Shown here piece after piece: positions 1-64,000 of a stretch of DNA of 64,000 nucleotides (positions are counted from its first letter, which is position 1; each line of letters opens with the position of its first letter). The position numbers were made by a program, and so were the translations under genes. Below the pieces are notes generated by a model, which worked only from the letters and a program-made list of their open reading frames with translations, searched no databases and had not been told where the DNA came from. The DNA comes from Bacteriovorax sp. (GTDB lineage Bacteria > Bdellovibrionota > Bacteriovoracia > Bacteriovoracales > Bacteriovoracaceae), in the NCBI GenBank assembly GCA_014377485.1, contig JACMPM010000024.1, positions 1-64,000 on the forward strand, given 5' to 3'.

Positions 1-57
1 AAATTTATCAGGCCGACTCGATGACTATTAATAATTTATTAAAAGGAGCGAGTTACA

Positions 58-1719
58 ATGCTTAAAAATTCAAATCTCAAAATTGCTTTATACATCCGTG
101 TCTCCACTGAGGAGCAGGCGGAAAATCCAGAAGGGCCAATTAAAAGTCAGGAGCAACGTCTTCGAGAAGCGGTAAATTATCGCAATCGCCAATCTTCTTT
201 TGGTGAAATAGTATCTGTTTATATTGATGCCGGAATTTCTGCAAAGGATATGAAGCGTCCGAAACTTCAAGAAATGTTGATGGACGTAAGGCTAAAAAAG
301 ATAAATTTCATAATGGTCACGGAAATTTCTCGTCTATCTAGAAACAATCGCGACTTCTTTATGATGTGGGATATGCTTCGTGATAATAAATGCAGTTTTA
401 TGTCACTTCGAGAAGATTTTGATACGACGACTTCCGCTGGTGAAATGCTCCTTTGCCAAATTGTAAACTTCAGCCAATTTGAAAGAAAGCAAACGTCCGA
501 AAGAGTCGTTGCCAACCTACTCGCAAGATCGAAGCGAGGACTTTATAACGGAGGCAGTGTTCCTCTTGGATTACAAACAATTCCCAACAGACCGGGTTAT
601 TTGGAAATTGATCCCGATCACGCTCCGACTGTTAAAAAAGCTTTTCAAGTATTTTTGAAAGAAGGGAGCTTGTCACCTACAGCCCGTTGGTTAAATGACA
701 ATGGTTACAAACCTAAAAAACATTTACAAGGTGGTGGGAGCAAAATGCGAGTTGGACATTTCACTGTTGATAATTTGCATCTCATATTAACCAATAAGGC
801 CTATATCGGTCTTAAGGTTTTTAGCCACAAAGGCGAGACTCACGAAGCTCCTGCGGTCTGGGATGCAATTATTGATGAGGTCGTCTTTAGAAGGGTCAAT
901 GAGTTGCTTGCTAAAAATAGAGCGAGACTTAAACCGATTAAAGAAAATCGTCATCCTTATATTTTATCAGGCGTTTCGTTTTGCATGACTTGTGGCGATC
1001 ATATGTCAGGCAAGTCGGCCACTGGTAGAAATGGAAAGGTTGCTTACTACGAACACTCTTGGGCCACAAAAAGGGAGTCTTGCTTAACCAAGAAAACTTT
1101 TAAGTGTGATCCTCATAGAGTTTTAGCTAAAAGAATTGAGCCTGTAGTCTGGGATGAATTTTGTAAGCTTCTCTCAAATGAGAAGTTCATCAAGCACCTT
1201 TTAAATAAGGTTAAGGAGAAACATTTAGAAAACGATGAGCAACAGGAACGCGCCCGCTATAAAGCTAAATTGTACGGCGTGAACTCTCAAATAGATGCTC
1301 TGGCCGAAAGAATTGGGATTTTACCTAAGGGGATTTCGCCGACTCCTCTATTTAATCAATTAGAGAAGATCCAAAATGCTAAAAAAGAAATTGAGGAGAA
1401 ACTTATGTCCATAAAAGAAATAAATCTCGATCAAAGACTTGTGCCTCTTGAGACTTTTAACAAGTTTGCGGAATTTTCTAAAAAAGTGATATCTGAAAAT
1501 TCAGATTTCAATATTCGAAGACAAATCTTGCAGAAATTTGTCAAACGAGTTGAGATAGGTCCAGACTGCATTAAAATTCATTGGAATGTAGATAAAGAGT
1601 TTTATACGAATGAAGTGATTATGAGTTCAAAAAGGGAGTTTTCGCAGGCTGACGCCTGCGATTCTTCGTATAATGCTGATAATTCTAATAATTTAAAAAA
1701 TAATAGGAATGTTGGTTAG
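58..1719 (+). CDS. Large serine recombinase (site-specific integrase)
   Basis: The protein has 553 residues, the usual size of large serine recombinases, which integrate and excise mobile elements through a 5'-phosphoserine link to DNA. The N-terminal resolvase domain (about 1-155) shows YIRVSTEEQ with the nucleophile Ser and its Arg, then ISRLSRNNRDF. A recombinase domain follows (about 160-300), then a zinc-ribbon-like segment (CMTC near 315 and later Cys residues) and a coiled coil (about 390-470). An AAAGGAG ribosome site precedes the ATG. The gene ends 14 bp from the 3' end of a tRNA-Leu on the other strand, the layout of an integrase at the edge of its element. The family is clear; whether the element is complete cannot be judged because its other end is left of the window. 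Confidence 0.93.
   Translation: MLKNSNLKIALYIRVSTEEQAENPEGPIKSQEQRLREAVNYRNRQSSFGEIVSVYIDAGISAKDMKRPKLQEMLMDVRLKKINFIMVTEISRLSRNNRDFFMMWDMLRDNKCSFMSLREDFDTTTSAGEMLLCQIVNFSQFERKQTSERVVANLLARSKRGLYNGGSVPLGLQTIPNRPGYLEIDPDHAPTVKKAFQVFLKEGSLSPTARWLNDNGYKPKKHLQGGGSKMRVGHFTVDNLHLILTNKAYIGLKVFSHKGETHEAPAVWDAIIDEVVFRRVNELLAKNRARLKPIKENRHPYILSGVSFCMTCGDHMSGKSATGRNGKVAYYEHSWATKRESCLTKKTFKCDPHRVLAKRIEPVVWDEFCKLLSNEKFIKHLLNKVKEKHLENDEQQERARYKAKLYGVNSQIDALAERIGILPKGISPTPLFNQLEKIQNAKKEIEEKLMSIKEINLDQRLVPLETFNKFAEFSKKVISENSDFNIRRQILQKFVKRVEIGPDCIKIHWNVDKEFYTNEVIMSSKREFSQADACDSSYNADNSNNLKNNRNVG
1643..1660. repeat. GC-rich perfect hairpin inside the recombinase 3' end
   Basis: CGCAGGC, a 4-base loop TGAC, then GCCTGCG form a perfect 7-bp stem in an AT-rich background. 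It lies within the last 25 codons of the recombinase gene and about 75 bp from the tRNA 3' end. No T-run follows, so it is not an ordinary terminator. It could be a recombinase or attachment-site element, or chance. Confidence 0.5.
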
Positions 1720-1733
1720 AATACTTTGAATAT

Positions 1734-1819
1734 TGGTGCCCGGAACAGGACTTGAACCTGCACACCCTTGCGAGTTCTACCACCTCAAGGTAGCGTGTCT
1801 GCCATTTCACCACCCGGGC
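1734..1819 (-). tRNA. tRNA-Leu (anticodon GAG)
   Basis: On the minus strand an 86-base cloverleaf can be drawn. The acceptor stem is GCCCGGG paired with TCCGGGC. The anticodon stem is CTACC/GGTAG around the loop TTGAGGT, giving anticodon GAG. There is a long variable arm typical of class II tRNAs, a T-arm GCAGG-TTCAAGT-CCTGT, discriminator A and an encoded CCA. It reads CUC/CUU leucine codons. The gene lies downstream of, and on the same strand as, the small acidic protein gene at 1881-2270. Its 3' end faces the serine recombinase and would be a natural attachment site. Confidence 0.97.
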
Positions 1820-1880
1820 ATAAGTATGTCCCCAAATAATAGAAGTCTAAAAATTTGTTGGCAAGCAAAAATTGTGAAAT

Positions 1881-2270
1881 CTATCTTCTGCGACTCGGTA
1901 GAAACATTTCTAATTCGTTGAGATAGAATTTTATACGTTCTTTAGCTTCTTTAATCGCCTGAATGCGATCGTTGATCATTTTAATAAGCTTGTCATCCGG
2001 AGTCTGACTTTCACCGCGCAGATTGCGAGTCATGAAGGCATCGAGACTATGAAAGGCATCGCCATCGAGTTCATCTTCTAATTCCAAATCAAAACGATCA
2101 TCGAGGTGATTAGGTAGATCCTCTTCCGTTATGTGAGCGTACTCATTCAAAAGATCGTGAAGTGGATCATGTCCAATTTCCATCGCAGAGAGATCAATTT
2201 TAAAATTCTTTGAGGCCGGAAACATCACCAGATTGTGATTTTCAAGCTCGTCACTAGAATTTGTTTTCAT
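1881..2270 (-). CDS. Small acidic protein of unknown function
   Basis: The 129-residue protein has no signal peptide. Its N-terminal two thirds are strongly acidic (many Asp/Glu around residues 40-75, including an LDDRFDLELEDELD stretch). The last third is a likely amphipathic helix rich in Lys/Glu, ending in basic RRR. The start is supported by AAGGA seven bases before the ATG. The tRNA-Leu follows 60 bp downstream on the same strand, so the two could share a transcript. I do not recognise the family; the charge pattern suggests a protein- or nucleic-acid-binding adaptor, but that is only a guess. Confidence 0.75.
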   Translation of the reverse strand: MKTNSSDELENHNLVMFPASKNFKIDLSAMEIGHDPLHDLLNEYAHITEEDLPNHLDDRFDLELEDELDGDAFHSLDAFMTRNLRGESQTPDDKLIKMINDRIQAIKEAKERIKFYLNELEMFLPSRRR

Positions 2271-2450
2271 AATAATCCTTTCTAAAACTCAATTTAAAAT
2301 TTCTAAAATCATGATCATCCGAATATAGAAAGTGCACAATAGATGCCTGAAATAATTACCTACATTTAGTGCTTTAGACAGTCACTTTGGCCGTAACTCG
2401 TACAATTCAAGATAGACCGTCTAAAAAATGAACAACTTAGCTCAATGCTC

Positions 2451-2499
2451 AGGCAAGCTTTGCCTAGCGATTAACTGCTAAAAAACTCTGATTTATAAT
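2451..2499 (+). promoter_or_regulatory. Promoter with upstream palindrome for the small Cys protein
   Basis: TTAACT at 2471-2476 and TATAAT at 2494-2499 are separated by 17 bp. They lie just before the AGAGGAG ribosome site of the gene at 2518. A short palindrome AGGCAA-GCT-TTGCCT (2451-2465) sits directly upstream of the -35 and could be an operator. The -10 is a perfect consensus; the operator is inferred. Confidence 0.55.
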
Positions 2500-2517
2500 A
2501 GATTTAGAGGAGCTCTA

Positions 2518-2748
2518 ATGGAATTCGAACGAATCGCCTGTATGAAATGCAAACATTACCATGTCACCTTTGACCAGACAGCACCAAGAGGCTGCAAGCT
2601 CTATGGATTTAAATCTGCCGTAATGCCTTATGTACTGGTTAAACAATCAAGCGGACAAGACTGTTCGTCCTTCGAAGAGAAAGCTAAAAAAGCTGATGAA
2701 AATGATAATGGAAAAAAAGATTACAACGACCCTAAATACTGGGGCTAA
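2518..2748 (+). CDS. Small four-cysteine conserved protein
   Basis: The protein has 76 residues with CxxC at residues 8-11, then PRGCKLYGFKS and SSGQDCSSFE, giving four cysteines likely to bind a metal. Homologues with this CxxC...RGCKxxGFK...SSGxxC pattern occur in many bacteria. As I recall, some are labelled uracil-DNA glycosylase in databases, but at this size no glycosylase fold is possible, so I do not use that name. The C-terminal 20 residues are charged. A good promoter and AGAGGAG site precede it. Its last 17 bp overlap the 3' end of mnmA on the opposite strand. Confidence 0.8.
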   Translation: MEFERIACMKCKHYHVTFDQTAPRGCKLYGFKSAVMPYVLVKQSSGQDCSSFEEKAKKADENDNGKKDYNDPKYWG

Positions 2749-3910
2749 GATCCAAAATCTGATGAGGAGCTAATACCAAAGGTTTATTTTGTTCGTAGTA
2801 AGTTGGTCCTGACTTCTCAATCATCGCACCACCAAAACAATCATCCCCATCGTAAAAAACAACCGACTGCCTTGGAGTAATGGCCCTTTGAGGAACATCA
2901 AATTCTACATAAATTTTGCCATCGATTATTGCTGTGATGGTGCAGTCCTGATCTTTTTGTCTATAGCGAACTTTAGCTTTGCATTTAAAAGGTAGATACT
3001 TTTTAAACTCTCCCGCAGTAAACGAGAGATCAGTTGCTACTAAATTATCAGCATACATCGCCGGATGCGCTTCTCCGCGCTCAACTACAACGATGTTTCT
3101 TTTTATATCTTTGCCTACGACAAACCAGGCTTCTCCTGCTCCACCAAGGCCCAGGCCTTTTCTCTGCCCAATCGTATAATAAGTCGCACCTGTATGACGT
3201 CCGACAACAACACCTTCGAGTGTTTCAAAATTTCCATCGACAAAAGTGACATAGTTCGAAAGAAAATTTTTAAAATTTCGCTCACCAATAAAACAAATTC
3301 CAGTCGAGTCTTTTTTATATTTTGTTGCGAGATCGTATTTCTCGGCAATTTTTCTAACTTCTGTTTTGGGTAAATGACCAATGGGAAATAAAACTTTTGC
3401 CAGCACTTCGGACTTTATGGTGTAGAGGAAATAAGACTGATCTTTAAGAGGATCAGCTCCTTTGACTAAAGCGAAATTTCCATTTTCATCTAATCTTTTT
3501 TGACAGTAATGTCCTGTCGCCAAAAAATCAGCTCCAAGTTCAAGGGACTTTTCAAAAAAAACTTTGAATTTTATTTCGCGATTACAAAGCACATCTGGAT
3601 TGGGTGTGTACCCTAATTTATATTCTTCGATAAAATGATTAAATACCTGGGTTTTGTATTCTTCGATAAAATCCACAGAGTAATAAGGAATATCTAATTT
3701 TTCACAGACGCGAACAACATCAGCATATTCTTTGGAAGACTCGCAAACTCCATGCTCGTCGAATTCTTCCCAGTTTTTCATGAAGAGTCCGACCACATTA
3801 TAGCCTTCTTCTTTTAAAAGGGCCGCACAGACTGAAGAATCCACTCCGCCGGACATGCCGACGATAACTGTGGTTTCTGATTTAGGCTTAATGCTATCCC
3901 CGATTTTCAT
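2732..3910 (-). CDS. mnmA: tRNA-specific 2-thiouridylase MnmA
   Basis: MnmA makes the 2-thiouridine of the wobble base in tRNA-Lys, -Glu and -Gln, using ATP and a sulfur-relay persulfide. The 392-residue protein has the PP-loop SGGVDSS (about residues 20-26), the first catalytic cysteine in TPNPDVLCNREIKF, TGHYC, the second catalytic cysteine in STGICFIGERNF, and the usual C-terminal beta-barrel. It is the last gene of a minus-strand run with a degenerate MnmA paralogue and an M28-like peptidase. There is no clear ribosome site. A TATAAG at 3917-3922 lies six bases before the ATG, so a leaderless start from its own weak promoter is possible. Confidence 0.96.
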   Translation of the reverse strand: MKIGDSIKPKSETTVIVGMSGGVDSSVCAALLKEEGYNVVGLFMKNWEEFDEHGVCESSKEYADVVRVCEKLDIPYYSVDFIEEYKTQVFNHFIEEYKLGYTPNPDVLCNREIKFKVFFEKSLELGADFLATGHYCQKRLDENGNFALVKGADPLKDQSYFLYTIKSEVLAKVLFPIGHLPKTEVRKIAEKYDLATKYKKDSTGICFIGERNFKNFLSNYVTFVDGNFETLEGVVVGRHTGATYYTIGQRKGLGLGGAGEAWFVVGKDIKRNIVVVERGEAHPAMYADNLVATDLSFTAGEFKKYLPFKCKAKVRYRQKDQDCTITAIIDGKIYVEFDVPQRAITPRQSVVFYDGDDCFGGAMIEKSGPTYYEQNKPLVLAPHQILDLSPSI

Positions 3911-3934
3911 AGTGGTCTTATAACAGATTTGAGT

Positions 3935-5086
3935 CTATTTGACCACGTCATAGTTCCAGGCAAGCACTGACCCTGTAATAAATCTAAAGGCGTTGGTGTA
4001 AGTATTTATATTCAAAGTCTCCACGATGTCACTTGGAGTATGAAATCTAGGGTTAAAATCAGTTTCCCAATTCTGGCTCAAACAAATGGCCGGAATACCC
4101 GCTTCCCAAAAGCTAATATGAGAGCTTGAATTCATACTGTTGGCCTCAGGCTTAAAATCAATCTGATTGTATAAACGTTTTCCATTGTCGGTAATCATGG
4201 TCGTAAGTTTCAAGTCGTCTTCTGCGCCTTTTTCTCCAGGAGCACGTAAATAAAGCTTCATATTATTTAATTTTTTATCTTTATCTTCTCTCTTAGAATC
4301 ATTCCCCAACATCACGAGATTGATGTAACCCAGAATTTTTTGAGTTCCAGAATCGGCCTTTAATTTTTCAACATAATCATGAGATCCGGAAAAACCTAAT
4401 TCTTCAAAATCAAAAAAGACTATTCGTACAGTTTTTGGCAGGTCTAATTTATCGAGAATTTCAATCATGGACAAAAGTGCGGCAACTCCTGTTCCGTTAT
4501 TATCAGCTCCAGGCATGGCACCTGTTGAATCTACCTTCATCGTTTTAGGATCGTTTAAAAGTGTGTCATAATTGGCCCCGAGAATAATCACTTCATCAGG
4601 CTTAGTAGCTCCAATTTTTTCCCAAATTAAGTTATAACCTTTTTTATCTTTAACAGAATCAAGCGTCTTCATCATAGAAAGAGTGAATCCTTTCCAATGA
4701 TCATAATTAGGATCAGTTGGAGAAATTTTAGCAACCACTTCTTTTTTAAAATCGTCAGCGTAAAAAAGGCCAGCGCGTGCAATATTAGGTGAGAATTCAC
4801 TTATTTTAAAACTCACTCCTTTTGATTTAAAAGTTTTTAATTTCTCTTCTAAATAATTTAGTGCTTTTTGGTGTCCCGGGCTTCCAACGAATCGCGAGGG
4901 TCTGCCGCTTGCCACAAAATCTCTCAAATTTTTTTCAAGAGCATCACGCGATACTTTTTCGGTTACCGAAGTAATGTTATAGCCGGTTTTAATTTTCTTT
5001 TCATAATCCTTTATTTCAAAGGAGTGTCCTGTTGTAGCGGCCATAATGGTAATTATTAAACTTAAATTAAAAATGTACTTTTTCAT
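3935..5086 (-). CDS. Exported M28-family peptidase-like protein lacking one metal site
   Basis: The 383-residue protein has a signal peptide (hydrophobic segment about residues 6-18, cut near GHS) and an M28 (aminopeptidase) domain. In classical di-zinc members the ligands are His and Asp for zinc 1, Glu and His for zinc 2, and a bridging Asp. Here the bridging Asp195 (ADNNGTG), catalytic and ligand Glu228/Glu229 (FDFEELG) and His349 (FHTPSD) are present. The zinc-1 His is Asn172 (GANYDT) and the zinc-1 Asp is Val258 (NLVMLG). A single-zinc enzyme (glutaminyl cyclases of the same fold use one zinc) or a binding protein is likelier than an ordinary aminopeptidase. An in-frame ATG at 5116 has a better AAGGA site and would lengthen the signal peptide. 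Either start overlaps the preceding gene. Confidence 0.85.
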   Translation of the reverse strand: MKKYIFNLSLIITIMAATTGHSFEIKDYEKKIKTGYNITSVTEKVSRDALEKNLRDFVASGRPSRFVGSPGHQKALNYLEEKLKTFKSKGVSFKISEFSPNIARAGLFYADDFKKEVVAKISPTDPNYDHWKGFTLSMMKTLDSVKDKKGYNLIWEKIGATKPDEVIILGANYDTLLNDPKTMKVDSTGAMPGADNNGTGVAALLSMIEILDKLDLPKTVRIVFFDFEELGFSGSHDYVEKLKADSGTQKILGYINLVMLGNDSKREDKDKKLNNMKLYLRAPGEKGAEDDLKLTTMITDNGKRLYNQIDFKPEANSMNSSSHISFWEAGIPAICLSQNWETDFNPRFHTPSDIVETLNINTYTNAFRFITGSVLAWNYDVVK

Positions 5087-6284
5087 TTTGATCTTTTGTT
5101 GAATTGTCTTCTTCATCTGATTCCTTCTTATTAATTGGAAGAGTATTAAACTCTCCATCACCAAATACTCCACCTATTTCTACAATGGCACTTCCCAAAA
5201 CTTTTCCCTTGTCTTGAGCTCTGCTATAAAAAACAAAAAATTGTCCGCCAACTAAAATACCTGGTCGCTCGCATTCAAAATCTACGACACAGGTATCATT
5301 GTTTTTAAAATAAAGTCTGCACGGAATTTTGGGACCTCCAGAAGACATTTTTACATAGACCGATAAAGGCAATGTAATGTCTAAACTAGCGGCCGGACAA
5401 AAGCGACAAACGAGTGCATGCGAATATTTTAAACGATCGGGATAATCTATAAAAATATTTCCTTTAAAAGGAATGATTGAAACAACTTCTTTGTGAGGAT
5501 CTATTGGATTTTCAGGTTTTGAAGGTAGATTTTTTTGTCCGACATAAAAACGGTGAATCCCAATATGTTCGCAAATATTATTCTCATCTCGATAGTCATA
5601 AATTGATCCTGTTCGACGAAGATCTCTCGGTGAGCGGGCCTCTACCAAACTAATCATTCGAGGGTCGCGCATAATATGGTGAACATTTGTTTTCGGTCTC
5701 GTTAAATATTCGACTTTTATTAACTCACCTATTTTTTCGACTTCTTTTTTTCTAATTTCAGAAAGAGGAAGCATTAAATGCTCAAGATGTTTTTGCCCAA
5801 GCCTCGAAAGTATATACGATTGATCGTGTTCCAAATCATTGGCCACAAGCAATTCGAATGATCCAGTCTTTTGATTTTTTAAAACTTTTGCGTAGTGGCC
5901 CGTAGCAATTAAATTTGTATTAAATTTAGCGGCCTTCTCAAGGAGAATTTCCATCAAAACTAGATTGAGAAAAACCAACGGTTCAAAAGTATGTCCACTT
6001 AAAATACGACCCACTACCGGATCAAGCACTGTATCTGCAAAAATTTCTGTGGCGTTAACCGCATAAAAAGGAATATCTAAATAGGTGCAAATGGCCTTCA
6101 CTTTATTTAAGTCATTAACCATCACATCTGCAAAAGGTCCCGGATCTTCCCCAGGTTGAAATAATTGCAGCCCAATTCCTATGCATTTATAACCCTGCTT
6201 CTTTAAAAGATAGGCGGCGACGGTCGATTCTAGACCCCCGGTCATGGCAACTAAAACTGTTTGTTTGGAGGCTTTTTCTATCAT
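5067..6284 (-). CDS. Degenerate MnmA paralogue without catalytic cysteines
   Basis: The 405-residue protein aligns with MnmA along its length: N-terminal PP-loop domain, TGHYAK and DQSYIL motifs, and C-terminal barrel ending in the GSAIVEIGG segment. The key residues differ. The PP-loop SGGVDS is TGGLES (15-20). The first catalytic Cys position (TPNPDVLCN in MnmA) reads TFEPLVFLN, with Leu106. The second (TGICFIGE) reads NVHHIMRD. It cannot use the known persulfide mechanism. Two other cysteines occur as CRFC in the C-terminal domain. It heads a minus-strand cluster with an M28-like protein and true MnmA. It may modify a different nucleotide, adenylate a substrate, or regulate MnmA; its role is unknown. 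Confidence 0.85.
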   Translation of the reverse strand: MIEKASKQTVLVAMTGGLESTVAAYLLKKQGYKCIGIGLQLFQPGEDPGPFADVMVNDLNKVKAICTYLDIPFYAVNATEIFADTVLDPVVGRILSGHTFEPLVFLNLVLMEILLEKAAKFNTNLIATGHYAKVLKNQKTGSFELLVANDLEHDQSYILSRLGQKHLEHLMLPLSEIRKKEVEKIGELIKVEYLTRPKTNVHHIMRDPRMISLVEARSPRDLRRTGSIYDYRDENNICEHIGIHRFYVGQKNLPSKPENPIDPHKEVVSIIPFKGNIFIDYPDRLKYSHALVCRFCPAASLDITLPLSVYVKMSSGGPKIPCRLYFKNNDTCVVDFECERPGILVGGQFFVFYSRAQDKGKVLGSAIVEIGGVFGDGEFNTLPINKKESDEEDNSTKDQNEKVHF

Positions 6285-6290
6285 GAATTT

Positions 6291-6319
6291 ATTATATCGC
6301 TGAAATTAATTTTTGAAAA
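6291..6319 (-). promoter_or_regulatory. Promoter giving a probably leaderless transcript of the MnmA paralogue
   Basis: On the minus strand TTTTCA (6319-6314), a 17-bp spacer and a consensus TATAAT (6296-6291) are followed after six bases by the ATG at 6284. Transcription would start at or next to the A of the ATG, and no ribosome binding site is present. The match to the -10 is exact; leaderless use is inferred. Confidence 0.5.
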
Positions 6320-6410
6320 TTTTTTAAGATGTGGAAAATAGGGATTTAGGACTATTACACTCGGGAATTCTTTTTTTAAGATTCTATGGTCCATTGTCGA
6401 TAGAGTTTTG

Positions 6411-7121
6411 ATGACAAAAGTTAACTTCGAAGAGAGTTTCGAGATCTATTTATTCACAGAATCTGGGCCTGAAAATAATTTTTCAAAGCTCAATGAATTT
6501 TTGTCTTTTTTAAAGTACAACAGGGGCAATCTCCCTTGTAAATTCTCCTACGTTAGTCGCGGCGACTGTCTGATTCCAGAACTCACTTTAAATGAAAACA
6601 TCTTGATGGATTTCAGCCCTAACTCGCTTACGGCAGGGAGAGAGTTTCAATTTCAGGACTTTTTAAAAGATCAGCCTAATCGAGACCTGGAAAAATTGTA
6701 TCAAAAAATCGGTGTACCTCACGAACTTCCTCAACATTCTGATTCGCAGATGAGAAAATTAAGCTCGCTGATAAAATCTTTAATTTCCGAAGGCCAATTT
6801 ATATTCCTGGAAGAACCAGAAAAAGATTTGGATGAAGAATGCATTTCCCTTTTTATAAATTGCTTAAAAGATCATATTTCTAGAAATAAACAAAACGTTT
6901 TCATTTTCTCCCACCATTTAAATCTATGGATGCCTCACATTCAACAACGTGTAAAAAGAGAAAAAGACTTTAGCTTCAGCACGGAGAAAATTAGTAAAAA
7001 CTGGGCCTGGGTTAAAGAAAAAGATCGTTTTTATGCTCCTCTTAAAAACGATTTTTCTCCCCCACAAGAACTATTTTTCCAATTCCCGAAGAAAATTGCT
7101 GGAAAAAAATCAGCGGCCTAG
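6411..7121 (+). CDS. ABC-ATPase-like protein without Walker A
   Basis: This 236-residue protein resembles the second half of an ABC ATPase. A Q-loop-like segment (FSYVSRGDCLIPELTLNENI, about 46-65) is followed by a degraded signature region (SDSQMRKLSSLIKSLI), a Walker-B-like FIFLEEPEKDLDE with the catalytic Glu position kept, and a switch-His-like FIFSHH. The N-terminal part, where GxxGxGKS should be, has no P-loop. Hydrolysis is therefore unlikely and a regulatory or structural role is more probable. The first in-frame start is a TTG at 6408; the ATG at 6411 is chosen. It lies upstream of the C5 DNA methyltransferase on the same strand, but that gene has its own promoter. I do not recognise a named family. 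Confidence 0.7.
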   Translation: MTKVNFEESFEIYLFTESGPENNFSKLNEFLSFLKYNRGNLPCKFSYVSRGDCLIPELTLNENILMDFSPNSLTAGREFQFQDFLKDQPNRDLEKLYQKIGVPHELPQHSDSQMRKLSSLIKSLISEGQFIFLEEPEKDLDEECISLFINCLKDHISRNKQNVFIFSHHLNLWMPHIQQRVKREKDFSFSTEKISKNWAWVKEKDRFYAPLKNDFSPPQELFFQFPKKIAGKKSAA

Positions 7122-7133
7122 TGAGCTTAATAT

Positions 7134-7163
7134 TTGACAGAATAGGTCTTCCATCTAGATAAT
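7134..7163 (+). promoter_or_regulatory. Promoter of the C5 DNA methyltransferase gene
   Basis: TTGACA (7134-7139) is a perfect -35, followed by 18 bp and GATAAT (7158-7163). The ATG is at 7178, so the leader would be only about 8 bases and carries no ribosome site. A 16-bp alternative with TAGATA is also possible. Confidence 0.6.
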
Positions 7164-7177
7164 AATCATATACAAAT

Positions 7178-8311
7178 ATGACAAAAATCAAATCGCCTTT
7201 AAATTTTATCGATGTATTCTCAGGTGCCGGAGGACTCTCTTGCGGTCTTGAACTAGCAGGAATGAAATGTCTATTGGGGATCGATATGGATAAAAATGCC
7301 ATAGAGACCTTTAAGGCCAATCACCACTATGCCAATACTTTTTGCGGTTCAGTGATTGATCTCACCGAAAAAAAATTAAAAGAATTAATCAATAACGAAC
7401 CTGTTCACGCTGTTGTTGGTGGACCGCCTTGCCAAGGTTTTTCTACCGTGGGAATTGGCGACCCGAATGATCTAAGAAATTCTTTATTTAAAGAATTTAT
7501 CCGTTTAGTAAAAATCACTAATCCCTACTACGTTATTATTGAAAACGTAACGGGTTTGATCGCCAAAAAAAACGAGAAAACACTTAAGGCCATTTTTAAG
7601 CTGTTTGCAAAAATGGGTTATACCCTAGACGTCCAAGTCATGTCGGCAGAATTTTATGGTGTTCCAGAGCGCAGAAGAAGAACTATTATCATTGGTTCAA
7701 GACTTAATAACCAAATTTTTTTCCCAAAACCCATTACCGAAAATATTCAAACGGTGGGTATTGCTCTCAAAAACCTTAAAGCTCCCAATGGAAAAATTTA
7801 TAATCACGACCTGGATTCAGCAGTGATTAAGTCAAAGCTAGACCGCGACCGGATCAATCTTATCCCAGAAGGATGTGGCATTCGTTATGAAGCTGATGAA
7901 AAAGCCTATCTTCCTAAAAAATTACAATTAGGTGTGGACTGGAAAAATATTCGCGAAAATCGTTTGAGACAAACAAAGTACCAAAGACTTGATCGTAAAA
8001 AACCAAGTCCAACTATCATGACCCATAAACATAATTATTTTCATCCAACTGATAACCGCTACCTCACACAACGTGAAGCGGCCGCTCTACAAAGTTTTCC
8101 AAATGATTTTCAATTTTTGGGACCGCTCTCTGCGCAGTGGAGACAAATTGGCAACGCTGTTCCACCAAAACTGGGGTTGGCACTGGGTAAGGCCATTATG
8201 GCGATGTATGCTCAGCAATCGCTGGACAATTCAAAAGTTAAAATTAATAAGTCTGACGAAATTATGACGACAATCAGAAAGCGCGCTTTTGTTTATTCTA
8301 AAGAAGCCTGA
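7178..8311 (+). CDS. C5-cytosine DNA methyltransferase, apparently orphan
   Basis: The 377-residue protein transfers methyl from S-adenosylmethionine to C5 of cytosine in a specific DNA sequence. Motif I is DVFSGAGGLSCGLELAG. Motif IV is GGPPCQGFS with nucleophile Cys85. Motif VI is IIENV. Motif VIII is PERRRRTIIIGS. Motif X is RQIGNAVPPKLG. The target recognition region between motifs VIII and IX is short (about 190-275), so recognition is probably of a short site. No restriction endonuclease, Vsr or controller gene is adjacent. The nearest nuclease-like protein is 12 kb away. It converges with the ABC exporter gene, ending 8 bp from it. Confidence 0.95.
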   Translation: MTKIKSPLNFIDVFSGAGGLSCGLELAGMKCLLGIDMDKNAIETFKANHHYANTFCGSVIDLTEKKLKELINNEPVHAVVGGPPCQGFSTVGIGDPNDLRNSLFKEFIRLVKITNPYYVIIENVTGLIAKKNEKTLKAIFKLFAKMGYTLDVQVMSAEFYGVPERRRRTIIIGSRLNNQIFFPKPITENIQTVGIALKNLKAPNGKIYNHDLDSAVIKSKLDRDRINLIPEGCGIRYEADEKAYLPKKLQLGVDWKNIRENRLRQTKYQRLDRKKPSPTIMTHKHNYFHPTDNRYLTQREAAALQSFPNDFQFLGPLSAQWRQIGNAVPPKLGLALGKAIMAMYAQQSLDNSKVKINKSDEIMTTIRKRAFVYSKEA

Positions 8312-8319
8312 CAAAACAA

Positions 8320-10194
8320 TTAATGAACTGATTGAGCGTGGTGAAGTTTGTAAAAATAATTTCCCTGAGTCAATAACTCACTAAGCGGACCTTCTTCCAC
8401 TAATTGTCCTTGATTAAAAACAAAGACTCGGTCGCATTGTTTTAGAGTTTCCAATCTGTGGGCAATAATCAAACAAGTTCTATTAGTCATCATCTTCATA
8501 ACAGCTTCGTGAATAATTTCTTCGTAATAAGGATCAATGTTTGCCGTGGCCTCATCAAGAATGAGGATTGATGGATTCTTAAGGAGAACTCTCGTTAAGC
8601 TCACTAATTGTCTCTGTCCTACACTTAAGTTCGTACCACTTTCCAAAACGATCATATCGAGGTTAAAGCCTTCTTTAGAAAGAGCTTTTATCAGGCCCGT
8701 AGTTTTTGCTCCTTCAATTAATTCCTGATCACTCAATTTATCATCACAAGAAAGATTTTCTCTAAGACTTCCTTTGAAAATAATGGCGTCTTGGGCGACG
8801 AAACCAATTTGATCCCGAAGTGCATGTCGATCAAAATTTCTAATGGGAATATCGTCAATTTTAATTTCGCCCATTTGGAATTCATAGAGACGCGATAAAA
8901 GTGAAACAGTGGAACTTTTGCCACAACCTGTTTTCCCAACTAAACCAATTTTTTCCCCTGGTTTAATATGAAAGTTAAGATCCTTTAAAACCCAACTACC
9001 TTCACTATACTGCATGAAAACTTTTTCAAATTTAATATCGCCTTCAAGATGAGTTAGCGTCATCTTGCCATTATTTATAAGGACTTTTTCTTCATCGTCT
9101 TCATTTAAAAAACTCATAACTCGCTCAGTACTGGTAAAGGCCTGTTGAACGACGTGAATCTCTCGGGAGAGGAGCATCATAGGGTTGAAAAAACGTTCAT
9201 AATAACGAATGAAAGAAATAAAAAGACCGACACTAAAAATTCCGTTTATCACTCCTAGGCCTCCGTACCAAACTAAACCAATCAAAGGAATAGTTGCGCA
9301 AAAAGACACTAGCGGCATACTCCAAGCAAATAAAACATTTCCTCTTAGTTGAGCATAAAGATAATCATCAACTGTTTGGTCGTATTTTTCCATGGTCCAT
9401 TTTTCTAATCCAAAGCTTCTGATAACATCAATTCCATTGAGGTATTCAGAGAGTTTGGCATTGATCGCCGATGAGAATTTAGAAACTCTTCGGTTGGAGT
9501 TTTTTAAAAAATCTTTGGTTTTAAACATGAGAAAAAGAGAAGGTAAGATTGCCGCAGTCATGATCATTCCCAGTCGAAAATTTGAAAGAATCATGGCCGC
9601 TACTGCCAAGATTGTCATCATGCTGGCCGAGACTAAATTTCCCAAGCTAGAAGTAAAAAATTCTTCAATCCCTTCTACATCGTGTGTAATACGCGTGACG
9701 ATTCGACCTTGAGGCTGACGGTCGTAGTACTGCAACGGAAGTTCTTGAAGTTTTCTGAAGAGGTGTTCTCTAACAATAAAAATAACTTTAGAGGCCGAGT
9801 CAGCTAATATTTTTCGGCCGTGCCAAATAAAATAAACACTTCCTACTTCCAGGGCAACAATACTGAGAGCATAGTTGATAGATTTATTCATATTTTTAGC
9901 GATCAATCCTTTCTCTAACAAATCCCCCATCAATTTGGCCGATAAAATGGCAAGAAACGAACTGACGAAAATGAGTGCCATGGCAGCTGTAATTTGCAAT
10001 TGGAAAGGTTTAGCGTATTTAAGAAGAGTTTGGAGTGACTTTAAATCTCCAAGGCCGCTTTCATGAAGACGAGACTCGTCTTGGTCATCGGCCGTCAAAT
10101 ATGCATTTTTTGTCTTCTCGCTATAAAGTCCAACAGGCGTAAGATTTTTTTTAAATGAACGATTGAGAATTTTTTTAATTTTAATTTTTTTCAT
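8320..10194 (-). CDS. ABC exporter half-transporter (TMD-NBD), subunit B
   Basis: The 624-residue type IV ABC exporter has six membrane helices (about 70-360) and a C-terminal ATPase. Walker A is GKTGCGKSS. The signature is LSVGQ rather than LSGGQ. Walker B is ILILDEATANID with the catalytic Glu, and the switch is IIAHR. It overlaps the preceding half-transporter by ATGA, so they are translated together and most likely form a heterodimer of the LmrCD/TM287-288 kind. In such pairs one ATP site is degenerate; the altered signature here belongs to that site. An N-terminal extension of about 50 mostly charged residues precedes the first helix. The substrate is unknown (drug, lipid or peptide). 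Confidence 0.92.
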   Translation of the reverse strand: MKKIKIKKILNRSFKKNLTPVGLYSEKTKNAYLTADDQDESRLHESGLGDLKSLQTLLKYAKPFQLQITAAMALIFVSSFLAILSAKLMGDLLEKGLIAKNMNKSINYALSIVALEVGSVYFIWHGRKILADSASKVIFIVREHLFRKLQELPLQYYDRQPQGRIVTRITHDVEGIEEFFTSSLGNLVSASMMTILAVAAMILSNFRLGMIMTAAILPSLFLMFKTKDFLKNSNRRVSKFSSAINAKLSEYLNGIDVIRSFGLEKWTMEKYDQTVDDYLYAQLRGNVLFAWSMPLVSFCATIPLIGLVWYGGLGVINGIFSVGLFISFIRYYERFFNPMMLLSREIHVVQQAFTSTERVMSFLNEDDEEKVLINNGKMTLTHLEGDIKFEKVFMQYSEGSWVLKDLNFHIKPGEKIGLVGKTGCGKSSTVSLLSRLYEFQMGEIKIDDIPIRNFDRHALRDQIGFVAQDAIIFKGSLRENLSCDDKLSDQELIEGAKTTGLIKALSKEGFNLDMIVLESGTNLSVGQRQLVSLTRVLLKNPSILILDEATANIDPYYEEIIHEAVMKMMTNRTCLIIAHRLETLKQCDRVFVFNQGQLVEEGPLSELLTQGNYFYKLHHAQSVH

Positions 10195-11900
10195 TGCAAA
10201 CCGTCCATCATCGGTTTCAATTCAAAAGTTTGATTGCAATACTTAAGAGTTGATTTTCGATGAGCGACCCAGACAAGTGTGACATCTTTTAAATGAAGGT
10301 CCAGGTTTTTTAAGATTTTTTCTTCAGTAATAGTGTCAACGGCACTCAGACAATCGTCTAAGAATAAAAGTTTTGGTTTCTTGGCCAAAGCTCGCGCCAA
10401 AGTAAGTCTTTGCTTTTGTCCGCCCGAAAGATTAATTCCCCACTCTCCTAATTGAGTGTCTAATTTATCGGGAAATAATTCTACATCCTCTTTAAGTCCT
10501 GCAAGGTCGATAAATTTCCAAATCTCTTCATCAGAGAGTTCACTATTCATGGCCACATTCACTCGTATTGAATCAGCAAATAAAAAAGGTTTCTGGCCGA
10601 CATGACCAATATAATTTCTAAGATGATCGTGTGAATAAGCAGAAAACGGTTTTCCAAAAAGGGTAACAGTCCCACCACTCAGATCTCGTTCAAGGCCTGT
10701 TAAAATAGAAAGCAAAGTACTTTTACCTGCACCGATTGGACCAGTAATTCCTAAACGCTCACCTTTTTTTAATTTAAAATTTAAATGGGCAAATAGTGGA
10801 GTCGATTCATTAAAAGTGTAACTTAAATCCTGAACTTCCAGTACGTCCTGATTTCCAGACTCATTGATCTCATCGCCTTTTATTAAAAGGTACTGATCTT
10901 TTTCATGAAGATAAATTTCCGATAGTCTCTCAAGGGCAGTAAAACCTTTTTTCCACTCCGAAATAATAAAGCCTAGAGACATGAGTGGATCATGTAAGAG
11001 AAAAATTAATCCTTGCATTGAGATGAATTCACCGACGGTCATTTTTCCGTTAAATGTAAAACTTATCCCCATTGCAAATAGCACTACATAAGAAACAATT
11101 GAGGCAACACCCATCACTGGTATATAAAGCAATGAAAGATTAATTCCTTTTAGTTTTTGAGTTCTATGATTTTCGGCAATGATCATTAAACGACGTTCCC
11201 AAAAAGGACCTGTTTGAGTTAAGCGCTGAAGCTTTATCGTTGAGACTGCTTGAGAAGAGAGATCGTTAAAATTTGACAACGTATCCTGAATCAAACGGTA
11301 TTGTTCAACTTCGCGCTTTGAAAGTTTTCTCACAAAAATGGGAACAAATAAAAGAACTACGAAAGAAAGCAAGGCCATCGGAACATGAATCGCGGCCATG
11401 GTGAAGAAAGTAAAAATTCCGAGAAACAAAACATCAGTTATGGCCACTAAAGTAAAACCAAAAACAAAACGAGCGCTGTTTGTGTCAGATGCCGAAGCAT
11501 TCATCAAAACACCTTTAGTGAACTTCTGATCCAAATCTTTCTTTTTAAAGAATCTCACGTGTTGCCAAACTTCGCGCCTGAGCATTCCACAAGCATAATG
11601 AGTTTGGCGTCCTAAAGTGATTCTCCACATAAAACGAAAAAAATTAATCAAGATTCGGGAAACTGCCAAGACTAAAAAAAGTTTGATAAAAGTTTGGTGA
11701 TCATTAGTACCAGTAAGCATTTTTGGAACTGGCTTTTTCGTCATAAAATCGACAATCCAACCAATATTCTTTGGAGCGAGAACCTGCATTAAATTAGTCA
11801 GAAGAACTGAGATTGCACCCCAAGTATATATGGCCCAACGATCAGTTAGGTATCTCTTCCAAATAAATTTAGCGTGACTTTGAAACTTCATGTTTCTCAT
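10191..11900 (-). CDS. ABC exporter half-transporter (TMD-NBD), subunit A
   Basis: The 569-residue partner has six membrane helices (about 20-310) and an ATPase with Walker A GPIGAGKST, signature LSGGQKQR and Walker B LLFLDDCLSAVD. The catalytic Glu is Asp here, the usual mark of the degenerate site in heterodimeric exporters. The switch is WVAHR. Paired with the downstream protein's LSVGQ, this makes one weak composite site, while the other site is canonical. It follows lplA by 35 bp and is probably in the mtgA-lplA transcript. ATG codons at 11900 and 11891 are both possible starts. Confidence 0.92.
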   Translation of the reverse strand: MRNMKFQSHAKFIWKRYLTDRWAIYTWGAISVLLTNLMQVLAPKNIGWIVDFMTKKPVPKMLTGTNDHQTFIKLFLVLAVSRILINFFRFMWRITLGRQTHYACGMLRREVWQHVRFFKKKDLDQKFTKGVLMNASASDTNSARFVFGFTLVAITDVLFLGIFTFFTMAAIHVPMALLSFVVLLFVPIFVRKLSKREVEQYRLIQDTLSNFNDLSSQAVSTIKLQRLTQTGPFWERRLMIIAENHRTQKLKGINLSLLYIPVMGVASIVSYVVLFAMGISFTFNGKMTVGEFISMQGLIFLLHDPLMSLGFIISEWKKGFTALERLSEIYLHEKDQYLLIKGDEINESGNQDVLEVQDLSYTFNESTPLFAHLNFKLKKGERLGITGPIGAGKSTLLSILTGLERDLSGGTVTLFGKPFSAYSHDHLRNYIGHVGQKPFLFADSIRVNVAMNSELSDEEIWKFIDLAGLKEDVELFPDKLDTQLGEWGINLSGGQKQRLTLARALAKKPKLLFLDDCLSAVDTITEEKILKNLDLHLKDVTLVWVAHRKSTLKYCNQTFELKPMMDGLQ

Positions 11901-11935
11901 TTAATTACTTTGGTAAATACAGTTAGCTTTGGCAG

Positions 11936-12976
11936 CTAACTAATTTCTTTTAGGATCCATTCTTCAAATTCGAGAAGATAATCTTCAATCATTGGTAGTT
12001 CTGCCCTTACTCGAGCAATTGATGCCCGAAAAGCATCCTTAGTATAAGAAACATTCTCTAAAGAGGCCATGAGTAGTTCGATCATTTCCGGGTGAAGTGA
12101 GTCTGAGAAAATCTGCGATTTTTCGACAATTGCTTTATGGACGTCTAAATGGACATCTATTGTTCCCCAAGTAAAACGCTCAGACATTTGATGGTTAAAC
12201 TTAGGTGCCTCACCAAAACGCCACTTCCAATTGCTCATTCGTAAAAAATGTTCCTGTAATTTTGGTAAAGACTGCAAATAATTATGATCCAAGACTTCAA
12301 TCGAGCACTCGGTTTGGTAATAATCAAAAAATTCCTGAATAATTCGTTCACATAATAACTCGTGGGTGATTTCAGGATTAATTTCTTGTAAGTTTGTTAC
12401 GCGGGCCCGAACTGAAGTTATGCCCTTTGATTCAAGTTTCTTTTTACTCGGATTTAAATACTGCCCCAGCTTGGTCATGTCGGCATTGATGAGTAGAGTT
12501 CCGTGATGAAAGGAGCGGTCTTTGGTTTCTTTAAAAGCACTGCCGGAAATTTTTTTTTCTCCCTCGGACGTTTCAACGAGCAGATCGTTCCGACCACTCG
12601 CCCAGGAATTGAGTCCAAAAGAATTAATGGCATTAGTGATAATTTTATTATTAACCGATTTATCAAAGTTTGATTTGCTCGATAAAAATGTAAAATTGGT
12701 ATTTCCTAAATCATGAAAAACGGCTCCGCCACCACTTTGTCTTCTGGCGAGAATAATTTTATCTTCTTCCATTTTTTGGGTATTGCATTCCGTCCAGGGA
12801 TTTTGAAAACGACCGATAACCACCGTATTATCATTTCTCCAAAGAAAAAGAATTTTAGTTTCTTCCAGTTCTTCGGGAGTGAGCATATCGCGGAAGATCC
12901 AGTCTTCTGTGGCAATATTAAACCAAGGATCGAATGTGTCCGATATGAGAACTCGCAATTTTGTTTTATTTGTCAC
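11936..12976 (-). CDS. lplA: Lipoate-protein ligase A
   Basis: The 346-residue enzyme activates lipoate with ATP and attaches it to lysines of the E2 and GcvH proteins. The N-terminal LplA domain shows NIATEDWI, the RRQSGGGAVFHDLGN motif, KISGSAFKE and HHGTLLIN. A C-terminal accessory domain follows, with a WKWRFGEAPKF segment typical of two-domain LplA. The start is GTG, directly after the mtgA stop (TAAGTG), with GAAGGTG as ribosome site, so translation is coupled to mtgA. This scavenging enzyme would suit an organism that takes lipoate from its surroundings or prey. lipA/lipB are not in the window. Confidence 0.93.
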   Translation of the reverse strand: MTNKTKLRVLISDTFDPWFNIATEDWIFRDMLTPEELEETKILFLWRNDNTVVIGRFQNPWTECNTQKMEEDKIILARRQSGGGAVFHDLGNTNFTFLSSKSNFDKSVNNKIITNAINSFGLNSWASGRNDLLVETSEGEKKISGSAFKETKDRSFHHGTLLINADMTKLGQYLNPSKKKLESKGITSVRARVTNLQEINPEITHELLCERIIQEFFDYYQTECSIEVLDHNYLQSLPKLQEHFLRMSNWKWRFGEAPKFNHQMSERFTWGTIDVHLDVHKAIVEKSQIFSDSLHPEMIELLMASLENVSYTKDAFRASIARVRAELPMIEDYLLEFEEWILKEIS

Positions 12977-13849
12977 TTATTCACCTTCTATTTCTTCTTC
13001 ACTACCACTTTGCTGTTCCGCTTTTTTATCTTCCTCGCTCAGGGCCTTCTCCCAAGAAAAGCGTCCGTTTAATTGGGCATCATACTCTTCTTCAGAGATC
13101 TGACCCGCTTGTCGCATTTTGAGTAAAATTGAATCAATCATTCTTTTTGCAAAAGGAGTCAGCGATTTATTTTTAAAAGACTTAGAGTATTTTACCGGAC
13201 TCGGTAATAGCATTGCAAGAAATGCTGCTTCTCTGGCATTTAAAATTGAAGGTGATTTTTTAAAATAAAAACGTGAGGCCTTATCAATTCCGTACAAACC
13301 TTTACCATATTCAATAATATTTAAATAAATCTCGAGTATTTTTTGTTTGTCGGAGTACTTCTCAATCATTAAGGCCATCACTAATTCCTGGGCCTTTCTT
13401 CCAAAAGTTTTTTCTTTATTTAAGTAAAGATTTTTTACAAGTTGCTGAGTAATTGTCGAAGCTCCACGCATTTTCTTTTTTAAAACAAAAGAATCATTAA
13501 TTGCGTCTCTTAATTGCTCTAAGTCGTAGCCCGGGTGAAGGTAGAATTTTCCATCTTCACTTGAAATGATTGCTTGCTGAACTCTTTTGGAGATTTTTGA
13601 TAACGGCACCCAGGACGGAGGGGGAGTTTTTACTTTGGTGTAAATCGGATGATAATCGACAACATTGATGTTGAAGTAACTTTCTTGAATTTTAGTAATT
13701 GAATAAAGTGTTGAAAATATCGATGAAGAAAAATTAAATGCGCTTAGTAATACAATTAGCCAGAAGACTAGAAAAAATCTAATTTTAAATTTGCTGAACT
13801 TGTCGGCAAACGTAGCATGCTTGGGACTATCATTAGGGGGCGTTTCCAT
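12977..13849 (-). CDS. mtgA: Monofunctional peptidoglycan glycosyltransferase
   Basis: This GT51 enzyme polymerises lipid II into glycan strands at the inner membrane. It has a single N-terminal membrane helix (about residues 20-45) and then a GT51 domain. The catalytic Glu lies in SSEDGKFYLHPG, followed by RGASTITQQLVKNLYL, EKTFGRKAQELVMAL and KILEIYLNIIEYG. There is no transpeptidase domain. The C-terminal about 25 residues are very acidic and Ser-rich. An in-frame ATG at 13900 exists, but the ATG at 13849 has a TTGGAG site just upstream and gives the normal length. It is the first gene of the run mtgA-lplA-ABC exporter. Confidence 0.92.
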   Translation of the reverse strand: METPPNDSPKHATFADKFSKFKIRFFLVFWLIVLLSAFNFSSSIFSTLYSITKIQESYFNINVVDYHPIYTKVKTPPPSWVPLSKISKRVQQAIISSEDGKFYLHPGYDLEQLRDAINDSFVLKKKMRGASTITQQLVKNLYLNKEKTFGRKAQELVMALMIEKYSDKQKILEIYLNIIEYGKGLYGIDKASRFYFKKSPSILNAREAAFLAMLLPSPVKYSKSFKNKSLTPFAKRMIDSILLKMRQAGQISEEEYDAQLNGRFSWEKALSEEDKKAEQQSGSEEEIEGE

Positions 13850-14049
13850 AAACTCCAAAACAAATTTATACAGCAGTTCTATAACTAGTTGTACATACAT
13901 AAACTAGCAAGTACAAAATGGCCCAAAAGAACCGAAAAGTTGACATTAAAAGGATAAAATTTACAGGTTATTAGACTTCGAATCATTCGTTGAAGAAGAC
14001 CGTGTTAAAATTCGTTATAAATTTTGTTCACTGTATTTAGGAGTCGTTA

Positions 14050-14394
14050 ATGAAAAAACTATTAATTTTGGTCTTCGCTTCAGTATTATCGTCAAATACA
14101 TATGCGCTCGATATTGGAACCAACGCGCTTGCATATACATTGGCACAGACCATTTTTTCTGGGGCCTTAACCGTTGCAACTACTGAAGCAGGAACGATAT
14201 CAGTCACTAAAAAACAACAAAAAGCTGAAGCTCTTAGGATTCAAAGAGAAGCGCAAGATTATTTCCAAAAGGGAGTTGCCAGCATTTATCTTGAAAGTAA
14301 AATTGAAATGACCAAAGAATTGGATTCAAAGCTTTCAGATTCAGAATCCGTAGACCTTTTATTAGAAGCTTCTCAAATTATTTTAGCCGAATAG
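14050..14394 (+). CDS. Small exported protein of unknown function
   Basis: The protein has 114 residues with a clear signal peptide (MKKLLILVFASVLSSNTYA, then LDIG). The mature part begins with a hydrophobic/small-residue stretch (about 24-50) that could be a membrane helix, then a charged helical region. An AGGAG site lies 7 bases before the ATG. It converges with the next gene. I do not recognise the family. Confidence 0.8.
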   Translation: MKKLLILVFASVLSSNTYALDIGTNALAYTLAQTIFSGALTVATTEAGTISVTKKQQKAEALRIQREAQDYFQKGVASIYLESKIEMTKELDSKLSDSESVDLLLEASQIILAE

Positions 14395-14411
14395 CCAATA
14401 GATAAAATTGA

Positions 14412-14429
14412 CCGGAGTGAGAGCTCCGG
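14412..14429. terminator. Possible terminator between convergent genes
   Basis: CCGGAG, six bases, then CTCCGG form a stem between the stops of two convergent genes. A T-rich stretch begins a few bases downstream on the plus strand but is not a tight U-run, so efficiency is doubtful. Confidence 0.4.
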
Positions 14430-14441
14430 CCCTTAATCATT

Positions 14442-14870
14442 TTATTTTTTTAAAGACAAAAAGCACGTCACTTCTCTCTTGTAACCATTTAGTTCATCAT
14501 AAGCTTTGATCATTAATTTCTTTGTTGCAAATTCTTCAATCATCACCAACCCCTGAGAGCCTTCATCACCCTTTTCATGAAGCACAAACGAAGTCTTAGT
14601 CCAACTTGATACTGGTCTTTGTCCATAGACCTCCAGATCCAGAGCGATGAAAATAGTATTCTCTTCAAGTGTCAATAAGAGAGTATAATAGCCATCTTCA
14701 ATTCTTCTGATTTCTGCTTCGCACTTTGTTCCGTTACTTGTTTTACCTGTTGATTCTGCTCTTTTTAAAAGTGAACCTACTTTTTTAACGTTAATTAAAA
14801 GGCTTGGGTCATAGGCAAATGCAAGTGTATTCATAAGAAATAAAAGTGATATAGAAATAAGTGTTTTCAT
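14442..14870 (-). CDS. Exported protein of unknown function
   Basis: The 142-residue protein has a signal peptide (MKTLISISLLFLMNTLAFA, cut before YDPS). The mature part reads like a small beta-rich domain with two cysteines (TKCEAEI and VTCFLSL) that may form a disulfide. A longer reading from 14906 is possible, but the ATG at 14870 has a strong GGGGGGAG site immediately upstream. This G-run leader is shared with three other exported proteins in the window. The family is not recognised. Confidence 0.82.
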   Translation of the reverse strand: MKTLISISLLFLMNTLAFAYDPSLLINVKKVGSLLKRAESTGKTSNGTKCEAEIRRIEDGYYTLLLTLEENTIFIALDLEVYGQRPVSSWTKTSFVLHEKGDEGSQGLVMIEEFATKKLMIKAYDELNGYKREVTCFLSLKK

Positions 14871-15004
14871 GTCTCCCCCCTTAGAAAATTTATGCTTTGG
14901 TAGCATGGGAGATAATATTGAACAACCGCACCTGGTAAATTGATCTTCGTATAGAAAAATTCAATAGGATATATTCTTTTTTTGAATTGACCGCAGAGAA
15001 TAAA

Positions 15005-15034
15005 AAAAAGGGCGGCATTAAGCCGACCCTTTTT
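15005..15034 (-). terminator. Rho-independent terminator after the Gly/Ser lipoprotein gene
   Basis: On the minus strand AGGGTCGGC, a short loop TTAAT and GCCGCCCTT form a stem with one mismatch, followed by a run of T. It lies 21 bp past the lipoprotein stop at 15055. A-rich flanks on the other side could make it bidirectional. Confidence 0.8.
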
Positions 15035-15054
15035 AGTTGTAATTTAATATTTTA

Positions 15055-15984
15055 TTAAAGAGTGATACCAAAAACTTCAGGTAGAAATTTTTGTTCTAAA
15101 TTCTGAGAACTTGTTCCAATTTTAGCAGCGATTTTAGCAAGAACATCAGACTTTGCTTTTGAATCCTGTGAAGCTGCTGCGATTTCTTCCAGGCTCACAC
15201 CTGTTAGAGTTTTTAAATCACCCATTAGAGCGATCTGGTCTTCTGAAGTTAATTCTCCATTGCCATGACTTAACATTTTTTCGATTTTTGATCCAAGAGT
15301 AACCATAGACATAGATGTTTCAATACTTACACTGTAAGCAAAAGAAACTCTTGCTGCTTTTTCGTAAAATTTCATTTTCTCTTGTTCTTTAGCAAGTAAG
15401 CTTACGTCTGTCGAACCAGCTTCATCTTCATACAGGTAGCCAGAATTTCTTCCTTCGTAGTAGCCAGTAGTAGAATGGTAATCAACAACTTCATAATCAT
15501 TTCCATATGTGTCTCCATTAATACGACCTGATAAAACATCGCTTCTTTCAACAGATCTGAATTCAGAAGCAACAGCTTTGTTATTCGAGTAATAATCATA
15601 ATATTGAATAGTGCGAACATAATTTAAGCTAACAGCTTTGTATTCGCTAAATTTTGCGTCCCAGATAACAAACCATTGTTCTTGTCCTGCTTGCTTTGAT
15701 CTAAGAGTTTCATTTGTATAAAGTTGAACAGATGAAGAATAAGTTCCATCGTTAGTATTAAGAGCGGCCACGAATTCAGAAGCCAGGATATTTGGAGAAG
15801 AATAAGATCCATAAGTAGAAACTGCTCCACCACCGCTAGATCCACCAGATCCGCTTGTTGATCCTGAGCTCGAAGAACCACCGCTTGAAGATCCACCACC
15901 GCCGCCGCCTCCACTACAGCTAACAAGAGTTGTTAGTGCCAAAAGCATAGATACCTTTAATAATGTTTTTAAATTTGCTCTCAT
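15055..15984 (-). CDS. Lipoprotein with Gly/Ser-rich linker
   Basis: The 309-residue protein has a lipoprotein signal peptide with lipobox LVSC at about 20-23. A linker of about 30 residues made almost only of Gly and Ser follows, then a folded domain rich in Tyr (about 57-190) and a helical C-terminal region. It would be anchored by lipid, with the linker as a flexible tether. The GGGGGACACAC leader before the ATG matches the G-run leaders of other exported genes here. A strong terminator follows. No known domain is recognised. Confidence 0.83.
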   Translation of the reverse strand: MRANLKTLLKVSMLLALTTLVSCSGGGGGGGSSSGGSSSSGSTSGSGGSSGGGAVSTYGSYSSPNILASEFVAALNTNDGTYSSSVQLYTNETLRSKQAGQEQWFVIWDAKFSEYKAVSLNYVRTIQYYDYYSNNKAVASEFRSVERSDVLSGRINGDTYGNDYEVVDYHSTTGYYEGRNSGYLYEDEAGSTDVSLLAKEQEKMKFYEKAARVSFAYSVSIETSMSMVTLGSKIEKMLSHGNGELTSEDQIALMGDLKTLTGVSLEEIAAASQDSKAKSDVLAKIAAKIGTSSQNLEQKFLPEVFGITL

Positions 15985-16181
15985 GTGTGTCCCCCTCGTT
16001 CAACGTTTGTGCTGATCTCTATTTAAGGTGTAACATCGGCAAAAAATTAAGTCGACTAATTCACTCAAGCTGTAAGTGTTATGCAAAAACTAAGAGAAAC
16101 TCAGTTCCATTTTGCTACCGATCCACTAAGCGCCGTAGGCAAGTGGTGATATTTTGAGCCTGTTTTATGGAAGTTTAAAGG

Positions 16182-16206
16182 AAAAAACCCCACGGCCAGA
16201 GTGGGG
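16182..16206 (-). terminator. Rho-independent terminator after the DUF4105-like gene
   Basis: On the minus strand CCCCAC? reads as GTGGGG paired with CCCCAC (16188-16193 and 16201-16206) around a 7-base loop, followed by six T (16187-16182). It lies 9 bp past the stop at 16215. Confidence 0.88.
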
Positions 16207-16214
16207 TAAGGTTA

Positions 16215-18347
16215 TTAAGCTAAAATTTCTTCAATCAGTTTTCTAAGTTTCACATCAAGCATTTCTTTGTCACTCACAAGATTTTTATCTAAAAGATCTC
16301 TTACTTTATTTAAACTTTCTTTTGAATTAAGAGAATTTTTAAGCAACGTTCTTCCTTCATCTTCATTAGAGAGATTAACTAATACTTGATGAATATAAAC
16401 TTCGAGTTTTTCTCTGTATTCTTTTCTTATTCCAAGAGATTTTTGATTAAAAGTTCCAATATTGACATTGATTGCATCCAACATACCTAACTCAACTGGC
16501 ATCATTTCCTTAAGAGCTGCTTCTAAGTTGGCCATTTTTTCTTTTGATTGTTCCACTTTCTCTTCGATATCATGACGACTTACCATTTCATCAAAAAGAG
16601 GAACTCCATAACCAGCAAGAGTCAATTCAGTGAAGTTCTGTTTTAAGGCAGAGCTGCTCTCAATTAGTAATTTTTTTACTTTTTCATCTTTAGAATTCAT
16701 AAAGAGATCAGCGGCTTTTTTCCTGAATTCTGATGTTTTACTTCTTAGAATTTGTTGCTCCATTACTGAGAAAGAAGAGGCTTTAATTAAGCGTATTTTC
16801 TTCAAGCTCATTTCAGTATGGAGGTCTAATGTTTCAATTTTTGTTTTAGAGAACTTGTTGAAAATCGACAGACGTTCATCTGCAGAGCTATCAGCAATAA
16901 ATTTCACCAACTCTTTTTTATCTATTTTGCCATCCTTTAGCTTGTACCCAAAGGCTTCCCTAAAGGCTAAAATTAATTGCTCAGTACGGGCCTTAAAAGA
17001 CTCTTGGGAATCATTTTTAAGGGATAGGAACTCGTGCTTATCAAGATCTTCCAAAACTCCTTTTGGAGATAGAGAAGAAAAGCCTTGAAGTTGAGATCTA
17101 TCGAGTGCTCCTTTAAGCAGGTCGTAAGACTCTACTGCACAATTATTTGTAAAAAACTTGTATGAACCACGATAATTCCAATGCTCTTCAATTACCTTAT
17201 TAATAAAATCTTCTTTTTCTCTGGTATTGAGAACTAAAGGATAAGAGATTACATCCCGGAGTTCATCACGGTTATATTCATCGAGCACATCACCAAAGTT
17301 TAAAATAAAAAGCATAGAAGGATATCCGCCAAACATCCCTTTAAAATAATTGAGGGTGGCGTCTTCTACGTTTGCTCTATAACTCACAACCATATGAAAG
17401 AGTCTATCTTCAATACATTTTGGACCAAAAGGAGTGGCCGCAATATTCTTATTAGTAATCGGATCAAAGCGATCTGGAGCACACATAACAATTCTAAACA
17501 TTGAATGCCCAAAACCTGATGACATTTCGGCTCCGGCCGAGGCCATAAGATAGTCAATACGGTAAACACGCTTTGTATCCAACTTCATTGGATAGAAGCC
17601 TGCCGAAGTCGACATCATAACCATATTATTTAAATTACAATTGCGATTAGGAAACGGATCAATTTCAAGTGACCTCTTATAATAATCAAACATTGCCGGC
17701 TTTCTACAGGCATATTCAGGGTCCATCGTAAAATATTCCATATTAACAGCGTAGGCTTCAGCGATATTTACCAATTCGTAAGGATCGGCCGATCTCATCG
17801 CTTCAATATTTTTAGTCTTAACTTTTAAAAGCCCTTTTTTAAATCCAGCACGACGAATAAATTCACTTTTATTAGAAATGTATTGATTATTAAAATCATA
17901 AGCGTGGGCCAGCTCATGAACGATTGTTGATATGGCCTGGTCATATAAAGATTTGTGTTGGCAGTTAATAATTAATGAAGCTGCACGGCCGTGAGCGAGT
18001 TCTTGAAAAACCGGAGCATTAATAACAAGGAGATTTTTATTTTGGTTATATTCACCATAAACGAATGGTCTGATAATTTTTTTATTTTTATCAACTTTTT
18101 CTATTTTTTCAGAACAGATATCAATAGGAATCTTCTGATGATCAGAAAGTTTTTCGATAGAGAGTTCAATACCGGCAGGAAGACCCGCTTTAAGTTTTGC
18201 CGGAAGAAGTAATGAAACTTCACCAAGAACTCGCTCAAGTATTATTTTCTTGGAAGAATCTAGATTGGAGGATAATTTTATGGGCAGATCGTGGGCCAAA
18301 AGTGATTGAGCGAAAATTAAACTCAAAACAGCAGTTATAGTCTTCAT
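16215..18347 (-). CDS. Exported HExxH + DUF4105-like protein
   Basis: The 710-residue protein has a signal peptide (about 1-19). The N-terminal part (about 20-215) contains TIVHELAHAYDF, an HExxH zinc-peptidase motif at about 144-148, in a context like lipoprotein-type or gluzincin peptidases. The middle part (about 260-430) contains GFGHSMFRIV and FFTNNCAVESYDLL, the His and Cys motifs of DUF4105, a membrane-associated NlpC/P60-like family. The C-terminal third is helical and highly charged. The combination suggests an envelope hydrolase with two potential active sites. The ATG at 18347 has GGAGTC nearby and is preferred to 18368. A strong terminator follows. Confidence 0.82.
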   Translation of the reverse strand: MKTITAVLSLIFAQSLLAHDLPIKLSSNLDSSKKIILERVLGEVSLLLPAKLKAGLPAGIELSIEKLSDHQKIPIDICSEKIEKVDKNKKIIRPFVYGEYNQNKNLLVINAPVFQELAHGRAASLIINCQHKSLYDQAISTIVHELAHAYDFNNQYISNKSEFIRRAGFKKGLLKVKTKNIEAMRSADPYELVNIAEAYAVNMEYFTMDPEYACRKPAMFDYYKRSLEIDPFPNRNCNLNNMVMMSTSAGFYPMKLDTKRVYRIDYLMASAGAEMSSGFGHSMFRIVMCAPDRFDPITNKNIAATPFGPKCIEDRLFHMVVSYRANVEDATLNYFKGMFGGYPSMLFILNFGDVLDEYNRDELRDVISYPLVLNTREKEDFINKVIEEHWNYRGSYKFFTNNCAVESYDLLKGALDRSQLQGFSSLSPKGVLEDLDKHEFLSLKNDSQESFKARTEQLILAFREAFGYKLKDGKIDKKELVKFIADSSADERLSIFNKFSKTKIETLDLHTEMSLKKIRLIKASSFSVMEQQILRSKTSEFRKKAADLFMNSKDEKVKKLLIESSSALKQNFTELTLAGYGVPLFDEMVSRHDIEEKVEQSKEKMANLEAALKEMMPVELGMLDAINVNIGTFNQKSLGIRKEYREKLEVYIHQVLVNLSNEDEGRTLLKNSLNSKESLNKVRDLLDKNLVSDKEMLDVKLRKLIEEILA

Positions 18348-18512
18348 AATTCTGACTCCATTTAACAATAGATCTAAATAAGAATATAGATTCTACTTAT
18401 TGTGCATAATGAATGCCATATAATTAAATGCAATATTGAGGGTACATAGCGATGAAATCTGTGGCATTACTGTCCAAACTTTAGACACCCCTGCCAAAAA
18501 ATTTCACGGTCC

Positions 18513-18541
18513 TTAAAGTCGCGACAAAATCCCGATATAAT
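18513..18541 (+). promoter_or_regulatory. Probable promoter of the Cys-rich exported protein gene
   Basis: TTAAAG (18513-18518) and TATAAT (18536-18541) are 17 bp apart, 24 bp before the ATG at 18565. The -10 is a perfect consensus and the -35 weak. Confidence 0.45.
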
Positions 18542-18564
18542 AAAAAATTCTTATGGAGAAAATT

Positions 18565-19086
18565 ATGAAAACAATTTTAAAAATCTTATTTATAGCCGTC
18601 TTCACTATCAAACCATTATGGGCCTTGGATGAATTCCAATGCCAGTGCAAAGCTAAAGCTCCTGGGTTTGAGGCGACAAATAAAACGACAGGTGGAATTG
18701 ATAAAATATGCTCTTACTCCTGTAAATGTCTTGCCTGGGACACTATTACAAATCCAAAAACAAAAGTCTCAGTGGCCAATCATGTTGTTCCAAATATTCT
18801 GCTAGATATTATCAATGCTCCAACAACTGCCTACTCGCGCGAATCGTGGGATATGGGGAGTCATGTTTGTCACGGACAATATGCCTATAAACCAAACTGG
18901 GGTGATGAAAACTGGAAAATAGTAGTTAAATTCGATACATTTACTCTCAGCTCTAATGGAGAAGTATCTTACCCAGAAGATCATTCAAGAGAATTTGCAA
19001 TGGGAATGAGTCAATCTGGATTCAAGTACACCTTAAAGGCATTAGAAATAGCTGCTTCAATAAAAGATCAATTGAAAAAATATTAA
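18565..19086 (+). CDS. Cys-rich exported protein of unknown function
   Basis: The 173-residue protein has a signal peptide (about 1-20, ending LWA). The N-terminal 50 mature residues hold five cysteines (CQCKAK, then CSYSCKC), with another in HVCHGQ, so disulfides or a metal site are likely. The rest is neutral and Trp/Tyr-containing. The GGAG site 9 bases before the ATG at 18565 decides the start over an ATG four codons upstream. It converges with the HAD phosphatase gene, 1 bp apart. No known family is recognised. Confidence 0.82.
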   Translation: MKTILKILFIAVFTIKPLWALDEFQCQCKAKAPGFEATNKTTGGIDKICSYSCKCLAWDTITNPKTKVSVANHVVPNILLDIINAPTTAYSRESWDMGSHVCHGQYAYKPNWGDENWKIVVKFDTFTLSSNGEVSYPEDHSREFAMGMSQSGFKYTLKALEIAASIKDQLKKY

Positions 19087-19087
19087 A

Positions 19088-19624
19088 TTAATTAATTTCT
19101 TTTTTAAGTCTCTCGAGAATCTCTTCGAGAGAAGTGAAAATTTCTGCTGTTTTCGTTTTTTCAATTTCATCCAAAGGATAATTTCCTTTGAGTAAGAAAG
19201 TTTTTGGACCGATTATATCTAAAACATCAGTAGGTTTATCTCCAATCATATAAGATTGAGATAAATCGATATTGTGTTTATTACTTGCTTCTATCATCAT
19301 GCCTGGGCGTGGTTTTCTGCGTTCACTATAGTATTCAGTGCAGTAAAACCAATCATCAACGCGCAAATTGCGTGCCTCCAAAAACTTCTTCATTTCAGCA
19401 TGCAATTTTATGACATCGGCTTCCTGATACATGCCTTGAGCAACTCCGGATTGATTGGTCAGTACAACGACTAATAAACCGTGAGTGTTGGCAAAATGAA
19501 TCAGTTCAAAGATACCTTCTACCCAGAGGATATCTTCAAAACGATAAACATAGGCCTTATCAATATTAAGAATTCCATCGCGGTCTAAAAAAAGGGCTTT
19601 TTTGTCATTTATCTGGTCGTTCAT
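19088..19624 (-). CDS. HAD-IIIA phosphatase (GmhB/HisB-N-like)
   Basis: The 178-residue HAD phosphatase has catalytic LFLDRDG (nucleophile Asp14, acid Asp16), VVLTNQSG, RKPRPGM and MIGDKPTD. It is closest to GmhB, the D-glycero-D-manno-heptose 1,7-bisphosphate phosphatase, but that enzyme's Cys/His zinc loop before RKPxPGM is shortened here to FYCTEYYSERRKP with one Cys. The DRDGT motif is DRDGI. The ATG overlaps the stop of the preceding nuclease-like gene (ATGA), so translation is coupled. This leaves open a nucleotide- or DNA-end phosphatase (the same superfamily includes polynucleotide 3'-phosphatases) instead of a sugar enzyme. Confidence 0.85.
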   Translation of the reverse strand: MNDQINDKKALFLDRDGILNIDKAYVYRFEDILWVEGIFELIHFANTHGLLVVVLTNQSGVAQGMYQEADVIKLHAEMKKFLEARNLRVDDWFYCTEYYSERRKPRPGMMIEASNKHNIDLSQSYMIGDKPTDVLDIIGPKTFLLKGNYPLDEIEKTKTAEIFTSLEEILERLKKEIN

Positions 19625-20646
19625 GCTTTTACCTTTATCGAACAATTTATTTTATAAGCAGCAGTCGTAAATTTATTCATGGGCTTCACACGCACCTGTA
19701 AAGATACCTTACCCATAATTATTTCTACAGAGCTTGCGAGATCCTTTATAGGAAGCAGTTCACATTCCTTATTTGTTTTTGAAAAAAAATCATCAAAGTT
19801 CTTGATCGTGACTTCTTTTAATTCGTATTCTTGATGAAAACAACTTACTTGAATAATTTCTGAGTGCCCAAAACCACAAAGAGCAGCAAGAGAATCAAAA
19901 AACAAATGGCGATCAATATGTTTCAACTGATTTAAGATATTCGATAATTTGATAGCAACTCTGTGATAATTTTCATGCACAATAATTCTCATCTCAAGAG
20001 GTAACTCCCCGGGAAGTTCGGTGTAGTAATCACTCCACTCTGAATTAAATGAGCCACGAAAATCGCGATCGATCGATGTGTAAAGCCGATGCCCCATCAT
20101 CAAGAAAGATTCATCAACTTCGTTATTAAGTTCTATTTGAAACTGGATAACGGCATCCCCATAAGTAGAAAAATATTTAGTTAAAAAACTTTTGACTCCT
20201 GCACTTTTAGTGTTGGTATAGCTATGATCTTTCGTCAATTTTAGACTCAGAGGGAGATGTTTTTCAACCCCATCTTCATTTTTATAAGTTCCGACAATAT
20301 CAGTTTCATTCCAAAATTCATTATCATTTGTGGCCATCATCTTCCCTATGACCTTCCATTGGGTAAAATTGTATTGATCCAAACCAATCTCTTCCCAGAT
20401 GCTTTTTATGGTATTCTTCGCCAGAATTGGCAGCTTAACTAATAATCTAGGCTCATGAGTGCGCATTAATTCTTCGTAACTTGCCAGTTTAGTTTTAAAT
20501 TCAATGGGGAGATTCAAGAGAAAATGATCCTCTACACAAGAGCGAGATGCTAAACCCTGAGCGACTAAAAATTCAAAGAGATTCCCTTTGCATTCATTGA
20601 GAATTGCCTCTTTTTGAATTTGATTACTATAGTCAATATTTTTCAT
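19621..20646 (-). CDS. Possible PD-(D/E)XK nuclease-like protein
   Basis: The 341-residue protein has no signal peptide and no named family that I recognise. An N-terminal segment KGNLFEFLVAQGLA (Glu25), a central ETDIVGTYKN (Asp116), and LPLSLKLTK (Ser134, Lys136) followed by TNTKSAGVKSFLTKYF resemble the spaced Glu...Asp...(Ser/Glu)xLys core of some type II restriction enzymes and related nucleases. The C-terminal 150 residues are unassigned. It is translationally coupled by ATGA to a HAD phosphatase. An orphan C5 methyltransferase lies 12 kb away but no functional link is shown. The alternative is a non-nuclease conserved protein. Confidence 0.55.
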   Translation of the reverse strand: MKNIDYSNQIQKEAILNECKGNLFEFLVAQGLASRSCVEDHFLLNLPIEFKTKLASYEELMRTHEPRLLVKLPILAKNTIKSIWEEIGLDQYNFTQWKVIGKMMATNDNEFWNETDIVGTYKNEDGVEKHLPLSLKLTKDHSYTNTKSAGVKSFLTKYFSTYGDAVIQFQIELNNEVDESFLMMGHRLYTSIDRDFRGSFNSEWSDYYTELPGELPLEMRIIVHENYHRVAIKLSNILNQLKHIDRHLFFDSLAALCGFGHSEIIQVSCFHQEYELKEVTIKNFDDFFSKTNKECELLPIKDLASSVEIIMGKVSLQVRVKPMNKFTTAAYKINCSIKVKA

Positions 20647-20768
20647 TTTTTTGTATACTTAAATTTTAATATTTTTATTCTTTTCAAACGGTATCTCAAT
20701 CACTAGACTAAATAAAACCAAGAACCGAACTTTGCTCTTAATAGTAGCAAGGCCACTCAAGGAAGAAA

Positions 20769-21734
20769 ATGAATTCATTTCCTTCATTACTTGAAAGTAT
20801 CGCCGATCTCAATAAAATTCAGATCGACGGACTCCTCTCTCTTTCAACCAAATTTAAACATCGTGAAAGCGAATCAAGTTTATTTTCTTATCGCCGTCCG
20901 ATTATCGCAACTTCATTTTTAGAAAATTCTACACGGACAAAACACTCATTTGCCATTGCTATCCAAAAAATGGGCGCAATGTATATAGATTTTAATGCCG
21001 AAACATCGAGCCTCAAAAAAGGTGAAAGTCTTGAAGAAACATTTCTCACTCTTTATAATCAAGGAGTCAATCTTTGCATTTTTAGATCGAGTGTCTCACA
21101 TCAATTAAGCCAATTTAGAGAATCCCCTCCGATTAAAATTATCAATGGCGGCGATGGTGTTAACGAACACCCTTCTCAGGCCCTGTTAGATCTTTATACT
21201 TTATTTGAACTTTCACCCGTATTAGAAGGAAAAACGATCGCCATTTTTGGTGATAATATCCATTCTCGAGTAGGACATTCATTAACAAAACTTCTTCCAA
21301 TGTTTGGAATGAAAATTATACTTTGTGGTCCAGAAGCTTTTCTTCCCAATAAAAAAGATCTTCCTGCAGGTGTGGAATTATCCAATGACCGCGATGCAAC
21401 TCTTAAAAAATGTGATTTTATTTATTTGTTAAGAATACAAAAAGAGCGCCACCTCGATAGAGGAATTAATCATCTTTCCATCGAGGGCGATGATTATTTA
21501 GAAAGCTATGGTGTGAGTTTGGATCTTCTTAAAAAATTGCAAAAACTAGTTCCTGTTCTGCACCCAGGACCTGCCAATATTGGCGTTGAATTGGATATTG
21601 CCCTCATCAAATCTTCTTTGTATTGCGGATACCTTCAAGTTCAAAATTCCATTCCTATGAGAATGGCGATCATTCAATCAATGCTCGTAAATAACGATAA
21701 AAATATTGGGAATGTGCATGGAGAAAAATTTTAA
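20769..21734 (+). CDS. pyrB: Aspartate carbamoyltransferase catalytic chain
   Basis: PyrB makes carbamoyl-aspartate from carbamoyl phosphate and aspartate, the committed step of pyrimidine synthesis. The 321-residue protein has the carbamoyl-phosphate motif STRTK (usually STRTR), the 80s-loop SSLKKGES, NEHPSQALLDLYT, DNIHSRVGHS, LLRIQKER and LHPGPAN. An AAGGAAGAAA site precedes the ATG. It is the first gene of pyrB-carAB-pyrF and overlaps carAB by 17 bp, so its product's substrate comes from the next gene. No pyrI or pyrC is present. Confidence 0.95.
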   Translation: MNSFPSLLESIADLNKIQIDGLLSLSTKFKHRESESSLFSYRRPIIATSFLENSTRTKHSFAIAIQKMGAMYIDFNAETSSLKKGESLEETFLTLYNQGVNLCIFRSSVSHQLSQFRESPPIKIINGGDGVNEHPSQALLDLYTLFELSPVLEGKTIAIFGDNIHSRVGHSLTKLLPMFGMKIILCGPEAFLPNKKDLPAGVELSNDRDATLKKCDFIYLLRIQKERHLDRGINHLSIEGDDYLESYGVSLDLLKKLQKLVPVLHPGPANIGVELDIALIKSSLYCGYLQVQNSIPMRMAIIQSMLVNNDKNIGNVHGEKF

Positions 21735-24700
21735 TCAGAATCTCAAAAAATCTGTTGCCTACCTTCATTTTGAAGATGGAACTAAATTTAGAGGCCATGT
21801 AAACCGAGACTCTTTTGATCCTGAATTACAGCTTGGAATTTGGGGAGAAGCTGCTTTCACTACCGGTATGAGTGGCTATCAAGAAACCATTACTGATCCA
21901 TCATTTCTAGGTCAGCATATTATTTTTACCAACGCTCATATCGGAAATTATGAAGCAAATCCCAAAATCAACGTCGCCCAATCTATTAAAAGTTATGCCA
22001 CTTGCATAATTGCCCGAAATTTTTCTTATAATGAATTCTTAAATAAACTAAATATTCCTCTTTTCTCAGGAACTGATACTAGAAAATTAGTTCGTTACTT
22101 AACTTCAAAAAAAACAAATTCTCATAAATCAGTTTTGACTTTCAAAGAGACGACTCCGACTCAGGCTGAGTTTACGAAGGCAACACTACTTACTGATGAG
22201 CTTCATTTAGTTTCACAAAAAGATTTAATTGTTCATCGTGAAGGTCCTAACCCGATTGTTATTTTAAACTACGGAATCAAACAAGCAATTGTTGATCAAT
22301 TAAATACTTTGGGCTTTCCACTTGTATCTCTTCCCTATAATGCCAATGTAGCTCAGATACAAGCGCTAAACCCACGCTTAGTTTTTCTCTCAAATGGTCC
22401 GGGAGATCCAAGAAATTTTTATAACGAAATTGCCGTCGTTCGCGAGCTGTTGCAAACAAAAACTCCAATGCGCGCCATCTGTCTTGGGATTCAGCTAATC
22501 GGCAGAGCACTTGAAATAGAAGTAGAAAAACTTCCCTTCGGTCAGCGCGGGGCCAATCACCCAGTGATAGATCATACAACCAATAAAATAGCCATTACGT
22601 CTCAAAACCATGGTTATGCCATTGAGACAAAATCATTTAAGCAAAAAAAGAACAGCAATTCATTAAATCGTGAATTGTATGTTCAGCATACTTCACTATT
22701 TGATGATTCAATTGAATCAATTGCAACAACAGATCATTTTATGAAAGCCGTGCAGTTTCACCCTGAAGCCAATCCTGGTCCTCATGATGCCCATGATTTT
22801 TTTCTAGAGATCAAAGATTTCTTAGATGGAAAAATAAAAGATCCAATCGATACTAAAAAACTTTTTCCTTTTAATAAACTCACTACACGTTTAAGAAAAG
22901 AAACTCCCTATAAACGCATTCTCTTAATTGGATCAGGACCTATAAAAATTGGTCAGGCCAGTGAGTTTGATTATTCCGGAACTCAGGCACTAAAAGCATT
23001 AAAAGAAGAAGGCATAGATGTCGTGCTACTAAATTCGAATCCTGCCACAATCATGACAGATCCGGAAATGTGTACTCGTACATATATAGAGCCCATCACC
23101 AAAGAAACTATAAAAAAAATTATTCTTAAAGAACGTGTTGATGCTGTACTCTCTACGATGGGTGGCCAGACTGCACTTAATCTTTGTGTGGAACTAGAAG
23201 AAGAGAATTTTCTAAAAAATAACAACGTGGCCTTGCTTGGAGCGAATGTTGATACAATTAAAAAAACAGAAGACCGAGGGCTCTTTGCACTAGAACTCGA
23301 CAAACTTGGCTACCAGACAGGAAAAAGATTTACCGCACAAAGTGAAGCTGAAGCTCTGGTCATGGCGACTGAGAAAGTTAAATTTCCATTGATCATCCGA
23401 CGTGATTTTGCTCTCGGTGGAAAAGGTGCCGCACTTGTCTACAATACGGACGATCTTAAAGAAGTCTTCACTTCCGATATTAAATTTCCGGTCACTATGG
23501 AGAAATCTTTAGTAGGCCAAAAAGAAATTGAACTTGAAGTCATGGTAGATTGCGACCGCAACGGTGTCATCGTCTGTTCAATAGAAAACGTCGATCCATG
23601 TGGAATCCATACAGGAGACTCAATCACAGTTGCCCCGGCAATGACTATTAGTGATCGCTGCATGCAACAACTTCGAAATATGACTCTGACTATTGCTAAA
23701 CATATGGGTGTTGTCGCAGGTGGAGCAAACGTTCAATTCGCTATCAATGAATTTGATGAAGATGATATAACTGTTATTGAAATGAACCCACGAGTTTCAC
23801 GCTCGAGTGCTCTAGCATCTAAGGCAACTGGTTACCCGATCGCCAAAATTTCAGCACTTCTTGCTATAGGATACACTCTTAAAGAAATTCTCAATGATAT
23901 TACCAAAACTTCTCCGGTAACGTTTGAGCCAACGCTCGATTATGTGGCCTTAAAAATTCCCATTTTTCCTTTTAGTAAATTTCCAAGTTCTTCTAAAACT
24001 CTCGGACCTCAAATGAGATCTGTTGGTGAAGTATTGGCCTTAGGTGGAAGTTTTAATGAAGCTTGGCTAAAAGCACTTCGCGCTTTGGAGATGGGTCTAG
24101 AAATTCCAAGCTTAACTCAACTGAAATCAACACCGCTTGATATGGATTTAGACTATATCAAAAAAAGACTGCAAACTCCTCGGGAGTTGTCTCTCTTAAC
24201 TGTGCTTGAAGCACTTAGATCAGGAATGAGTGTTGAAGAAATTTGTTCGCACTCAAAAATCACTAGGTGGTTTGTTGAGCAAATGCAATTGTTGGTTGTT
24301 GCTGAAATAAATTTAAAGATCGAAAAAGATCTATTTAAGAATCCAGAAAGCATTCTGGAAATTAAAAAATTAGGTTTTTCAGACAAACATATTGCTCTTC
24401 TTACCAATAAATCTCAAAAAGATATTTTAGAATACAGATTTCTTCATAAAATTTTTCCAGTGTATAAAGCTGTTGATACTTGCTCAGGAGAATTCCTCGC
24501 AGTGACTCCTTATTTCTACTCTACTTATGCTGATGAAAATGAAGCTGAGTCTCTTAGTAAAAAAGGAAAATCTGTAGCGATCCTGGGCTCAGGTCCCAAC
24601 CGTATTGGCCAGGGAATTGAATTCGATTACTCTTGTGTAAAATCTTGCGAGCGTTTGCGAGAAAAAAATGTTCTGTCGATCATGATCAATTCTAATCCGG

Positions 24701-26133
24701 AAACAGTTTCTACGGATTATGATAGTTCTGATCGCCTCTATCTCTCGCCATTATACTCTGAAGATCTCTTTGATATACTTTTGAATGAAAAACCTTTTGG
24801 GGTCATCGCTTCTTTTTCAGGGCAAACCGGAATTCAATTGCGCGAACACTTAGAACGTAGTTTTCGAAAAGATTTATTTAAAATAAATTTCCTGGGCCCA
24901 ACTTGGAAAATGTTAGAAACGACTGAAGATAGAAAACAATTTAGTGAACTTACTCGTGAAACTAAACTCTCCCATACCCATTCGCGAGAAATCAGTGGAA
25001 AGAAAGATCTGGTCAACGCCATGATTGATATTGGTCTTCCAGTCATTATCCGCCCCTCTTTTGTTATCGGTGGCGAATCAATGTATATCTTTTACTCTCA
25101 TGAAGATTTAAACTGTCTCCCGAGGGCTTTTAAAGATCAGCTGCAAGATGGAACGGCCACTTTTTTTGTTGAAACGTATTTAGAAAATGCAATTGAATAC
25201 GATGTAGATTTAGTGCGCGACTCTTTTGGTAATTTTGTTTTTGCCATTTGCGAGCATATAGAATTTGCCGGAGTCCACTCAGGTGACTCGGGAATGATTA
25301 CACCACCAGTTGTACTCACACAAAAAAATTATGAAGAATTAAAATCTATTTCTTTTGAAATAGCCAACAAGCTTGAGATTATCGGGCCCATTAATTTTCA
25401 ATTCGCCATCAAAGAAGGAAAAATTTATTGTATCGAAGCCAACCCACGCGGCTCTCGAACTCTTCCTTTTTTAAGCAAAGCCTATAACGTTTCAATTCCA
25501 AAAATAGCAACTGATGCAATGTTAGGTGATCGAATACAAAACCTTGAACAACCTAACTCAGGTTACTTCAGCGTAAAACAATCGACCTTCCCTTTTGACC
25601 GCTTTATCCAGGATAATATACTACTTGGACCTAAAATGCGCTCGACTGGCGAGACAATGGGAATTGACCGCGATAAAGAAAAGGCCATCCTTAAATCTTA
25701 CCAGGGAAATTATCCTAACTTGGGAACAAGAGGGAAAATCCTCATCAGTCTTGCTGATAATACCAAAGATACAATTCTTCCTTATATCAAGTCTCTTTAT
25801 AAAATTGGTTTTACATTTGTAGCAACACGCGGAACTTGTGATTATATAAAAAAACAGGGCATTCCTTGTGAGTTGGTTAAAAAAATTGATGAAGACGGAC
25901 TTAATATTTTAGAAGTTCTAAAAGACGAATCCATGAAAATGGTATTTAACACTCCTCAAAACCAAGGCCAGTCTCAAAACGACGGTGAACATATTAGAAA
26001 CTCGGCCATTCAATATGCAATCCCGTGTTTTACTCGACCGGAAAATATCAGAGCAGTAGCTGAAGCTCTTATCGGCACCCACGACAGCGAAATTACCCCA
26101 CTAGCACTCCAAGAGATGGGGAAAAACCTATGA
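21718..26133 (+). CDS. carAB: Fused carbamoyl-phosphate synthase (CarA-CarB)
   Basis: One 1471-residue chain carries both subunits that most bacteria make separately (about 380 + 1070). Residues about 10-375 are the glutaminase: CarA N-terminal domain, then LSNGPGDPR, nucleophile Cys in AICLGIQ (usually GICLGHQ) and VQFHPEANPG with the His and Glu. A linker of about 15 residues leads to the synthetase: RILLIGSGPIKIGQASEFDYSG, the first ATP-grasp half, the oligomerisation part, then AILGSGPNRIGQGIEFDY, the second half and a C-terminal methylglyoxal-synthase-like allosteric domain (about 1330-1465). The ATG at 21718 with GGGA at 21708-21711 is preferred over the upstream TTG and ATG. It produces carbamoyl phosphate for PyrB, with possible channelling. 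Such fusions are typical of eukaryotic CPS II. Confidence 0.95.
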   Translation: MEKNFNQNLKKSVAYLHFEDGTKFRGHVNRDSFDPELQLGIWGEAAFTTGMSGYQETITDPSFLGQHIIFTNAHIGNYEANPKINVAQSIKSYATCIIARNFSYNEFLNKLNIPLFSGTDTRKLVRYLTSKKTNSHKSVLTFKETTPTQAEFTKATLLTDELHLVSQKDLIVHREGPNPIVILNYGIKQAIVDQLNTLGFPLVSLPYNANVAQIQALNPRLVFLSNGPGDPRNFYNEIAVVRELLQTKTPMRAICLGIQLIGRALEIEVEKLPFGQRGANHPVIDHTTNKIAITSQNHGYAIETKSFKQKKNSNSLNRELYVQHTSLFDDSIESIATTDHFMKAVQFHPEANPGPHDAHDFFLEIKDFLDGKIKDPIDTKKLFPFNKLTTRLRKETPYKRILLIGSGPIKIGQASEFDYSGTQALKALKEEGIDVVLLNSNPATIMTDPEMCTRTYIEPITKETIKKIILKERVDAVLSTMGGQTALNLCVELEEENFLKNNNVALLGANVDTIKKTEDRGLFALELDKLGYQTGKRFTAQSEAEALVMATEKVKFPLIIRRDFALGGKGAALVYNTDDLKEVFTSDIKFPVTMEKSLVGQKEIELEVMVDCDRNGVIVCSIENVDPCGIHTGDSITVAPAMTISDRCMQQLRNMTLTIAKHMGVVAGGANVQFAINEFDEDDITVIEMNPRVSRSSALASKATGYPIAKISALLAIGYTLKEILNDITKTSPVTFEPTLDYVALKIPIFPFSKFPSSSKTLGPQMRSVGEVLALGGSFNEAWLKALRALEMGLEIPSLTQLKSTPLDMDLDYIKKRLQTPRELSLLTVLEALRSGMSVEEICSHSKITRWFVEQMQLLVVAEINLKIEKDLFKNPESILEIKKLGFSDKHIALLTNKSQKDILEYRFLHKIFPVYKAVDTCSGEFLAVTPYFYSTYADENEAESLSKKGKSVAILGSGPNRIGQGIEFDYSCVKSCERLREKNVLSIMINSNPETVSTDYDSSDRLYLSPLYSEDLFDILLNEKPFGVIASFSGQTGIQLREHLERSFRKDLFKINFLGPTWKMLETTEDRKQFSELTRETKLSHTHSREISGKKDLVNAMIDIGLPVIIRPSFVIGGESMYIFYSHEDLNCLPRAFKDQLQDGTATFFVETYLENAIEYDVDLVRDSFGNFVFAICEHIEFAGVHSGDSGMITPPVVLTQKNYEELKSISFEIANKLEIIGPINFQFAIKEGKIYCIEANPRGSRTLPFLSKAYNVSIPKIATDAMLGDRIQNLEQPNSGYFSVKQSTFPFDRFIQDNILLGPKMRSTGETMGIDRDKEKAILKSYQGNYPNLGTRGKILISLADNTKDTILPYIKSLYKIGFTFVATRGTCDYIKKQGIPCELVKKIDEDGLNILEVLKDESMKMVFNTPQNQGQSQNDGEHIRNSAIQYAIPCFTRPENIRAVAEALIGTHDSEITPLALQEMGKNL

Positions 26134-26822
26134 GCTTGAGTCAGACTATTGTGGCCTTAGATCAGATGAGTCTGGATGAGATTGATCTCTTTCTCTCTCG
26201 TCCAGAAAATACTCTGCAAACAGTCAAAATTGGCCTTGAACTTTTTGTAAAATATGGCCCTGACCTCGTTCACAAAATTCATAGAGACTATAAGAAAAAA
26301 ATTTTTCTGGATCTGAAACTTCACGATATTCCCGTTACAGTTGAACGAGCGATCCATTCTCTTAAAAATCTACCCATCGATTTCTTAACCATTCACTTAA
26401 GTGGAGGTGAAGAAATGCTAAAGGCCGCTCTAAATGAGGCGAGAAAAAGCATTCCGGAATGCAAAATATTAGGAGTGAGTTTTCTTACTTCTCTCGAAGA
26501 AAAAGATTTGAAAACACTTTTTGGTATTACCAATATGGAAGAAGCCTTTCTGAGACTATTTAGCGTCGCCGATAGCTCAAAGATCGATGGAGTTATTTGC
26601 TCTCCTCATGAAATAGCGCTGGTGAAAAAACATTACCCAAAACTTCTGGCAATCACTCCAGGAATTCGATTTAATGACGAAATAAATTCTCAACATATTC
26701 AGGATCAAAAAAGAGTGGCAAGTCCGAAAGATGCCTTTAAATTGGGTGCAGATTTTGTGGTGATTGGCAGATCGCTAACTAAGGCCCAAGACCTGGGTTT
26801 ACGTTTAAAAGAACTCGAGTAA
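26130..26822 (+). CDS. pyrF: Orotidine 5'-phosphate decarboxylase
   Basis: PyrF converts OMP to UMP, the last step of the pathway. The 230-residue protein shows the N-terminal VALDQ, the catalytic DLKLHDIPVTV (Asp-Lys-His-Asp), LTIHLSGG, CSPHE, TPGIR and VVIGRSLTKA. Its ATG overlaps the carAB stop (ATGA), so it is translationally coupled. A 33-bp inverted repeat follows the stop, and the operon probably ends there. Confidence 0.96.
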   Translation: MSLSQTIVALDQMSLDEIDLFLSRPENTLQTVKIGLELFVKYGPDLVHKIHRDYKKKIFLDLKLHDIPVTVERAIHSLKNLPIDFLTIHLSGGEEMLKAALNEARKSIPECKILGVSFLTSLEEKDLKTLFGITNMEEAFLRLFSVADSSKIDGVICSPHEIALVKKHYPKLLAITPGIRFNDEINSQHIQDQKRVASPKDAFKLGADFVVIGRSLTKAQDLGLRLKELE

Positions 26823-26836
26823 ACATGATTTACTGA

Positions 26837-26869
26837 TCCCTACATAGTTTATTTCATACTATGCAGGGA
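26837..26869. repeat. Inverted repeat at the end of the pyr operon
   Basis: TCCCT-A-CATAGT and ACTATG-C-AGGGA form an 11-bp stem with one A/C mismatch around a 9-base loop, 14 bp after the pyrF stop. No U-run follows, so it may stabilise the 3' end or be a boundary element, not a standard terminator. Confidence 0.5.
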
Positions 26870-26882
26870 GCTTAAATTCACT

Positions 26883-27089
26883 GTGGATTACATTTTTGTA
26901 TTCATCTTTTTGTCCACTTCAGCTTTATTCAAGCGTAAAAATGAATTCGGTTATGTCCTTACTAGGGCCGGAGAATTCGAGCACCGTGTAAAAGTTGAAC
27001 AACCAATTGGACGATCGCTTGAATATGGTGAAGAAGTTCATCATAGTAATGGTAAACCTTGGGATAATCGGAAGGCGAACCTGGCTTGA
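26883..27089 (+). pseudogene. Remnant of an HNH endonuclease
   Basis: From a GTG start the 68-residue reading keeps the core of phage-type HNH nucleases: GYVLTRAGEFEHRVKVEQ, then IGRSLEYGEEVHHSNGKPWDNRKANL. The VHH...NG...DNRxxNL signature is nearly intact, but the reading stops at once (TGA) after NLA, where functional proteins continue with a further helix. The N-terminal zinc-binding region normally found is replaced by a hydrophobic stretch. I read it as a decayed mobile-element or phage relic between the pyr operon and unrelated genes. Confidence 0.7.
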
Positions 27090-27186
27090 ATGACGGGAGT
27101 AATGTTTCCAAAAATCAGGTGGCAGAGAAAGAAATTTAAAGCAGATTTTGAAGCTAAGCTTTTTTAAATATCCTTCACTTCACGGC

Positions 27187-27399
27187 CTAGCCAATTAAGA
27201 AAATTTTCCCGTTCTCTACAGAGATATTCTCCAGAGTATTCGTTTCCTTGCATCTAATTGTGAAAATAGGTTTTCCCAGGTCGATGTTAAAAACATCACC
27301 GAATACTCTAGCGTACCCGAGTGCAGAAAACTTTGAGTGATCCTTCACAATGATTGTATCGCCTTTCTTTAGCTCAGCTATGCTTCTTATAATTTTCAT
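27187..27399 (-). CDS. Small cytoplasmic protein of unknown function
   Basis: The 70-residue protein begins MKIIRSIAELKKGDTI and looks like a small beta-barrel (KGDTIIVKDHSKF...GKPIFTIRC...), perhaps SH3- or KOW-like. An AGGAG site seven bases before the ATG supports translation. It has one Cys and no signal peptide. The family is not recognised. Confidence 0.6.
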   Translation of the reverse strand: MKIIRSIAELKKGDTIIVKDHSKFSALGYARVFGDVFNIDLGKPIFTIRCKETNTLENISVENGKIFLIG

Positions 27400-27577
27400 T
27401 GATTCTCCTGGGGAGAATTAGCATATCTTGGATTGCTAAAAAAATGCAAGAAAGACATTTATTTTAAGTGATTGAATTATAGAATTTCGCTATGGAAGCA
27501 AGAATTTATTAGATAGTACTTGATTGATATAGAATGAAATTATGTTTAACAATAATTTTTATTTCAAAAATATTTTT

Positions 27578-27732
27578 CTAATTATGACTCTTACTCAAGT
27601 CTTTATAACATTCTGATTGACTGTATTTCATTGGAAGAAAAATAGATTTCCCATCAACTTCTATAGCAAGATTTGTTGTCACATAGGAGCAAAAGATTGA
27701 ATAAAAAACAAAGTAAATAAAAATGTTTTCAT
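27578..27732 (-). pseudogene. Frameshifted tiny exported peptide gene
   Basis: Immediately after gsk on the minus strand, TAAGGA (overlapping the gsk stop) and an ATG at 27732 start a signal-peptide-like MKTFLFTLFFIQSFAPM that hits a stop after 17 codons. In the next frame the reading continues to 27578 as a plausible mature peptide (CSYVTTNLAIEVDGKS...). A one-base change in the T6 tract inside the signal peptide would join them into about 51 residues. This could be a true decayed gene, phase variation at the homopolymer, or an assembly error. The remaining 27400-27577 holds nothing I can identify. Confidence 0.45.
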
Positions 27733-27739
27733 GAAATCC

Positions 27740-29038
27740 TTAATTATCCCAATAAGCATCTTCTAAACTCTCTTCTCTAGCAGGAAGACCTTTCACTAAT
27801 CTCGGCGAGTTTTGTTTCAGAACTTCAAAACTAGCTCGATTAGAATATTTACTCACTTGATGTATAGAAGAATAAGTTAAAAAGCGGGCCGCATGCTTTG
27901 GTGAATTAGGTGTTACTTGACGGTGATAAGTGTTTGAAGCGATGTCATGCAAAAGGCCTGCGAGGGCCGCATCCCCAGCTCCGTTAGTATTCTTGATAAC
28001 TCCAGGCCCCCCCATATAGGGATTGATATGAGTATAAATTTTAACCGGATTCTTGCAATCACCTTTCATCATCGCCCGGGAGTATTCAAACTTATTATAC
28101 TCAGCAATCGATTTCGAATGAATCAAATCTTTTGTTTCACGTTTGCTCAACTCATCCACATGTCCCGCCAGATAAAGCCCGCGAGGCCCAACCGTCAAAA
28201 GAACCAAATCGCAAAGATCCAAAATCTTTTCACACGCAAGAAGCGGATCCTGCTCGTCTACCAATGCCAATGCTTCTTCTTCATTCATGGCACAGAGTGA
28301 AACGTAGTCTTTAATAAAATTTTTAAAAAATTCTTTCTTTGAACCAATTAAAGTACTTGTTCCCAACGAGAGAACAACTGGAACTTTATATTTCTTTGCA
28401 AATTCACAGGCAGCTAAATTTGCCTGGAATATCGATGAATTTTCATCGCGAAGTGCATAGGCAGAAACCAGTAAGGCCGCGGCGCCTTTAATCAATTCTT
28501 CAGGAATAAAATCTGGAGAAAGTTCATTCATGATTCCTTTTCCGATAGCAAATGAGCGTTCGCGATCTGGAGTGAGCAAACAAAGAGCTCTTCCCATCGG
28601 CCCATCAACCGGTTTTAAGTAAGAGAAATCGACAAATGAATTGGTGGTGCAAATATACTTAAAAGCATAATCACCTACCGAAATATTTTTAGAGATCGCC
28701 CCCAAGGCAACTGAACGTGAATCAGAGAGTACGCTGTAGTTATGAAGAGTATTTCCAATTGCACCACCGGCATACTCTCCGATGATTGAATTGGACTTTT
28801 TTAATTCACGATAGATTTCTTCAACTACTTGGTCGGACATTACTGCAGACTCACCTTTAGTAATTTCATATTTCTCCAAGAACGAGAAATCGACATTAGC
28901 CTCGATATCAACGATCAATTGATCGATTCCAACCAGGTAAACTGATCCTCTTTCAGAGAAATCCAAATCAAATGGAATTCTACCAGACTCTGTGACGGGG
29001 AAGTAATGCTTTGTTTTTCTTTTGCCTGGAAATTTCAA
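27740..29038 (-). CDS. gsk: Inosine/guanosine kinase
   Basis: This PfkB-family kinase phosphorylates guanosine and inosine for purine salvage. The 432 residues match enterobacterial Gsk throughout: KFPGKRKTKHYFPV at the N-terminus, VGIDQ, GGAIGNTLHNYSVL, VDGPMGR, AMNEEEA, the catalytic NTNGAGDAAL, and the C-terminal SPRLVKGLPAREESLEDAYWD. The match starts at a TTG (29038) preceded by AAGGGG, so I choose TTG over an ATG 84 bp upstream. Nucleoside salvage suits an organism feeding on host or prey nucleic acids. The promoter region overlaps that of the divergent gene at 29064. Confidence 0.93.
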   Translation of the reverse strand: MKFPGKRKTKHYFPVTESGRIPFDLDFSERGSVYLVGIDQLIVDIEANVDFSFLEKYEITKGESAVMSDQVVEEIYRELKKSNSIIGEYAGGAIGNTLHNYSVLSDSRSVALGAISKNISVGDYAFKYICTTNSFVDFSYLKPVDGPMGRALCLLTPDRERSFAIGKGIMNELSPDFIPEELIKGAAALLVSAYALRDENSSIFQANLAACEFAKKYKVPVVLSLGTSTLIGSKKEFFKNFIKDYVSLCAMNEEEALALVDEQDPLLACEKILDLCDLVLLTVGPRGLYLAGHVDELSKRETKDLIHSKSIAEYNKFEYSRAMMKGDCKNPVKIYTHINPYMGGPGVIKNTNGAGDAALAGLLHDIASNTYHRQVTPNSPKHAARFLTYSSIHQVSKYSNRASFEVLKQNSPRLVKGLPAREESLEDAYWDN

Positions 29039-29055
29039 GGAATGCCCCTTATAAT
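29027..29055 (+). promoter_or_regulatory. Promoter of the exported SH3-like/barrel protein, near-leaderless
   Basis: TGGAAA (29027-29032), 17 bp, then TATAAT (29050-29055), eight bases before the ATG at 29064. There is no ribosome site. The -35 lies inside the gsk start region on the other strand, so the two divergent genes share this 30-bp interval. Confidence 0.5.
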
Positions 29056-29063
29056 TTATCTTA

Positions 29064-29993
29064 ATGCTAACAAAATTGAATGTTCTGATTCTAGGATTTA
29101 TCTTTTTATTCGTCACTCCCATAATGGCGAGTACAGAAGACCAGTCGTCTGATCAATCAGACTTGCTCATTGGATCTCACGTTGCACGGGTGATCGTTCC
29201 AAAGGCCATAGTCTATTCTGATGAAAACTTAAGTAGTCCATTGGGTTATATCTCGAACGACAAGCTAATTACAGTGGGAAATCCCAGAAAAAGAAACCCT
29301 GAGCTCGTGCCATTAGTAGTTTACGGACGTCTGGCCTTCATTGAATCTAAAAATATCCATTTTGAGAACGAATCTATTGAAATAATCAGCTCAAAACGCG
29401 GAGCTCCTCGCGAGCATAATATCGATATTATCCTAGCTAAACCCGAAGAAAAACTTTCAGAAAATAATTCGGCCTATTTCTATCTCCACCAATTTTCGGC
29501 CGGGATGGAAACAGAAAATCTAGTGAAAAATATAGACCAATCTACTAAGAATCATTTTACTGGATTCGGAATTTCGCTTTTTCACCGCCAGCCAACAGGA
29601 CGTGCTTTTTACGGAGCGGGATATGAGTACAATGGTCTTTCAACCTCAAATGTAAAATTTGCTCTTTACCTCCTCACACCTACAGTTGGATACACACCAA
29701 TCAGAAATCCGCTTTTTTTAGTCGATTTAACTTTATCATTGGATTTTGCCCTCAGTGCTCAATTGAGCATTCAAAATACTAGTCAACCTTCGGGTTTTCT
29801 CTGGGGACCTCAGCTAGGTGCTCGCATGATATTATTCCCTAATCAAAAGTATCATGCCATTGGAGGCATTGGTTATCGCAGCTATAAAGTATTACGAATG
29901 GGTGAATTGGTTGATGCCAATGGCAATAAAATGAGCGGCATAACTAAAATTGATGGTATCAATCTCAGCATTGGTTTTGCCTTCGAAATATAA
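29064..29993 (+). CDS. Exported protein, SH3-like domain plus predicted beta-barrel
   Basis: The 309-residue protein has a signal peptide (about 1-23, ending IMA). Residues about 33-100 resemble a bacterial SH3-like domain (VIVPKAIVYSDENLSSPLGYI...). From about 140 to the C-terminus alternating strands (FSAGMETE, GFGISLFHRQ, YGAGYEYNG, ...INLSIGFAFEI) end in a hydrophobic residue, as in outer-membrane barrels of about eight strands. It is likely an outer-membrane protein with a periplasmic SH3-like domain, perhaps binding peptidoglycan. It converges with the following gene, with 5 bp between the stops. Confidence 0.75.
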   Translation: MLTKLNVLILGFIFLFVTPIMASTEDQSSDQSDLLIGSHVARVIVPKAIVYSDENLSSPLGYISNDKLITVGNPRKRNPELVPLVVYGRLAFIESKNIHFENESIEIISSKRGAPREHNIDIILAKPEEKLSENNSAYFYLHQFSAGMETENLVKNIDQSTKNHFTGFGISLFHRQPTGRAFYGAGYEYNGLSTSNVKFALYLLTPTVGYTPIRNPLFLVDLTLSLDFALSAQLSIQNTSQPSGFLWGPQLGARMILFPNQKYHAIGGIGYRSYKVLRMGELVDANGNKMSGITKIDGINLSIGFAFEI

Positions 29994-29998
29994 TTCGT

Positions 29999-31276
29999 TT
30001 ATTCTTGAATGAGCACTTTATCTGAATCATCAGAATTAGTTTTAGTTTCTTTTGCTTTTTGTAAATAGAATTTTATTTTTTCATCAGGCGTGCTGAAATT
30101 TCCTTCAAATTTTGGATTACTCGAACTCTGTTCTTCTTTTTTGACCTCTCCTTCGAGCTCTTCTTTCATGCGTCTTTTTAATTTCTCATCAGCTGTTTCT
30201 AACAACACATCATTTTCTGAAGATAGGTTAGAACCAAATTTTTTATAAGCGTATTCGTAAAAAGGTTTTAAAAATTTTAGATTGGATTTTCCACGTTCTA
30301 AAAATAAAATAATCACTCTTACATAATCGCGATTACTAAGATCGTGAGACCAGGCCGCAAAGAGATAAGTCATCCCCTGTTGATCGATACGATGCCCGTA
30401 AGAAATATTCTTATATTGAGCGTAGATTGGAATGGCCGAATCAGCTGTACTGCTTTTATAGATCGATTCTTTCAAGATTCGCTCTCGAGCATGTTCGGCA
30501 GCTATATTGTCGACTTTAGTCCTGATAGTCATCGAATAGACAACCCCTTTATCAATGATAAAAAGTCGTTCTACTAAATATTTCGGATCATCACTGGGCA
30601 ATTCCAACAGCCCATGATTGGAATCCTTATCAAATGAAATTCGCAAAGTATTGGCCGGAAAAAGATGAGTACGGTTGTAAAGAATATAGAGATTATAAAC
30701 AAGATCGTTATAAGTTACTTTTCTTAGAGTTAAAAGAGATTCATAAAAACTTTTTCCAACATTGGAAGGCAGAGAAAGTTTTTTGGAAAAAAGGTCTCGC
30801 CAAATATCTTCTTCCAACTTTCTTGAAATATGATTTCTAAAAACAGGGAGTAAAAATAATTGTTGATCCCCGGAAATAGTTTCAAGTTTATAGGTTTTTT
30901 CCAGCATAAAAGAAAAAAGCTCTGAGCTTTTTCCATCGAAAAAACTTCCCCCTAACCGAGGCCCTGTACTTTCTATTTTGATTATTGGGATTAGTGAAAA
31001 AATGGGATGATTAAACGGTAAAGGCATTTGAAAATTAGAAAAATGAAAATTGGCATAAAGAGACGAATCATCTCGGGCCGAACCTAGGTCTTTTCTAAAA
31101 ACAAATTCTTGTCCGTCATAAAAAACAGGATGACTAGGTTTCATTACTAAAAAACGAGTGGACACTCCTTCAGTTAAAGTCAGAGTATAAATATGGTAAG
31201 GCGCGATCACAAAGAGGCCTGCTCCACCTGCAATCAACAAAAGTGCGACAGTCAAGAATATCGTTTTTTTCAACAT
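29999..31276 (-). CDS. Membrane-anchored protein of unknown function
   Basis: The 425-residue protein has one N-terminal helix (about 5-28), then a large presumably periplasmic domain without recognisable motifs and a C-terminal Glu/Lys/Ser-rich tail (about 360-425). The first possible start is a TTG at 31285; the ATG at 31276 is used. It does not resemble any family I know. Confidence 0.75.
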   Translation of the reverse strand: MLKKTIFLTVALLLIAGGAGLFVIAPYHIYTLTLTEGVSTRFLVMKPSHPVFYDGQEFVFRKDLGSARDDSSLYANFHFSNFQMPLPFNHPIFSLIPIIKIESTGPRLGGSFFDGKSSELFSFMLEKTYKLETISGDQQLFLLPVFRNHISRKLEEDIWRDLFSKKLSLPSNVGKSFYESLLTLRKVTYNDLVYNLYILYNRTHLFPANTLRISFDKDSNHGLLELPSDDPKYLVERLFIIDKGVVYSMTIRTKVDNIAAEHARERILKESIYKSSTADSAIPIYAQYKNISYGHRIDQQGMTYLFAAWSHDLSNRDYVRVIILFLERGKSNLKFLKPFYEYAYKKFGSNLSSENDVLLETADEKLKRRMKEELEGEVKKEEQSSSNPKFEGNFSTPDEKIKFYLQKAKETKTNSDDSDKVLIQE

Positions 31277-31361
31277 ATCAAACAATATCGGGTGTTAGAG
31301 TGCTTAAGTTAATGAATATTGCTGAAATGAGAGTCGAAATAAAACACTGAGCAGGTAAATA

Positions 31362-31402
31362 TTTGCCTCAACTATTTTTAGGCAAACGCCGAGAAGTATA
31401 AT
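31362..31402 (+). promoter_or_regulatory. Promoter with inverted repeat upstream of a lipoprotein gene
   Basis: TTTGCCT (31362-31368) and AGGCAAA (31380-31386) are a perfect 7-bp inverted repeat with an 11-base gap. They surround the expected -35 position of a TATAAT at 31397-31402, 39 bp before the ATG at 31442. It could be an operator or the end of the upstream region's transcript. Confidence 0.45.
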
Positions 31403-31441
31403 GAATAATAGGATAAAGATATCCAAAAAGGCGTTATTAAT

Positions 31442-32125
31442 ATGAAAAATTTTATACCTTTAATGATCATTGCACTCGCTCTAGCTTCTTGTGATTCTCC
31501 AAGAACACAAAGGGCCATTAGCTCTACTTCAAATAACGGACTTACCAGTAGTGGAAATGTAGCTGCTGTTAATTTAGACAATAGCAATTCATCTTCTACA
31601 TCAACTACCACGACAACAACGGCTTCTGGAGCAACTACAACTACATCTGTTATTCCAACAGACGCCACTCAATGTAAATTTGCCAGCGATGGAGTAACCG
31701 GTTTTGAATCGACAAGTACTCACCTTGGTAACTACACTCTTTGCCAAAGTTCAGTTGATAAAAGTATTGTTTATTTTCAGTTAAAAACTCCACCTGTTAA
31801 TAGTAATGGCAACGTCAGTATTTGCCTTATCCCTACAACCAGCAGCGGATCAAGTTCGATTTATGTTGGTAATCCTATGTGCGGTTATTTTACAGACCCT
31901 AAGGCCGTTCGCAAAATTAACTTCATTAAATATGCCCAATACGCTAATGCAACTATCAATGGAGTAATCTTCTTTAAAGATTTGAGCTGGTATTACCCGG
32001 TTTATAATAATTATATGATGACTCTTGATGCTTATAAGACATGTATGAACATGCTTGCCTATGGAAATACAGCTTACTGCCAGTCATTTAAAACTGTTGG
32101 TCAGTACGTCTTTAAACAATTCTAA
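31442..32125 (+). CDS. Lipoprotein with Ser/Thr-rich linker
   Basis: The 227-residue protein has lipobox ALASC (Cys17). Residues about 25-70 are Ser/Thr/Asn-rich with a run of Thr, a flexible tether. A Cys-containing domain follows (six further cysteines, e.g. QCKFAS, TLCQSS, SICLIP, NPMCGYF, KTCMNM, AYCQSF), likely disulfide-bonded. AAAGGCG lies before the ATG. Its layout resembles that of the Gly/Ser lipoprotein at 15055. No known domain is recognised. Confidence 0.83.
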   Translation: MKNFIPLMIIALALASCDSPRTQRAISSTSNNGLTSSGNVAAVNLDNSNSSSTSTTTTTTASGATTTTSVIPTDATQCKFASDGVTGFESTSTHLGNYTLCQSSVDKSIVYFQLKTPPVNSNGNVSICLIPTTSSGSSSIYVGNPMCGYFTDPKAVRKINFIKYAQYANATINGVIFFKDLSWYYPVYNNYMMTLDAYKTCMNMLAYGNTAYCQSFKTVGQYVFKQF

Positions 32126-32137
32126 AATAATATAGTG

Positions 32138-33007
32138 TTAATTTTTTAAGTGGCCGGCGATTCTTTTGCCGGCCCTAAATTCAGAATATAACTCCAAATC
32201 ATTCGTCGGAAAGGCCAGCACTGGGAAAACACTTACTTCAGGAGAATCCCCGGCATCTTTTCTTTTTAAGCATGAGATAATATAAAAATAGTTATCTAGT
32301 TCTTTGATATAAGATTTTATATATACAAAGAAAGAATCCCCTTCTTTGTCGCGACTTTCGAAAACTTCATCTGGATTTTCCAGGGTTTCAGGAAAACAGG
32401 ACTCATAAAGTGTAAAGTCTTCAAATGAAATATCGTCATCTTTTCTTTTGACCAGCAATTCCGCCAGTAAAATTGATTTTTTATTTTCGAGGAGTTGCAT
32501 GAAGTTAAAATCTTCTTCACTAAACTCTTCTGAGATATCGCCCTTATCAGTGTTTAGCGTATTATCAATTTTTTCGCCTGCACGGATCTCTGCTAGGAAT
32601 TGACGAGACTTTGTTGTTGTAGTGAGAAAAACAAACGAAGCTTCACCGTTATAGATTTTGCAAATAACAACTCCGCTAAAATCGCTGTAATGCTTTATAT
32701 ACGTAAGAATTTCTTCTTCCAATTCATTGCTTGCTTTCCAAACTTCGCTAGGACTTGATAAAATTTCGTCCACTAATTGTTTGTCCGAAAAATTATAATT
32801 TATTTTTTCTTCCTCGATACCAAGATTTTTTCTCACGTCTAATTCAATACTTTCAAAATGGCGAATGAGTGGAATATAAAAATCTTCAATACAAGCTTCT
32901 GAGCAAAAGCCCTTGGTGCTATTGTCTTCAACAAAAAGTAGTTTATCAAGCGTAGGAAGTATGACCTTACACTCAGTACAGTAATAAAGAGGTTTATTAA
33001 ATTTCAT
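32138..33007 (-). CDS. Protein with N-terminal treble-clef-like zinc finger
   Basis: The 289-residue protein begins with CTEC (Cys10, Cys13) and FCSEAC (Cys35, Cys39), the CxxC...FCSxxC spacing of MYM/TRASH-type fingers. The rest (about 60-289) is two similar-looking halves, each with an acidic helix and a FVFLTTTT- or FYIISCL-like strand, with no catalytic motif. The first in-frame start is a TTG at 33016; the ATG at 33007 is used. It lies 15 bp behind the barrel protein gene on the same strand. A GC-rich hairpin falls inside its last codons (32153-32175). The role is unknown. Confidence 0.72.
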   Translation of the reverse strand: MKFNKPLYYCTECKVILPTLDKLLFVEDNSTKGFCSEACIEDFYIPLIRHFESIELDVRKNLGIEEEKINYNFSDKQLVDEILSSPSEVWKASNELEEEILTYIKHYSDFSGVVICKIYNGEASFVFLTTTTKSRQFLAEIRAGEKIDNTLNTDKGDISEEFSEEDFNFMQLLENKKSILLAELLVKRKDDDISFEDFTLYESCFPETLENPDEVFESRDKEGDSFFVYIKSYIKELDNYFYIISCLKRKDAGDSPEVSVFPVLAFPTNDLELYSEFRAGKRIAGHLKN

Positions 33008-33022
33008 TTGTTTCAATCATTG

Positions 33023-33901
33023 CTAAAGATTCAGGTTTAAACCAGCAAAAAGTGAATTGGAATAAGCTCCATGCAAATCAAATAATTTTGCTGAGGCCAA
33101 TTCTTGATCAGTTTTTGGTTTATTAGTTCTAAAACGTGCTCCTAATTCCAGGCTAACTCCCTTCGCAATAGTTAGATTAAGTTTTGGAGAAAAAGTTGAA
33201 AAACTTATACTCTTCATTAAGTAATTTGATCTCGAAGTGTCAGAAGACTGATTAATTTTAAAATTTTCCAATTCCATTTCAAATTGAATATCATTCGAAA
33301 CCATCCAACCACCGCTAATAGTAATACGGTTAATATTTCCAATACTCATATCCTGGACCTTCTTAGGAGAACCTGCCACAGTCAAGTCGTAGCCAAGCCC
33401 CAATCCAAAAGTTCCAAAGCGTTTAGTTGTTTCTACTCCAAAAATTTTATCCGTTCTTGAACTTCCTAATAAAGAAGAGCCAGGAAGTTTTGCTCCTCCA
33501 TAAATATCAAGACGGGCCTCATCGCTAGGATTCCCAAAGCGAAGCCAATTAAAGCCAATGAGCACTTTTGGATTTCCACTTTGAGAGCTGGATTTAGTTT
33601 GGGCATTCCAATAAGACGCATCGACATAAATATTAAATGGGGTCTGTAGATGAGTATTAAGATTGAACACTCCGACTTTTTCAGAATCTATCTCAGTTGC
33701 CTCATAGTTGGTATTAAAAGAAAAATCTGATTTCCAGATCAATGACTTCGATTCCGAACGCGGAACCTGAAGTTGCATGGCCGAATTATTTTTAGCAGGA
33801 ATTTTAGAATCAGGTATGGCCTCACTATAATCAACTAAGGCATGTGCGCTGAATGAAAGCGTGAAGAGAAATATGGGCAATGATAAAGTTTTAATATTCA
33901 T
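33023..33901 (-). CDS. Exported outer-membrane barrel-like protein
   Basis: The 292-residue protein has a signal peptide (about 1-22, ending AHA) and then amphipathic strands (SDFSFNTNYEATE, NIYVDASYWNAQ, FGLGLGYDLTV, ...SLFAGLNLNL). It ends in a hydrophobic residue pattern typical of outer-membrane barrels of about 10-12 strands. AAGGATTGGT precedes the ATG. The family is not identified. It is probably co-transcribed with the zinc-finger protein gene. Confidence 0.75.
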   Translation of the reverse strand: MNIKTLSLPIFLFTLSFSAHALVDYSEAIPDSKIPAKNNSAMQLQVPRSESKSLIWKSDFSFNTNYEATEIDSEKVGVFNLNTHLQTPFNIYVDASYWNAQTKSSSQSGNPKVLIGFNWLRFGNPSDEARLDIYGGAKLPGSSLLGSSRTDKIFGVETTKRFGTFGLGLGYDLTVAGSPKKVQDMSIGNINRITISGGWMVSNDIQFEMELENFKINQSSDTSRSNYLMKSISFSTFSPKLNLTIAKGVSLELGARFRTNKPKTDQELASAKLFDLHGAYSNSLFAGLNLNL

Positions 33902-34145
33902 ACCAATCCTTGGATGCTCAAAATCATTTTTGGCGAGTACTTCATGTACCTATAGATAGGATACCTGCAAAAGGGAAAAATTTAAACCAAGTAAATTTAG
34001 CCGAGCAATTTTAGCGGTCAATATTTTTTCATTCTAACTTATTGTTTTTAGAAATTTGAGCGACTTCGGAAAGACTTACCTCTCCATATAAAGAAAAGAA
34101 TTCAACTAACATAATTAAACGGATCTTTTTTATTGGAGGATGTAT

Positions 34146-34457
34146 TTGGAAATTCATTATCGCCCAGAGGAATCTATGAAAGCACTTATTCATTTAGGAA
34201 CTCAGGGACACTATCCTCTCTTTCATGAAATATGGATGAAAGATCCTGAAATAAAAGAAAAAAAGTTTCAAAAAATTACAGGCCTCGAAAGGGCACGAGC
34301 TAAAAAACTTTTTCAAAGAGTTTCAAAACATCGACAACTAGAACACAAAAAAACTGTGCTTCAATCAATGGCCGATGAAGACAGAATCCTTTTTATGAAA
34401 GCTTTTTTTAAATTGGTCGAAGGAAAAATCCTCGATCTAAAACCTGAGATTCACTAA
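34146..34457 (+). CDS. Small basic protein of unknown function
   Basis: A protein of about 103 residues (MEIHYRPEESMKALIH...), basic and mostly helical (KEKKFQKITGLERARAKKLFQRVSKHRQ). Three starts compete: an ATG at 34140 directly behind GGAGGA (too close), a TTG at 34146 at ideal distance from that GGAGG, and an ATG at 34176 behind AGAGGA. It is followed after 2 bp by an exported protein and then, by overlap, by the coiled-coil/Hsp20-like protein, so the three form one unit. Confidence 0.65.
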   Translation: MEIHYRPEESMKALIHLGTQGHYPLFHEIWMKDPEIKEKKFQKITGLERARAKKLFQRVSKHRQLEHKKTVLQSMADEDRILFMKAFFKLVEGKILDLKPEIH

Positions 34458-34459
34458 AT

Positions 34460-34795
34460 TTGAAAAAAAAGATTTTTATCTCTTTATTCATTCTGCTCAA
34501 TTCAAAGCTCGCATTGTGCGAGTATAGAGTTTTTCAATACTACGTCCGACCTAAAATTCAGAACATCACTATAGTTTCGGCCGAACTAGTGACGTCTACT
34601 CTTGATCCGATTGCGTATGTGGCCTATCACGGTGGGAATGAATCTGTGGAAGTTAATCTTCTTCGTTCTTGGCAATGCATGGGTAACACTTCTAAAGCTC
34701 AAGTTTGCTCGATCAGTGAAGGGCGTGAACTAAACGGTGCCCCTCCAGTTGCAACGGCATTAGTTCCAACAGCTGCTTTTGGAGTTAAACCATGA
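34460..34795 (+). CDS. Small exported protein, middle gene of a three-gene unit
   Basis: The 111-residue protein starts from TTG and has a signal peptide (MKKKIFISLFILLNSKLALC, cut near EYR). The mature part has two cysteines 10 apart (QCMGN, AQVCS), suggesting a disulfide. It ends with a hydrophobic Ala/Val-rich tail. Its stop overlaps the next ATG (ATGA). The family is not recognised. Confidence 0.72.
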   Translation: MKKKIFISLFILLNSKLALCEYRVFQYYVRPKIQNITIVSAELVTSTLDPIAYVAYHGGNESVEVNLLRSWQCMGNTSKAQVCSISEGRELNGAPPVATALVPTAAFGVKP

Positions 34796-35967
34796 AAGTA
34801 ACTGACAATAGCACTGAATTACTGGATTATTCAAAAAAACTCGATAATAAACTTCGCAACGAAACGATTAAAAAAGAAACCGAGATTGATAATTTAAAAA
34901 AGATTTACGAAAAGAAAATAGATGCCACTAAAGTTGAGGGCGAAGACAACTACGTTAACAGCATTAAAAGAAACGATGATCTTTTAGTCGGAGCTTCAAA
35001 AAATTACGAAGATAAATTAAACAACTATAGAGAAAATCTTGAGAAAACTCAGAAAAGCATCTCTCAAGAAGAAAATTCACTTAAGAGTGATCATAATCAG
35101 AAAATGGAAGGCTTTAAGGATCAATACCTTAGCAATATGCATGAGCAGTTTAAATCTGCTAATGATAACCAGGAAGCTCTTCACCAGGAAACCCAAAATA
35201 ACTTGCAAACTATAACCGACAAATCACGGGCTGAAAAAATTCACCTCGATACAACAGCGAGGGCCGAGATCAATGCTCTTTCTAGTGAATATAATCAAAA
35301 AGGTGTTTCTACCGAAAGAGAATACCGGGCCACTTTAGATAATGATCTTCGAGCGCATCAAGCTGATATTAATCTTCAAAAGACTGAATTAAAAAAAGTG
35401 ATGGATAAAACTACTGAACAAAATAAAAGACTGGAAACAGAAAAAGCAAAAGTTCAAACAGACGAACTCACCTATCTCGACCTTCACCAAAAAGATATTT
35501 TATCTCAAAAACAAAGTGACTTCAAAGTTCGTTATGAAAATCTGGTGAAAGAGCACGAAACATTACTGACGGAATTAAAAACCCATTTTGCAGCAGATGT
35601 TAAAAAAATGGTCGAGCAAAATGCCGGTCAAAAAAGAATTATTGCTAATAGATCTGATGATCAGTTCTACCGGGTTGAAACTCTCAAGCCAACTATTGTT
35701 GAGAATGTAAAAGAATACGTGGTTTCAATCGCTGTGCCTGAACATGAAAAAGAAAATGTCCATTTATCGGTTCATGGACGTGGTGTTAAGATGACGTTAA
35801 CCAGAAAATATACCGAATCTATGGATGATAAAGATGGCAGCACTAATAGGTCCACAAGAAACGAGCTCTATAGTAAAGAGTTTCCAAGTAAAGATATCTT
35901 AAATCCAAAACAAGTCGTTCAAAAATACGAAGATGGCGTCCTGACTTATAAAATTCAAAAACTCTAA
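34792..35967 (+). CDS. Long coiled coil fused to an Hsp20-like domain
   Basis: The 391-residue protein has no signal peptide. Residues about 1-285 are almost unbroken charged helix (Lys/Glu/Asp/Gln with heptad spacing), a long coiled coil. Residues about 290-391 look like an alpha-crystallin (Hsp20) domain: ENVKEYVVSIAVPEHEKENV, then HLSVHGRGVKMTLTR, and near the end YEDGVLTYKIQKL, matching the VPG..kenIxVxVxGxxLxI and the GVLxIxIPK signatures. Small heat-shock proteins normally carry short N-termini, not a 285-residue coil. It is the last gene of a three-gene unit, coupled by ATGA. Its role may be structural or chaperone-like. Confidence 0.75.
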   Translation: MKVTDNSTELLDYSKKLDNKLRNETIKKETEIDNLKKIYEKKIDATKVEGEDNYVNSIKRNDDLLVGASKNYEDKLNNYRENLEKTQKSISQEENSLKSDHNQKMEGFKDQYLSNMHEQFKSANDNQEALHQETQNNLQTITDKSRAEKIHLDTTARAEINALSSEYNQKGVSTEREYRATLDNDLRAHQADINLQKTELKKVMDKTTEQNKRLETEKAKVQTDELTYLDLHQKDILSQKQSDFKVRYENLVKEHETLLTELKTHFAADVKKMVEQNAGQKRIIANRSDDQFYRVETLKPTIVENVKEYVVSIAVPEHEKENVHLSVHGRGVKMTLTRKYTESMDDKDGSTNRSTRNELYSKEFPSKDILNPKQVVQKYEDGVLTYKIQKL

Positions 35968-36731
35968 TCGTCGGAAGTTGTAGTATTGGTAGCAGCGGCC
36001 CTGTTGATCGATTTGCTTTCAATTTGATGATAATGTATTTTTTCAACTTGAACGATATCGCGAAGTTCATCCCCCATAATTCTCATTTTCTTAGGATGTA
36101 AAAATACGTAAAAATCAATATGTCGCGTATTCTTTTCTTTATCAAGAATCTCTTCATGAAGCTCATCAATACGATCTGTAATATTAAAAACGATTTCTTT
36201 TACAAAGTTTTTTATATCCCCGGTTGAAAGAATTTCAATATGGTAATAACGGTGATTTTTAGTCGATTCGAAACCTTGATAAATAGGACCCAAAAGTCTT
36301 AGAACTGACAAAATAGTAAGTGTGAAAATGGTAGCTATAATCGGAAAGCCATATCCAATCGTCATCCCAATGGCAGCGACAACCCAAATAGTGGCAGCTG
36401 TAGTCAAACCAATAATATTTCCGCGGTCCTGCATAATGGCCCCTGCCCCAAGAAAACCGATCCCTGATACGATCTGCGCAGGAATTCTGGAAGCATCGTA
36501 ACTAATCCCTCCACCTTGGCTATGGCCTAACATCGATATGGCCGTATAAAGAGTTGCTCCGAGACAAATAAGTACATTGGTCTTAATACCGGCATTTTTC
36601 ATTTTCTGTTCTCGGTCATATCCGACCAAGCTTCCCAATATTAAGCCTGTAACAATTTTGATTCCCATTCCTAAATAAGCATCAACTTGACCCAAATGCT
36701 CGATAAAAACTGTCTCTGTAGCAACCATCAT
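35964..36731 (-). CDS. mgtC: MgtC/SapB family membrane protein
   Basis: The 255-residue protein has four or five membrane helices in the first 150 residues, with the family marks GLILGSLVGYDREQKMKNAGIKTN, LICLGATLYT and GFLGAGAIMQDRGNIIGLTTAATIWV (each seen in part). A cytoplasmic C-terminal domain follows (about 155-255). MgtC proteins act in survival in low magnesium or inside hosts and inhibit F-type ATPase in Salmonella; the same role here is inferred. Two ATGs (36731, 36728) follow an AGGGACA site. The stop overlaps the coiled-coil gene's end by 4 bp, convergent. Confidence 0.9.
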   Translation of the reverse strand: MMVATETVFIEHLGQVDAYLGMGIKIVTGLILGSLVGYDREQKMKNAGIKTNVLICLGATLYTAISMLGHSQGGGISYDASRIPAQIVSGIGFLGAGAIMQDRGNIIGLTTAATIWVVAAIGMTIGYGFPIIATIFTLTILSVLRLLGPIYQGFESTKNHRYYHIEILSTGDIKNFVKEIVFNITDRIDELHEEILDKEKNTRHIDFYVFLHPKKMRIMGDELRDIVQVEKIHYHQIESKSINRAAATNTTTSDD

Positions 36732-36806
36732 TGTCCCTATTCCTTATGATTATCTTTAAACTTAATAACTTTGCACTAATACCTTTTATCTAGATCATGC
36801 TTTTGA

Positions 36807-36839
36807 TATAATAGATTTGAGTATTAATAATCTATTATA
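36807..36839. promoter_or_regulatory. Long palindrome over the promoter of the App1-like gene
   Basis: TATAATAGATT (36807-36817) and AATCTATTATA (36829-36839) are a perfect 11-bp inverted repeat. The half-sites start 22 bp apart, two helical turns. The first half contains a consensus TATAAT -10 for the gene at 36857. A dimeric repressor bound here would cover the promoter. The two arms are perfect, with an inner AT palindrome (TATTAATA). Confidence 0.6.
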
Positions 36840-36856
36840 AGATCAGTTTCCTTATT

Positions 36857-38023
36857 ATGAAAAGACCACATCTCGTTCATTTTTTGGCCATAGTGACTGA
36901 TGACTCGATTAACATCAAGGCATCCATCACTTTAAAGGAAAACGTAATCGCCCAAAACCTCGATCTCGACATTCCGACTCCAAAATTTCCTATACAGGCC
37001 TTAAGGCTACTCAATGCTTATCAATTCACCATGAAAATAGTAGGTGTGACCAAAGATCAGAAAGAAATTTATAAAAAATCTTTTGAATCTGATTCATTTG
37101 GAAATTTTAATTTTAAAATCCCCAAAACTCTCGAGCGCGATCAGATCGAAATCCTTCAACTCTTTGAAGTCAAAAAACGTCCAGGACTTGAGTTGCATCT
37201 TGGAACTTATATCCCACTGCGCATCTTCTCTCCCAAGAAAATTATCATTTGTGACTTTGATAAAACATTAGTTGATACCAAGTATTCAACTACCAAAGAA
37301 GTTTACCGCTCGCTGACGAGGCCTATGGCCGAGAATCCAACAGTGACATCAAGTGTAAATATTCTTCATCGCTATATTAGAATGGGCCATCACCCCTTCA
37401 TCCTTTCTGCCTCTCCTCATTTCTACGAAGATACGATGAGAGACTGGCTTTATAAAAATAATATTTTTTCGGCCGGAATATTTTTGAAAGATTACCGTCA
37501 TTTTTTCTCTTTTCTCGAAGGAGAACTCACTACTAAAGATTTAAAGTTCCAAGGTCTCTATAAACTCAATCATCTTTTGGATATTTTGCTGATGACTGGT
37601 ATTCCAGATGAACTGGTGTTGATGGGGGATAATTTTGAATCTGATCCGGCCATTTACCTTACATTGGCAAAAATTCTTCGCGAAGATATAGATCCATGGG
37701 TAATTTGGAATAACATTAAAGAACAGGATATTTTTCAGCTTAAGAAAAAACAAAATTCACAGTTCTTAAATAAGATCTACCAGCTCGACAATCTTCTGAC
37801 ACGTAAAAGAAAAGAAGGCGGCTACCAAAATCCTGCAAAAAAAATAATGATTAAAATTTATATCAGAAAAAGGTTCAAGGCAGATGAACTGGTTGCACCT
37901 GAATTTTTTGAAAAACAAAAAACATTTCTGGATTTAATCGAAATGTACGACGGCCTTTATCAAGAAGAATTTGACCGCTTACCTCAAGAAAAGAGTGTAA
38001 ATGGAGCCGATAAAACAATATAG
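36857..38023 (+). CDS. App1-like (DUF2183) phosphatase, cytoplasmic
   Basis: The 388-residue protein has an N-terminal beta-rich domain (about 1-125) and then a HAD-like phosphatase: IIICDFDKTLVDT (nucleophile Asp), HPFILSASPHFYE, a conserved Lys, and LVLMGDNFESDPAIY. This is the arrangement of yeast App1-type phosphatidate phosphatases (DUF2183). There is no signal peptide, and the C-terminal 100 residues are basic and helical. The last 40 bp overlap a small minus-strand membrane protein gene. An exported relative lies at 53100. Lipid phosphatase activity is inferred from the family only. Confidence 0.82.
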   Translation: MKRPHLVHFLAIVTDDSINIKASITLKENVIAQNLDLDIPTPKFPIQALRLLNAYQFTMKIVGVTKDQKEIYKKSFESDSFGNFNFKIPKTLERDQIEILQLFEVKKRPGLELHLGTYIPLRIFSPKKIIICDFDKTLVDTKYSTTKEVYRSLTRPMAENPTVTSSVNILHRYIRMGHHPFILSASPHFYEDTMRDWLYKNNIFSAGIFLKDYRHFFSFLEGELTTKDLKFQGLYKLNHLLDILLMTGIPDELVLMGDNFESDPAIYLTLAKILREDIDPWVIWNNIKEQDIFQLKKKQNSQFLNKIYQLDNLLTRKRKEGGYQNPAKKIMIKIYIRKRFKADELVAPEFFEKQKTFLDLIEMYDGLYQEEFDRLPQEKSVNGADKTI

Positions 38024-38220
38024 CCCAAGCATAAGTAAAGTCCATTTTTATGGAATTTTCGAGCAATTGTGGCGTCTTTGAACATTCCTTTGGTTAAAGG
38101 TAATTCTGAAAAATCAAATTTAATTATTTCCAGATACACACGAAAAACAGCAGCAATAAGCATTGCGATATTTAACCATTGATTGCTTGCACCGTTAAAA
38201 CCATTTACAATATTAAACAT
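37984..38220 (-). CDS. Small membrane protein of unknown function
   Basis: The 78-residue protein has two predicted membrane helices (QWLNIAMLIAAVFRVYL and LCLGYIVLSAPFTLF) around a charged loop. The ATG at 38220 has AGAGGA upstream and is preferred over 38241. It overlaps the 3' end of the App1-like gene on the other strand by 40 bp. The family is not recognised. Confidence 0.65.
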   Translation of the reverse strand: MFNIVNGFNGASNQWLNIAMLIAAVFRVYLEIIKFDFSELPLTKGMFKDATIARKFHKNGLYLCLGYIVLSAPFTLFS

Positions 38221-38246
38221 ACGAATCCTCTTAGGACACAAGGTTT

Positions 38247-39866
38247 ATGGATCTCCTTACCCTTATCGGTGATGCTGAAGAAAATTTTTACCAATTAGGA
38301 CTTCTTGACCGCGAACGGGCAAAAGAAGTCCATCGCGATGTAAAACTGATGTTGCGAACGAGGTGGAAACCAGTTAACCAAGCGATTGAAGAGGTCGCTA
38401 AAATAGTTCTTAAGAACTCAATCCTGAAAAAGACTGACCAATACCGTCACTTAAAAAGTTATAGTGAGGGTTTGGGAATTAAATTTGAAGAAGCCGTTTA
38501 CGTCATGCTGATTCCAGAAATCGTAAGCTGTATGTCGAAATGGGCACCAGGGCTCATTAAAGGAAACTTAGGTTGCTCAAGTTTTTTTATGAGAAACGAG
38601 CAAAGCGAAGTCGTTCACGGGCGCATATTAGATTTTCCGTTGCAAGGCTCTTACGATACTTATGAACGTGCAATTCTCTATGACCTCAAAGGAATGCCTA
38701 AGATGTTAAGCTTTGGAGCTAGCGGTATTCCCTATCCTTCAATTACTTTAATGACTGAAGATGGCATTACTCTTTCTCTTCACCAAAAATTCACAAATGT
38801 TTTTAATAAAGATGGATCATCAATCTTTGAATTAATTTTTGATCTGATCAAAAACGCCAACGATAGAAAATCAACTCTGGAATACTTGCGCTCCCATGAA
38901 AGTATCACGACCTGGTGTCTTTACATGTCCTTTAAAAATGGAGATGCACTGGCCGTCGATCTTATGGGTAAAGAAATTTATGCAAATGAATTAACTGTTC
39001 CTGATGATGGAGTTTTGTACTTTTGCAATCATTTAGAAAATAAGGCCATCAAACAAGAAGATATGCTGCCGACTGGTTTTCACCAATACAACTTAATGCG
39101 GGAAGAAATTGCTCAGAAAAAAATTAATCATTTTGTTAAAAACAAGCAAAAATCTGAACTAGAATTAATTCGGATGATGGCCACACCTTATAATCAAAAA
39201 ATAAAAAAAACCGGGCATTATGAAAATTATCTAATGGATAATATTACGCCATCAAGTCTAACCGTTATGACCATGAATCCCACTTCAGGAACTGCGCTTT
39301 ATATTGACGGTCCAGCCCCAAAACTTTATCGCGACAACTTAATTTCCATCACTGATTGTTTTAACAACCTCTTGCAAAAAGAAGTCAAAAACAAAAAGCA
39401 TAAGGTTGTATCTGAAGATTATTATCAAGGAACTGCATCTTTAATGAAGGCCCAAAAAGGATTTGATCTCAACGATGCCCAAATTGTTTATCACAATTTA
39501 CAATTCGCCATTGATCATTTGGAGCATTATGCAGAAAAAGGTGTCGCCGAATTTTATTTTTTAATTGCACAGTATATGTTTGAGACTCATCCAAAAGTTT
39601 TAATGACTCTTTTACATGATTTCAAAAAAATGGAAGGTCATCTTCCCCAAACGCTCAATGATCATTGTCTGCTATTTATAGGCCGGTTAGAACGCATCCT
39701 AAAAGTGGCCAAGACATTGGAAGAAGATAAAATAATTCATCCAAAACTACGTGCTGTTTATAATTTTGAATTAAAAATTCCTAGATTAATTTTCCATCCG
39801 ACAACAAAAGGCATGATTGTTCCACGCCTGGATATTTTAGATGTTATTTATCTTTACACTTCTTAA
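38247..39866 (+). CDS. Ntn-type hydrolase / C45 acyltransferase-like
   Basis: The 539-residue protein has the Ntn-hydrolase hallmark of choloylglycine hydrolases, acid ceramidases and peptidase C45: NLGCSSFF with Cys110, then VVHGRILDF with Arg126 and Asp129. In these families the Cys is exposed by autocleavage or Met removal. Here it is 109 residues in, so internal processing is expected. There is no signal peptide. The C-terminal third is helical. It could hydrolyse amide bonds of lipids, N-acylhomoserine lactones or peptides. The substrate is unknown. It starts 27 bp from a divergent small gene. Confidence 0.75.
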   Translation: MDLLTLIGDAEENFYQLGLLDRERAKEVHRDVKLMLRTRWKPVNQAIEEVAKIVLKNSILKKTDQYRHLKSYSEGLGIKFEEAVYVMLIPEIVSCMSKWAPGLIKGNLGCSSFFMRNEQSEVVHGRILDFPLQGSYDTYERAILYDLKGMPKMLSFGASGIPYPSITLMTEDGITLSLHQKFTNVFNKDGSSIFELIFDLIKNANDRKSTLEYLRSHESITTWCLYMSFKNGDALAVDLMGKEIYANELTVPDDGVLYFCNHLENKAIKQEDMLPTGFHQYNLMREEIAQKKINHFVKNKQKSELELIRMMATPYNQKIKKTGHYENYLMDNITPSSLTVMTMNPTSGTALYIDGPAPKLYRDNLISITDCFNNLLQKEVKNKKHKVVSEDYYQGTASLMKAQKGFDLNDAQIVYHNLQFAIDHLEHYAEKGVAEFYFLIAQYMFETHPKVLMTLLHDFKKMEGHLPQTLNDHCLLFIGRLERILKVAKTLEEDKIIHPKLRAVYNFELKIPRLIFHPTTKGMIVPRLDILDVIYLYTS

Positions 39867-40021
39867 GTAAAATTCTTTTCTCGATGATTCAGATTTTCAG
39901 TACTTACACTCTATTAAATTAAAAACTAAATTCCTTCTCATTTTTGCGAATTTAAATCTTAAAATTATATTAAGATTCTTAAATTTCTTCCGAAGATAAT
40001 GCACTACTCAGAGGAATATTC

Positions 40022-40507
40022 ATGAAAAAAACCCTTTTCGTTATAGCTCTTTTATCCTCTAGGATAATCAGAGCTGAAGAACCCCTTTGCAAAACAACAG
40101 CAGGTCAAATGCTGACATTTACAGTTTCTAACACGATTTTTATTGGTGACGAAGCAAGGCCATTCATGGAAATGAAAAAATCTTTAAAAGATGAGTTTAG
40201 CAGTTTATGTAAAACAGATAAAAGTTCAAATGATATTATTGCTGAAATGTATAATCGCTGCTTCAAGCTGACTCAAGAAAAAATAAAAAATAAAGAAAGC
40301 AAATTTCATTTTGAAAAGGCCTGCGATATTGCTTACACTGCAGCTACATATTATGCAGAAGGCTTTGAACAAGCTAAAAAAGAAAATAGCGAAAATGGTT
40401 GTGATGATAAAAATGCTGTTAATAATCCAGGACGCTCTGTAAAAGATATTGAGAACGATATTCCACCAGGGATACCTGAAAAAAGAACTAAAGCCTTAAA
40501 AAAATAA
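40022..40507 (+). CDS. Exported protein of unknown function
   Basis: The 161-residue protein has a signal peptide (about 1-18, ending IRA) and a helical mature part with five cysteines (PLCKTT, SSLCKT, NRCFKL, KACDIA, NGCDDK) likely in disulfides. The last 35 residues are Asp/Asn/Pro/Lys-rich and probably disordered. AGAGGAATATTC precedes the ATG. The family is not recognised. Confidence 0.8.
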   Translation: MKKTLFVIALLSSRIIRAEEPLCKTTAGQMLTFTVSNTIFIGDEARPFMEMKKSLKDEFSSLCKTDKSSNDIIAEMYNRCFKLTQEKIKNKESKFHFEKACDIAYTAATYYAEGFEQAKKENSENGCDDKNAVNNPGRSVKDIENDIPPGIPEKRTKALKK

Positions 40508-40510
40508 GCA

Positions 40511-40538
40511 AAAAAAAAGCCCACATAAAATGTGGGCC
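40511..40538 (-). terminator. Rho-independent terminator after the first DUF4360 gene
   Basis: GCCCACAT (40519-40526) and ATGTGGGC (40530-40537) form an 8-bp stem with a 3-base loop. On the minus strand it is followed by eight T (40518-40511). It serves the minus-strand gene ending at 40564 and may also act for the convergent gene ending at 40507. Confidence 0.9.
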
Positions 40539-40563
40539 TAAGTCGTGATCCAAAATAATTAAA

Positions 40564-41175
40564 TTATCTTGAACAACGTTTCCATTGTAATTGGTATAGG
40601 ATACCTGTCTTAAAGTCAGCAGAGTCGACCGTAGCAGTTGCCTGGTCGTTAAGGCGGTTAGTTTTAACCAACATCGCTGCGTTTACTCTTAAGATAGTAT
40701 CGGCTCCGCAGGCAGACCAAACCTGGGCATTGATATCAAGCTTGTTAGAAAATTGGTAATCTGTATCTGTTCTACCAAGAAACATTTTATCAAATTTTGG
40801 GCCTACCGATCCCGCTAAAAAGTATTCAGCAGTCATTCTTGCTGATGCCTGTGCTGGCAGAGACACGTATCCGCGGTAGTCAACGTTTACAACTGAAACA
40901 CTAAAGCCTTGTGGAATATGAACTGGAATTGCAACGTTACATGACTTTCTTTCTAAAGTTCTATTTGCTCCACCGGCCTCAACAATAAATTGATCGAAGA
41001 TAAGTGATAATGATTTTGAATCTTGGCTTAAAGTGACAGACGCAGTTCCTGCTGGACAGCCGTTTCCGCCGTAAGCTGGTGTCCCTAATTGGATATCATC
41101 TGCATGGACCGATTGAAATGCTGAGATAGTTAGAGCTAGTAGAGCTGATGTTACCAATGTTTTGTTCAATTTCAT
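40564..41175 (-). CDS. DUF4360 exported protein, first paralogue
   Basis: The 203-residue protein has a signal peptide (ending SVHA) and the DUF4360 pattern: GNGCPAGTASVTLS, LSLIFDQFIVEAGG, RKSCNVAIPVHIPQGFS, NVDYRGYVSLP, a C in WSACG, and TVDSADF...QLQWKRC at the end. The family is exported, with conserved Cys pairs; its function is not established. A GGGGGA leader lies before the ATG, as for the divergent paralogue at 41402. A 226-bp intergenic region separates the two starts. Confidence 0.9.
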   Translation of the reverse strand: MKLNKTLVTSALLALTISAFQSVHADDIQLGTPAYGGNGCPAGTASVTLSQDSKSLSLIFDQFIVEAGGANRTLERKSCNVAIPVHIPQGFSVSVVNVDYRGYVSLPAQASARMTAEYFLAGSVGPKFDKMFLGRTDTDYQFSNKLDINAQVWSACGADTILRVNAAMLVKTNRLNDQATATVDSADFKTGILYQLQWKRCSR

Positions 41176-41401
41176 ATTTCCCCCAGAATTCTAGAAAAGC
41201 TTTAATGCTTTCGTTAATCTTTTTTTAAAACATTTATTTTTAATTTAAAAGCCCAAAACTAGTGAAGCCAGAGTTTGATCGCCAATTGGTTTATTTCGAT
41301 TTTCATGGTCCGCCAACTGGCGATCTGATTGTTCACACTCTCTTTTTTAGATTGTTATGTTTCAATGAATCCATTATTTATTTTTATTAGGGGGATACTT
41401 T

Positions 41402-42154
41402 ATGAAAACAAAAACACTTCTATTAGCTCTTGGTCTTATGAGCACTCTAACAGTTGCCCATGCCGAAAACTTTCAATTCCAAAATATTAGAGTTGGTGGA
41501 ACAGGTTGTCCGTCGGACATTACACAAATTGTTATGGCACCTGATTTTAGTTCTGCCAGTATTCTTTTTCAGAGTTTCGAGTCACATGTTCCTGCTGTAG
41601 TCGATAATCCAAAGGCCACACCGACTATCTCTATTTTAAATTGTAATGTTTTCTTAGATATTAAATTGCCGGCCGGTCAGAAGTTAGACTCTTTAGAAAT
41701 AAGCTACGATATGAGAGGACATGCTTTCTTAGACCGCGGTGTCAGTGGAAATTTTAAGAGCTTCTTAATAAGCAGTAACGGTTTGGGGACTGAAAGATCT
41801 CAAGGTGTTCAACTATTACAAGAAAAAAATTGGCTCAATACGGGCGTCGATCAGGAAGAAGATTTTTTAGTACAAGCGACTAAATCACTCTCTATAGCAT
41901 CTCAATGTGGCAGAGGTGCAAATACAGATAGAGTTTCAATTCATCTTCAACACCAATTAGGAAGTCAAATACTTGGTGGCTTTGAAAGAACAAATGCTTC
42001 TGGAACAATCACAATGGATTCATCAGATTTAAAAGGTGGCATAAGACTTCGAGCTAATACTTCAGTTTGTAATGTCGGACCTACTCCACCAGGTCCAGGA
42101 AGAAATTGTCGAGTAGTTAGAGTCAACGGTAGAGCGCAGATGATTTGCCAATAA
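41402..42154 (+). CDS. DUF4360-like exported protein, second paralogue
   Basis: The 250-residue protein has a signal peptide (about 1-20, ending AHA) and the same scaffold: GGTGCPSDITQIVM, SILNCNVFLDIKLPAG, DMRGHAFLD, SQCGRG and TMDSSDLKGGIR. It is more divergent than the neighbour and has a Pro-rich, basic C-terminal tail with two extra cysteines (RNCRVVR, MICQ). The leader contains GGGGGA. It is divergently oriented to the first paralogue, so both may answer to the 226-bp region between them, and a long stem-loop follows. Confidence 0.83.
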   Translation: MKTKTLLLALGLMSTLTVAHAENFQFQNIRVGGTGCPSDITQIVMAPDFSSASILFQSFESHVPAVVDNPKATPTISILNCNVFLDIKLPAGQKLDSLEISYDMRGHAFLDRGVSGNFKSFLISSNGLGTERSQGVQLLQEKNWLNTGVDQEEDFLVQATKSLSIASQCGRGANTDRVSIHLQHQLGSQILGGFERTNASGTITMDSSDLKGGIRLRANTSVCNVGPTPPGPGRNCRVVRVNGRAQMICQ

Positions 42155-42179
42155 AATAATTTAATATGAGCTAAAACGG

Positions 42180-42232
42180 CTGGGGTCAAAGAGGCACTAA
42201 TGAAACACCATTAAGTTTCACTATGACTCCAG
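42180..42232. repeat. Nested stem-loop downstream of the DUF4360-like gene
   Basis: An outer stem CTGGGGTCA/TGACTCCAG (one G-U) encloses an inner stem TGAAAC/GTTTCA around an 8-base loop. It lies 26 bp after the stop at 42154 and about 100 bp before the HTH gene start. There is no U-run, so it is not a standard terminator. It could be a structured mRNA end or an unrecognised small RNA. Confidence 0.5.
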
Positions 42233-42335
42233 TCTTGAATTAATTACATATAATATGATTGCAATAACTAACTCTTACTTTCACCAATCTATTTTTTGTT
42301 TGCACAATCTTAAAGGATTGTTACAAACAAAGAGT

Positions 42336-43163
42336 ATGAATCTTTCGCAAAATGAAAACTATTCAGTCAACTCTCAACTTCGGCAACTCACAGAGGCCTA
42401 CATGGCCCGGCATTCAGGTTTATCTCTTAATGCCCTTGCAGTGAGATGCGGAGTTCCTGCCACAACGATGCGCAGGCTTATGCAAAAAAGTCCTGAAGGT
42501 GAACAAAAAAGTGAGTTAGCTCCACACTCTGTACTCTCTCTTATTTCTTACCTTTTAAAAGAAAAAAAAATATCTTCACTCCTTAAAAAAATAGACGGAC
42601 CAGTTGCAGAACTTCTCAATCGCTGCTTTGATCAATTTATTTTCGATGAAGAATCTTCAAGTCATACTCTCGATTCAGATCTCAATACAATCTTCCAGGA
42701 TAAAACATGCTATCTCATCTATAAATTGGCCGCGAATCAATGTGGTACAACAATGGATGAAGTCAAAAATATTTTTGGATTATCTGGATTGCAGAAATTA
42801 AGTGAGCTGATTGAAAAAAATTGGATCGTAGCCGATAAAGATAATAATGATAAACTTCACGCTAGAGAAAAAAACTTCTCAGTAGATCTTGGACTCGCTC
42901 ATCAACTTACCCACTCGTTAGTTGATTTCTATAAGCCTCGTGACGTAGAGGCTGGCTACAACCTGTTTTATTCGTTGTCGGAAGGTATGAATGAAAGCGG
43001 CATCAAGAAAATAAAAGAAATTGAAAAAGACGCTGTTAAAAAAATATATGAACTAATGAATGATATAAAAAATCATGGTGAGATTGCCTACTTCGCCGTG
43101 ATTTTATCAGATGTTTTAGGCTTAACACCAATTAAAAATAATAATGAAGGAGTTCTTCAATGA
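42336..43163 (+). CDS. Putative HTH transcription regulator
   Basis: The 275-residue protein has an N-terminal helix-turn-helix (about 23-45: LNALAVRCGVPATTMRRLMQ) and a long helical C-terminal part, an architecture found in regulators of this lineage. There is no phosphoacceptor or ligand domain that I recognise. An upstream in-frame ATG at 42255 would add 27 residues, but no ribosome site is seen there. The stop overlaps the next ATG (ATGA), so it is coupled to a small exported protein gene. The DUF4360 pair upstream is a candidate target. Confidence 0.68.
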   Translation: MNLSQNENYSVNSQLRQLTEAYMARHSGLSLNALAVRCGVPATTMRRLMQKSPEGEQKSELAPHSVLSLISYLLKEKKISSLLKKIDGPVAELLNRCFDQFIFDEESSSHTLDSDLNTIFQDKTCYLIYKLAANQCGTTMDEVKNIFGLSGLQKLSELIEKNWIVADKDNNDKLHAREKNFSVDLGLAHQLTHSLVDFYKPRDVEAGYNLFYSLSEGMNESGIKKIKEIEKDAVKKIYELMNDIKNHGEIAYFAVILSDVLGLTPIKNNNEGVLQ

Positions 43164-43477
43164 AAAAATTAATAGCTGCCCTGTTGCTTACGATTGCCAT
43201 TTTTAATACTGCTTTGGCCGAAGACTTAAGTCCAATCGATATTCTGATAAGGCAAGGCCTGCAAGTAAAAATGGGAGAGCTCACTGGAGCGGGATCAAAA
43301 TTTTCGGTTCATAGTTTGGCAGGTCTCGTGTTGCCAGACGGAGTTTTGATGAAAGAAGATTGTAGCGCAATTATTGTGAAATCAAGTGCTGACCCAAAGG
43401 TCTCAGACATTATAAAAATAAAAGTCCAAGACCATGAAATCGCAGCATCAGAATTTATTGGATTCGTTATTCGCTAA
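43160..43477 (+). CDS. Small exported protein coupled to the HTH regulator
   Basis: The 105-residue protein has a signal peptide (MKKLIAALLLTIAIFNTALA) and a small mature domain with one Cys (EDCSAII). AAGGAG precedes the ATG. It overlaps the regulator's stop, so the two are made together, which hints that the regulator responds to an envelope signal or that the pair acts together. It converges with the next gene, 1 bp apart. Confidence 0.75.
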   Translation: MKKLIAALLLTIAIFNTALAEDLSPIDILIRQGLQVKMGELTGAGSKFSVHSLAGLVLPDGVLMKEDCSAIIVKSSADPKVSDIIKIKVQDHEIAASEFIGFVIR

Positions 43478-43478
43478 A

Positions 43479-43931
43479 TTATTTCAGGTGAAAATTTTTT
43501 ATAGTTGCCTGAAGTGCATTAACAGTATCTTTTAGTTCTTGAAAATCAATTTTCATTTTTTCGATATCTTGATTTTTAAGAGTTAATATATCGGCCTTAA
43601 GTTTTTCAGTTTCACTTAAGTCTTTTGATGCCACAGCTGGAGATGTTTTTTTCTCGCCTAGTTGTGGCTCAACTTTTTTTAATTCAGTTTCTTTTATTAC
43701 TTTCACTACATCTTCTAACGACTTTAGTTTTTTAGAATTTTCATCCAACTTACTTTCCATATTTTTAAGAGAAGCAGCTAAATCGACGAGATATTTATCA
43801 ATCACTTCAATTCGTTCTTGTTTGTTTAGTCCGGCATTATCAATCGATTGATAAGTTTTTATTTCGGCCATAGCGGGGATTGAAGCGGATAACATTATGA
43901 TTGAGATAAGCGTTCCTAATAAAGTTTTCAC
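43479..43931 (-). CDS. Exported coiled-coil protein
   Basis: The 150-residue protein starts from GTG with GGAG nine bases upstream. Its signal peptide is MKTLLGTLISIIMLSASIPAMA. The mature part is mostly coiled coil (Lys/Glu/Asp/Leu heptads) with a small linker (GEKKTSPAVASKDLSE). It is similar in style to Lpp-like or YbgF-like envelope spacers. A TTG five codons upstream is the alternative start. Confidence 0.75.
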   Translation of the reverse strand: MKTLLGTLISIIMLSASIPAMAEIKTYQSIDNAGLNKQERIEVIDKYLVDLAASLKNMESKLDENSKKLKSLEDVVKVIKETELKKVEPQLGEKKTSPAVASKDLSETEKLKADILTLKNQDIEKMKIDFQELKDTVNALQATIKNFHLK

Positions 43932-44094
43932 TGCATTATTCTCCAAGTATTGGTTTATTTATAAAAAAATTATCATTAATTTTGTAAAAAGGCCCTTAAA
44001 ACCAATTCCTGACTAACCAATTCAAATATTATGTGCTATTTTAAGCCTTCAATTTTTAGATATAAACCGTTGAATTCTTATAAGGAGTTTTTCC

Positions 44095-45000
44095 ATGCTG
44101 ATCTTGAAAAGACCGTTACTTGGACTTTTGCTTCTTGCAGTTTCTTTTACTACTTTTGCTGAAGACAAACTTGGAACTAGAGAAAACCCGGTTAAAATTT
44201 ATTTCACTCCTTCGGTTGATGCGAACTCTATCGCGACAAACTCAGAACACTTTTTAAAATTTATGGAAAAAGAAACAGGTCTTTTTTACAAGTCTGGAAT
44301 TCCATCAAACTATATCGCGGTGGTAGAAGCTTTTGGTTCTTCTAGAGCAGATATCGCTGTTATGAATTCTTTCGGATACTTGCTTGCCAATACAAAATTC
44401 GGCGCTGAGGCAAAATTAAAAACTCTTCGCCATGGCAAAGATTATTACGCTGGAGCAATCTACGTAAATGCCAACTCTGGAATTAAAACGCTTAAAGATT
44501 TAAATGGAAAAAAATTCGCATACACTGATGCTTCATCAACATCAGGATATCTATTTCCTCTTAAGATTATGAACGATAATAAAATCAAACTTGCCAATAC
44601 AACTTTTGCGATTAAACACGACAACGTTATCACTATGATTTACCAGGGGCAGGTTGATGCCGGAGCTGCCTTCTATTCAGACGCCTATGATGGAAAAATC
44701 AAAGATGCCAGAGAGAGAGTTCTTACTCAGTTTCCAGATGTAGAAAAGAAAGTGCTTGTTTTAAAAATCACTGATCATATTCCAAACGATCCATTTGTTT
44801 TTAGAAAAGGTATGCCTGCTGACATTACTAAAAAATTCATCGATGGTTTAAATAAATACCTTGCGACTAAAGATGGAAAAGAAGCATTTAAAAGTATCTA
44901 CGCTGTTGATGGTGTCGTTCCTGCGACAAACAAAGACTATGATGACCTAAGAAAAGTTTTAAAAGCAACTAATACAGATGTTTCTTCTTTAATTAAATAA
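44095..45000 (+). CDS. phnD: Phosphonate/phosphite-type ABC transporter binding protein
   Basis: The 301-residue periplasmic binding protein of the PhnD/PtxB family has a signal peptide (about 1-22), then the family pattern FTPSVDANSI, RADIAVMNSFGYLLA, LNGKKFAYTDASSTSGYLFP, IYQGQVDAGAAFYSDAY and IPNDPFVFRKG. It captures phosphonate, phosphite or a similar anion. An AAGGAG site precedes the ATG. It leads the operon phnD-phnC-phnE. No C-P lyase genes are nearby, so the substrate may be something other than phosphonate. Confidence 0.9.
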   Translation: MLILKRPLLGLLLLAVSFTTFAEDKLGTRENPVKIYFTPSVDANSIATNSEHFLKFMEKETGLFYKSGIPSNYIAVVEAFGSSRADIAVMNSFGYLLANTKFGAEAKLKTLRHGKDYYAGAIYVNANSGIKTLKDLNGKKFAYTDASSTSGYLFPLKIMNDNKIKLANTTFAIKHDNVITMIYQGQVDAGAAFYSDAYDGKIKDARERVLTQFPDVEKKVLVLKITDHIPNDPFVFRKGMPADITKKFIDGLNKYLATKDGKEAFKSIYAVDGVVPATNKDYDDLRKVLKATNTDVSSLIK

Positions 45001-45024
45001 GTCCTAATTTTTGGGTGAGTTGAT

Positions 45025-45783
45025 ATGTTAGAAATCAAAAATCTTGAGAAAGTTTATCCCAATGGTCACCACGCTTTAAAAGATATTTCTTTTAGCGTAC
45101 CCAAAGGAGAATTTTTAGTCGTTATTGGTCTTTCGGGATCGGGAAAATCGACAATGCTAAGATGTATTAACCGTCTTCATGATCCAACGGGAGGAGAAAT
45201 TCTTTTTAACGGAGTTGATTCAACTAAGTTAAAAGGATCCAGTCTTCGCAAGATGAGATCGGAAATCGGAATGATCTTCCAACATTTCAATCTCATCCCA
45301 AGAAAGACAGTCATGGCGAATGTTCTTTCGGGAAATCTTTCTCGAACAGGAGTATTGAAATCTATTCTTGGTATATATGATCCAGAAGTAGTTGAACGCG
45401 CAAAAAAATATATCGACATTGTTGGACTTAAAGGCAAAGAGAAAAATCGCGCTGACAATCTCTCTGGTGGACAACAGCAACGTGTTTCAATTGCTCGTGC
45501 GCTTATGCAAAATCCAAAAATTTTATTAGCTGATGAACCTGTAGCTTCTCTCGATCCTGCAACTTCTCACTCAGTTATGCAATATCTTAAAAAAGTTAAC
45601 GAAGAACTTGGCGTAACAGTTATCTGCAACCTCCACTTTCTTTCATTAGTTCGCCAATACGCCCATAGAGTCGTTGCCCTTAAGCACGGAAAATTGATTT
45701 ACGATGGTAGACCATTAGAGATCAGTGAAGAATGGTTTAAAACGATTTACGGCGAAGATGCTGTAGAAGTGACGATTAACTAA
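45025..45783 (+). CDS. phnC: Phosphonate-type ABC transporter ATPase
   Basis: The 252-residue ATPase has Walker A GLSGSGKSTM, Q-loop IFQHFNLI, signature LSGGQQQRVSIARAL, Walker B ILLADEPVASLD and a switch CNLHFLSL with His. The lengths and the LSGGQQQ are typical of PhnC. It powers the permease PhnE. It lies 24 bp from phnD and 20 bp from phnE, in one transcript. Confidence 0.92.
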   Translation: MLEIKNLEKVYPNGHHALKDISFSVPKGEFLVVIGLSGSGKSTMLRCINRLHDPTGGEILFNGVDSTKLKGSSLRKMRSEIGMIFQHFNLIPRKTVMANVLSGNLSRTGVLKSILGIYDPEVVERAKKYIDIVGLKGKEKNRADNLSGGQQQRVSIARALMQNPKILLADEPVASLDPATSHSVMQYLKKVNEELGVTVICNLHFLSLVRQYAHRVVALKHGKLIYDGRPLEISEEWFKTIYGEDAVEVTIN

Positions 45784-45803
45784 AAAATTATTAGAGATTA
45801 CTT

Positions 45804-46853
45804 ATGCAAAAAATAATTAAGCGAAAAGCAAATAAACAAGTACAAATAATAAAGGCATTTATCCTTGATGCACTATCTTGGGCCTATATTGCACTTGTCA
45901 GTTATAAAATCATTTACGAAAAAATAATAATCGATGTTCGCTACCCGGAATTTGCCTGGAAACAACCGATTTACTCACTATACTTTGGTATAGCTGTTTC
46001 GATCATTTTCTTTTTTACTAATTTTTCACTAGGAAAAGGTCTATTTGGTCTGATTAAAATAGATGAAAATGATTCGGCCACCAGCAAACCCTTTGCTTTT
46101 CTCGGTTATCTTTTAATCGCTTTGACTTTTCTTACTGGATTTTACGTCTCTCAAGTTTCAATTAAAGAATTTTTTTCGGCCAACGGTCTTGAAGGCGCAA
46201 AAAGAATATTCACAGCTCTAATTCACCCAAACTGGGGAATTTTTGAACAAGGTTTATTCGCGGCCATTGAAACAATTTACATGGCCTTCATTGCAACGGC
46301 CATCGCCATTCCAATTGCTTTTATCCTTGGATTTTTTGCGGCCAGAAACTTGATGAGTGGAAATAAATTTGCATTTTTCTGTTACAGCGCACTTCGTGCC
46401 GTTTTAAATATTTCTCGTTCAATTGAACCTTTGGTCTGGGCAATTATCTTCTCAGTTTGGGTTGGTATCGGGCCATTTTCAGGGATGCTCGCTCTTTGCT
46501 TGCACTCAATTGCATCTTTAACAAAACAATACTCTGAACAAATTGAATCAATCAACGATGGCCCCGTTGAGGCCATAACAGCGACTGGAGCGCATCCCAT
46601 TCAAGTAGTTTGGTTTGGTGTCGTTCCTCAAATTGTTCTTCCTTATCTGTCATATACAATTTATCGCTGGGACATCAACGTTCGTATGGCAACTGTCATC
46701 GGTTTAGTTGGTGGAGGTGGTATCGGAAACCTTTTAATGCAATACCAAGGACAGGCCCGTTGGAGTGAAGTTGGTTTACTGGTTATTCTGATTGCTGCGA
46801 TCGTTTGGACAATGGACTGGGCATCTTCAGTTATAAGAGAAGCTCTAAAGTAA
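45804..46853 (+). CDS. phnE: Phosphonate-type ABC transporter permease
   Basis: The 349-residue permease has six membrane helices and the EAA-type loop (ESINDGPVEAITATGAHPIQ) that contacts PhnC, followed by GVVPQIVLPYLSY. It is longer than most PhnE because of about 90 N-terminal residues with extra helices. It is the third gene of the import unit. Confidence 0.9.
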   Translation: MQKIIKRKANKQVQIIKAFILDALSWAYIALVSYKIIYEKIIIDVRYPEFAWKQPIYSLYFGIAVSIIFFFTNFSLGKGLFGLIKIDENDSATSKPFAFLGYLLIALTFLTGFYVSQVSIKEFFSANGLEGAKRIFTALIHPNWGIFEQGLFAAIETIYMAFIATAIAIPIAFILGFFAARNLMSGNKFAFFCYSALRAVLNISRSIEPLVWAIIFSVWVGIGPFSGMLALCLHSIASLTKQYSEQIESINDGPVEAITATGAHPIQVVWFGVVPQIVLPYLSYTIYRWDINVRMATVIGLVGGGGIGNLLMQYQGQARWSEVGLLVILIAAIVWTMDWASSVIREALK

Positions 46854-46926
46854 ATTGGGCTTGTCAAAAGATCACAGGCAATTAACAATAAATCGGTTCA
46901 ATTAATTTTATTTCAAGAGGTTGTTA

Positions 46927-48507
46927 ATGAATAAATTCATTCTCACATGTGTTCTCTTTTTATCTGCACTCAGCGTGCATGCAAAAAGCTTTGTGTACTG
47001 CTCAGAAGGATCTCCAAGTTCATTTAACCCACAGTTGGTTACAGATGGAACTTCTACTAACGCAACGGCAGGAGTCCTTTATAATGGACTTGTAGAATTT
47101 CAAATCGGTACGACAAAAATTGTTCCAGCATTGGCAGAGTCTTGGGAAATATCTAAAGACAAGATGACTTATACTTTTAAACTTAGAAAAGGTGTTAAGT
47201 TTCATACCACAAAATATTTCACTCCAACTCGCGACTTCAATGCTACCGACGTACTATTTTCAATCGATCGCCAACGGTTAGCATCTCATCCATTCCATTT
47301 AGTGAGTGGTGGAAAGTATGAATACTTTGACGGCATGGAAATGGGAAAAATTATAAAAGAAGTTAAAGCTCTTGACCCATATCTTGTTCAAATCACTCTT
47401 AGTTCTCCTGAAGCCCCATTCCTTGCAAACATGGCTATGAGTTTTATGGGAATCCTCTCTGAAGAATACGGAGCAAAACTGACAGCTGCTAATAAAAAAG
47501 CAGATATGGATAATTTCCCAGTTGGTACAAGTGCTTTTATTTTTCAATCATATGCTAAAGATAGCGTAATTAAATACACTAGCAACCCTCAGTACTGGGG
47601 CAAGCATGGAAATATCGACAAGTTAATTTTCGCCATTACTCCAGACGCAAATGTTCGACACCAAAAATTGAAAACTGGCGAATGCCAATTTGTGAACGAA
47701 CCAAGCCCGGCCGATATTCCTGAAATGAAGAAAAATCCTGCTTTAACTGTTATGCAAGATGCAGGATTAAACATTGGTTATCTTTCAATGAACGTGACAA
47801 AAAAACCTTTTGATAATCTTCTTGTCAGACAAGCAATCAACCACGCTCTTAATAAAAAATCATATATCGACGCTATTTATCTTGGGAATGCAATCATTGC
47901 TAAAAACCCAATTCCTCCAACTATCTGGTCATATAATGATTCTGTAAAAGATTATGAATACAGCCCGGAAAAAGCGAAAGCACTTCTAGCAAAGGCCGGT
48001 CTTCCTAATGGATTTGAAACAGAAATTTGGACTCTTCCAGTATCACGCCCATACAACCCAAACGGAAAAAAAATGGGTGAACTTATGCAAGCTGATTTAG
48101 CAAAAGTAGGAATCAAAGTTAAACTTTTAACTTTTGACTGGCCGACATACCTAAAGAAAGCAAGTCAGGGGGATCAACAGATGTTACAAATGGGATGGAC
48201 TGGAGATAATGGAGATCCAGACAACTTCTTAAATACTCTTCTTGGATGTGGAGCTATCAAAGGTGGAAGTAACTACTCTATGTGGTGTGATAAAAAATTC
48301 AACCAGGCAGTAGTAGAAGCAAAAACAACTCCTGATATGAAAAAAAGGTCTAGTCTCTATAAAGAAGCACAAAAAATATTTAAAGAGCAAGCTCCTTGGG
48401 TAACACTTGCACACTCGACTGTGTTTAAAGCAATGGCAAAAAATATTAAAGGCTATAAAGTAGATCCTCTTGGACACGATAGTTTTAATCTAGTCAATGT
48501 TGAATAG
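46927..48507 (+). CDS. dppA: Peptide ABC transporter binding protein
   Basis: The 527-residue SBP_bac_5 protein (signal peptide MNKFILTCVLFLSALSVHA) matches DppA: YCSEGSPSSFNPQLVTDG, LAESWEIS, YTFKLRKGVKFHTT, LYLGNAI-like regions and the C-terminal MLQMGWTGDNGDPDNF. It binds di- or oligopeptides (or heme, in the DppA subset). AAGAGG lies 7 bases before the ATG at 46927; a TTG six bases upstream is the other reading. It begins the dppABCDF operon. Confidence 0.93.
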   Translation: MNKFILTCVLFLSALSVHAKSFVYCSEGSPSSFNPQLVTDGTSTNATAGVLYNGLVEFQIGTTKIVPALAESWEISKDKMTYTFKLRKGVKFHTTKYFTPTRDFNATDVLFSIDRQRLASHPFHLVSGGKYEYFDGMEMGKIIKEVKALDPYLVQITLSSPEAPFLANMAMSFMGILSEEYGAKLTAANKKADMDNFPVGTSAFIFQSYAKDSVIKYTSNPQYWGKHGNIDKLIFAITPDANVRHQKLKTGECQFVNEPSPADIPEMKKNPALTVMQDAGLNIGYLSMNVTKKPFDNLLVRQAINHALNKKSYIDAIYLGNAIIAKNPIPPTIWSYNDSVKDYEYSPEKAKALLAKAGLPNGFETEIWTLPVSRPYNPNGKKMGELMQADLAKVGIKVKLLTFDWPTYLKKASQGDQQMLQMGWTGDNGDPDNFLNTLLGCGAIKGGSNYSMWCDKKFNQAVVEAKTTPDMKKRSSLYKEAQKIFKEQAPWVTLAHSTVFKAMAKNIKGYKVDPLGHDSFNLVNVE

Positions 48508-48521
48508 GACACTATTAATTA

Positions 48522-49538
48522 ATGAAATTTTTTCTTAAGAAATTTTTAGATCTCATACCGACTCTTCTTGGAATTAGCTTAATCTGTTTTTTTATGATCA
48601 GACTAATTCCAGGAGATCCGGTTTTAAATTTAGTGGGTGAACGCGGTGTTGATCCAGTTAGATATCTCGAAATGAAAAAAGCCTTAGGCCTTGATCTTCC
48701 TATCATCGAACAATTCTGGCATTTCTTAAAAAATGCCTTTCATGGCAATTTAGGTACATCAATCGTTTCAAATAATTCAGTTTGGTTTGAATTTATGGAA
48801 CGCTTTCCAGCGACAATTGAACTAAGCCTGGTTGCTTTATTTTTTGCGACTCTTATAGGTATTCCGCTGGGAATTTATGCGGCCATTAAAAGAAATAGTT
48901 TCTTCGATTATTTTTTAATGAGCAGCTCGCTCATTGGATACTCTATGCCAATCTTTTGGTGGGGACTTATCCTCATATTGATTTTCTCGGTTAAACTTGG
49001 GCTCACACCCGTTTCAGGCCGAATTGATTTAACTTTTGATATCCCACTTTTTTCTGGTCTTTATTTAATCGATACACTTCAATCAGCAGTTCTTAAGGCC
49101 GATGGTCTTAAACCTTTCTGGAGTGCCATTAAACATCTTATCCTTCCTGCAACGGCCTTGGGGACTATTCCACTTGCTGTTATTGCACGAATGACTAGAT
49201 CTTCGATGTTGGAAGTTTTAGGCGAAGATTATATTAGAACCGCTCGTGCCAAAGGTATGAGTAAAACGCGGATCATTTATATTCATGCTCTAAGGAATGC
49301 TTTGGTGCCTATTGTAACTACCCTCGCTCTTTTATTTGGGTCTATTATAACTGGTGCAATTTTAACTGAGACTATTTTCTCATGGCCGGGAATCGGCAAA
49401 TGGATTGTACAAAGTATCACCTCTCGCGATTATCCCGTCATTCAAGGTGGAGTGCTGATCATTTCATTTATTATCATCATGACTAATATTATTGTCGATG
49501 TGATCTATTATTTCTTAAACCCTAAGATGCGTAACTAA
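48522..49538 (+). CDS. dppB: Peptide ABC transporter permease B
   Basis: The 338-residue permease of the OppB/DppB family starts with MKFFLKKFLDLIPTLLGISL, has the GDP-containing first loop (RLIPGDPVLNL), six helices and the C-terminal binding-protein-dependent signature (RMTRSSMLEVLGEDYIRTAR, AKGMSKT). It ends in the usual NIIVDVIYYFLNPKMR. It overlaps dppC by one base pair (TAATG). Confidence 0.94.
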   Translation: MKFFLKKFLDLIPTLLGISLICFFMIRLIPGDPVLNLVGERGVDPVRYLEMKKALGLDLPIIEQFWHFLKNAFHGNLGTSIVSNNSVWFEFMERFPATIELSLVALFFATLIGIPLGIYAAIKRNSFFDYFLMSSSLIGYSMPIFWWGLILILIFSVKLGLTPVSGRIDLTFDIPLFSGLYLIDTLQSAVLKADGLKPFWSAIKHLILPATALGTIPLAVIARMTRSSMLEVLGEDYIRTARAKGMSKTRIIYIHALRNALVPIVTTLALLFGSIITGAILTETIFSWPGIGKWIVQSITSRDYPVIQGGVLIISFIIIMTNIIVDVIYYFLNPKMRN

Positions 49539-50404
49539 TGAAGATATTTTTTAGCGAACTCTTTTTTGAATTAAAAAAAAACTGCGGTGCCATGATTGGA
49601 ATCGTCTTTATAATTTTTAGTTTATTTATTGCATTTCTGGCACCACTAATTGCACCCCATAACCCCACTGAAGTTTTTGCGGATGCATTAAGACTTCCAC
49701 CTTCTTTTATTTCAGGTGGAAAAGCAGGATTTTTCTTTGGTACCGATGATATTGGTCGAGACCTTTTAAGCAGGCTAATTTATGGTTCTCGTATTTCACT
49801 CTCTGTTGGATTTAGCGTTGTAGTTATCTCTTTAATCTCTGGAACTTTTTTAGGTGTTGTCTCAGGATATTATGGTGGAATGATCGACAGGCTTATTATG
49901 CGCCTTACTGACTTAATTATGTCACTTCCAAGTATTTTATTTGCCATTGTTATAGTCGCGGTTTTAGGTCCTGGAATCACCAACGCAATAGTCGCTGTCA
50001 GCGTAGTTGCTGTTCCCAATTTTATTCGTATTATCAGAGCGCAAGTTATGGTGGAAAAAAACCGTCAATATGTTCAAGCAGCAAAACTTTTTGGTGCTGG
50101 AAATGCTAGAATCATGTTTATTGAAATTCTTCCTAACTGTATGGCGCCTTTAATAGTTCAGGCCAGTCTTGGATTCAGCGATGGAATCCTAAACGTGGCG
50201 GCCTTGGGATTTTTAGGTTTGGGAGCTCAAGCACCAATGTCTGAATGGGGAACGATGCTCTCAGATGCTAGAAGTTATATAGAGAGCTCGCCTTGGATGG
50301 TGACTCTACCGGGCATATGTATTCTTTTAACAGTTTTATCTTTTAATCTTTTAGGTGATGGACTCAGAGATGCTCTGGACCCACGCTTAAAGAAGCAGAA
50401 TTAA
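49538..50404 (+). CDS. dppC: Peptide ABC transporter permease C
   Basis: The 288-residue permease (OppC/DppC type) has an N-terminal helix, FFGTDDIGRDLLSRLIYGSRISL, RLTDLIMSLPSILFA, the EAA loop (ENRQ.. in VMVEKNRQYVQAAKLFGAG) and LGFLGLGAQAPMSEWG. It pairs with DppB, and dppD starts one base after its stop. Confidence 0.94.
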   Translation: MKIFFSELFFELKKNCGAMIGIVFIIFSLFIAFLAPLIAPHNPTEVFADALRLPPSFISGGKAGFFFGTDDIGRDLLSRLIYGSRISLSVGFSVVVISLISGTFLGVVSGYYGGMIDRLIMRLTDLIMSLPSILFAIVIVAVLGPGITNAIVAVSVVAVPNFIRIIRAQVMVEKNRQYVQAAKLFGAGNARIMFIEILPNCMAPLIVQASLGFSDGILNVAALGFLGLGAQAPMSEWGTMLSDARSYIESSPWMVTLPGICILLTVLSFNLLGDGLRDALDPRLKKQN

Positions 50405-50405
50405 T

Positions 50406-51383
50406 ATGAGTGAGAATCTATTAGATATTAAAGATCTCAATATTTTTTTTAAATCCGATAAAAATCCCGAGCCTATTCACGCTGTCCGCGATTTAAGTTT
50501 TTCACTTAAACAAGGAGAGATGCTGGGAGTTGTAGGAGAATCTGGTTCTGGAAAAAGCATTACCAATCTCGCCCTCATGGGAATTTTAGGTGATGGCGCT
50601 ATCGTTAAAGCAAGGGAGTGCTCGTTTAACGGCAGAGAACTTTTATCTCTCAAAGAACGTGAATGGCAAAAAGTTCGTGGTGGTGAAATTGCCATGATTT
50701 TCCAAGACCCCATGACGGCCCTAAATCCTTTTCTTACTGTTGAATTTCAAATAGTCGAAACGATCCTCGCCCATTTAAATATTTCTAAATCAGAAGCAAA
50801 AAATAAAGCGATTGAACTTTTATTACAAGTGGGAATCACCTCTCCCAAAGACCGTTTAAAATCTTATCCCTTTGAACTATCAGGCGGAATGGCCCAAAGA
50901 GTGATGATTGCCATGGCGATTTCAACCGGACCAAAACTTTTAATTGCTGATGAACCAACAACGGCCCTTGATGTAACGATTCAAAAACAAATATTAACTT
51001 TGATCAAGTCCCTTCAAGAAAAAAATAATATGTCCGTTATACTCGTGACTCACGACCTGGGCGTGGTCAGTGAATTTAGTGAACGAGTTCAAGTTATGTA
51101 CGCTGGCGAATTGGTAGAAACAGGAAATACATCAGATTTAATTAAAAATCCTCATCACCCCTATACCTTTGGACTTTTGAGTTCGCGTCCTGGGGCCGTA
51201 GAAAGACTCGCTAAAACTCCCCTAGCTTCTATTGCTGGAATCGTCCCGGCGTTTCATCAAAGACCTGTAGGCTGCCAATTCAATCCTCGTTGTGTTCATG
51301 TACAAGAAGATTGTAAGAAAGGAAGTATTCCAATAGAGCGTGGTGTGCGTTGTCTTCATCCCATGATGGAGGCCTTGTCATGA
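50406..51383 (+). CDS. dppD: Peptide ABC transporter ATPase D
   Basis: The 325-residue ATPase has Walker A GESGSGKSI, IFQDPMTALNPF, signature LSGGMAQRVMIAMA, Walker B LLIADEPTTALDVT, switch LVTHDLGVV and the oligopeptide C-terminal cysteine motif (GCQFNPRCVHVQEDC), which in this family can hold an iron-sulfur cluster. Its stop overlaps the dppF ATG. Confidence 0.94.
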   Translation: MSENLLDIKDLNIFFKSDKNPEPIHAVRDLSFSLKQGEMLGVVGESGSGKSITNLALMGILGDGAIVKARECSFNGRELLSLKEREWQKVRGGEIAMIFQDPMTALNPFLTVEFQIVETILAHLNISKSEAKNKAIELLLQVGITSPKDRLKSYPFELSGGMAQRVMIAMAISTGPKLLIADEPTTALDVTIQKQILTLIKSLQEKNNMSVILVTHDLGVVSEFSERVQVMYAGELVETGNTSDLIKNPHHPYTFGLLSSRPGAVERLAKTPLASIAGIVPAFHQRPVGCQFNPRCVHVQEDCKKGSIPIERGVRCLHPMMEALS

Positions 51384-52339
51384 GAGACTTATCCAAGGAA
51401 ATATTAAGTGTGGATGCCCTCCACAAAACTTACGATATTAAAAAACTTTTTAGACCGACCCTAAAGCTCAAGGCCCTTTCGGACATAAATTTTCATTTAG
51501 ATAAAAAAGAAACACTAGGTATCGTTGGTGAATCTGGTTGTGGAAAAAGCACTTTGGCAAAAGTTCTCACAAAACTTGAACCCAGAACTCTCGGAGAGAT
51601 AAACCTACAAGGAATTAAATACGATGAAATTTCATCACATGATTTTCATTCAAAAATCCAAATGGTTTTCCAAGATCCATATCAATCATTAAACCCTAGA
51701 AAAAAAGCTTTAGATATAATTGCTGATCCACTTCGCATCAATACGAATACATCGGCGAATGAAACTCGCGATCTTGTCATGGCCATGATGAAGAAAGTAG
51801 GACTCCGCGAAGAGTTCGCTCTACGCTACCCACACCATTTTAGTGGTGGCCAGCGCCAACGCTTAGGAATTGCTCGTGCCCTTATGCTTCGTCCAGAAAT
51901 TCTTATCTTGGATGAACCGGTTTCAGCTCTCGATGTATCTATTCAGGCCCAAGTGCTAAATCTCCTTCTTGAACTTCAAGAAGAATTTAAACTATCCTAT
52001 ATATTCATCTCTCACGACCTGGAAGTGGTTCAACATATGTCTGATCGAATTTTAGTCATGTATTTAGGCCGCGTGGTTGAATATGGAAGTAGAGATCAAA
52101 TTTTTAATAATCCCCTTCATCCCTACACAAAAATTTTATTAGAAAGTGCTCCTAAAACTCATAGAGAAAAATCCAATCAAGCAATCACCGTAAAAGGTGA
52201 ACTTCCCTCGGCCTTAAATTTACCAAAGGGATGCGCGTTTGAACCTCGCTGTCCATTTGCTAAACCTGGTTGCAAGGAAAGTATCCCTTTGTTAGAGATT
52301 AAACAGGGACGTGAAGTTGCTTGTTTTGAAGCTCATTAA
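51380..52339 (+). CDS. dppF: Peptide ABC transporter ATPase F
   Basis: The 319-residue ATPase has Walker A GESGCGKSTLA, FQDPYQSLNPRKK, signature FSGGQRQRLGIARAL, Walker B ILILDEPVSALDVS, switch FISHDLEVVQH and GCAFEPRCPFAKPGC at the C-terminus. The ATG at 51380 overlaps the dppD stop (ATGA); an upstream in-frame reading is not needed. It completes the importer. Confidence 0.94.
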   Translation: MRDLSKEILSVDALHKTYDIKKLFRPTLKLKALSDINFHLDKKETLGIVGESGCGKSTLAKVLTKLEPRTLGEINLQGIKYDEISSHDFHSKIQMVFQDPYQSLNPRKKALDIIADPLRINTNTSANETRDLVMAMMKKVGLREEFALRYPHHFSGGQRQRLGIARALMLRPEILILDEPVSALDVSIQAQVLNLLLELQEEFKLSYIFISHDLEVVQHMSDRILVMYLGRVVEYGSRDQIFNNPLHPYTKILLESAPKTHREKSNQAITVKGELPSALNLPKGCAFEPRCPFAKPGCKESIPLLEIKQGREVACFEAH

Positions 52340-52354
52340 TTTGTAAAAAATTTC

Positions 52355-52375
52355 GACATATATATATTATATGTC
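52355..52375. repeat. AT-rich palindrome after dppF
   Basis: GACATATA (52355-52362), five bases, then TATATGTC (52368-52375) are a perfect 8-bp inverted repeat flanked by A-runs, 16 bp after the dppF stop and 113 bp before the next ATG. It may be a weak terminator or an operator. Confidence 0.5.
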
Positions 52376-52487
52376 AAAAAAGTAAACACTCTCGTAGTTT
52401 AATTCCTTGAATTAAGATCAGATTATTTTTGGCACCTTACATGCAAGATTACTCGTAATCACGATAAACCCATCAGGCGAGGATTTT

Positions 52488-53027
52488 ATGAAAAAGATTT
52501 TATTATTTTTATTTGTTATTCCATCTCTAGCATGGACAATTGAATTTAACTCGCTTCCAGTAAAACCAAAAGTACTCGAGTTATCAAAATATAGACTTCT
52601 ATCAGACAAATTAGAATTGAGACATATTCATGAAAGTCCTCGGACAGTTGTAAAAATTAATTTCAATACTAAAGAAATGAGTGATTTTTACTCAAAAGTT
52701 CTTAATTCAGATATAAATAAACTCTACTGTGACGGTGATTTCGCCCTCACATACGACTCTTATGGCACTCAGTATATAAATATAAATTCTATTAAAGTAT
52801 GTGTTGATGAAGCAGGATTTATTGTAGCTCACTCAATTGGAATAGCTCAACTTGCTCCAAAAGAAATTTCTGCCAGTACCCGCTTGATCGAAGAGAGTCG
52901 TATTCCTGCAAAGACTGATGCGGTTGTTAATCAAAACAGAGCTGCAAAAGTTATTACACCGGTAGTTAATCCAAAAGCAGGATTTTTTTCGCCAAGAATA
53001 AGTGAAGTAACTACGCAATCAAAATAA
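52488..53027 (+). CDS. Exported protein of unknown function
   Basis: The 179-residue protein has a signal peptide (about 1-17, ending LAWT) and a neutral mature part with two cysteines (LYCDGD, KVCVDE) probably linked. The last 40 residues are Arg/Lys/Pro-rich. A GCGAGGA site lies before the ATG. A strong terminator follows. The family is not recognised. Confidence 0.8.
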   Translation: MKKILLFLFVIPSLAWTIEFNSLPVKPKVLELSKYRLLSDKLELRHIHESPRTVVKINFNTKEMSDFYSKVLNSDINKLYCDGDFALTYDSYGTQYININSIKVCVDEAGFIVAHSIGIAQLAPKEISASTRLIEESRIPAKTDAVVNQNRAAKVITPVVNPKAGFFSPRISEVTTQSK

Positions 53028-53054
53028 TTTTGAATATCCATTTAAAAAAGCAGA

Positions 53055-53084
53055 CCCCAGAACTGAAAATCTGGGGATTTTTTA
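53055..53084. terminator. Bidirectional rho-independent terminator
   Basis: CCCCAGA (53055-53061) and TCTGGGG (53070-53076) form a 7-bp stem with an 8-base loop, followed by a T-run (53078-53083). The other side has an A-run (53044-53050), so it can also end the convergent gene at 53100. Confidence 0.9.
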
Positions 53085-53099
53085 TTTTACAATTACATT

Positions 53100-53930
53100 C
53101 TAGAAACGAGAATAATAATCATTCCAGAATTTTCCAGCATCGTCTTTTGCTCTGCTTTTATCATTGTATAAAGCTTCTAAACGACGTGTGAGAGTCTTAT
53201 AAGTATAAGCTGGAATAAGTTCTCTTTTTTTATAACTATCATAAGTTCTAGACTTTAGACCGGCAGATAAATAGTCAAACTCTGCGTTTTGAAAAAGCTC
53301 TACTTCTGAGAAATAATATTTTACGCCTGGAATTTTTTTAACTGCAATCGAAGTATCAAAATAAGTCGCTTCTGTTTTTACATCGCGAATATAAATTTGA
53401 GAATCAAGACCCATCTCGCGAGTTAGGTCGCTATAAACCATAGCGTCTGCCTGGGCATTATCTCCAAACATTAGGATATGAAGTTTCTCTCCTGTTCTAG
53501 TATCAAGAGTCTTTATCTCTTCTTGTAAAATATTTTTGATAACTGCATGTTTAAAATCATAAGTAGACTCTTTGTTTTTTAAAGTTTTAAGCGTCGATCT
53601 ACCAATTGGGAAATTGTACTTTTGTAACCACTCTTGGGCATTAAAGGTAATAGTTTGTGCTGCAGAAACATAGTAAAAACCAATGGCCTCAGATTTTGCT
53701 TTTTCATTTCCTTTTATTTCAACGAGAAGATCACGCATTTCGAAATAGGGTATTTTTTTTAGAAAGTGATACGCCTGCTCTTGGATTTTACCAACAGAGT
53801 TGGCTTTCTTTAAAGTGTCATCGATATCGGCAATGACAATCGTTTTTGAAAAGGCTTGAAAGGAATATGAGAACAAACATAGAACGAGGACAGATAAGGT
53901 CCAAAGGCCAGATTTCAAATCACGTTTCAT
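53100..53930 (-). CDS. Exported App1-like (DUF2183) phosphatase
   Basis: The 276-residue protein has a signal peptide or anchor (about 8-28) and the HAD core VIADIDDTLKKAN, YYVSAAQT (the SNS/SAS step), a conserved Lys (RSTLKTLKNKES) and ILMFGDNAQADAMVYSDL. This is the same family as the cytoplasmic protein at 36857 but shorter, without the N-terminal beta domain. The ATG at 53930 has GGAG eight bases upstream, preferred over a GTG six bases earlier. It might dephosphorylate lipids or head groups in the periplasm; this is inferred from the family. Confidence 0.82.
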   Translation of the reverse strand: MKRDLKSGLWTLSVLVLCLFSYSFQAFSKTIVIADIDDTLKKANSVGKIQEQAYHFLKKIPYFEMRDLLVEIKGNEKAKSEAIGFYYVSAAQTITFNAQEWLQKYNFPIGRSTLKTLKNKESTYDFKHAVIKNILQEEIKTLDTRTGEKLHILMFGDNAQADAMVYSDLTREMGLDSQIYIRDVKTEATYFDTSIAVKKIPGVKYYFSEVELFQNAEFDYLSAGLKSRTYDSYKKRELIPAYTYKTLTRRLEALYNDKSRAKDDAGKFWNDYYSRF

Positions 53931-53976
53931 TCGCACTCCATTGCAAAAGTTCTTTATTTTATAAACTGTAGCTTCT

Positions 53977-54612
53977 ATGATAGAGAGCTATAAGAATTTT
54001 GTAAATCTAAGGATAAAACCAACTATGGGACTCATGTATATTTTCCCCGTCTCTATAGAAGAAAGTGATCGCACTGAAATAATTTCAAATAATAAAGACC
54101 CTATCAGGAAGACAGTTGTTCTTAAAACTTACGGCCTACCCATGGTTTTTTGGAGTTACCTAGCGGCAAGTTTGATCGTTATTGGGACGATGTGGCTAGC
54201 TTCTAAATCGGCCATTCACAAACTATTAACTTACGAAGACGCCAGTCTGCAGGGCCTCGCCTACTTAGTTCAATTCACCTTGATTTTAACTCCCTTCATT
54301 TTATTAGGTTTTTTTTTCTATGAAAAAGAATTAAGAAAAACTGGCCTTGAAATAAAACTAGTTTATAAAGTCTTTTTTATTCCATTCTATTTTAAAAATA
54401 TTATTCTCGATTCAAATGATGCTCTTTCCGTAGATCATTTTATGGATTCACCCAATATGGCCAAAATTCATAATGTTTCTGAACTTAAGCATTTTGAGAA
54501 TAAAGGTTATTTTGAATTGCATGCAATGAGCGGTGGGAAGAGTATTTTGATTGATCGCCATACAAGAAAGGCCGATCTGTTGAAGTTAAAAGAGCTCCTG
54601 TGTAAATATTAG
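53977..54612 (+). CDS. Membrane protein of unknown function
   Basis: The 211-residue protein has two membrane helices (about 60-80 and 95-115: VFWSYLAASLIVIGTMWLA and LVQFTLILTPFILLGFFFY), and a cytoplasmic C-terminal domain (about 120-211) with a PH-like beta pattern (YFELHAMSGGKSILIDRH). An in-frame ATG 16 codons in is an alternative start. The family is not recognised. Confidence 0.72.
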   Translation: MIESYKNFVNLRIKPTMGLMYIFPVSIEESDRTEIISNNKDPIRKTVVLKTYGLPMVFWSYLAASLIVIGTMWLASKSAIHKLLTYEDASLQGLAYLVQFTLILTPFILLGFFFYEKELRKTGLEIKLVYKVFFIPFYFKNIILDSNDALSVDHFMDSPNMAKIHNVSELKHFENKGYFELHAMSGGKSILIDRHTRKADLLKLKELLCKY

Positions 54613-54618
54613 TAAGAG

Positions 54619-54900
54619 CTATTGATCAGCTTCCATTTCTTTCATCATTTTTTCAGCTTTCTCTTGATTCTCTTTTATGATCAACATTTGCTTGGCAAGT
54701 TCCGCTTGTTGATTGGCTTCAGAATTGGCATGTGCAGTAGCTGTAGCAATTGCTTCTTCATGGGCTTTTTTAGCAAAATCGGCACCGGCCGCATGATCGC
54801 GTGCATGCACATCGGGCGTATCAGTTGCAACATCTTACATAGCATTTAATTTGATGGAAAATAAAAACAAAACAGAAATAAGACAAGTAACTAATTTCAT
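54619..54900 (-). pseudogene. Small exported Ala/Glu coiled-coil protein with in-frame stop
   Basis: From the ATG at 54900, preceded by GGAGAG, a signal peptide reads MKLVTCLISVLFLFSIKLNA then M and TAA (54837-54835). The same frame continues without a shift through DVATDTPDVHARDHAAGADF and a 50-residue Ala/Glu/Lys helix to a stop at 54619. The stop lies exactly where the mature protein would start. It is a nonsense-inactivated gene, a read-through case or a sequencing error. An internal GTG at 54810 is the only clear downstream start and would give a protein lacking a signal peptide. Confidence 0.7.
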
Positions 54901-54916
54901 TTTCTCTCCGTGAAAA

Positions 54917-55930
54917 TTATTTAAAGAAATTGCTCAATTCATTCATTACGATATCGCGATTTACATCTCTATCCATCATGACTTCATGCTTAGAAGTTGG
55001 AAGTATTGTGCGTTTGCAATCAGCGGCTTCATCACAAAGTTTAATCATCTCACTAGGCTCTGAATAGGCTTCAAGACCTGCATGAAAAACTCTAAGAGGA
55101 ACACTTATCTCATGATAGTGCGAGTGCAAGGGGTTTGTGCCTTTCATGATTTCGAGAACCCATCTATTGGCCACTCCACCAAGTTTTGCTACAGGAAATG
55201 TGTCAAACATCGACATCGCCATTTTAAAACGTATAGGACTTGAGGTGAAAGTATTTTCTTCAAATTTAGAATCAGGTTCAAAACCTTTTTGTCCGATTGC
55301 AAATTTTGCTCCACGACCAGCGAGTGTTGAAGTCTCAACAATTACTCTCGCCACTGCGTATGAATACGGCTTGGTCATGATTTTTAACATTGGCGAACTT
55401 AGGGCCACTTTATTGAAATAGTCCGGGTGTTGAATTACGAAAGCTGTCGCAATTCCTGCTCCCATTGAATGAGCTAGTAAAAATCTCTTTTCACAAATAG
55501 ATTCCAGGCCTTGATTATTTACGAAAAGTCCTACGTCATTAACGTAGTTTTGAAAAAGATCAACATACCCCAGATCAGTTGGAGCTTTCATTCTTCCTGA
55601 AGAGCCTTGTCCTCGGTGATCCATTAAGTAAAAATTTAATTTTTTACCAGCGGCCGTGCGAGTAAGGTCATAGATAACTTCTGCGTATTTTTCAACCGGT
55701 TCCGTTCGCCCGGGCAAAATAACTACACAATTGCGAGCTCCAGCTTGTAGGAATGTTCTATAATGAATACGAACTTTTTCTGATCCATCAAAAAATCCTT
55801 CACCCATTTTTTGAATTAAGGGAACAATATTTTCTTTGTATTGCTCGTCATAATTATTTTCATCAAGTGCCATGCACGATGATGTAATGACCAGACCAAT
55901 TGCAATCGAGATTAAAATTTTGTTCAACAT
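54917..55930 (-). CDS. Exported alpha/beta hydrolase (lysophospholipase-like)
   Basis: The 337-residue protein has a signal peptide (about 1-21, ending CMA; SSCM might be a lipobox) and the fold of serine lysophospholipases such as PldB. VVILPGRTEPVEKYAE is followed by LMDHRGQGSSGR, nucleophile Ser in LLAHSMGAGIA, SSPMLKI, an acid region near VFHAGLEAYSEP and a His in TSKHEVMMDRD. It probably cleaves lysophospholipids. AGAGGA precedes the ATG. It follows the 2Fe-2S protein gene by 4 bp. Confidence 0.87.
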   Translation of the reverse strand: MLNKILISIAIGLVITSSCMALDENNYDEQYKENIVPLIQKMGEGFFDGSEKVRIHYRTFLQAGARNCVVILPGRTEPVEKYAEVIYDLTRTAAGKKLNFYLMDHRGQGSSGRMKAPTDLGYVDLFQNYVNDVGLFVNNQGLESICEKRFLLAHSMGAGIATAFVIQHPDYFNKVALSSPMLKIMTKPYSYAVARVIVETSTLAGRGAKFAIGQKGFEPDSKFEENTFTSSPIRFKMAMSMFDTFPVAKLGGVANRWVLEIMKGTNPLHSHYHEISVPLRVFHAGLEAYSEPSEMIKLCDEAADCKRTILPTSKHEVMMDRDVNRDIVMNELSNFFK

Positions 55931-55934
55931 AAAA

Positions 55935-56633
55935 TTATCCTCTAAATTTTTTATATTCCTTATCAGAAGGAGTTATTTTTTTATCGTTTTCGGCCTTTAA
56001 TTTTTCCGTTTCTAGACGATCATCGCGAAGCTTTTGTTTTTCTGCCGAAAGTGGACGAGTGTAATCATTTTTTTCGTAATCAACTTTATCAGTGTCAAAA
56101 AACTTAGGGCGCTTTCCGCCTGCTAACTTTTTTGGCGCTTCTGAATCCTGGTTTTTTTCCCAGTGTTTTTTCCAAGTCTCGGCTTTCGCTAAATTTTCAA
56201 CTTCTTCTTTGGACCGTTCGTCTGCACGCTCAGCTCTAATTTTTTTAATATCAGGTTCTTTTCGAATTTTTGTATGTTGCTTTTTTTTTGAGAAATTTGA
56301 TGTTTTATTTTTCAATCTGGCTTCGTCAGTAGCCTTATTGTGTTTAGTGATATCAATCGTCACATCCCCTGTCAAACAAGTCTGACAAGCAAGACGCTCT
56401 TTAGTGATATGAAAAACGTTCCCTAACAGCTTTAATTCTTCAAACGGAGGTGGGGTAATATAATCTTCACCTGATACGATTTTAATAATGCAATCAGTAC
56501 AAGTTGCATGTCCGCCACAGCTAGATTTTATATATATATTTTGTTCGCGTAGGGCGACGAGAAGATTTTTCCCTTCTTCGACTTCAACGACATCGCCGGA
56601 AGGTTTTAGTGTAACTTTGTATAATTTAGACAT
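55935..56633 (-). CDS. 2Fe-2S ferredoxin-domain protein with charged tail
   Basis: The 232-residue protein has an N-terminal plant-type 2Fe-2S domain (about 1-100) with Cys39, Cys45, Cys48 (SCGGHATCTDC) and Cys83 (LACQTC). The remaining about 130 residues are extremely charged and probably disordered or helical (Lys/Glu/Asp/Arg), not part of any ferredoxin I know. It could be an electron carrier tethered to a partner. AAGGT precedes the ATG. It is the third gene in the run dut - 94-residue protein - ferredoxin - hydrolase (55-57 kb, minus strand). Confidence 0.82.
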   Translation of the reverse strand: MSKLYKVTLKPSGDVVEVEEGKNLLVALREQNIYIKSSCGGHATCTDCIIKIVSGEDYITPPPFEELKLLGNVFHITKERLACQTCLTGDVTIDITKHNKATDEARLKNKTSNFSKKKQHTKIRKEPDIKKIRAERADERSKEEVENLAKAETWKKHWEKNQDSEAPKKLAGGKRPKFFDTDKVDYEKNDYTRPLSAEKQKLRDDRLETEKLKAENDKKITPSDKEYKKFRG

Positions 56634-56640
56634 ATTTACC

Positions 56641-56925
56641 TTATAAATTTTTTGAGATCTGATCTTCGATTTTAGTCAAAATTTTTGACTTTAATGCTCT
56701 CAAAATAATTGAGAGCTCGAGATCTGCTTCGCAATACGTATCAAAAAAGCACAGGGTTAATGTAAAACCTGCACCAGTTGATTTGATAATTTTTTTTACA
56801 TCATCATAAGCAACATCTGCTTTGACTTGAAATTTTTGTGTGTATTCTGGAGTGATGACTGATTTAACTTTTGTGTAGGCGGCATCTCTATCATTGACCG
56901 TTTTATAATCTATTTTTAGGGCCAT
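56641..56925 (-). CDS. Small cytoplasmic protein of unknown function
   Basis: The 94-residue protein has no signal peptide. It is mixed alpha/beta (KVKSVITPEYTQKFQVKADV..., ELSIILRALKSKILTKIE) with two Cys. An AAGGAG site precedes the ATG. It lies between dut (17 bp) and the ferredoxin gene (7 bp), so is in their operon. The family is not recognised. Confidence 0.72.
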   Translation of the reverse strand: MALKIDYKTVNDRDAAYTKVKSVITPEYTQKFQVKADVAYDDVKKIIKSTGAGFTLTLCFFDTYCEADLELSIILRALKSKILTKIEDQISKNL

Positions 56926-56942
56926 GGTTTTCTCCTTAATTA

Positions 56943-57413
56943 TTAATTTTTTCCAGTTGAACCAAATCCACCACTGCCACGAACAGTATTAGAGAGCTCA
57001 GCCTCACTTACTATATAGTGGGCCTGAGTAACTGGTGAAAGAACTAGTTGAGCAACGCGGTCGCCGTGACTAATCACTTCGTCAATATTACTTAGATTTC
57101 CAAGAATGATTTTAACTTCACCTCGGTAGTCTGAATCAATTGTTCCTGGAGAATTTAAAACCATTAACCCCGTTTTAAAAGACAATCCAGAACGAGGGCG
57201 AACTTGCACTTCATACCCAAACGGAATTTCCATAGAAAGTCCTGTAGGCACTAATACACGTTCACCTGGTTTAATCAGAAGTGACTCTCCAGTACCAAGG
57301 CTGGCGCGAACGTCAGCCCCTGCAGCACCTTTAGTCTCGTAACATGGAAGCGGAAAGCTCTCATCATAATGAGAGAGTTTTCGGACTAATACATTTATTC
57401 TGTTATCGTTCAT
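56943..57413 (-). CDS. dut: dUTP diphosphatase
   Basis: The 156-residue trimeric dUTPase hydrolyses dUTP to dUMP, keeping uracil out of DNA. All motifs are present: GAAGADVRA (I), RPRSGLSFK (II), GTIDSDYRGEV (III), RVAQLVLSP (IV) and RGSGGFGSTG (V). It follows pnp by 19 bp and is in the same minus-strand run. Confidence 0.97.
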   Translation of the reverse strand: MNDNRINVLVRKLSHYDESFPLPCYETKGAAGADVRASLGTGESLLIKPGERVLVPTGLSMEIPFGYEVQVRPRSGLSFKTGLMVLNSPGTIDSDYRGEVKIILGNLSNIDEVISHGDRVAQLVLSPVTQAHYIVSEAELSNTVRGSGGFGSTGKN

Positions 57414-57432
57414 TCTTTTCTCTTAAAATTTA

Positions 57433-59553
57433 TTACGATTTCTTTTTAACAGACTCAACTGCCTTTGCAGACAATTTGATTCTTCCCATTTTATCAATTT
57501 CCATAACTTTAACTTTAATCATCTGACCTTCAGTTAAATAGTCCCCAACGTTTTGAACTCTATCATCAGATAATTCAGACACGTGAACCAGACCAGAGAT
57601 ACCAGCGAACTCAACGAATGCACCGTACTCTTTAATAGAGTCAACGCGAGCTTCGAAGATTGAACCAATTTCTGGACCGTTGATTTGAAGATCAACTGCA
57701 GTTACGCAAGCTTTAAGAACTTCTTTATCAGAACCTAGCACTTTAACCATTCCTTCTTCAGTGATTTCGATTGTTACTTTATATTCTTCTTGAAGTTTCT
57801 TGATGTTTTTTCCACCAGGTCCGATCAATGCTCCAATTTTATCTGTTGGAATCATCACTGTCATAATAGTTGGAACACCTGGCTTGAATTCAGCACGAGG
57901 TTCTTTCATCGTTTTTTCCATTTCTGCAAGGATGTGCATTCTTCCCTTGTACGCCTGGTTGATTGCGTCTTCGATAATTTGCGGAGTAAGACCTGTGATC
58001 TTGATATCCATTTGAATCGCAGTTACACCATCTTTTGTTCCAGCAACTTTAAAATCCAAATCTCCTAAATGATCTTCATCACCTAAAATATCTGTAAGGA
58101 TTTTATAATTAGCACCGTCAGTGATTAATCCCATTGCAATCCCAGCAACTGGTGCCGTGATAGGAATACCTGCATCCATAAGAGCAAGTGAACCAGAACA
58201 AACTGATCCCATTGAACTTGATCCGTTAGATTCAAGAACTTCACACACAATTCTTGTCGTGTATGAGAAAGTTTCTTGAGGTGGCATAACAGCTTTAAGA
58301 GCACGTTCTGCAAGGTTACCGTGACCTAATTCACGTCTACCAGCTCCACGAGATCCTTTTGCTTCACCAACAGAGAATCCTGGGAAGTTATAGTGAAGAT
58401 AAAATTTATTATAAGTAAGACCAGTAATACGGTCTTGCATTTGGTCCCCAAGAGATCCACCAACAGTTACTGTGGCCATAACTTGAGTTTCACCACGAGT
58501 AAATAAAGACGATCCGTGTGGTGCTGCTAGAACTCCAACTTCAGTTTCAATTTTTCTTACTTCGTCTAGTCTTCTACCGGCAATTCTTTTTCCTTCAACT
58601 AAAATATCATTTCTCATCATATTGTAGAGAAGTTCATCCACGCCTTTGTAAGCTTCTTTAGAAGCTCCTTTGTCGTCTTTTAATCCGAATGCTGCTGGGT
58701 CAGCTTTTATAGCCTCAGCACAGGCCTTATTGATTGCACGAACTGCATCCTGACGTTGCATTTTATCGCTGATTCCAAGAGCTGCTCTGGCAGTTGTCGT
58801 GAAAGTAGTTTTAACTTTTTCTGTTAAAGTTGAATTTGTTGCAGCTGAAACGTATGAACGTTTTTTCTTCCCAACTTCTTTTTGCATTTTATCAACAAGA
58901 GCACAGAATGATTTAATTTGCTCATGACCAAAATTGATCGCGGCCAATACATCTTTTTCTGGAACGATATGAGCTTCACCTTCAACCATTAATATTGCTT
59001 CAGATGATGCTGTGATAGCGATTTCTAAATCTGATTTTACCCATTCTTCTAAATTTGGGTTAACAAGAAGTTTTCCATCAATACGGGCAACTTTACATGT
59101 TCCAAGAGAAGCTGAAAATGGAATGTCTGAGATAGCGATGGCAGCACTTGCACCTAGGCCCGCAAGAACTTCAGGATCTCCTGCTGGGTTGTATGAGAGA
59201 ACAGAACATGTAACGACAGTGTCGAACATATAATCACTTGGGAACATTGGGCGCAGACCGCGGTCAATAATTCTACAAGTTAATATTTCTGCAGTTGAAG
59301 GGCGGTTTTCGCGCTTCATGAATCCACCTAAAAATTTTCCAGCTCCGTAGAATTTTTCCTGGTATTCAACTAAAAGTGGAAAAAAATCTTGACCGTCTTT
59401 TAATTCTCTTGCAGAACACACGGCAACGAGAACTTGAGTTCCGTTACAGCTTACTAGCACTGATCCGTCTGCTTGTTTAGCAAGGCGTCCAGTTTCTATA
59501 GTGACTTCTTTTCCACCATAATTGAGTTTGTACTCTTTTTTGTTTTCGTTCAT
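57433..59553 (-). CDS. pnp: Polyribonucleotide nucleotidyltransferase
   Basis: This enzyme degrades RNA 3'-to-5' using phosphate. The 706-residue protein has two RNase PH domains (first with FFPLLVEYQEKFYGAGK, second with GSLGDQMQDRITGL and SNGSSSMGSVC), a KH domain (MIPTDKIGALIGPGGKNIKK) and a C-terminal S1 domain (FEARVDSIKEYGAFVEFAG). The ATG at 59553 with GGAG 10 bases upstream is preferred over upstream in-frame starts (59595, 59568). rpsO lies just upstream on the same strand, the classic rpsO-pnp order, but with a terminator between them. Confidence 0.97.
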   Translation of the reverse strand: MNENKKEYKLNYGGKEVTIETGRLAKQADGSVLVSCNGTQVLVAVCSARELKDGQDFFPLLVEYQEKFYGAGKFLGGFMKRENRPSTAEILTCRIIDRGLRPMFPSDYMFDTVVTCSVLSYNPAGDPEVLAGLGASAAIAISDIPFSASLGTCKVARIDGKLLVNPNLEEWVKSDLEIAITASSEAILMVEGEAHIVPEKDVLAAINFGHEQIKSFCALVDKMQKEVGKKKRSYVSAATNSTLTEKVKTTFTTTARAALGISDKMQRQDAVRAINKACAEAIKADPAAFGLKDDKGASKEAYKGVDELLYNMMRNDILVEGKRIAGRRLDEVRKIETEVGVLAAPHGSSLFTRGETQVMATVTVGGSLGDQMQDRITGLTYNKFYLHYNFPGFSVGEAKGSRGAGRRELGHGNLAERALKAVMPPQETFSYTTRIVCEVLESNGSSSMGSVCSGSLALMDAGIPITAPVAGIAMGLITDGANYKILTDILGDEDHLGDLDFKVAGTKDGVTAIQMDIKITGLTPQIIEDAINQAYKGRMHILAEMEKTMKEPRAEFKPGVPTIMTVMIPTDKIGALIGPGGKNIKKLQEEYKVTIEITEEGMVKVLGSDKEVLKACVTAVDLQINGPEIGSIFEARVDSIKEYGAFVEFAGISGLVHVSELSDDRVQNVGDYLTEGQMIKVKVMEIDKMGRIKLSAKAVESVKKKS

Positions 59554-59760
59554 TTGAAATTGCTCCATCGTAAATTGCGATGCCATTAGCGGCAACGTTT
59601 TTAGGATCGGAATTAAAGATTTAGACGGGACTTAAAAGATATTTCAATACACTGATTTGATACTTAGGAGAATTTCAAGGCCTCTGTATTCAAATATCCC
59701 TCAAATTCCCAACTCAAAAATTTAACGACTTTCCTGTGAGATATTTTAACCTTTTAAAAC

Positions 59761-59788
59761 AAAAAAGGAACCCGAAGGTTCCTTTTTT
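59761..59788 (-). terminator. Rho-independent terminator with UUCG loop after rpsO
   Basis: On the minus strand GGAACC-TTCG-GGTTCC, followed by six T, gives a 6-bp stem with a UUCG tetraloop. It lies 14 bp past the rpsO stop and separates rpsO from pnp; the A-rich flank on the other side makes it near-symmetrical. Confidence 0.93.
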
Positions 59789-59801
59789 GGTAAGTTTTTT
59801 A

Positions 59802-60080
59802 TTATTTTCTTAAACCTAATTTCTTAATCAATGCTTGGTACTTTGGTGCATCAGTTCTTGAAATGTAAGTTAAAAGTCTTTTTCTTTGACCGATAAGTTT
59901 TAATAAACCACGGTTTCCAGAATAGTCATGTTTGTGTTTAGCAAAATGTGGAGCAAGATTAGCAATTCTTGCAGTGATCAACGCAACTTGTACAGCTGTG
60001 CATCCACTGTCTTTTTCACTTGAACCAAATTCTTTTCCGAATTCAGCTACTACTTTTGTAGATTGTTCTAAAGAAATCAT
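59802..60080 (-). CDS. rpsO: 30S ribosomal protein S15
   Basis: The 92-residue protein matches S15 (GSSEKDSGCTAVQVALITARI, HFAKHKHDYSGNRGLLKLIGQRKRLLTYI; only parts quoted). It binds 16S rRNA early in 30S assembly. GAGGAGAC precedes the ATG. It is followed by a strong terminator and then pnp. Confidence 0.97.
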   Translation of the reverse strand: MISLEQSTKVVAEFGKEFGSSEKDSGCTAVQVALITARIANLAPHFAKHKHDYSGNRGLLKLIGQRKRLLTYISRTDAPKYQALIKKLGLRK

Positions 60081-60155
60081 AAATGTCTCCTCGCCAATGT
60101 TTCAGTAAGATTTAATCAGACCAAAATAAAGGTGTTTAATAATAGTTTTAGTGTT

Positions 60156-61169
60156 TTAGCGGATAAACTCAGACATGTAAACTTTTAAATTATTGATCAG
60201 TCTCTCCTCAATTTGACGTATTCTCTCGCGAGAAACCCCGTATTGATCAGCAATGCTTTGGAGCGATGCAGGAACTTCGGACAAGAGCCTTTTTTCAAAT
60301 ATTTCACGGTCCCGTTCTTTTAAATCAGCAAGGAAAGATTTCAAGTGATCTCTTAAAATCTCCACACCTTGCAAGTCTCCAAGGCGTTCATCTACGGGAA
60401 TTTCGTCCTGATTTGTAAGACTATCTCCTAAACTCGGCCCATCATCATCAAGCCTGGCCTCTATGGAGAGCTCCGAGCCCCCGCTTCCAAGTCTACGGTC
60501 CATAACAGCTACAGATTTTTCTGAAACCCCAAGTGTAGAAGAAATCATTTTATTATCGGGATTAATTCCCATTCCAATCAAGCGCTCTTTTTCTTTTAAG
60601 AGATTAAAAAAAAGTTTTTTCTGTTCATTGGTAGTTCCGATTTTTACTAGTCGAAAGTTATCTAAAATAAATTTTAAAATATATGAACGTATCCACCAGC
60701 TGGCGTAATAAGAAAGCTTGGCTCCTTTAGTCGAATCGTATTTAGACACGGCCTTCATCAAACCAATATTGCCTTCTTGAATGAGATCCATCACGTTTTG
60801 CCAGGCTGAACGGTACTCCAGAGCGATCTTTACAACTAAGCGAAGATTGGCCAAAACAAGTTTTTTGGCGACTTCGATATCGCCAGAATCTTTCATTTCT
60901 TTGATCAACATTTCTTCTTCTTCTATAGTTAGAAGTTTATAGCGACTGATTTCTTTTACGTATTGAGTGAGAGGATCTTGTGAAGTTGTAGTAGGAAGAA
61001 CAGGTCCTCTATTTAAGACTCGGTCCACGATTTCTAATTCAGTAGATTTTGTATTTACCAAGGCCGGAAGTGCTGCAACAGAATTGGAGGCTTTGGCTAT
61101 TTTCGTAACTTTGGCGGCCTTAACCGTGCTTTTTTTAGTGTTGTCTGTTGTTGCAAGCTTTTTTGACAT
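60156..61169 (-). CDS. rpoH: RpoH-type sigma factor with N-terminal extension
   Basis: The 337-residue sigma-70 family factor of the heat-shock type has, after about 65 residues rich in Lys/Ala/Thr, region 1.2-2 (DPLTQYVKEISRYKLL, DLIQEGNIGLMKAV, YYASWWIRSYILKFIL) and the RpoH box (EQKKLFFNL). Region 4 (SLQSIADQYGVSRERIRQIEERL) has the -35-binding helix-turn-helix. The extension is absent from classical RpoH. No ribosome site is evident before the ATG. Heat-shock function is inferred from the RpoH box only. Confidence 0.88.
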   Translation of the reverse strand: MSKKLATTDNTKKSTVKAAKVTKIAKASNSVAALPALVNTKSTELEIVDRVLNRGPVLPTTTSQDPLTQYVKEISRYKLLTIEEEEMLIKEMKDSGDIEVAKKLVLANLRLVVKIALEYRSAWQNVMDLIQEGNIGLMKAVSKYDSTKGAKLSYYASWWIRSYILKFILDNFRLVKIGTTNEQKKLFFNLLKEKERLIGMGINPDNKMISSTLGVSEKSVAVMDRRLGSGGSELSIEARLDDDGPSLGDSLTNQDEIPVDERLGDLQGVEILRDHLKSFLADLKERDREIFEKRLLSEVPASLQSIADQYGVSRERIRQIEERLINNLKVYMSEFIR

Positions 61170-61222
61170 GAAGGAAGTTTAAACGATTCTCCAAACTTTG
61201 TCATTTAGAGATCTGCTCACTA

Positions 61223-62884
61223 TTATCTACTATTTATAGCTCGAGCATTTTGAACGGTTTTTTGGTGGTTAATATATTTTAAGGCAAAAATTCCATAATT
61301 GAGTTCGACATTGATGGGCTCAAATCCGCTTGTTGGCATCTTAAAATTGCTGTCAGAGATTAGCATTAACTGCTCTGAAAGCTCAGTCGCTATTAAAGAT
61401 TCCAGGTCCCCTTTCCAAGGTGGAATAATAAATTTATCCCGTGCCTGTGTAATGTCTTTAGTCATTTGAATTTTAAATCTTTTTAATAACCGATCCTTTT
61501 CTACATTATTGCGTGGATCCAGATTTTTTAGTGTTTCCCGATAGTAATGAAGAAAACTTCTTTGAATGAGAATTTTAAAACTAACTCTTACTTTTCCTGT
61601 TCTTTGATTGATGCGATCAAACTCTCCAAGGTTCACATCAAAAGCCACTTTGAGTTCTGCTTTTAGCGGGTTAAAATAAAGTGCTCTTTCAACCAGTTCT
61701 AAAGTTAGTGGTTCTTCAAAATAAAGCTCGCGGTTGAGCATTTCAGTTTGGGCACGGGCCCATTTGTTCCAGGTAAAATCCACGCTGGATCTTAATAAAT
61801 CTTCACCTCTAGAGAATTTATCTGAACGTAGAAGGAAATCAGGAACACCAGTTAAAAGAGCAATGAATTGAGAATTTATAAAATTTTCTTCGTCAAAAGT
61901 TCTGGAATTCATTATTTTTGATAACCGCTCATCACTATCGGCCGGTTTGTAATCAACTAATCTAAATTCTTCACAATAAAGTCTTTTAAAATCTTCACTT
62001 AAATTTGTGCCACCAACTGAAAAATAAAATTTACTGTAAAAGAGATCACGGGAAGTTTTACGACAAATTAAATTATCACACCAGACTTGAACCGTATTTT
62101 TATCTTCTTTTAGAAAAAGAGTATTGTTTTGTTCTTTCCAATCAATTACCTGATTATTCATCTGCCGGGTAAAAAAAGACATCAGCGCCGGATTTTTAAT
62201 TATAGGTACCAGAAGTCCAGGATTAGTGGGATTTCCCCCCCAAGAACAAATGGATTGAAAGAGTTTAACTGTGTATTTAAATTCCTGCTCGAGAGCTGTC
62301 CTTGGCGGAAGGTAAGAATCGAGATTTTCGGGAAAATATGGATTCCCGATAACACTTGGAAGTTTGAAATTATTTTCTTTATCGAATTTAACCAGAAAAT
62401 TATTTCGCAATTCTTTTTTACTGATGACTGAGAGATTTGATGAACAATAATTTCCAACCAGGCCATCGATTAAATTGATGTACTCATCTCTGGTAAATTC
62501 CAATGCCTTTGCGTATTGAGGAAGTGCACGGCTGGTAATGTCCAGACCAATATATTGGATTTCTGAAAGCATTGAGCGCATGACTTGTACTTTTTCCCAC
62601 TCAGTAGAGTAATGAATATCACGATTACTTTTGCAATAATTGAGAGTATTTTTTCCCTCTTCATAGAAGCCCCGGTACAAGGCCAGTTCACGTTTATAGC
62701 CAGCATTTGTACTCTGAAATTTATCTCTGGAAAAAACATAATTCAGAGGATCCGTTTCATTTTCAGAATAACTTTCAGCAAAATTACCCAGGACCAAGCT
62801 TTCTATAGGGGCCAGGGCCCATGCAAAATGCACAGGTGCAATTAAAAATAGAATAAATAAGAAACAAATAAGCCTTTTAATCAA
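61223..62884 (-). CDS. Large exported protein of unknown function
   Basis: The 553-residue protein starts from TTG and has a signal peptide (about 1-24: MIKRLICFLFILFLIAPVHF, ending WALA). The mature part is helical, rich in charged residues, with seven cysteines (e.g. NYCKSN, NYCSSN, QSICSWG, VWCDNLICRKT, LYCEEF). No known domain. It is divergent from the gene at 62944, with 59 bp between the starts. Confidence 0.75.
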   Translation of the reverse strand: MIKRLICFLFILFLIAPVHFAWALAPIESLVLGNFAESYSENETDPLNYVFSRDKFQSTNAGYKRELALYRGFYEEGKNTLNYCKSNRDIHYSTEWEKVQVMRSMLSEIQYIGLDITSRALPQYAKALEFTRDEYINLIDGLVGNYCSSNLSVISKKELRNNFLVKFDKENNFKLPSVIGNPYFPENLDSYLPPRTALEQEFKYTVKLFQSICSWGGNPTNPGLLVPIIKNPALMSFFTRQMNNQVIDWKEQNNTLFLKEDKNTVQVWCDNLICRKTSRDLFYSKFYFSVGGTNLSEDFKRLYCEEFRLVDYKPADSDERLSKIMNSRTFDEENFINSQFIALLTGVPDFLLRSDKFSRGEDLLRSSVDFTWNKWARAQTEMLNRELYFEEPLTLELVERALYFNPLKAELKVAFDVNLGEFDRINQRTGKVRVSFKILIQRSFLHYYRETLKNLDPRNNVEKDRLLKRFKIQMTKDITQARDKFIIPPWKGDLESLIATELSEQLMLISDSNFKMPTSGFEPINVELNYGIFALKYINHQKTVQNARAINSR

Positions 62885-62943
62885 CTCTATATACCTTTAT
62901 TAAACATACTCAAGTTATCGGGAGTTTATCCGAAATATTGAAT

Positions 62944-64000
62944 ATGAATGCTTTTAGTAGAATTCTATTCCTGAGCTTATTGGTAAGCTTTTATTGTCTT
63001 AAGCCTTTGGCTTTTGCCGATGAAGCTGATGTTTTGTCAACTGCTAACCTCAAAGAAATATGGTTGAAGGATGATGAATTTACCGAGGCAGCTGCCTTAG
63101 AAACAGAACTACAAAATGAAACTTTCGAGAGAGGCAGTGATCTCGATAGTCTTATTCGCGCTAAATTCAAAATGATTGGCGGGGATTTAAAATTAGCAAA
63201 ATTTTACCTCAACAGAATCAATGATAAAAAAAGTCGAGTCTACGCAATCAAAAAAAGATATCTGGCCCTAATCTCTTTTATCGAAGGACATTTTGATCAA
63301 TCCCTTGACCACTTAAAGGATAAACGCTTTTACGATAACTCTATTTATCCGCAAATTTGCCTCTTAAAATTAATTAATTTTATGGCCGTCAATGATACCG
63401 AATCACTTAAACGCGAAAAAGAATCCTGCCTGTTTTATTCAGCAAGAACATCAAAAAACGATGCTTACTGGCTCGACACAATGATAAAATTAAAACTTAA
63501 AGACCAGGTCGGAGTGAAAAAAAATCTCTTGACTGATGTAGAAAATACTTTAAATGATGATGAGATGTCGAAGCTTTGGCTAAAAACTGGTCTTTATTTA
63601 AATAAAGAAAAAGATCTGCTTAATCTCTTAATGCTTCTTCCAGAGAGCTCGTATCAATCAAAGAGACTTCGCGAAATTATAGCCTTTATGTATTTAAGAT
63701 CCAATTCACCCGGCGATATTCAAAAAGCACTTTCTTTTGTAGACGATATTGACTCAGCTAATGCTGAAAATATTAAAGGAAACATCAATCTTAAAAATAA
63801 AGAATATGAACTGGCGTTTGGACATTTCAGACTTGCTCTTCAAAAAAAGCAAGACTCCACCAATTCTCTTGAGCGTGCAATTCCTCTGGCATGGATTTTA
63901 AACCAATGGAAGGATGGTCTCAGTATGTTGGATAATAATACCAACAAAGGGCTCGACCCTAGAAATAAACGAGCAGTCAGAATAGCCTTTCTTATTCGAG
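62944..64000 (+). CDS. Exported TPR-like protein, cut by the window end
   Basis: An open reading frame runs from the ATG at 62944 past the last base, at least 352 residues. It begins with a signal peptide (MNAFSRILFLSLLVSFYCLK, ending AFA) and continues as a purely helical protein with repeat-like pairs of helices (e.g. YLALISFIEGHFDQSLDHLK, LAFGHFRLALQKK), as in TPR/Sel1-type scaffolds. No good ribosome site is seen. It is divergently transcribed from another large exported protein gene. Confidence 0.78.
   Translation, partial: MNAFSRILFLSLLVSFYCLKPLAFADEADVLSTANLKEIWLKDDEFTEAAALETELQNETFERGSDLDSLIRAKFKMIGGDLKLAKFYLNRINDKKSRVYAIKKRYLALISFIEGHFDQSLDHLKDKRFYDNSIYPQICLLKLINFMAVNDTESLKREKESCLFYSARTSKNDAYWLDTMIKLKLKDQVGVKKNLLTDVENTLNDDEMSKLWLKTGLYLNKEKDLLNLLMLLPESSYQSKRLREIIAFMYLRSNSPGDIQKALSFVDDIDSANAENIKGNINLKNKEYELAFGHFRLALQKKQDSTNSLERAIPLAWILNQWKDGLSMLDNNTNKGLDPRNKRAVRIAFLIR

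Follow-up and report, generated by a model that had tools for sequence, protein, structure and literature searches.

Long predicted hendecad rods ending in an alpha-crystallin domain form a conserved protein family in the Bdellovibrio-type phylum

Annotation of a 64,000-nucleotide stretch of Bacteriovorax sp. DNA (the window) allowed us to characterize cc_hsp20, a gene whose product joins a long helical rod with an exact 11-residue (hendecad) repeat to a C-terminal alpha-crystallin domain (ACD). Members of the HSP20 family typically have a short variable N-terminal region, a small monomer and ATP-independent holdase activity. The cc_hsp20 protein of the window has neither the short arm nor the small monomer, with about 289 residues of helix preceding its ACD. 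Judged from homologous sequences, cc_hsp20 is a family conserved across the sampled phylum and not a one-off fusion. The gene and the parts of its product are laid out as follows, with window coordinates and the source of each assignment:

34792–35967, forward strand: cc_hsp20, 391 amino acids, ATG start; hendecad rod plus C-terminal ACD (open reading frame listing, Pfam, AlphaFold, homologues)
34810–35658, forward strand: continuous helix with the 11-residue repeat, residues 7–289 (AlphaFold and periodicity)
35659–35670, forward strand: DxFY hinge between rod and ACD, residues 290–293 (conserved in 21 members)
35692–35961, forward strand: ACD, residues 301–390 (Pfam HSP20 at 302–390, predicted strands, fold matches)
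35926–35943, forward strand: Hsp20 G-x-L signature YEDGVL, residues 379–384 (alignment of 21 members)

The AlphaFold model, built from an alignment of 21 family members, depicts a single chain with one helix (residues 7–289) followed by seven strands within residues 301–390 (mean pLDDT 82); its pTM of 0.31 leaves the orientation of the rod relative to the ACD undefined. Between the two parts, F292 of the hinge is invariant and D290 and Y293 are nearly invariant among the 21 aligned members. A sequence search of the PDB with the full-length protein returned zero matches.

A preliminary description, made from the DNA letters, had recognized an Hsp20-like C-terminus, and both profile and fold comparisons uphold it. 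The Pfam HSP20 model (PF00011) matches residues 302–390 with 26.6 bits (E 6.7e-6), over its curated cut-off of 20.8 bits, the alignment with HSP20 holds, and the predicted fold of the domain is a beta-sandwich. When the model was compared with solved structures using Foldseek, the best match was XaHspA (E 4.5e-5, probability 1.00, target TM 0.67), the second-best was human alphaB-crystallin, and the top matches were all ACD proteins. VIA-align gave Z of about 10 over 84–98 residues against Hsp26, Sulfolobus Hsp20.1 and others, while CS domains, which belong to the same beta-sandwich class, reached Z of 8–9. On the sequence evidence from Pfam, the family of the domain is HSP20 and not CS. The G-x-L signature reads Y-E-D-G-V-L, with G382 invariant and Y379 and L384 nearly so in the 21 members.

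In ordinary small heat-shock proteins the ACD groove is occupied by an IxI tail, and a C-terminal IxI/V extension is common, if not universal, in the HSP20 family. No such tail is present in cc_hsp20, where a single residue follows the last predicted strand; its absence weakens the case for a typical small heat-shock protein and leaves the domain assignment untouched. A metazoan-type ACD lacking the beta6 loop, hinted at by a long predicted hairpin, was also considered and dropped, as the loop, judged by eye, has the same length as in the ordinary Hsp20 encoded by the same genome. Small heat-shock proteins are generic holdases with arms that are usually short and flexible, and the true HSP20 domain raises the question of whether cc_hsp20 itself acts in stress as a long-armed holdase, in which the rod would only set oligomer geometry and the clients would be general unfolded proteins. 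We regard this as unlikely: the same genome encodes further HSP20 proteins, the ordinary one having a normal short arm and an IQI tail, and the fixed gene neighbourhood and exact repeat register of cc_hsp20 (below) suggest a dedicated role.

The N-terminal region had been described as a long coiled coil. The single long helix (7–289) stands, but the canonical heptad coil does not, the period being 11/3. The best hydrophobic period of the helix falls at 3.64–3.68 in 40 of 44 homologues, and across homologues the mean z is 5.3 at a period of 3.66 versus −0.2 at 3.5. With the window protein's residues shuffled 10,000 times, no shuffle produced a peak as high as the observed one anywhere between periods 3.2 and 4.2, whereas the signal at 3.5 is not significant (1,097 of 10,000 shuffles were as strong). 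The z of −0.2 and the shuffle test together rule out a canonical heptad coiled coil (period 3.5, a/d core). Hydrophobic autocorrelation of the rods has maxima at 11, 22, 33 and 44, and cc_hsp20 combines the 11/3 hydrophobic periodicity with the a, d(e), h core of a hendecad. With DxFY as the anchor, rows of 11 keep the core columns a, d/e and h aligned over as many as 36 rows, and the register can be followed for about 396 residues before the motif in families that differ in rod length. The register is thus fixed relative to the ACD, and the constancy of the columns indicates that rod length has changed with the register kept. In two homologues of one family (L046 and L109) the hendecad signal was not seen, and in another homologue (L039) the peak lies at a different period.

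The composition of the rods bears on what the helix might do. Proline is missing from almost all rods of the homologue set, and the seam takes up about 3 of every 11 positions, is depleted in alanine and leaves charges mixed round the remaining helix surface; mean hydrophobicity is near zero, and the net charge of the window rod is −5. Amphipathic helices of 11/3 periodicity bind lipid in apolipoproteins, alpha-synuclein and perilipins, apolipoprotein repeats being of 11/22 residues. The 11/22 period of the rod would therefore also fit a membrane- or lipid-binding helix that tethers the ACD to the inner membrane, and the Pfam apolipoprotein A1/A4/E model does weakly match the rod of one homologue (L111, 5585–7117, reverse strand; E 1.1e-5, far under the cut-off), a match probably due to the common 11/22-residue periodicity. 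The narrow hydrophobic face, the unsegregated charges and the near-zero mean hydrophobicity disfavour this reading, which we consider improbable; a seam so narrow and so poor in alanine fits a straight oligomeric rod better than a helix that binds lipid. In hendecads, alanine, a small residue, in the core gives dimers and bulky cores give higher oligomers (PMC9858780). Applied to the alanine-poor seam of the cc_hsp20 rods, this packing rule points to a bundle of probably more than two chains. The unbroken 11-residue seam is an indirect indication, and the only one, of self-association itself.

Homologues of cc_hsp20 occur throughout the Bdellovibrio-type phylum, which is known for bacterial predators; they are 300–560 residues long, with rods of about 200–440 residues. 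The family profile matches 223 of 291 sampled genomes of the phylum, a count to be read as a maximum, since the profile covers the rod and weak matches may be other coiled coils. All 22 of the same-family relatives searched first have a homologue, and in a larger sample nine same-family genomes have no match; some lineages can therefore do without the gene. The distant homologues examined are open reading frames of 380–560 residues, and in 7 of the 10 scanned independently Pfam places HSP20 at the C-terminal end, over the cut-off. A contig profile search, which used a subset of the family alignment, found the nearest named relatives in Bacteriovorax and Bacteriovoracaceae metagenome genomes, followed by Halobacteriovorax and Bdellovibrionales. 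No relatives of cc_hsp20 were found in the viral contigs and plasmids searched. In one metagenome relative (G009, locus L036, about 7505–8692) cc_hsp20 is in two pieces through a stop or frame change, which would make it either a pseudogene or an assembly error. The architecture had been put forward as new, and provisionally it is, in that we found no account of it in open-access papers, those on Hsp20, small heat-shock proteins or alpha-crystallin in Bdellovibrio included; as a one-off fusion it can no longer be viewed, since the family is widespread in the phylum.

The genes around cc_hsp20 are also conserved, and the relevant features of the window are listed here:

32138–33016, reverse strand: divergent neighbour, a protein with a zinc-finger-like motif and two PBECR2-like units (PF18810, 46.3 bits)
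34140–34457, forward strand: bas105, first gene of the set, a 105-residue helical protein of an orphan family (open reading frame listing, Pfam, synteny)
34460–34795, forward strand: exp111, a small exported protein of an orphan family; two cysteines are invariant and the mature protein starts with EYRV
34792–34795, forward strand: 4-base ATGA overlap of the exp111 stop and the cc_hsp20 start
36857–38023, forward strand: APP1-type phosphatidate phosphatase-like protein, syntenic only in nearer relatives
38247–39866, forward strand: C45-type autoproteolytic acyltransferase-like protein, syntenic only in nearer relatives

The synteny set comprises 47 loci, a few of them interrupted by contig ends. 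Of these, 40 have exp111 upstream in the orientation of cc_hsp20, nearly always as the immediate neighbour; 39 have bas105, also in that orientation; and 40 have the PBECR2 protein upstream and oppositely oriented. This conserved order indicates that the grouping of bas105, exp111 and cc_hsp20, already noted from the window, is not due to chance. The bas105 reading frame stops 2 bases short of the start of the exp111 frame, and the 4-base overlap of exp111 and cc_hsp20 recurs in many near relatives, from which translational coupling of these two genes may be inferred. A wider set (a 292-residue exported protein, a 227-residue lipoprotein-like protein, MgtC, the APP1-type phosphatase and the C45-type protein) is common to nearer relatives only. 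The two units of the PBECR2 protein lie in tandem, and its N-terminus has a zinc-finger-like motif, CxxC...FCSxxC; the protein is found divergent beside the module across the phylum.

The exp111 protein has a signal peptide, a conserved mature start and a mature length of about 90 residues; its predicted fold is compact (pLDDT 82) and a fold search against the PDB gave no significant match. A Pfam scan assigned no believable family to exp111 or bas105; scattered weak Pfam matches in one or two bas105 members were taken as chance. At four loci (L046, L097, L098 and L109) bas105 and the PBECR2 gene are kept and exp111 does not adjoin cc_hsp20, which here has a shorter rod and is extended by a tail beyond the ACD; exp111 is accordingly not an obligatory partner. 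An export chaperone whose ACD holds the unfolded exp111 precursor until secretion would suit the signal peptide of exp111 and its position directly upstream, where its stop codon often overlaps the cc_hsp20 start, but is improbable, given those four loci and the difficulty of accounting for a 42-nm rod with so small a mature client.

The reading that we prefer, and to which we give about even credence, is that cc_hsp20 is a cytoplasmic rod-like scaffold or holdase with its ACDs at one end, positioning a partner of the conserved module. What it builds on is observed: the HSP20 domain, the match of the predicted fold, the 11/3 period and its constant register, sequence conservation and the order of genes. 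As no signal peptide is visible in cc_hsp20, a cytoplasmic location is expected. Residues 7–289 would self-associate by the 11/3 seam into a nearly straight, presumably rigid bundle with a length of some 42 nm (283 residues × 0.15 nm), with the ACD of each chain at the C-terminal end of the rod, joined via the fixed DxFY hinge. The lack of an IxI tail should leave the edge groove of the ACD accessible to a strand of some other protein, and the groove is probably filled in trans by a beta-strand of the partner. The protein could then keep or position that partner while being spatially fixed, unlike a free small heat-shock protein, and would serve the module of bas105, exported exp111 and the divergent PBECR2 protein. 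Partner and process are guesses, the process being guessed as envelope-related because the gene of an exported protein lies directly upstream, overlapping the start codon in near relatives.

The filament-forming chaperone scaffold suggested in the preliminary description is plausible as a hypothesis. A bolder version, possible though doubtful, is that the family represents a so far undescribed kind of cytoskeletal rod or molecular ruler of bacteria: hendecad bundles would organise an envelope structure conserved in the phylum, their terminal ACDs docking onto a partner strand or polymerising with it. More generally, the replacement of the arm by a long, exactly periodic rod in fixed register suggests that an ACD can serve as a positioned docking domain. 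The conserved neighbourhood, with two orphan families and a tandem PBECR2 protein, is apparently unstudied, and the family offers structural work a natural series of hendecad rods of various lengths.

Known systems resemble cc_hsp20 in part. FilP and Scy, DivIVA-like proteins of Actinobacteria, are long 11-residue-repeat rods with an a, d, h core, and their dimers have alanine in that core (PMC9858780); cc_hsp20, by contrast, carries an ACD, has an alanine-poor rather than alanine-rich seam and comes from a different phylum, and, as to an N-terminal DivIVA-like motif, Pfam gave no DivIVA match in 21 members. Hendecad helices of the b-subunit dimer form the stiff peripheral stalk of F-ATPase (PMC6131620), whereas cc_hsp20 has no transmembrane helix, ends in an ACD and shows no sequence match to it. 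The rod is of the same hendecad kind as FilP/Scy and the ATPase stalks, a likeness that is not evidence of homology to either. The Bdellovibrio hit locus (Bd0108/Bd0109), in which Bd0109 is an exported RHS-repeat protein and the partner of a small exported protein (PMC3818213; PMC4267844), was rejected as a counterpart, cc_hsp20 having neither an RHS match in Pfam nor a visible signal peptide. CS/p23 domains (Sgt1, Shq1, NudC) share the beta-sandwich class and come close in VIA-align, but Pfam gives HSP20 for cc_hsp20 and the Hsp20-type G-x-L strand is present. The closest likeness in the ACD is to small heat-shock proteins (PF00011), with the alpha-crystallin beta-sandwich, the G-x-L signature, a Pfam score above the cut-off and fold matches to XaHspA, Hsp16.5, Hsp26 and alphaB-crystallin; the cc_hsp20 family differs from them in having a 200–440-residue helical rod instead of a short arm, a total length of 300–560 residues, no IxI tail and a conserved gene neighbourhood.
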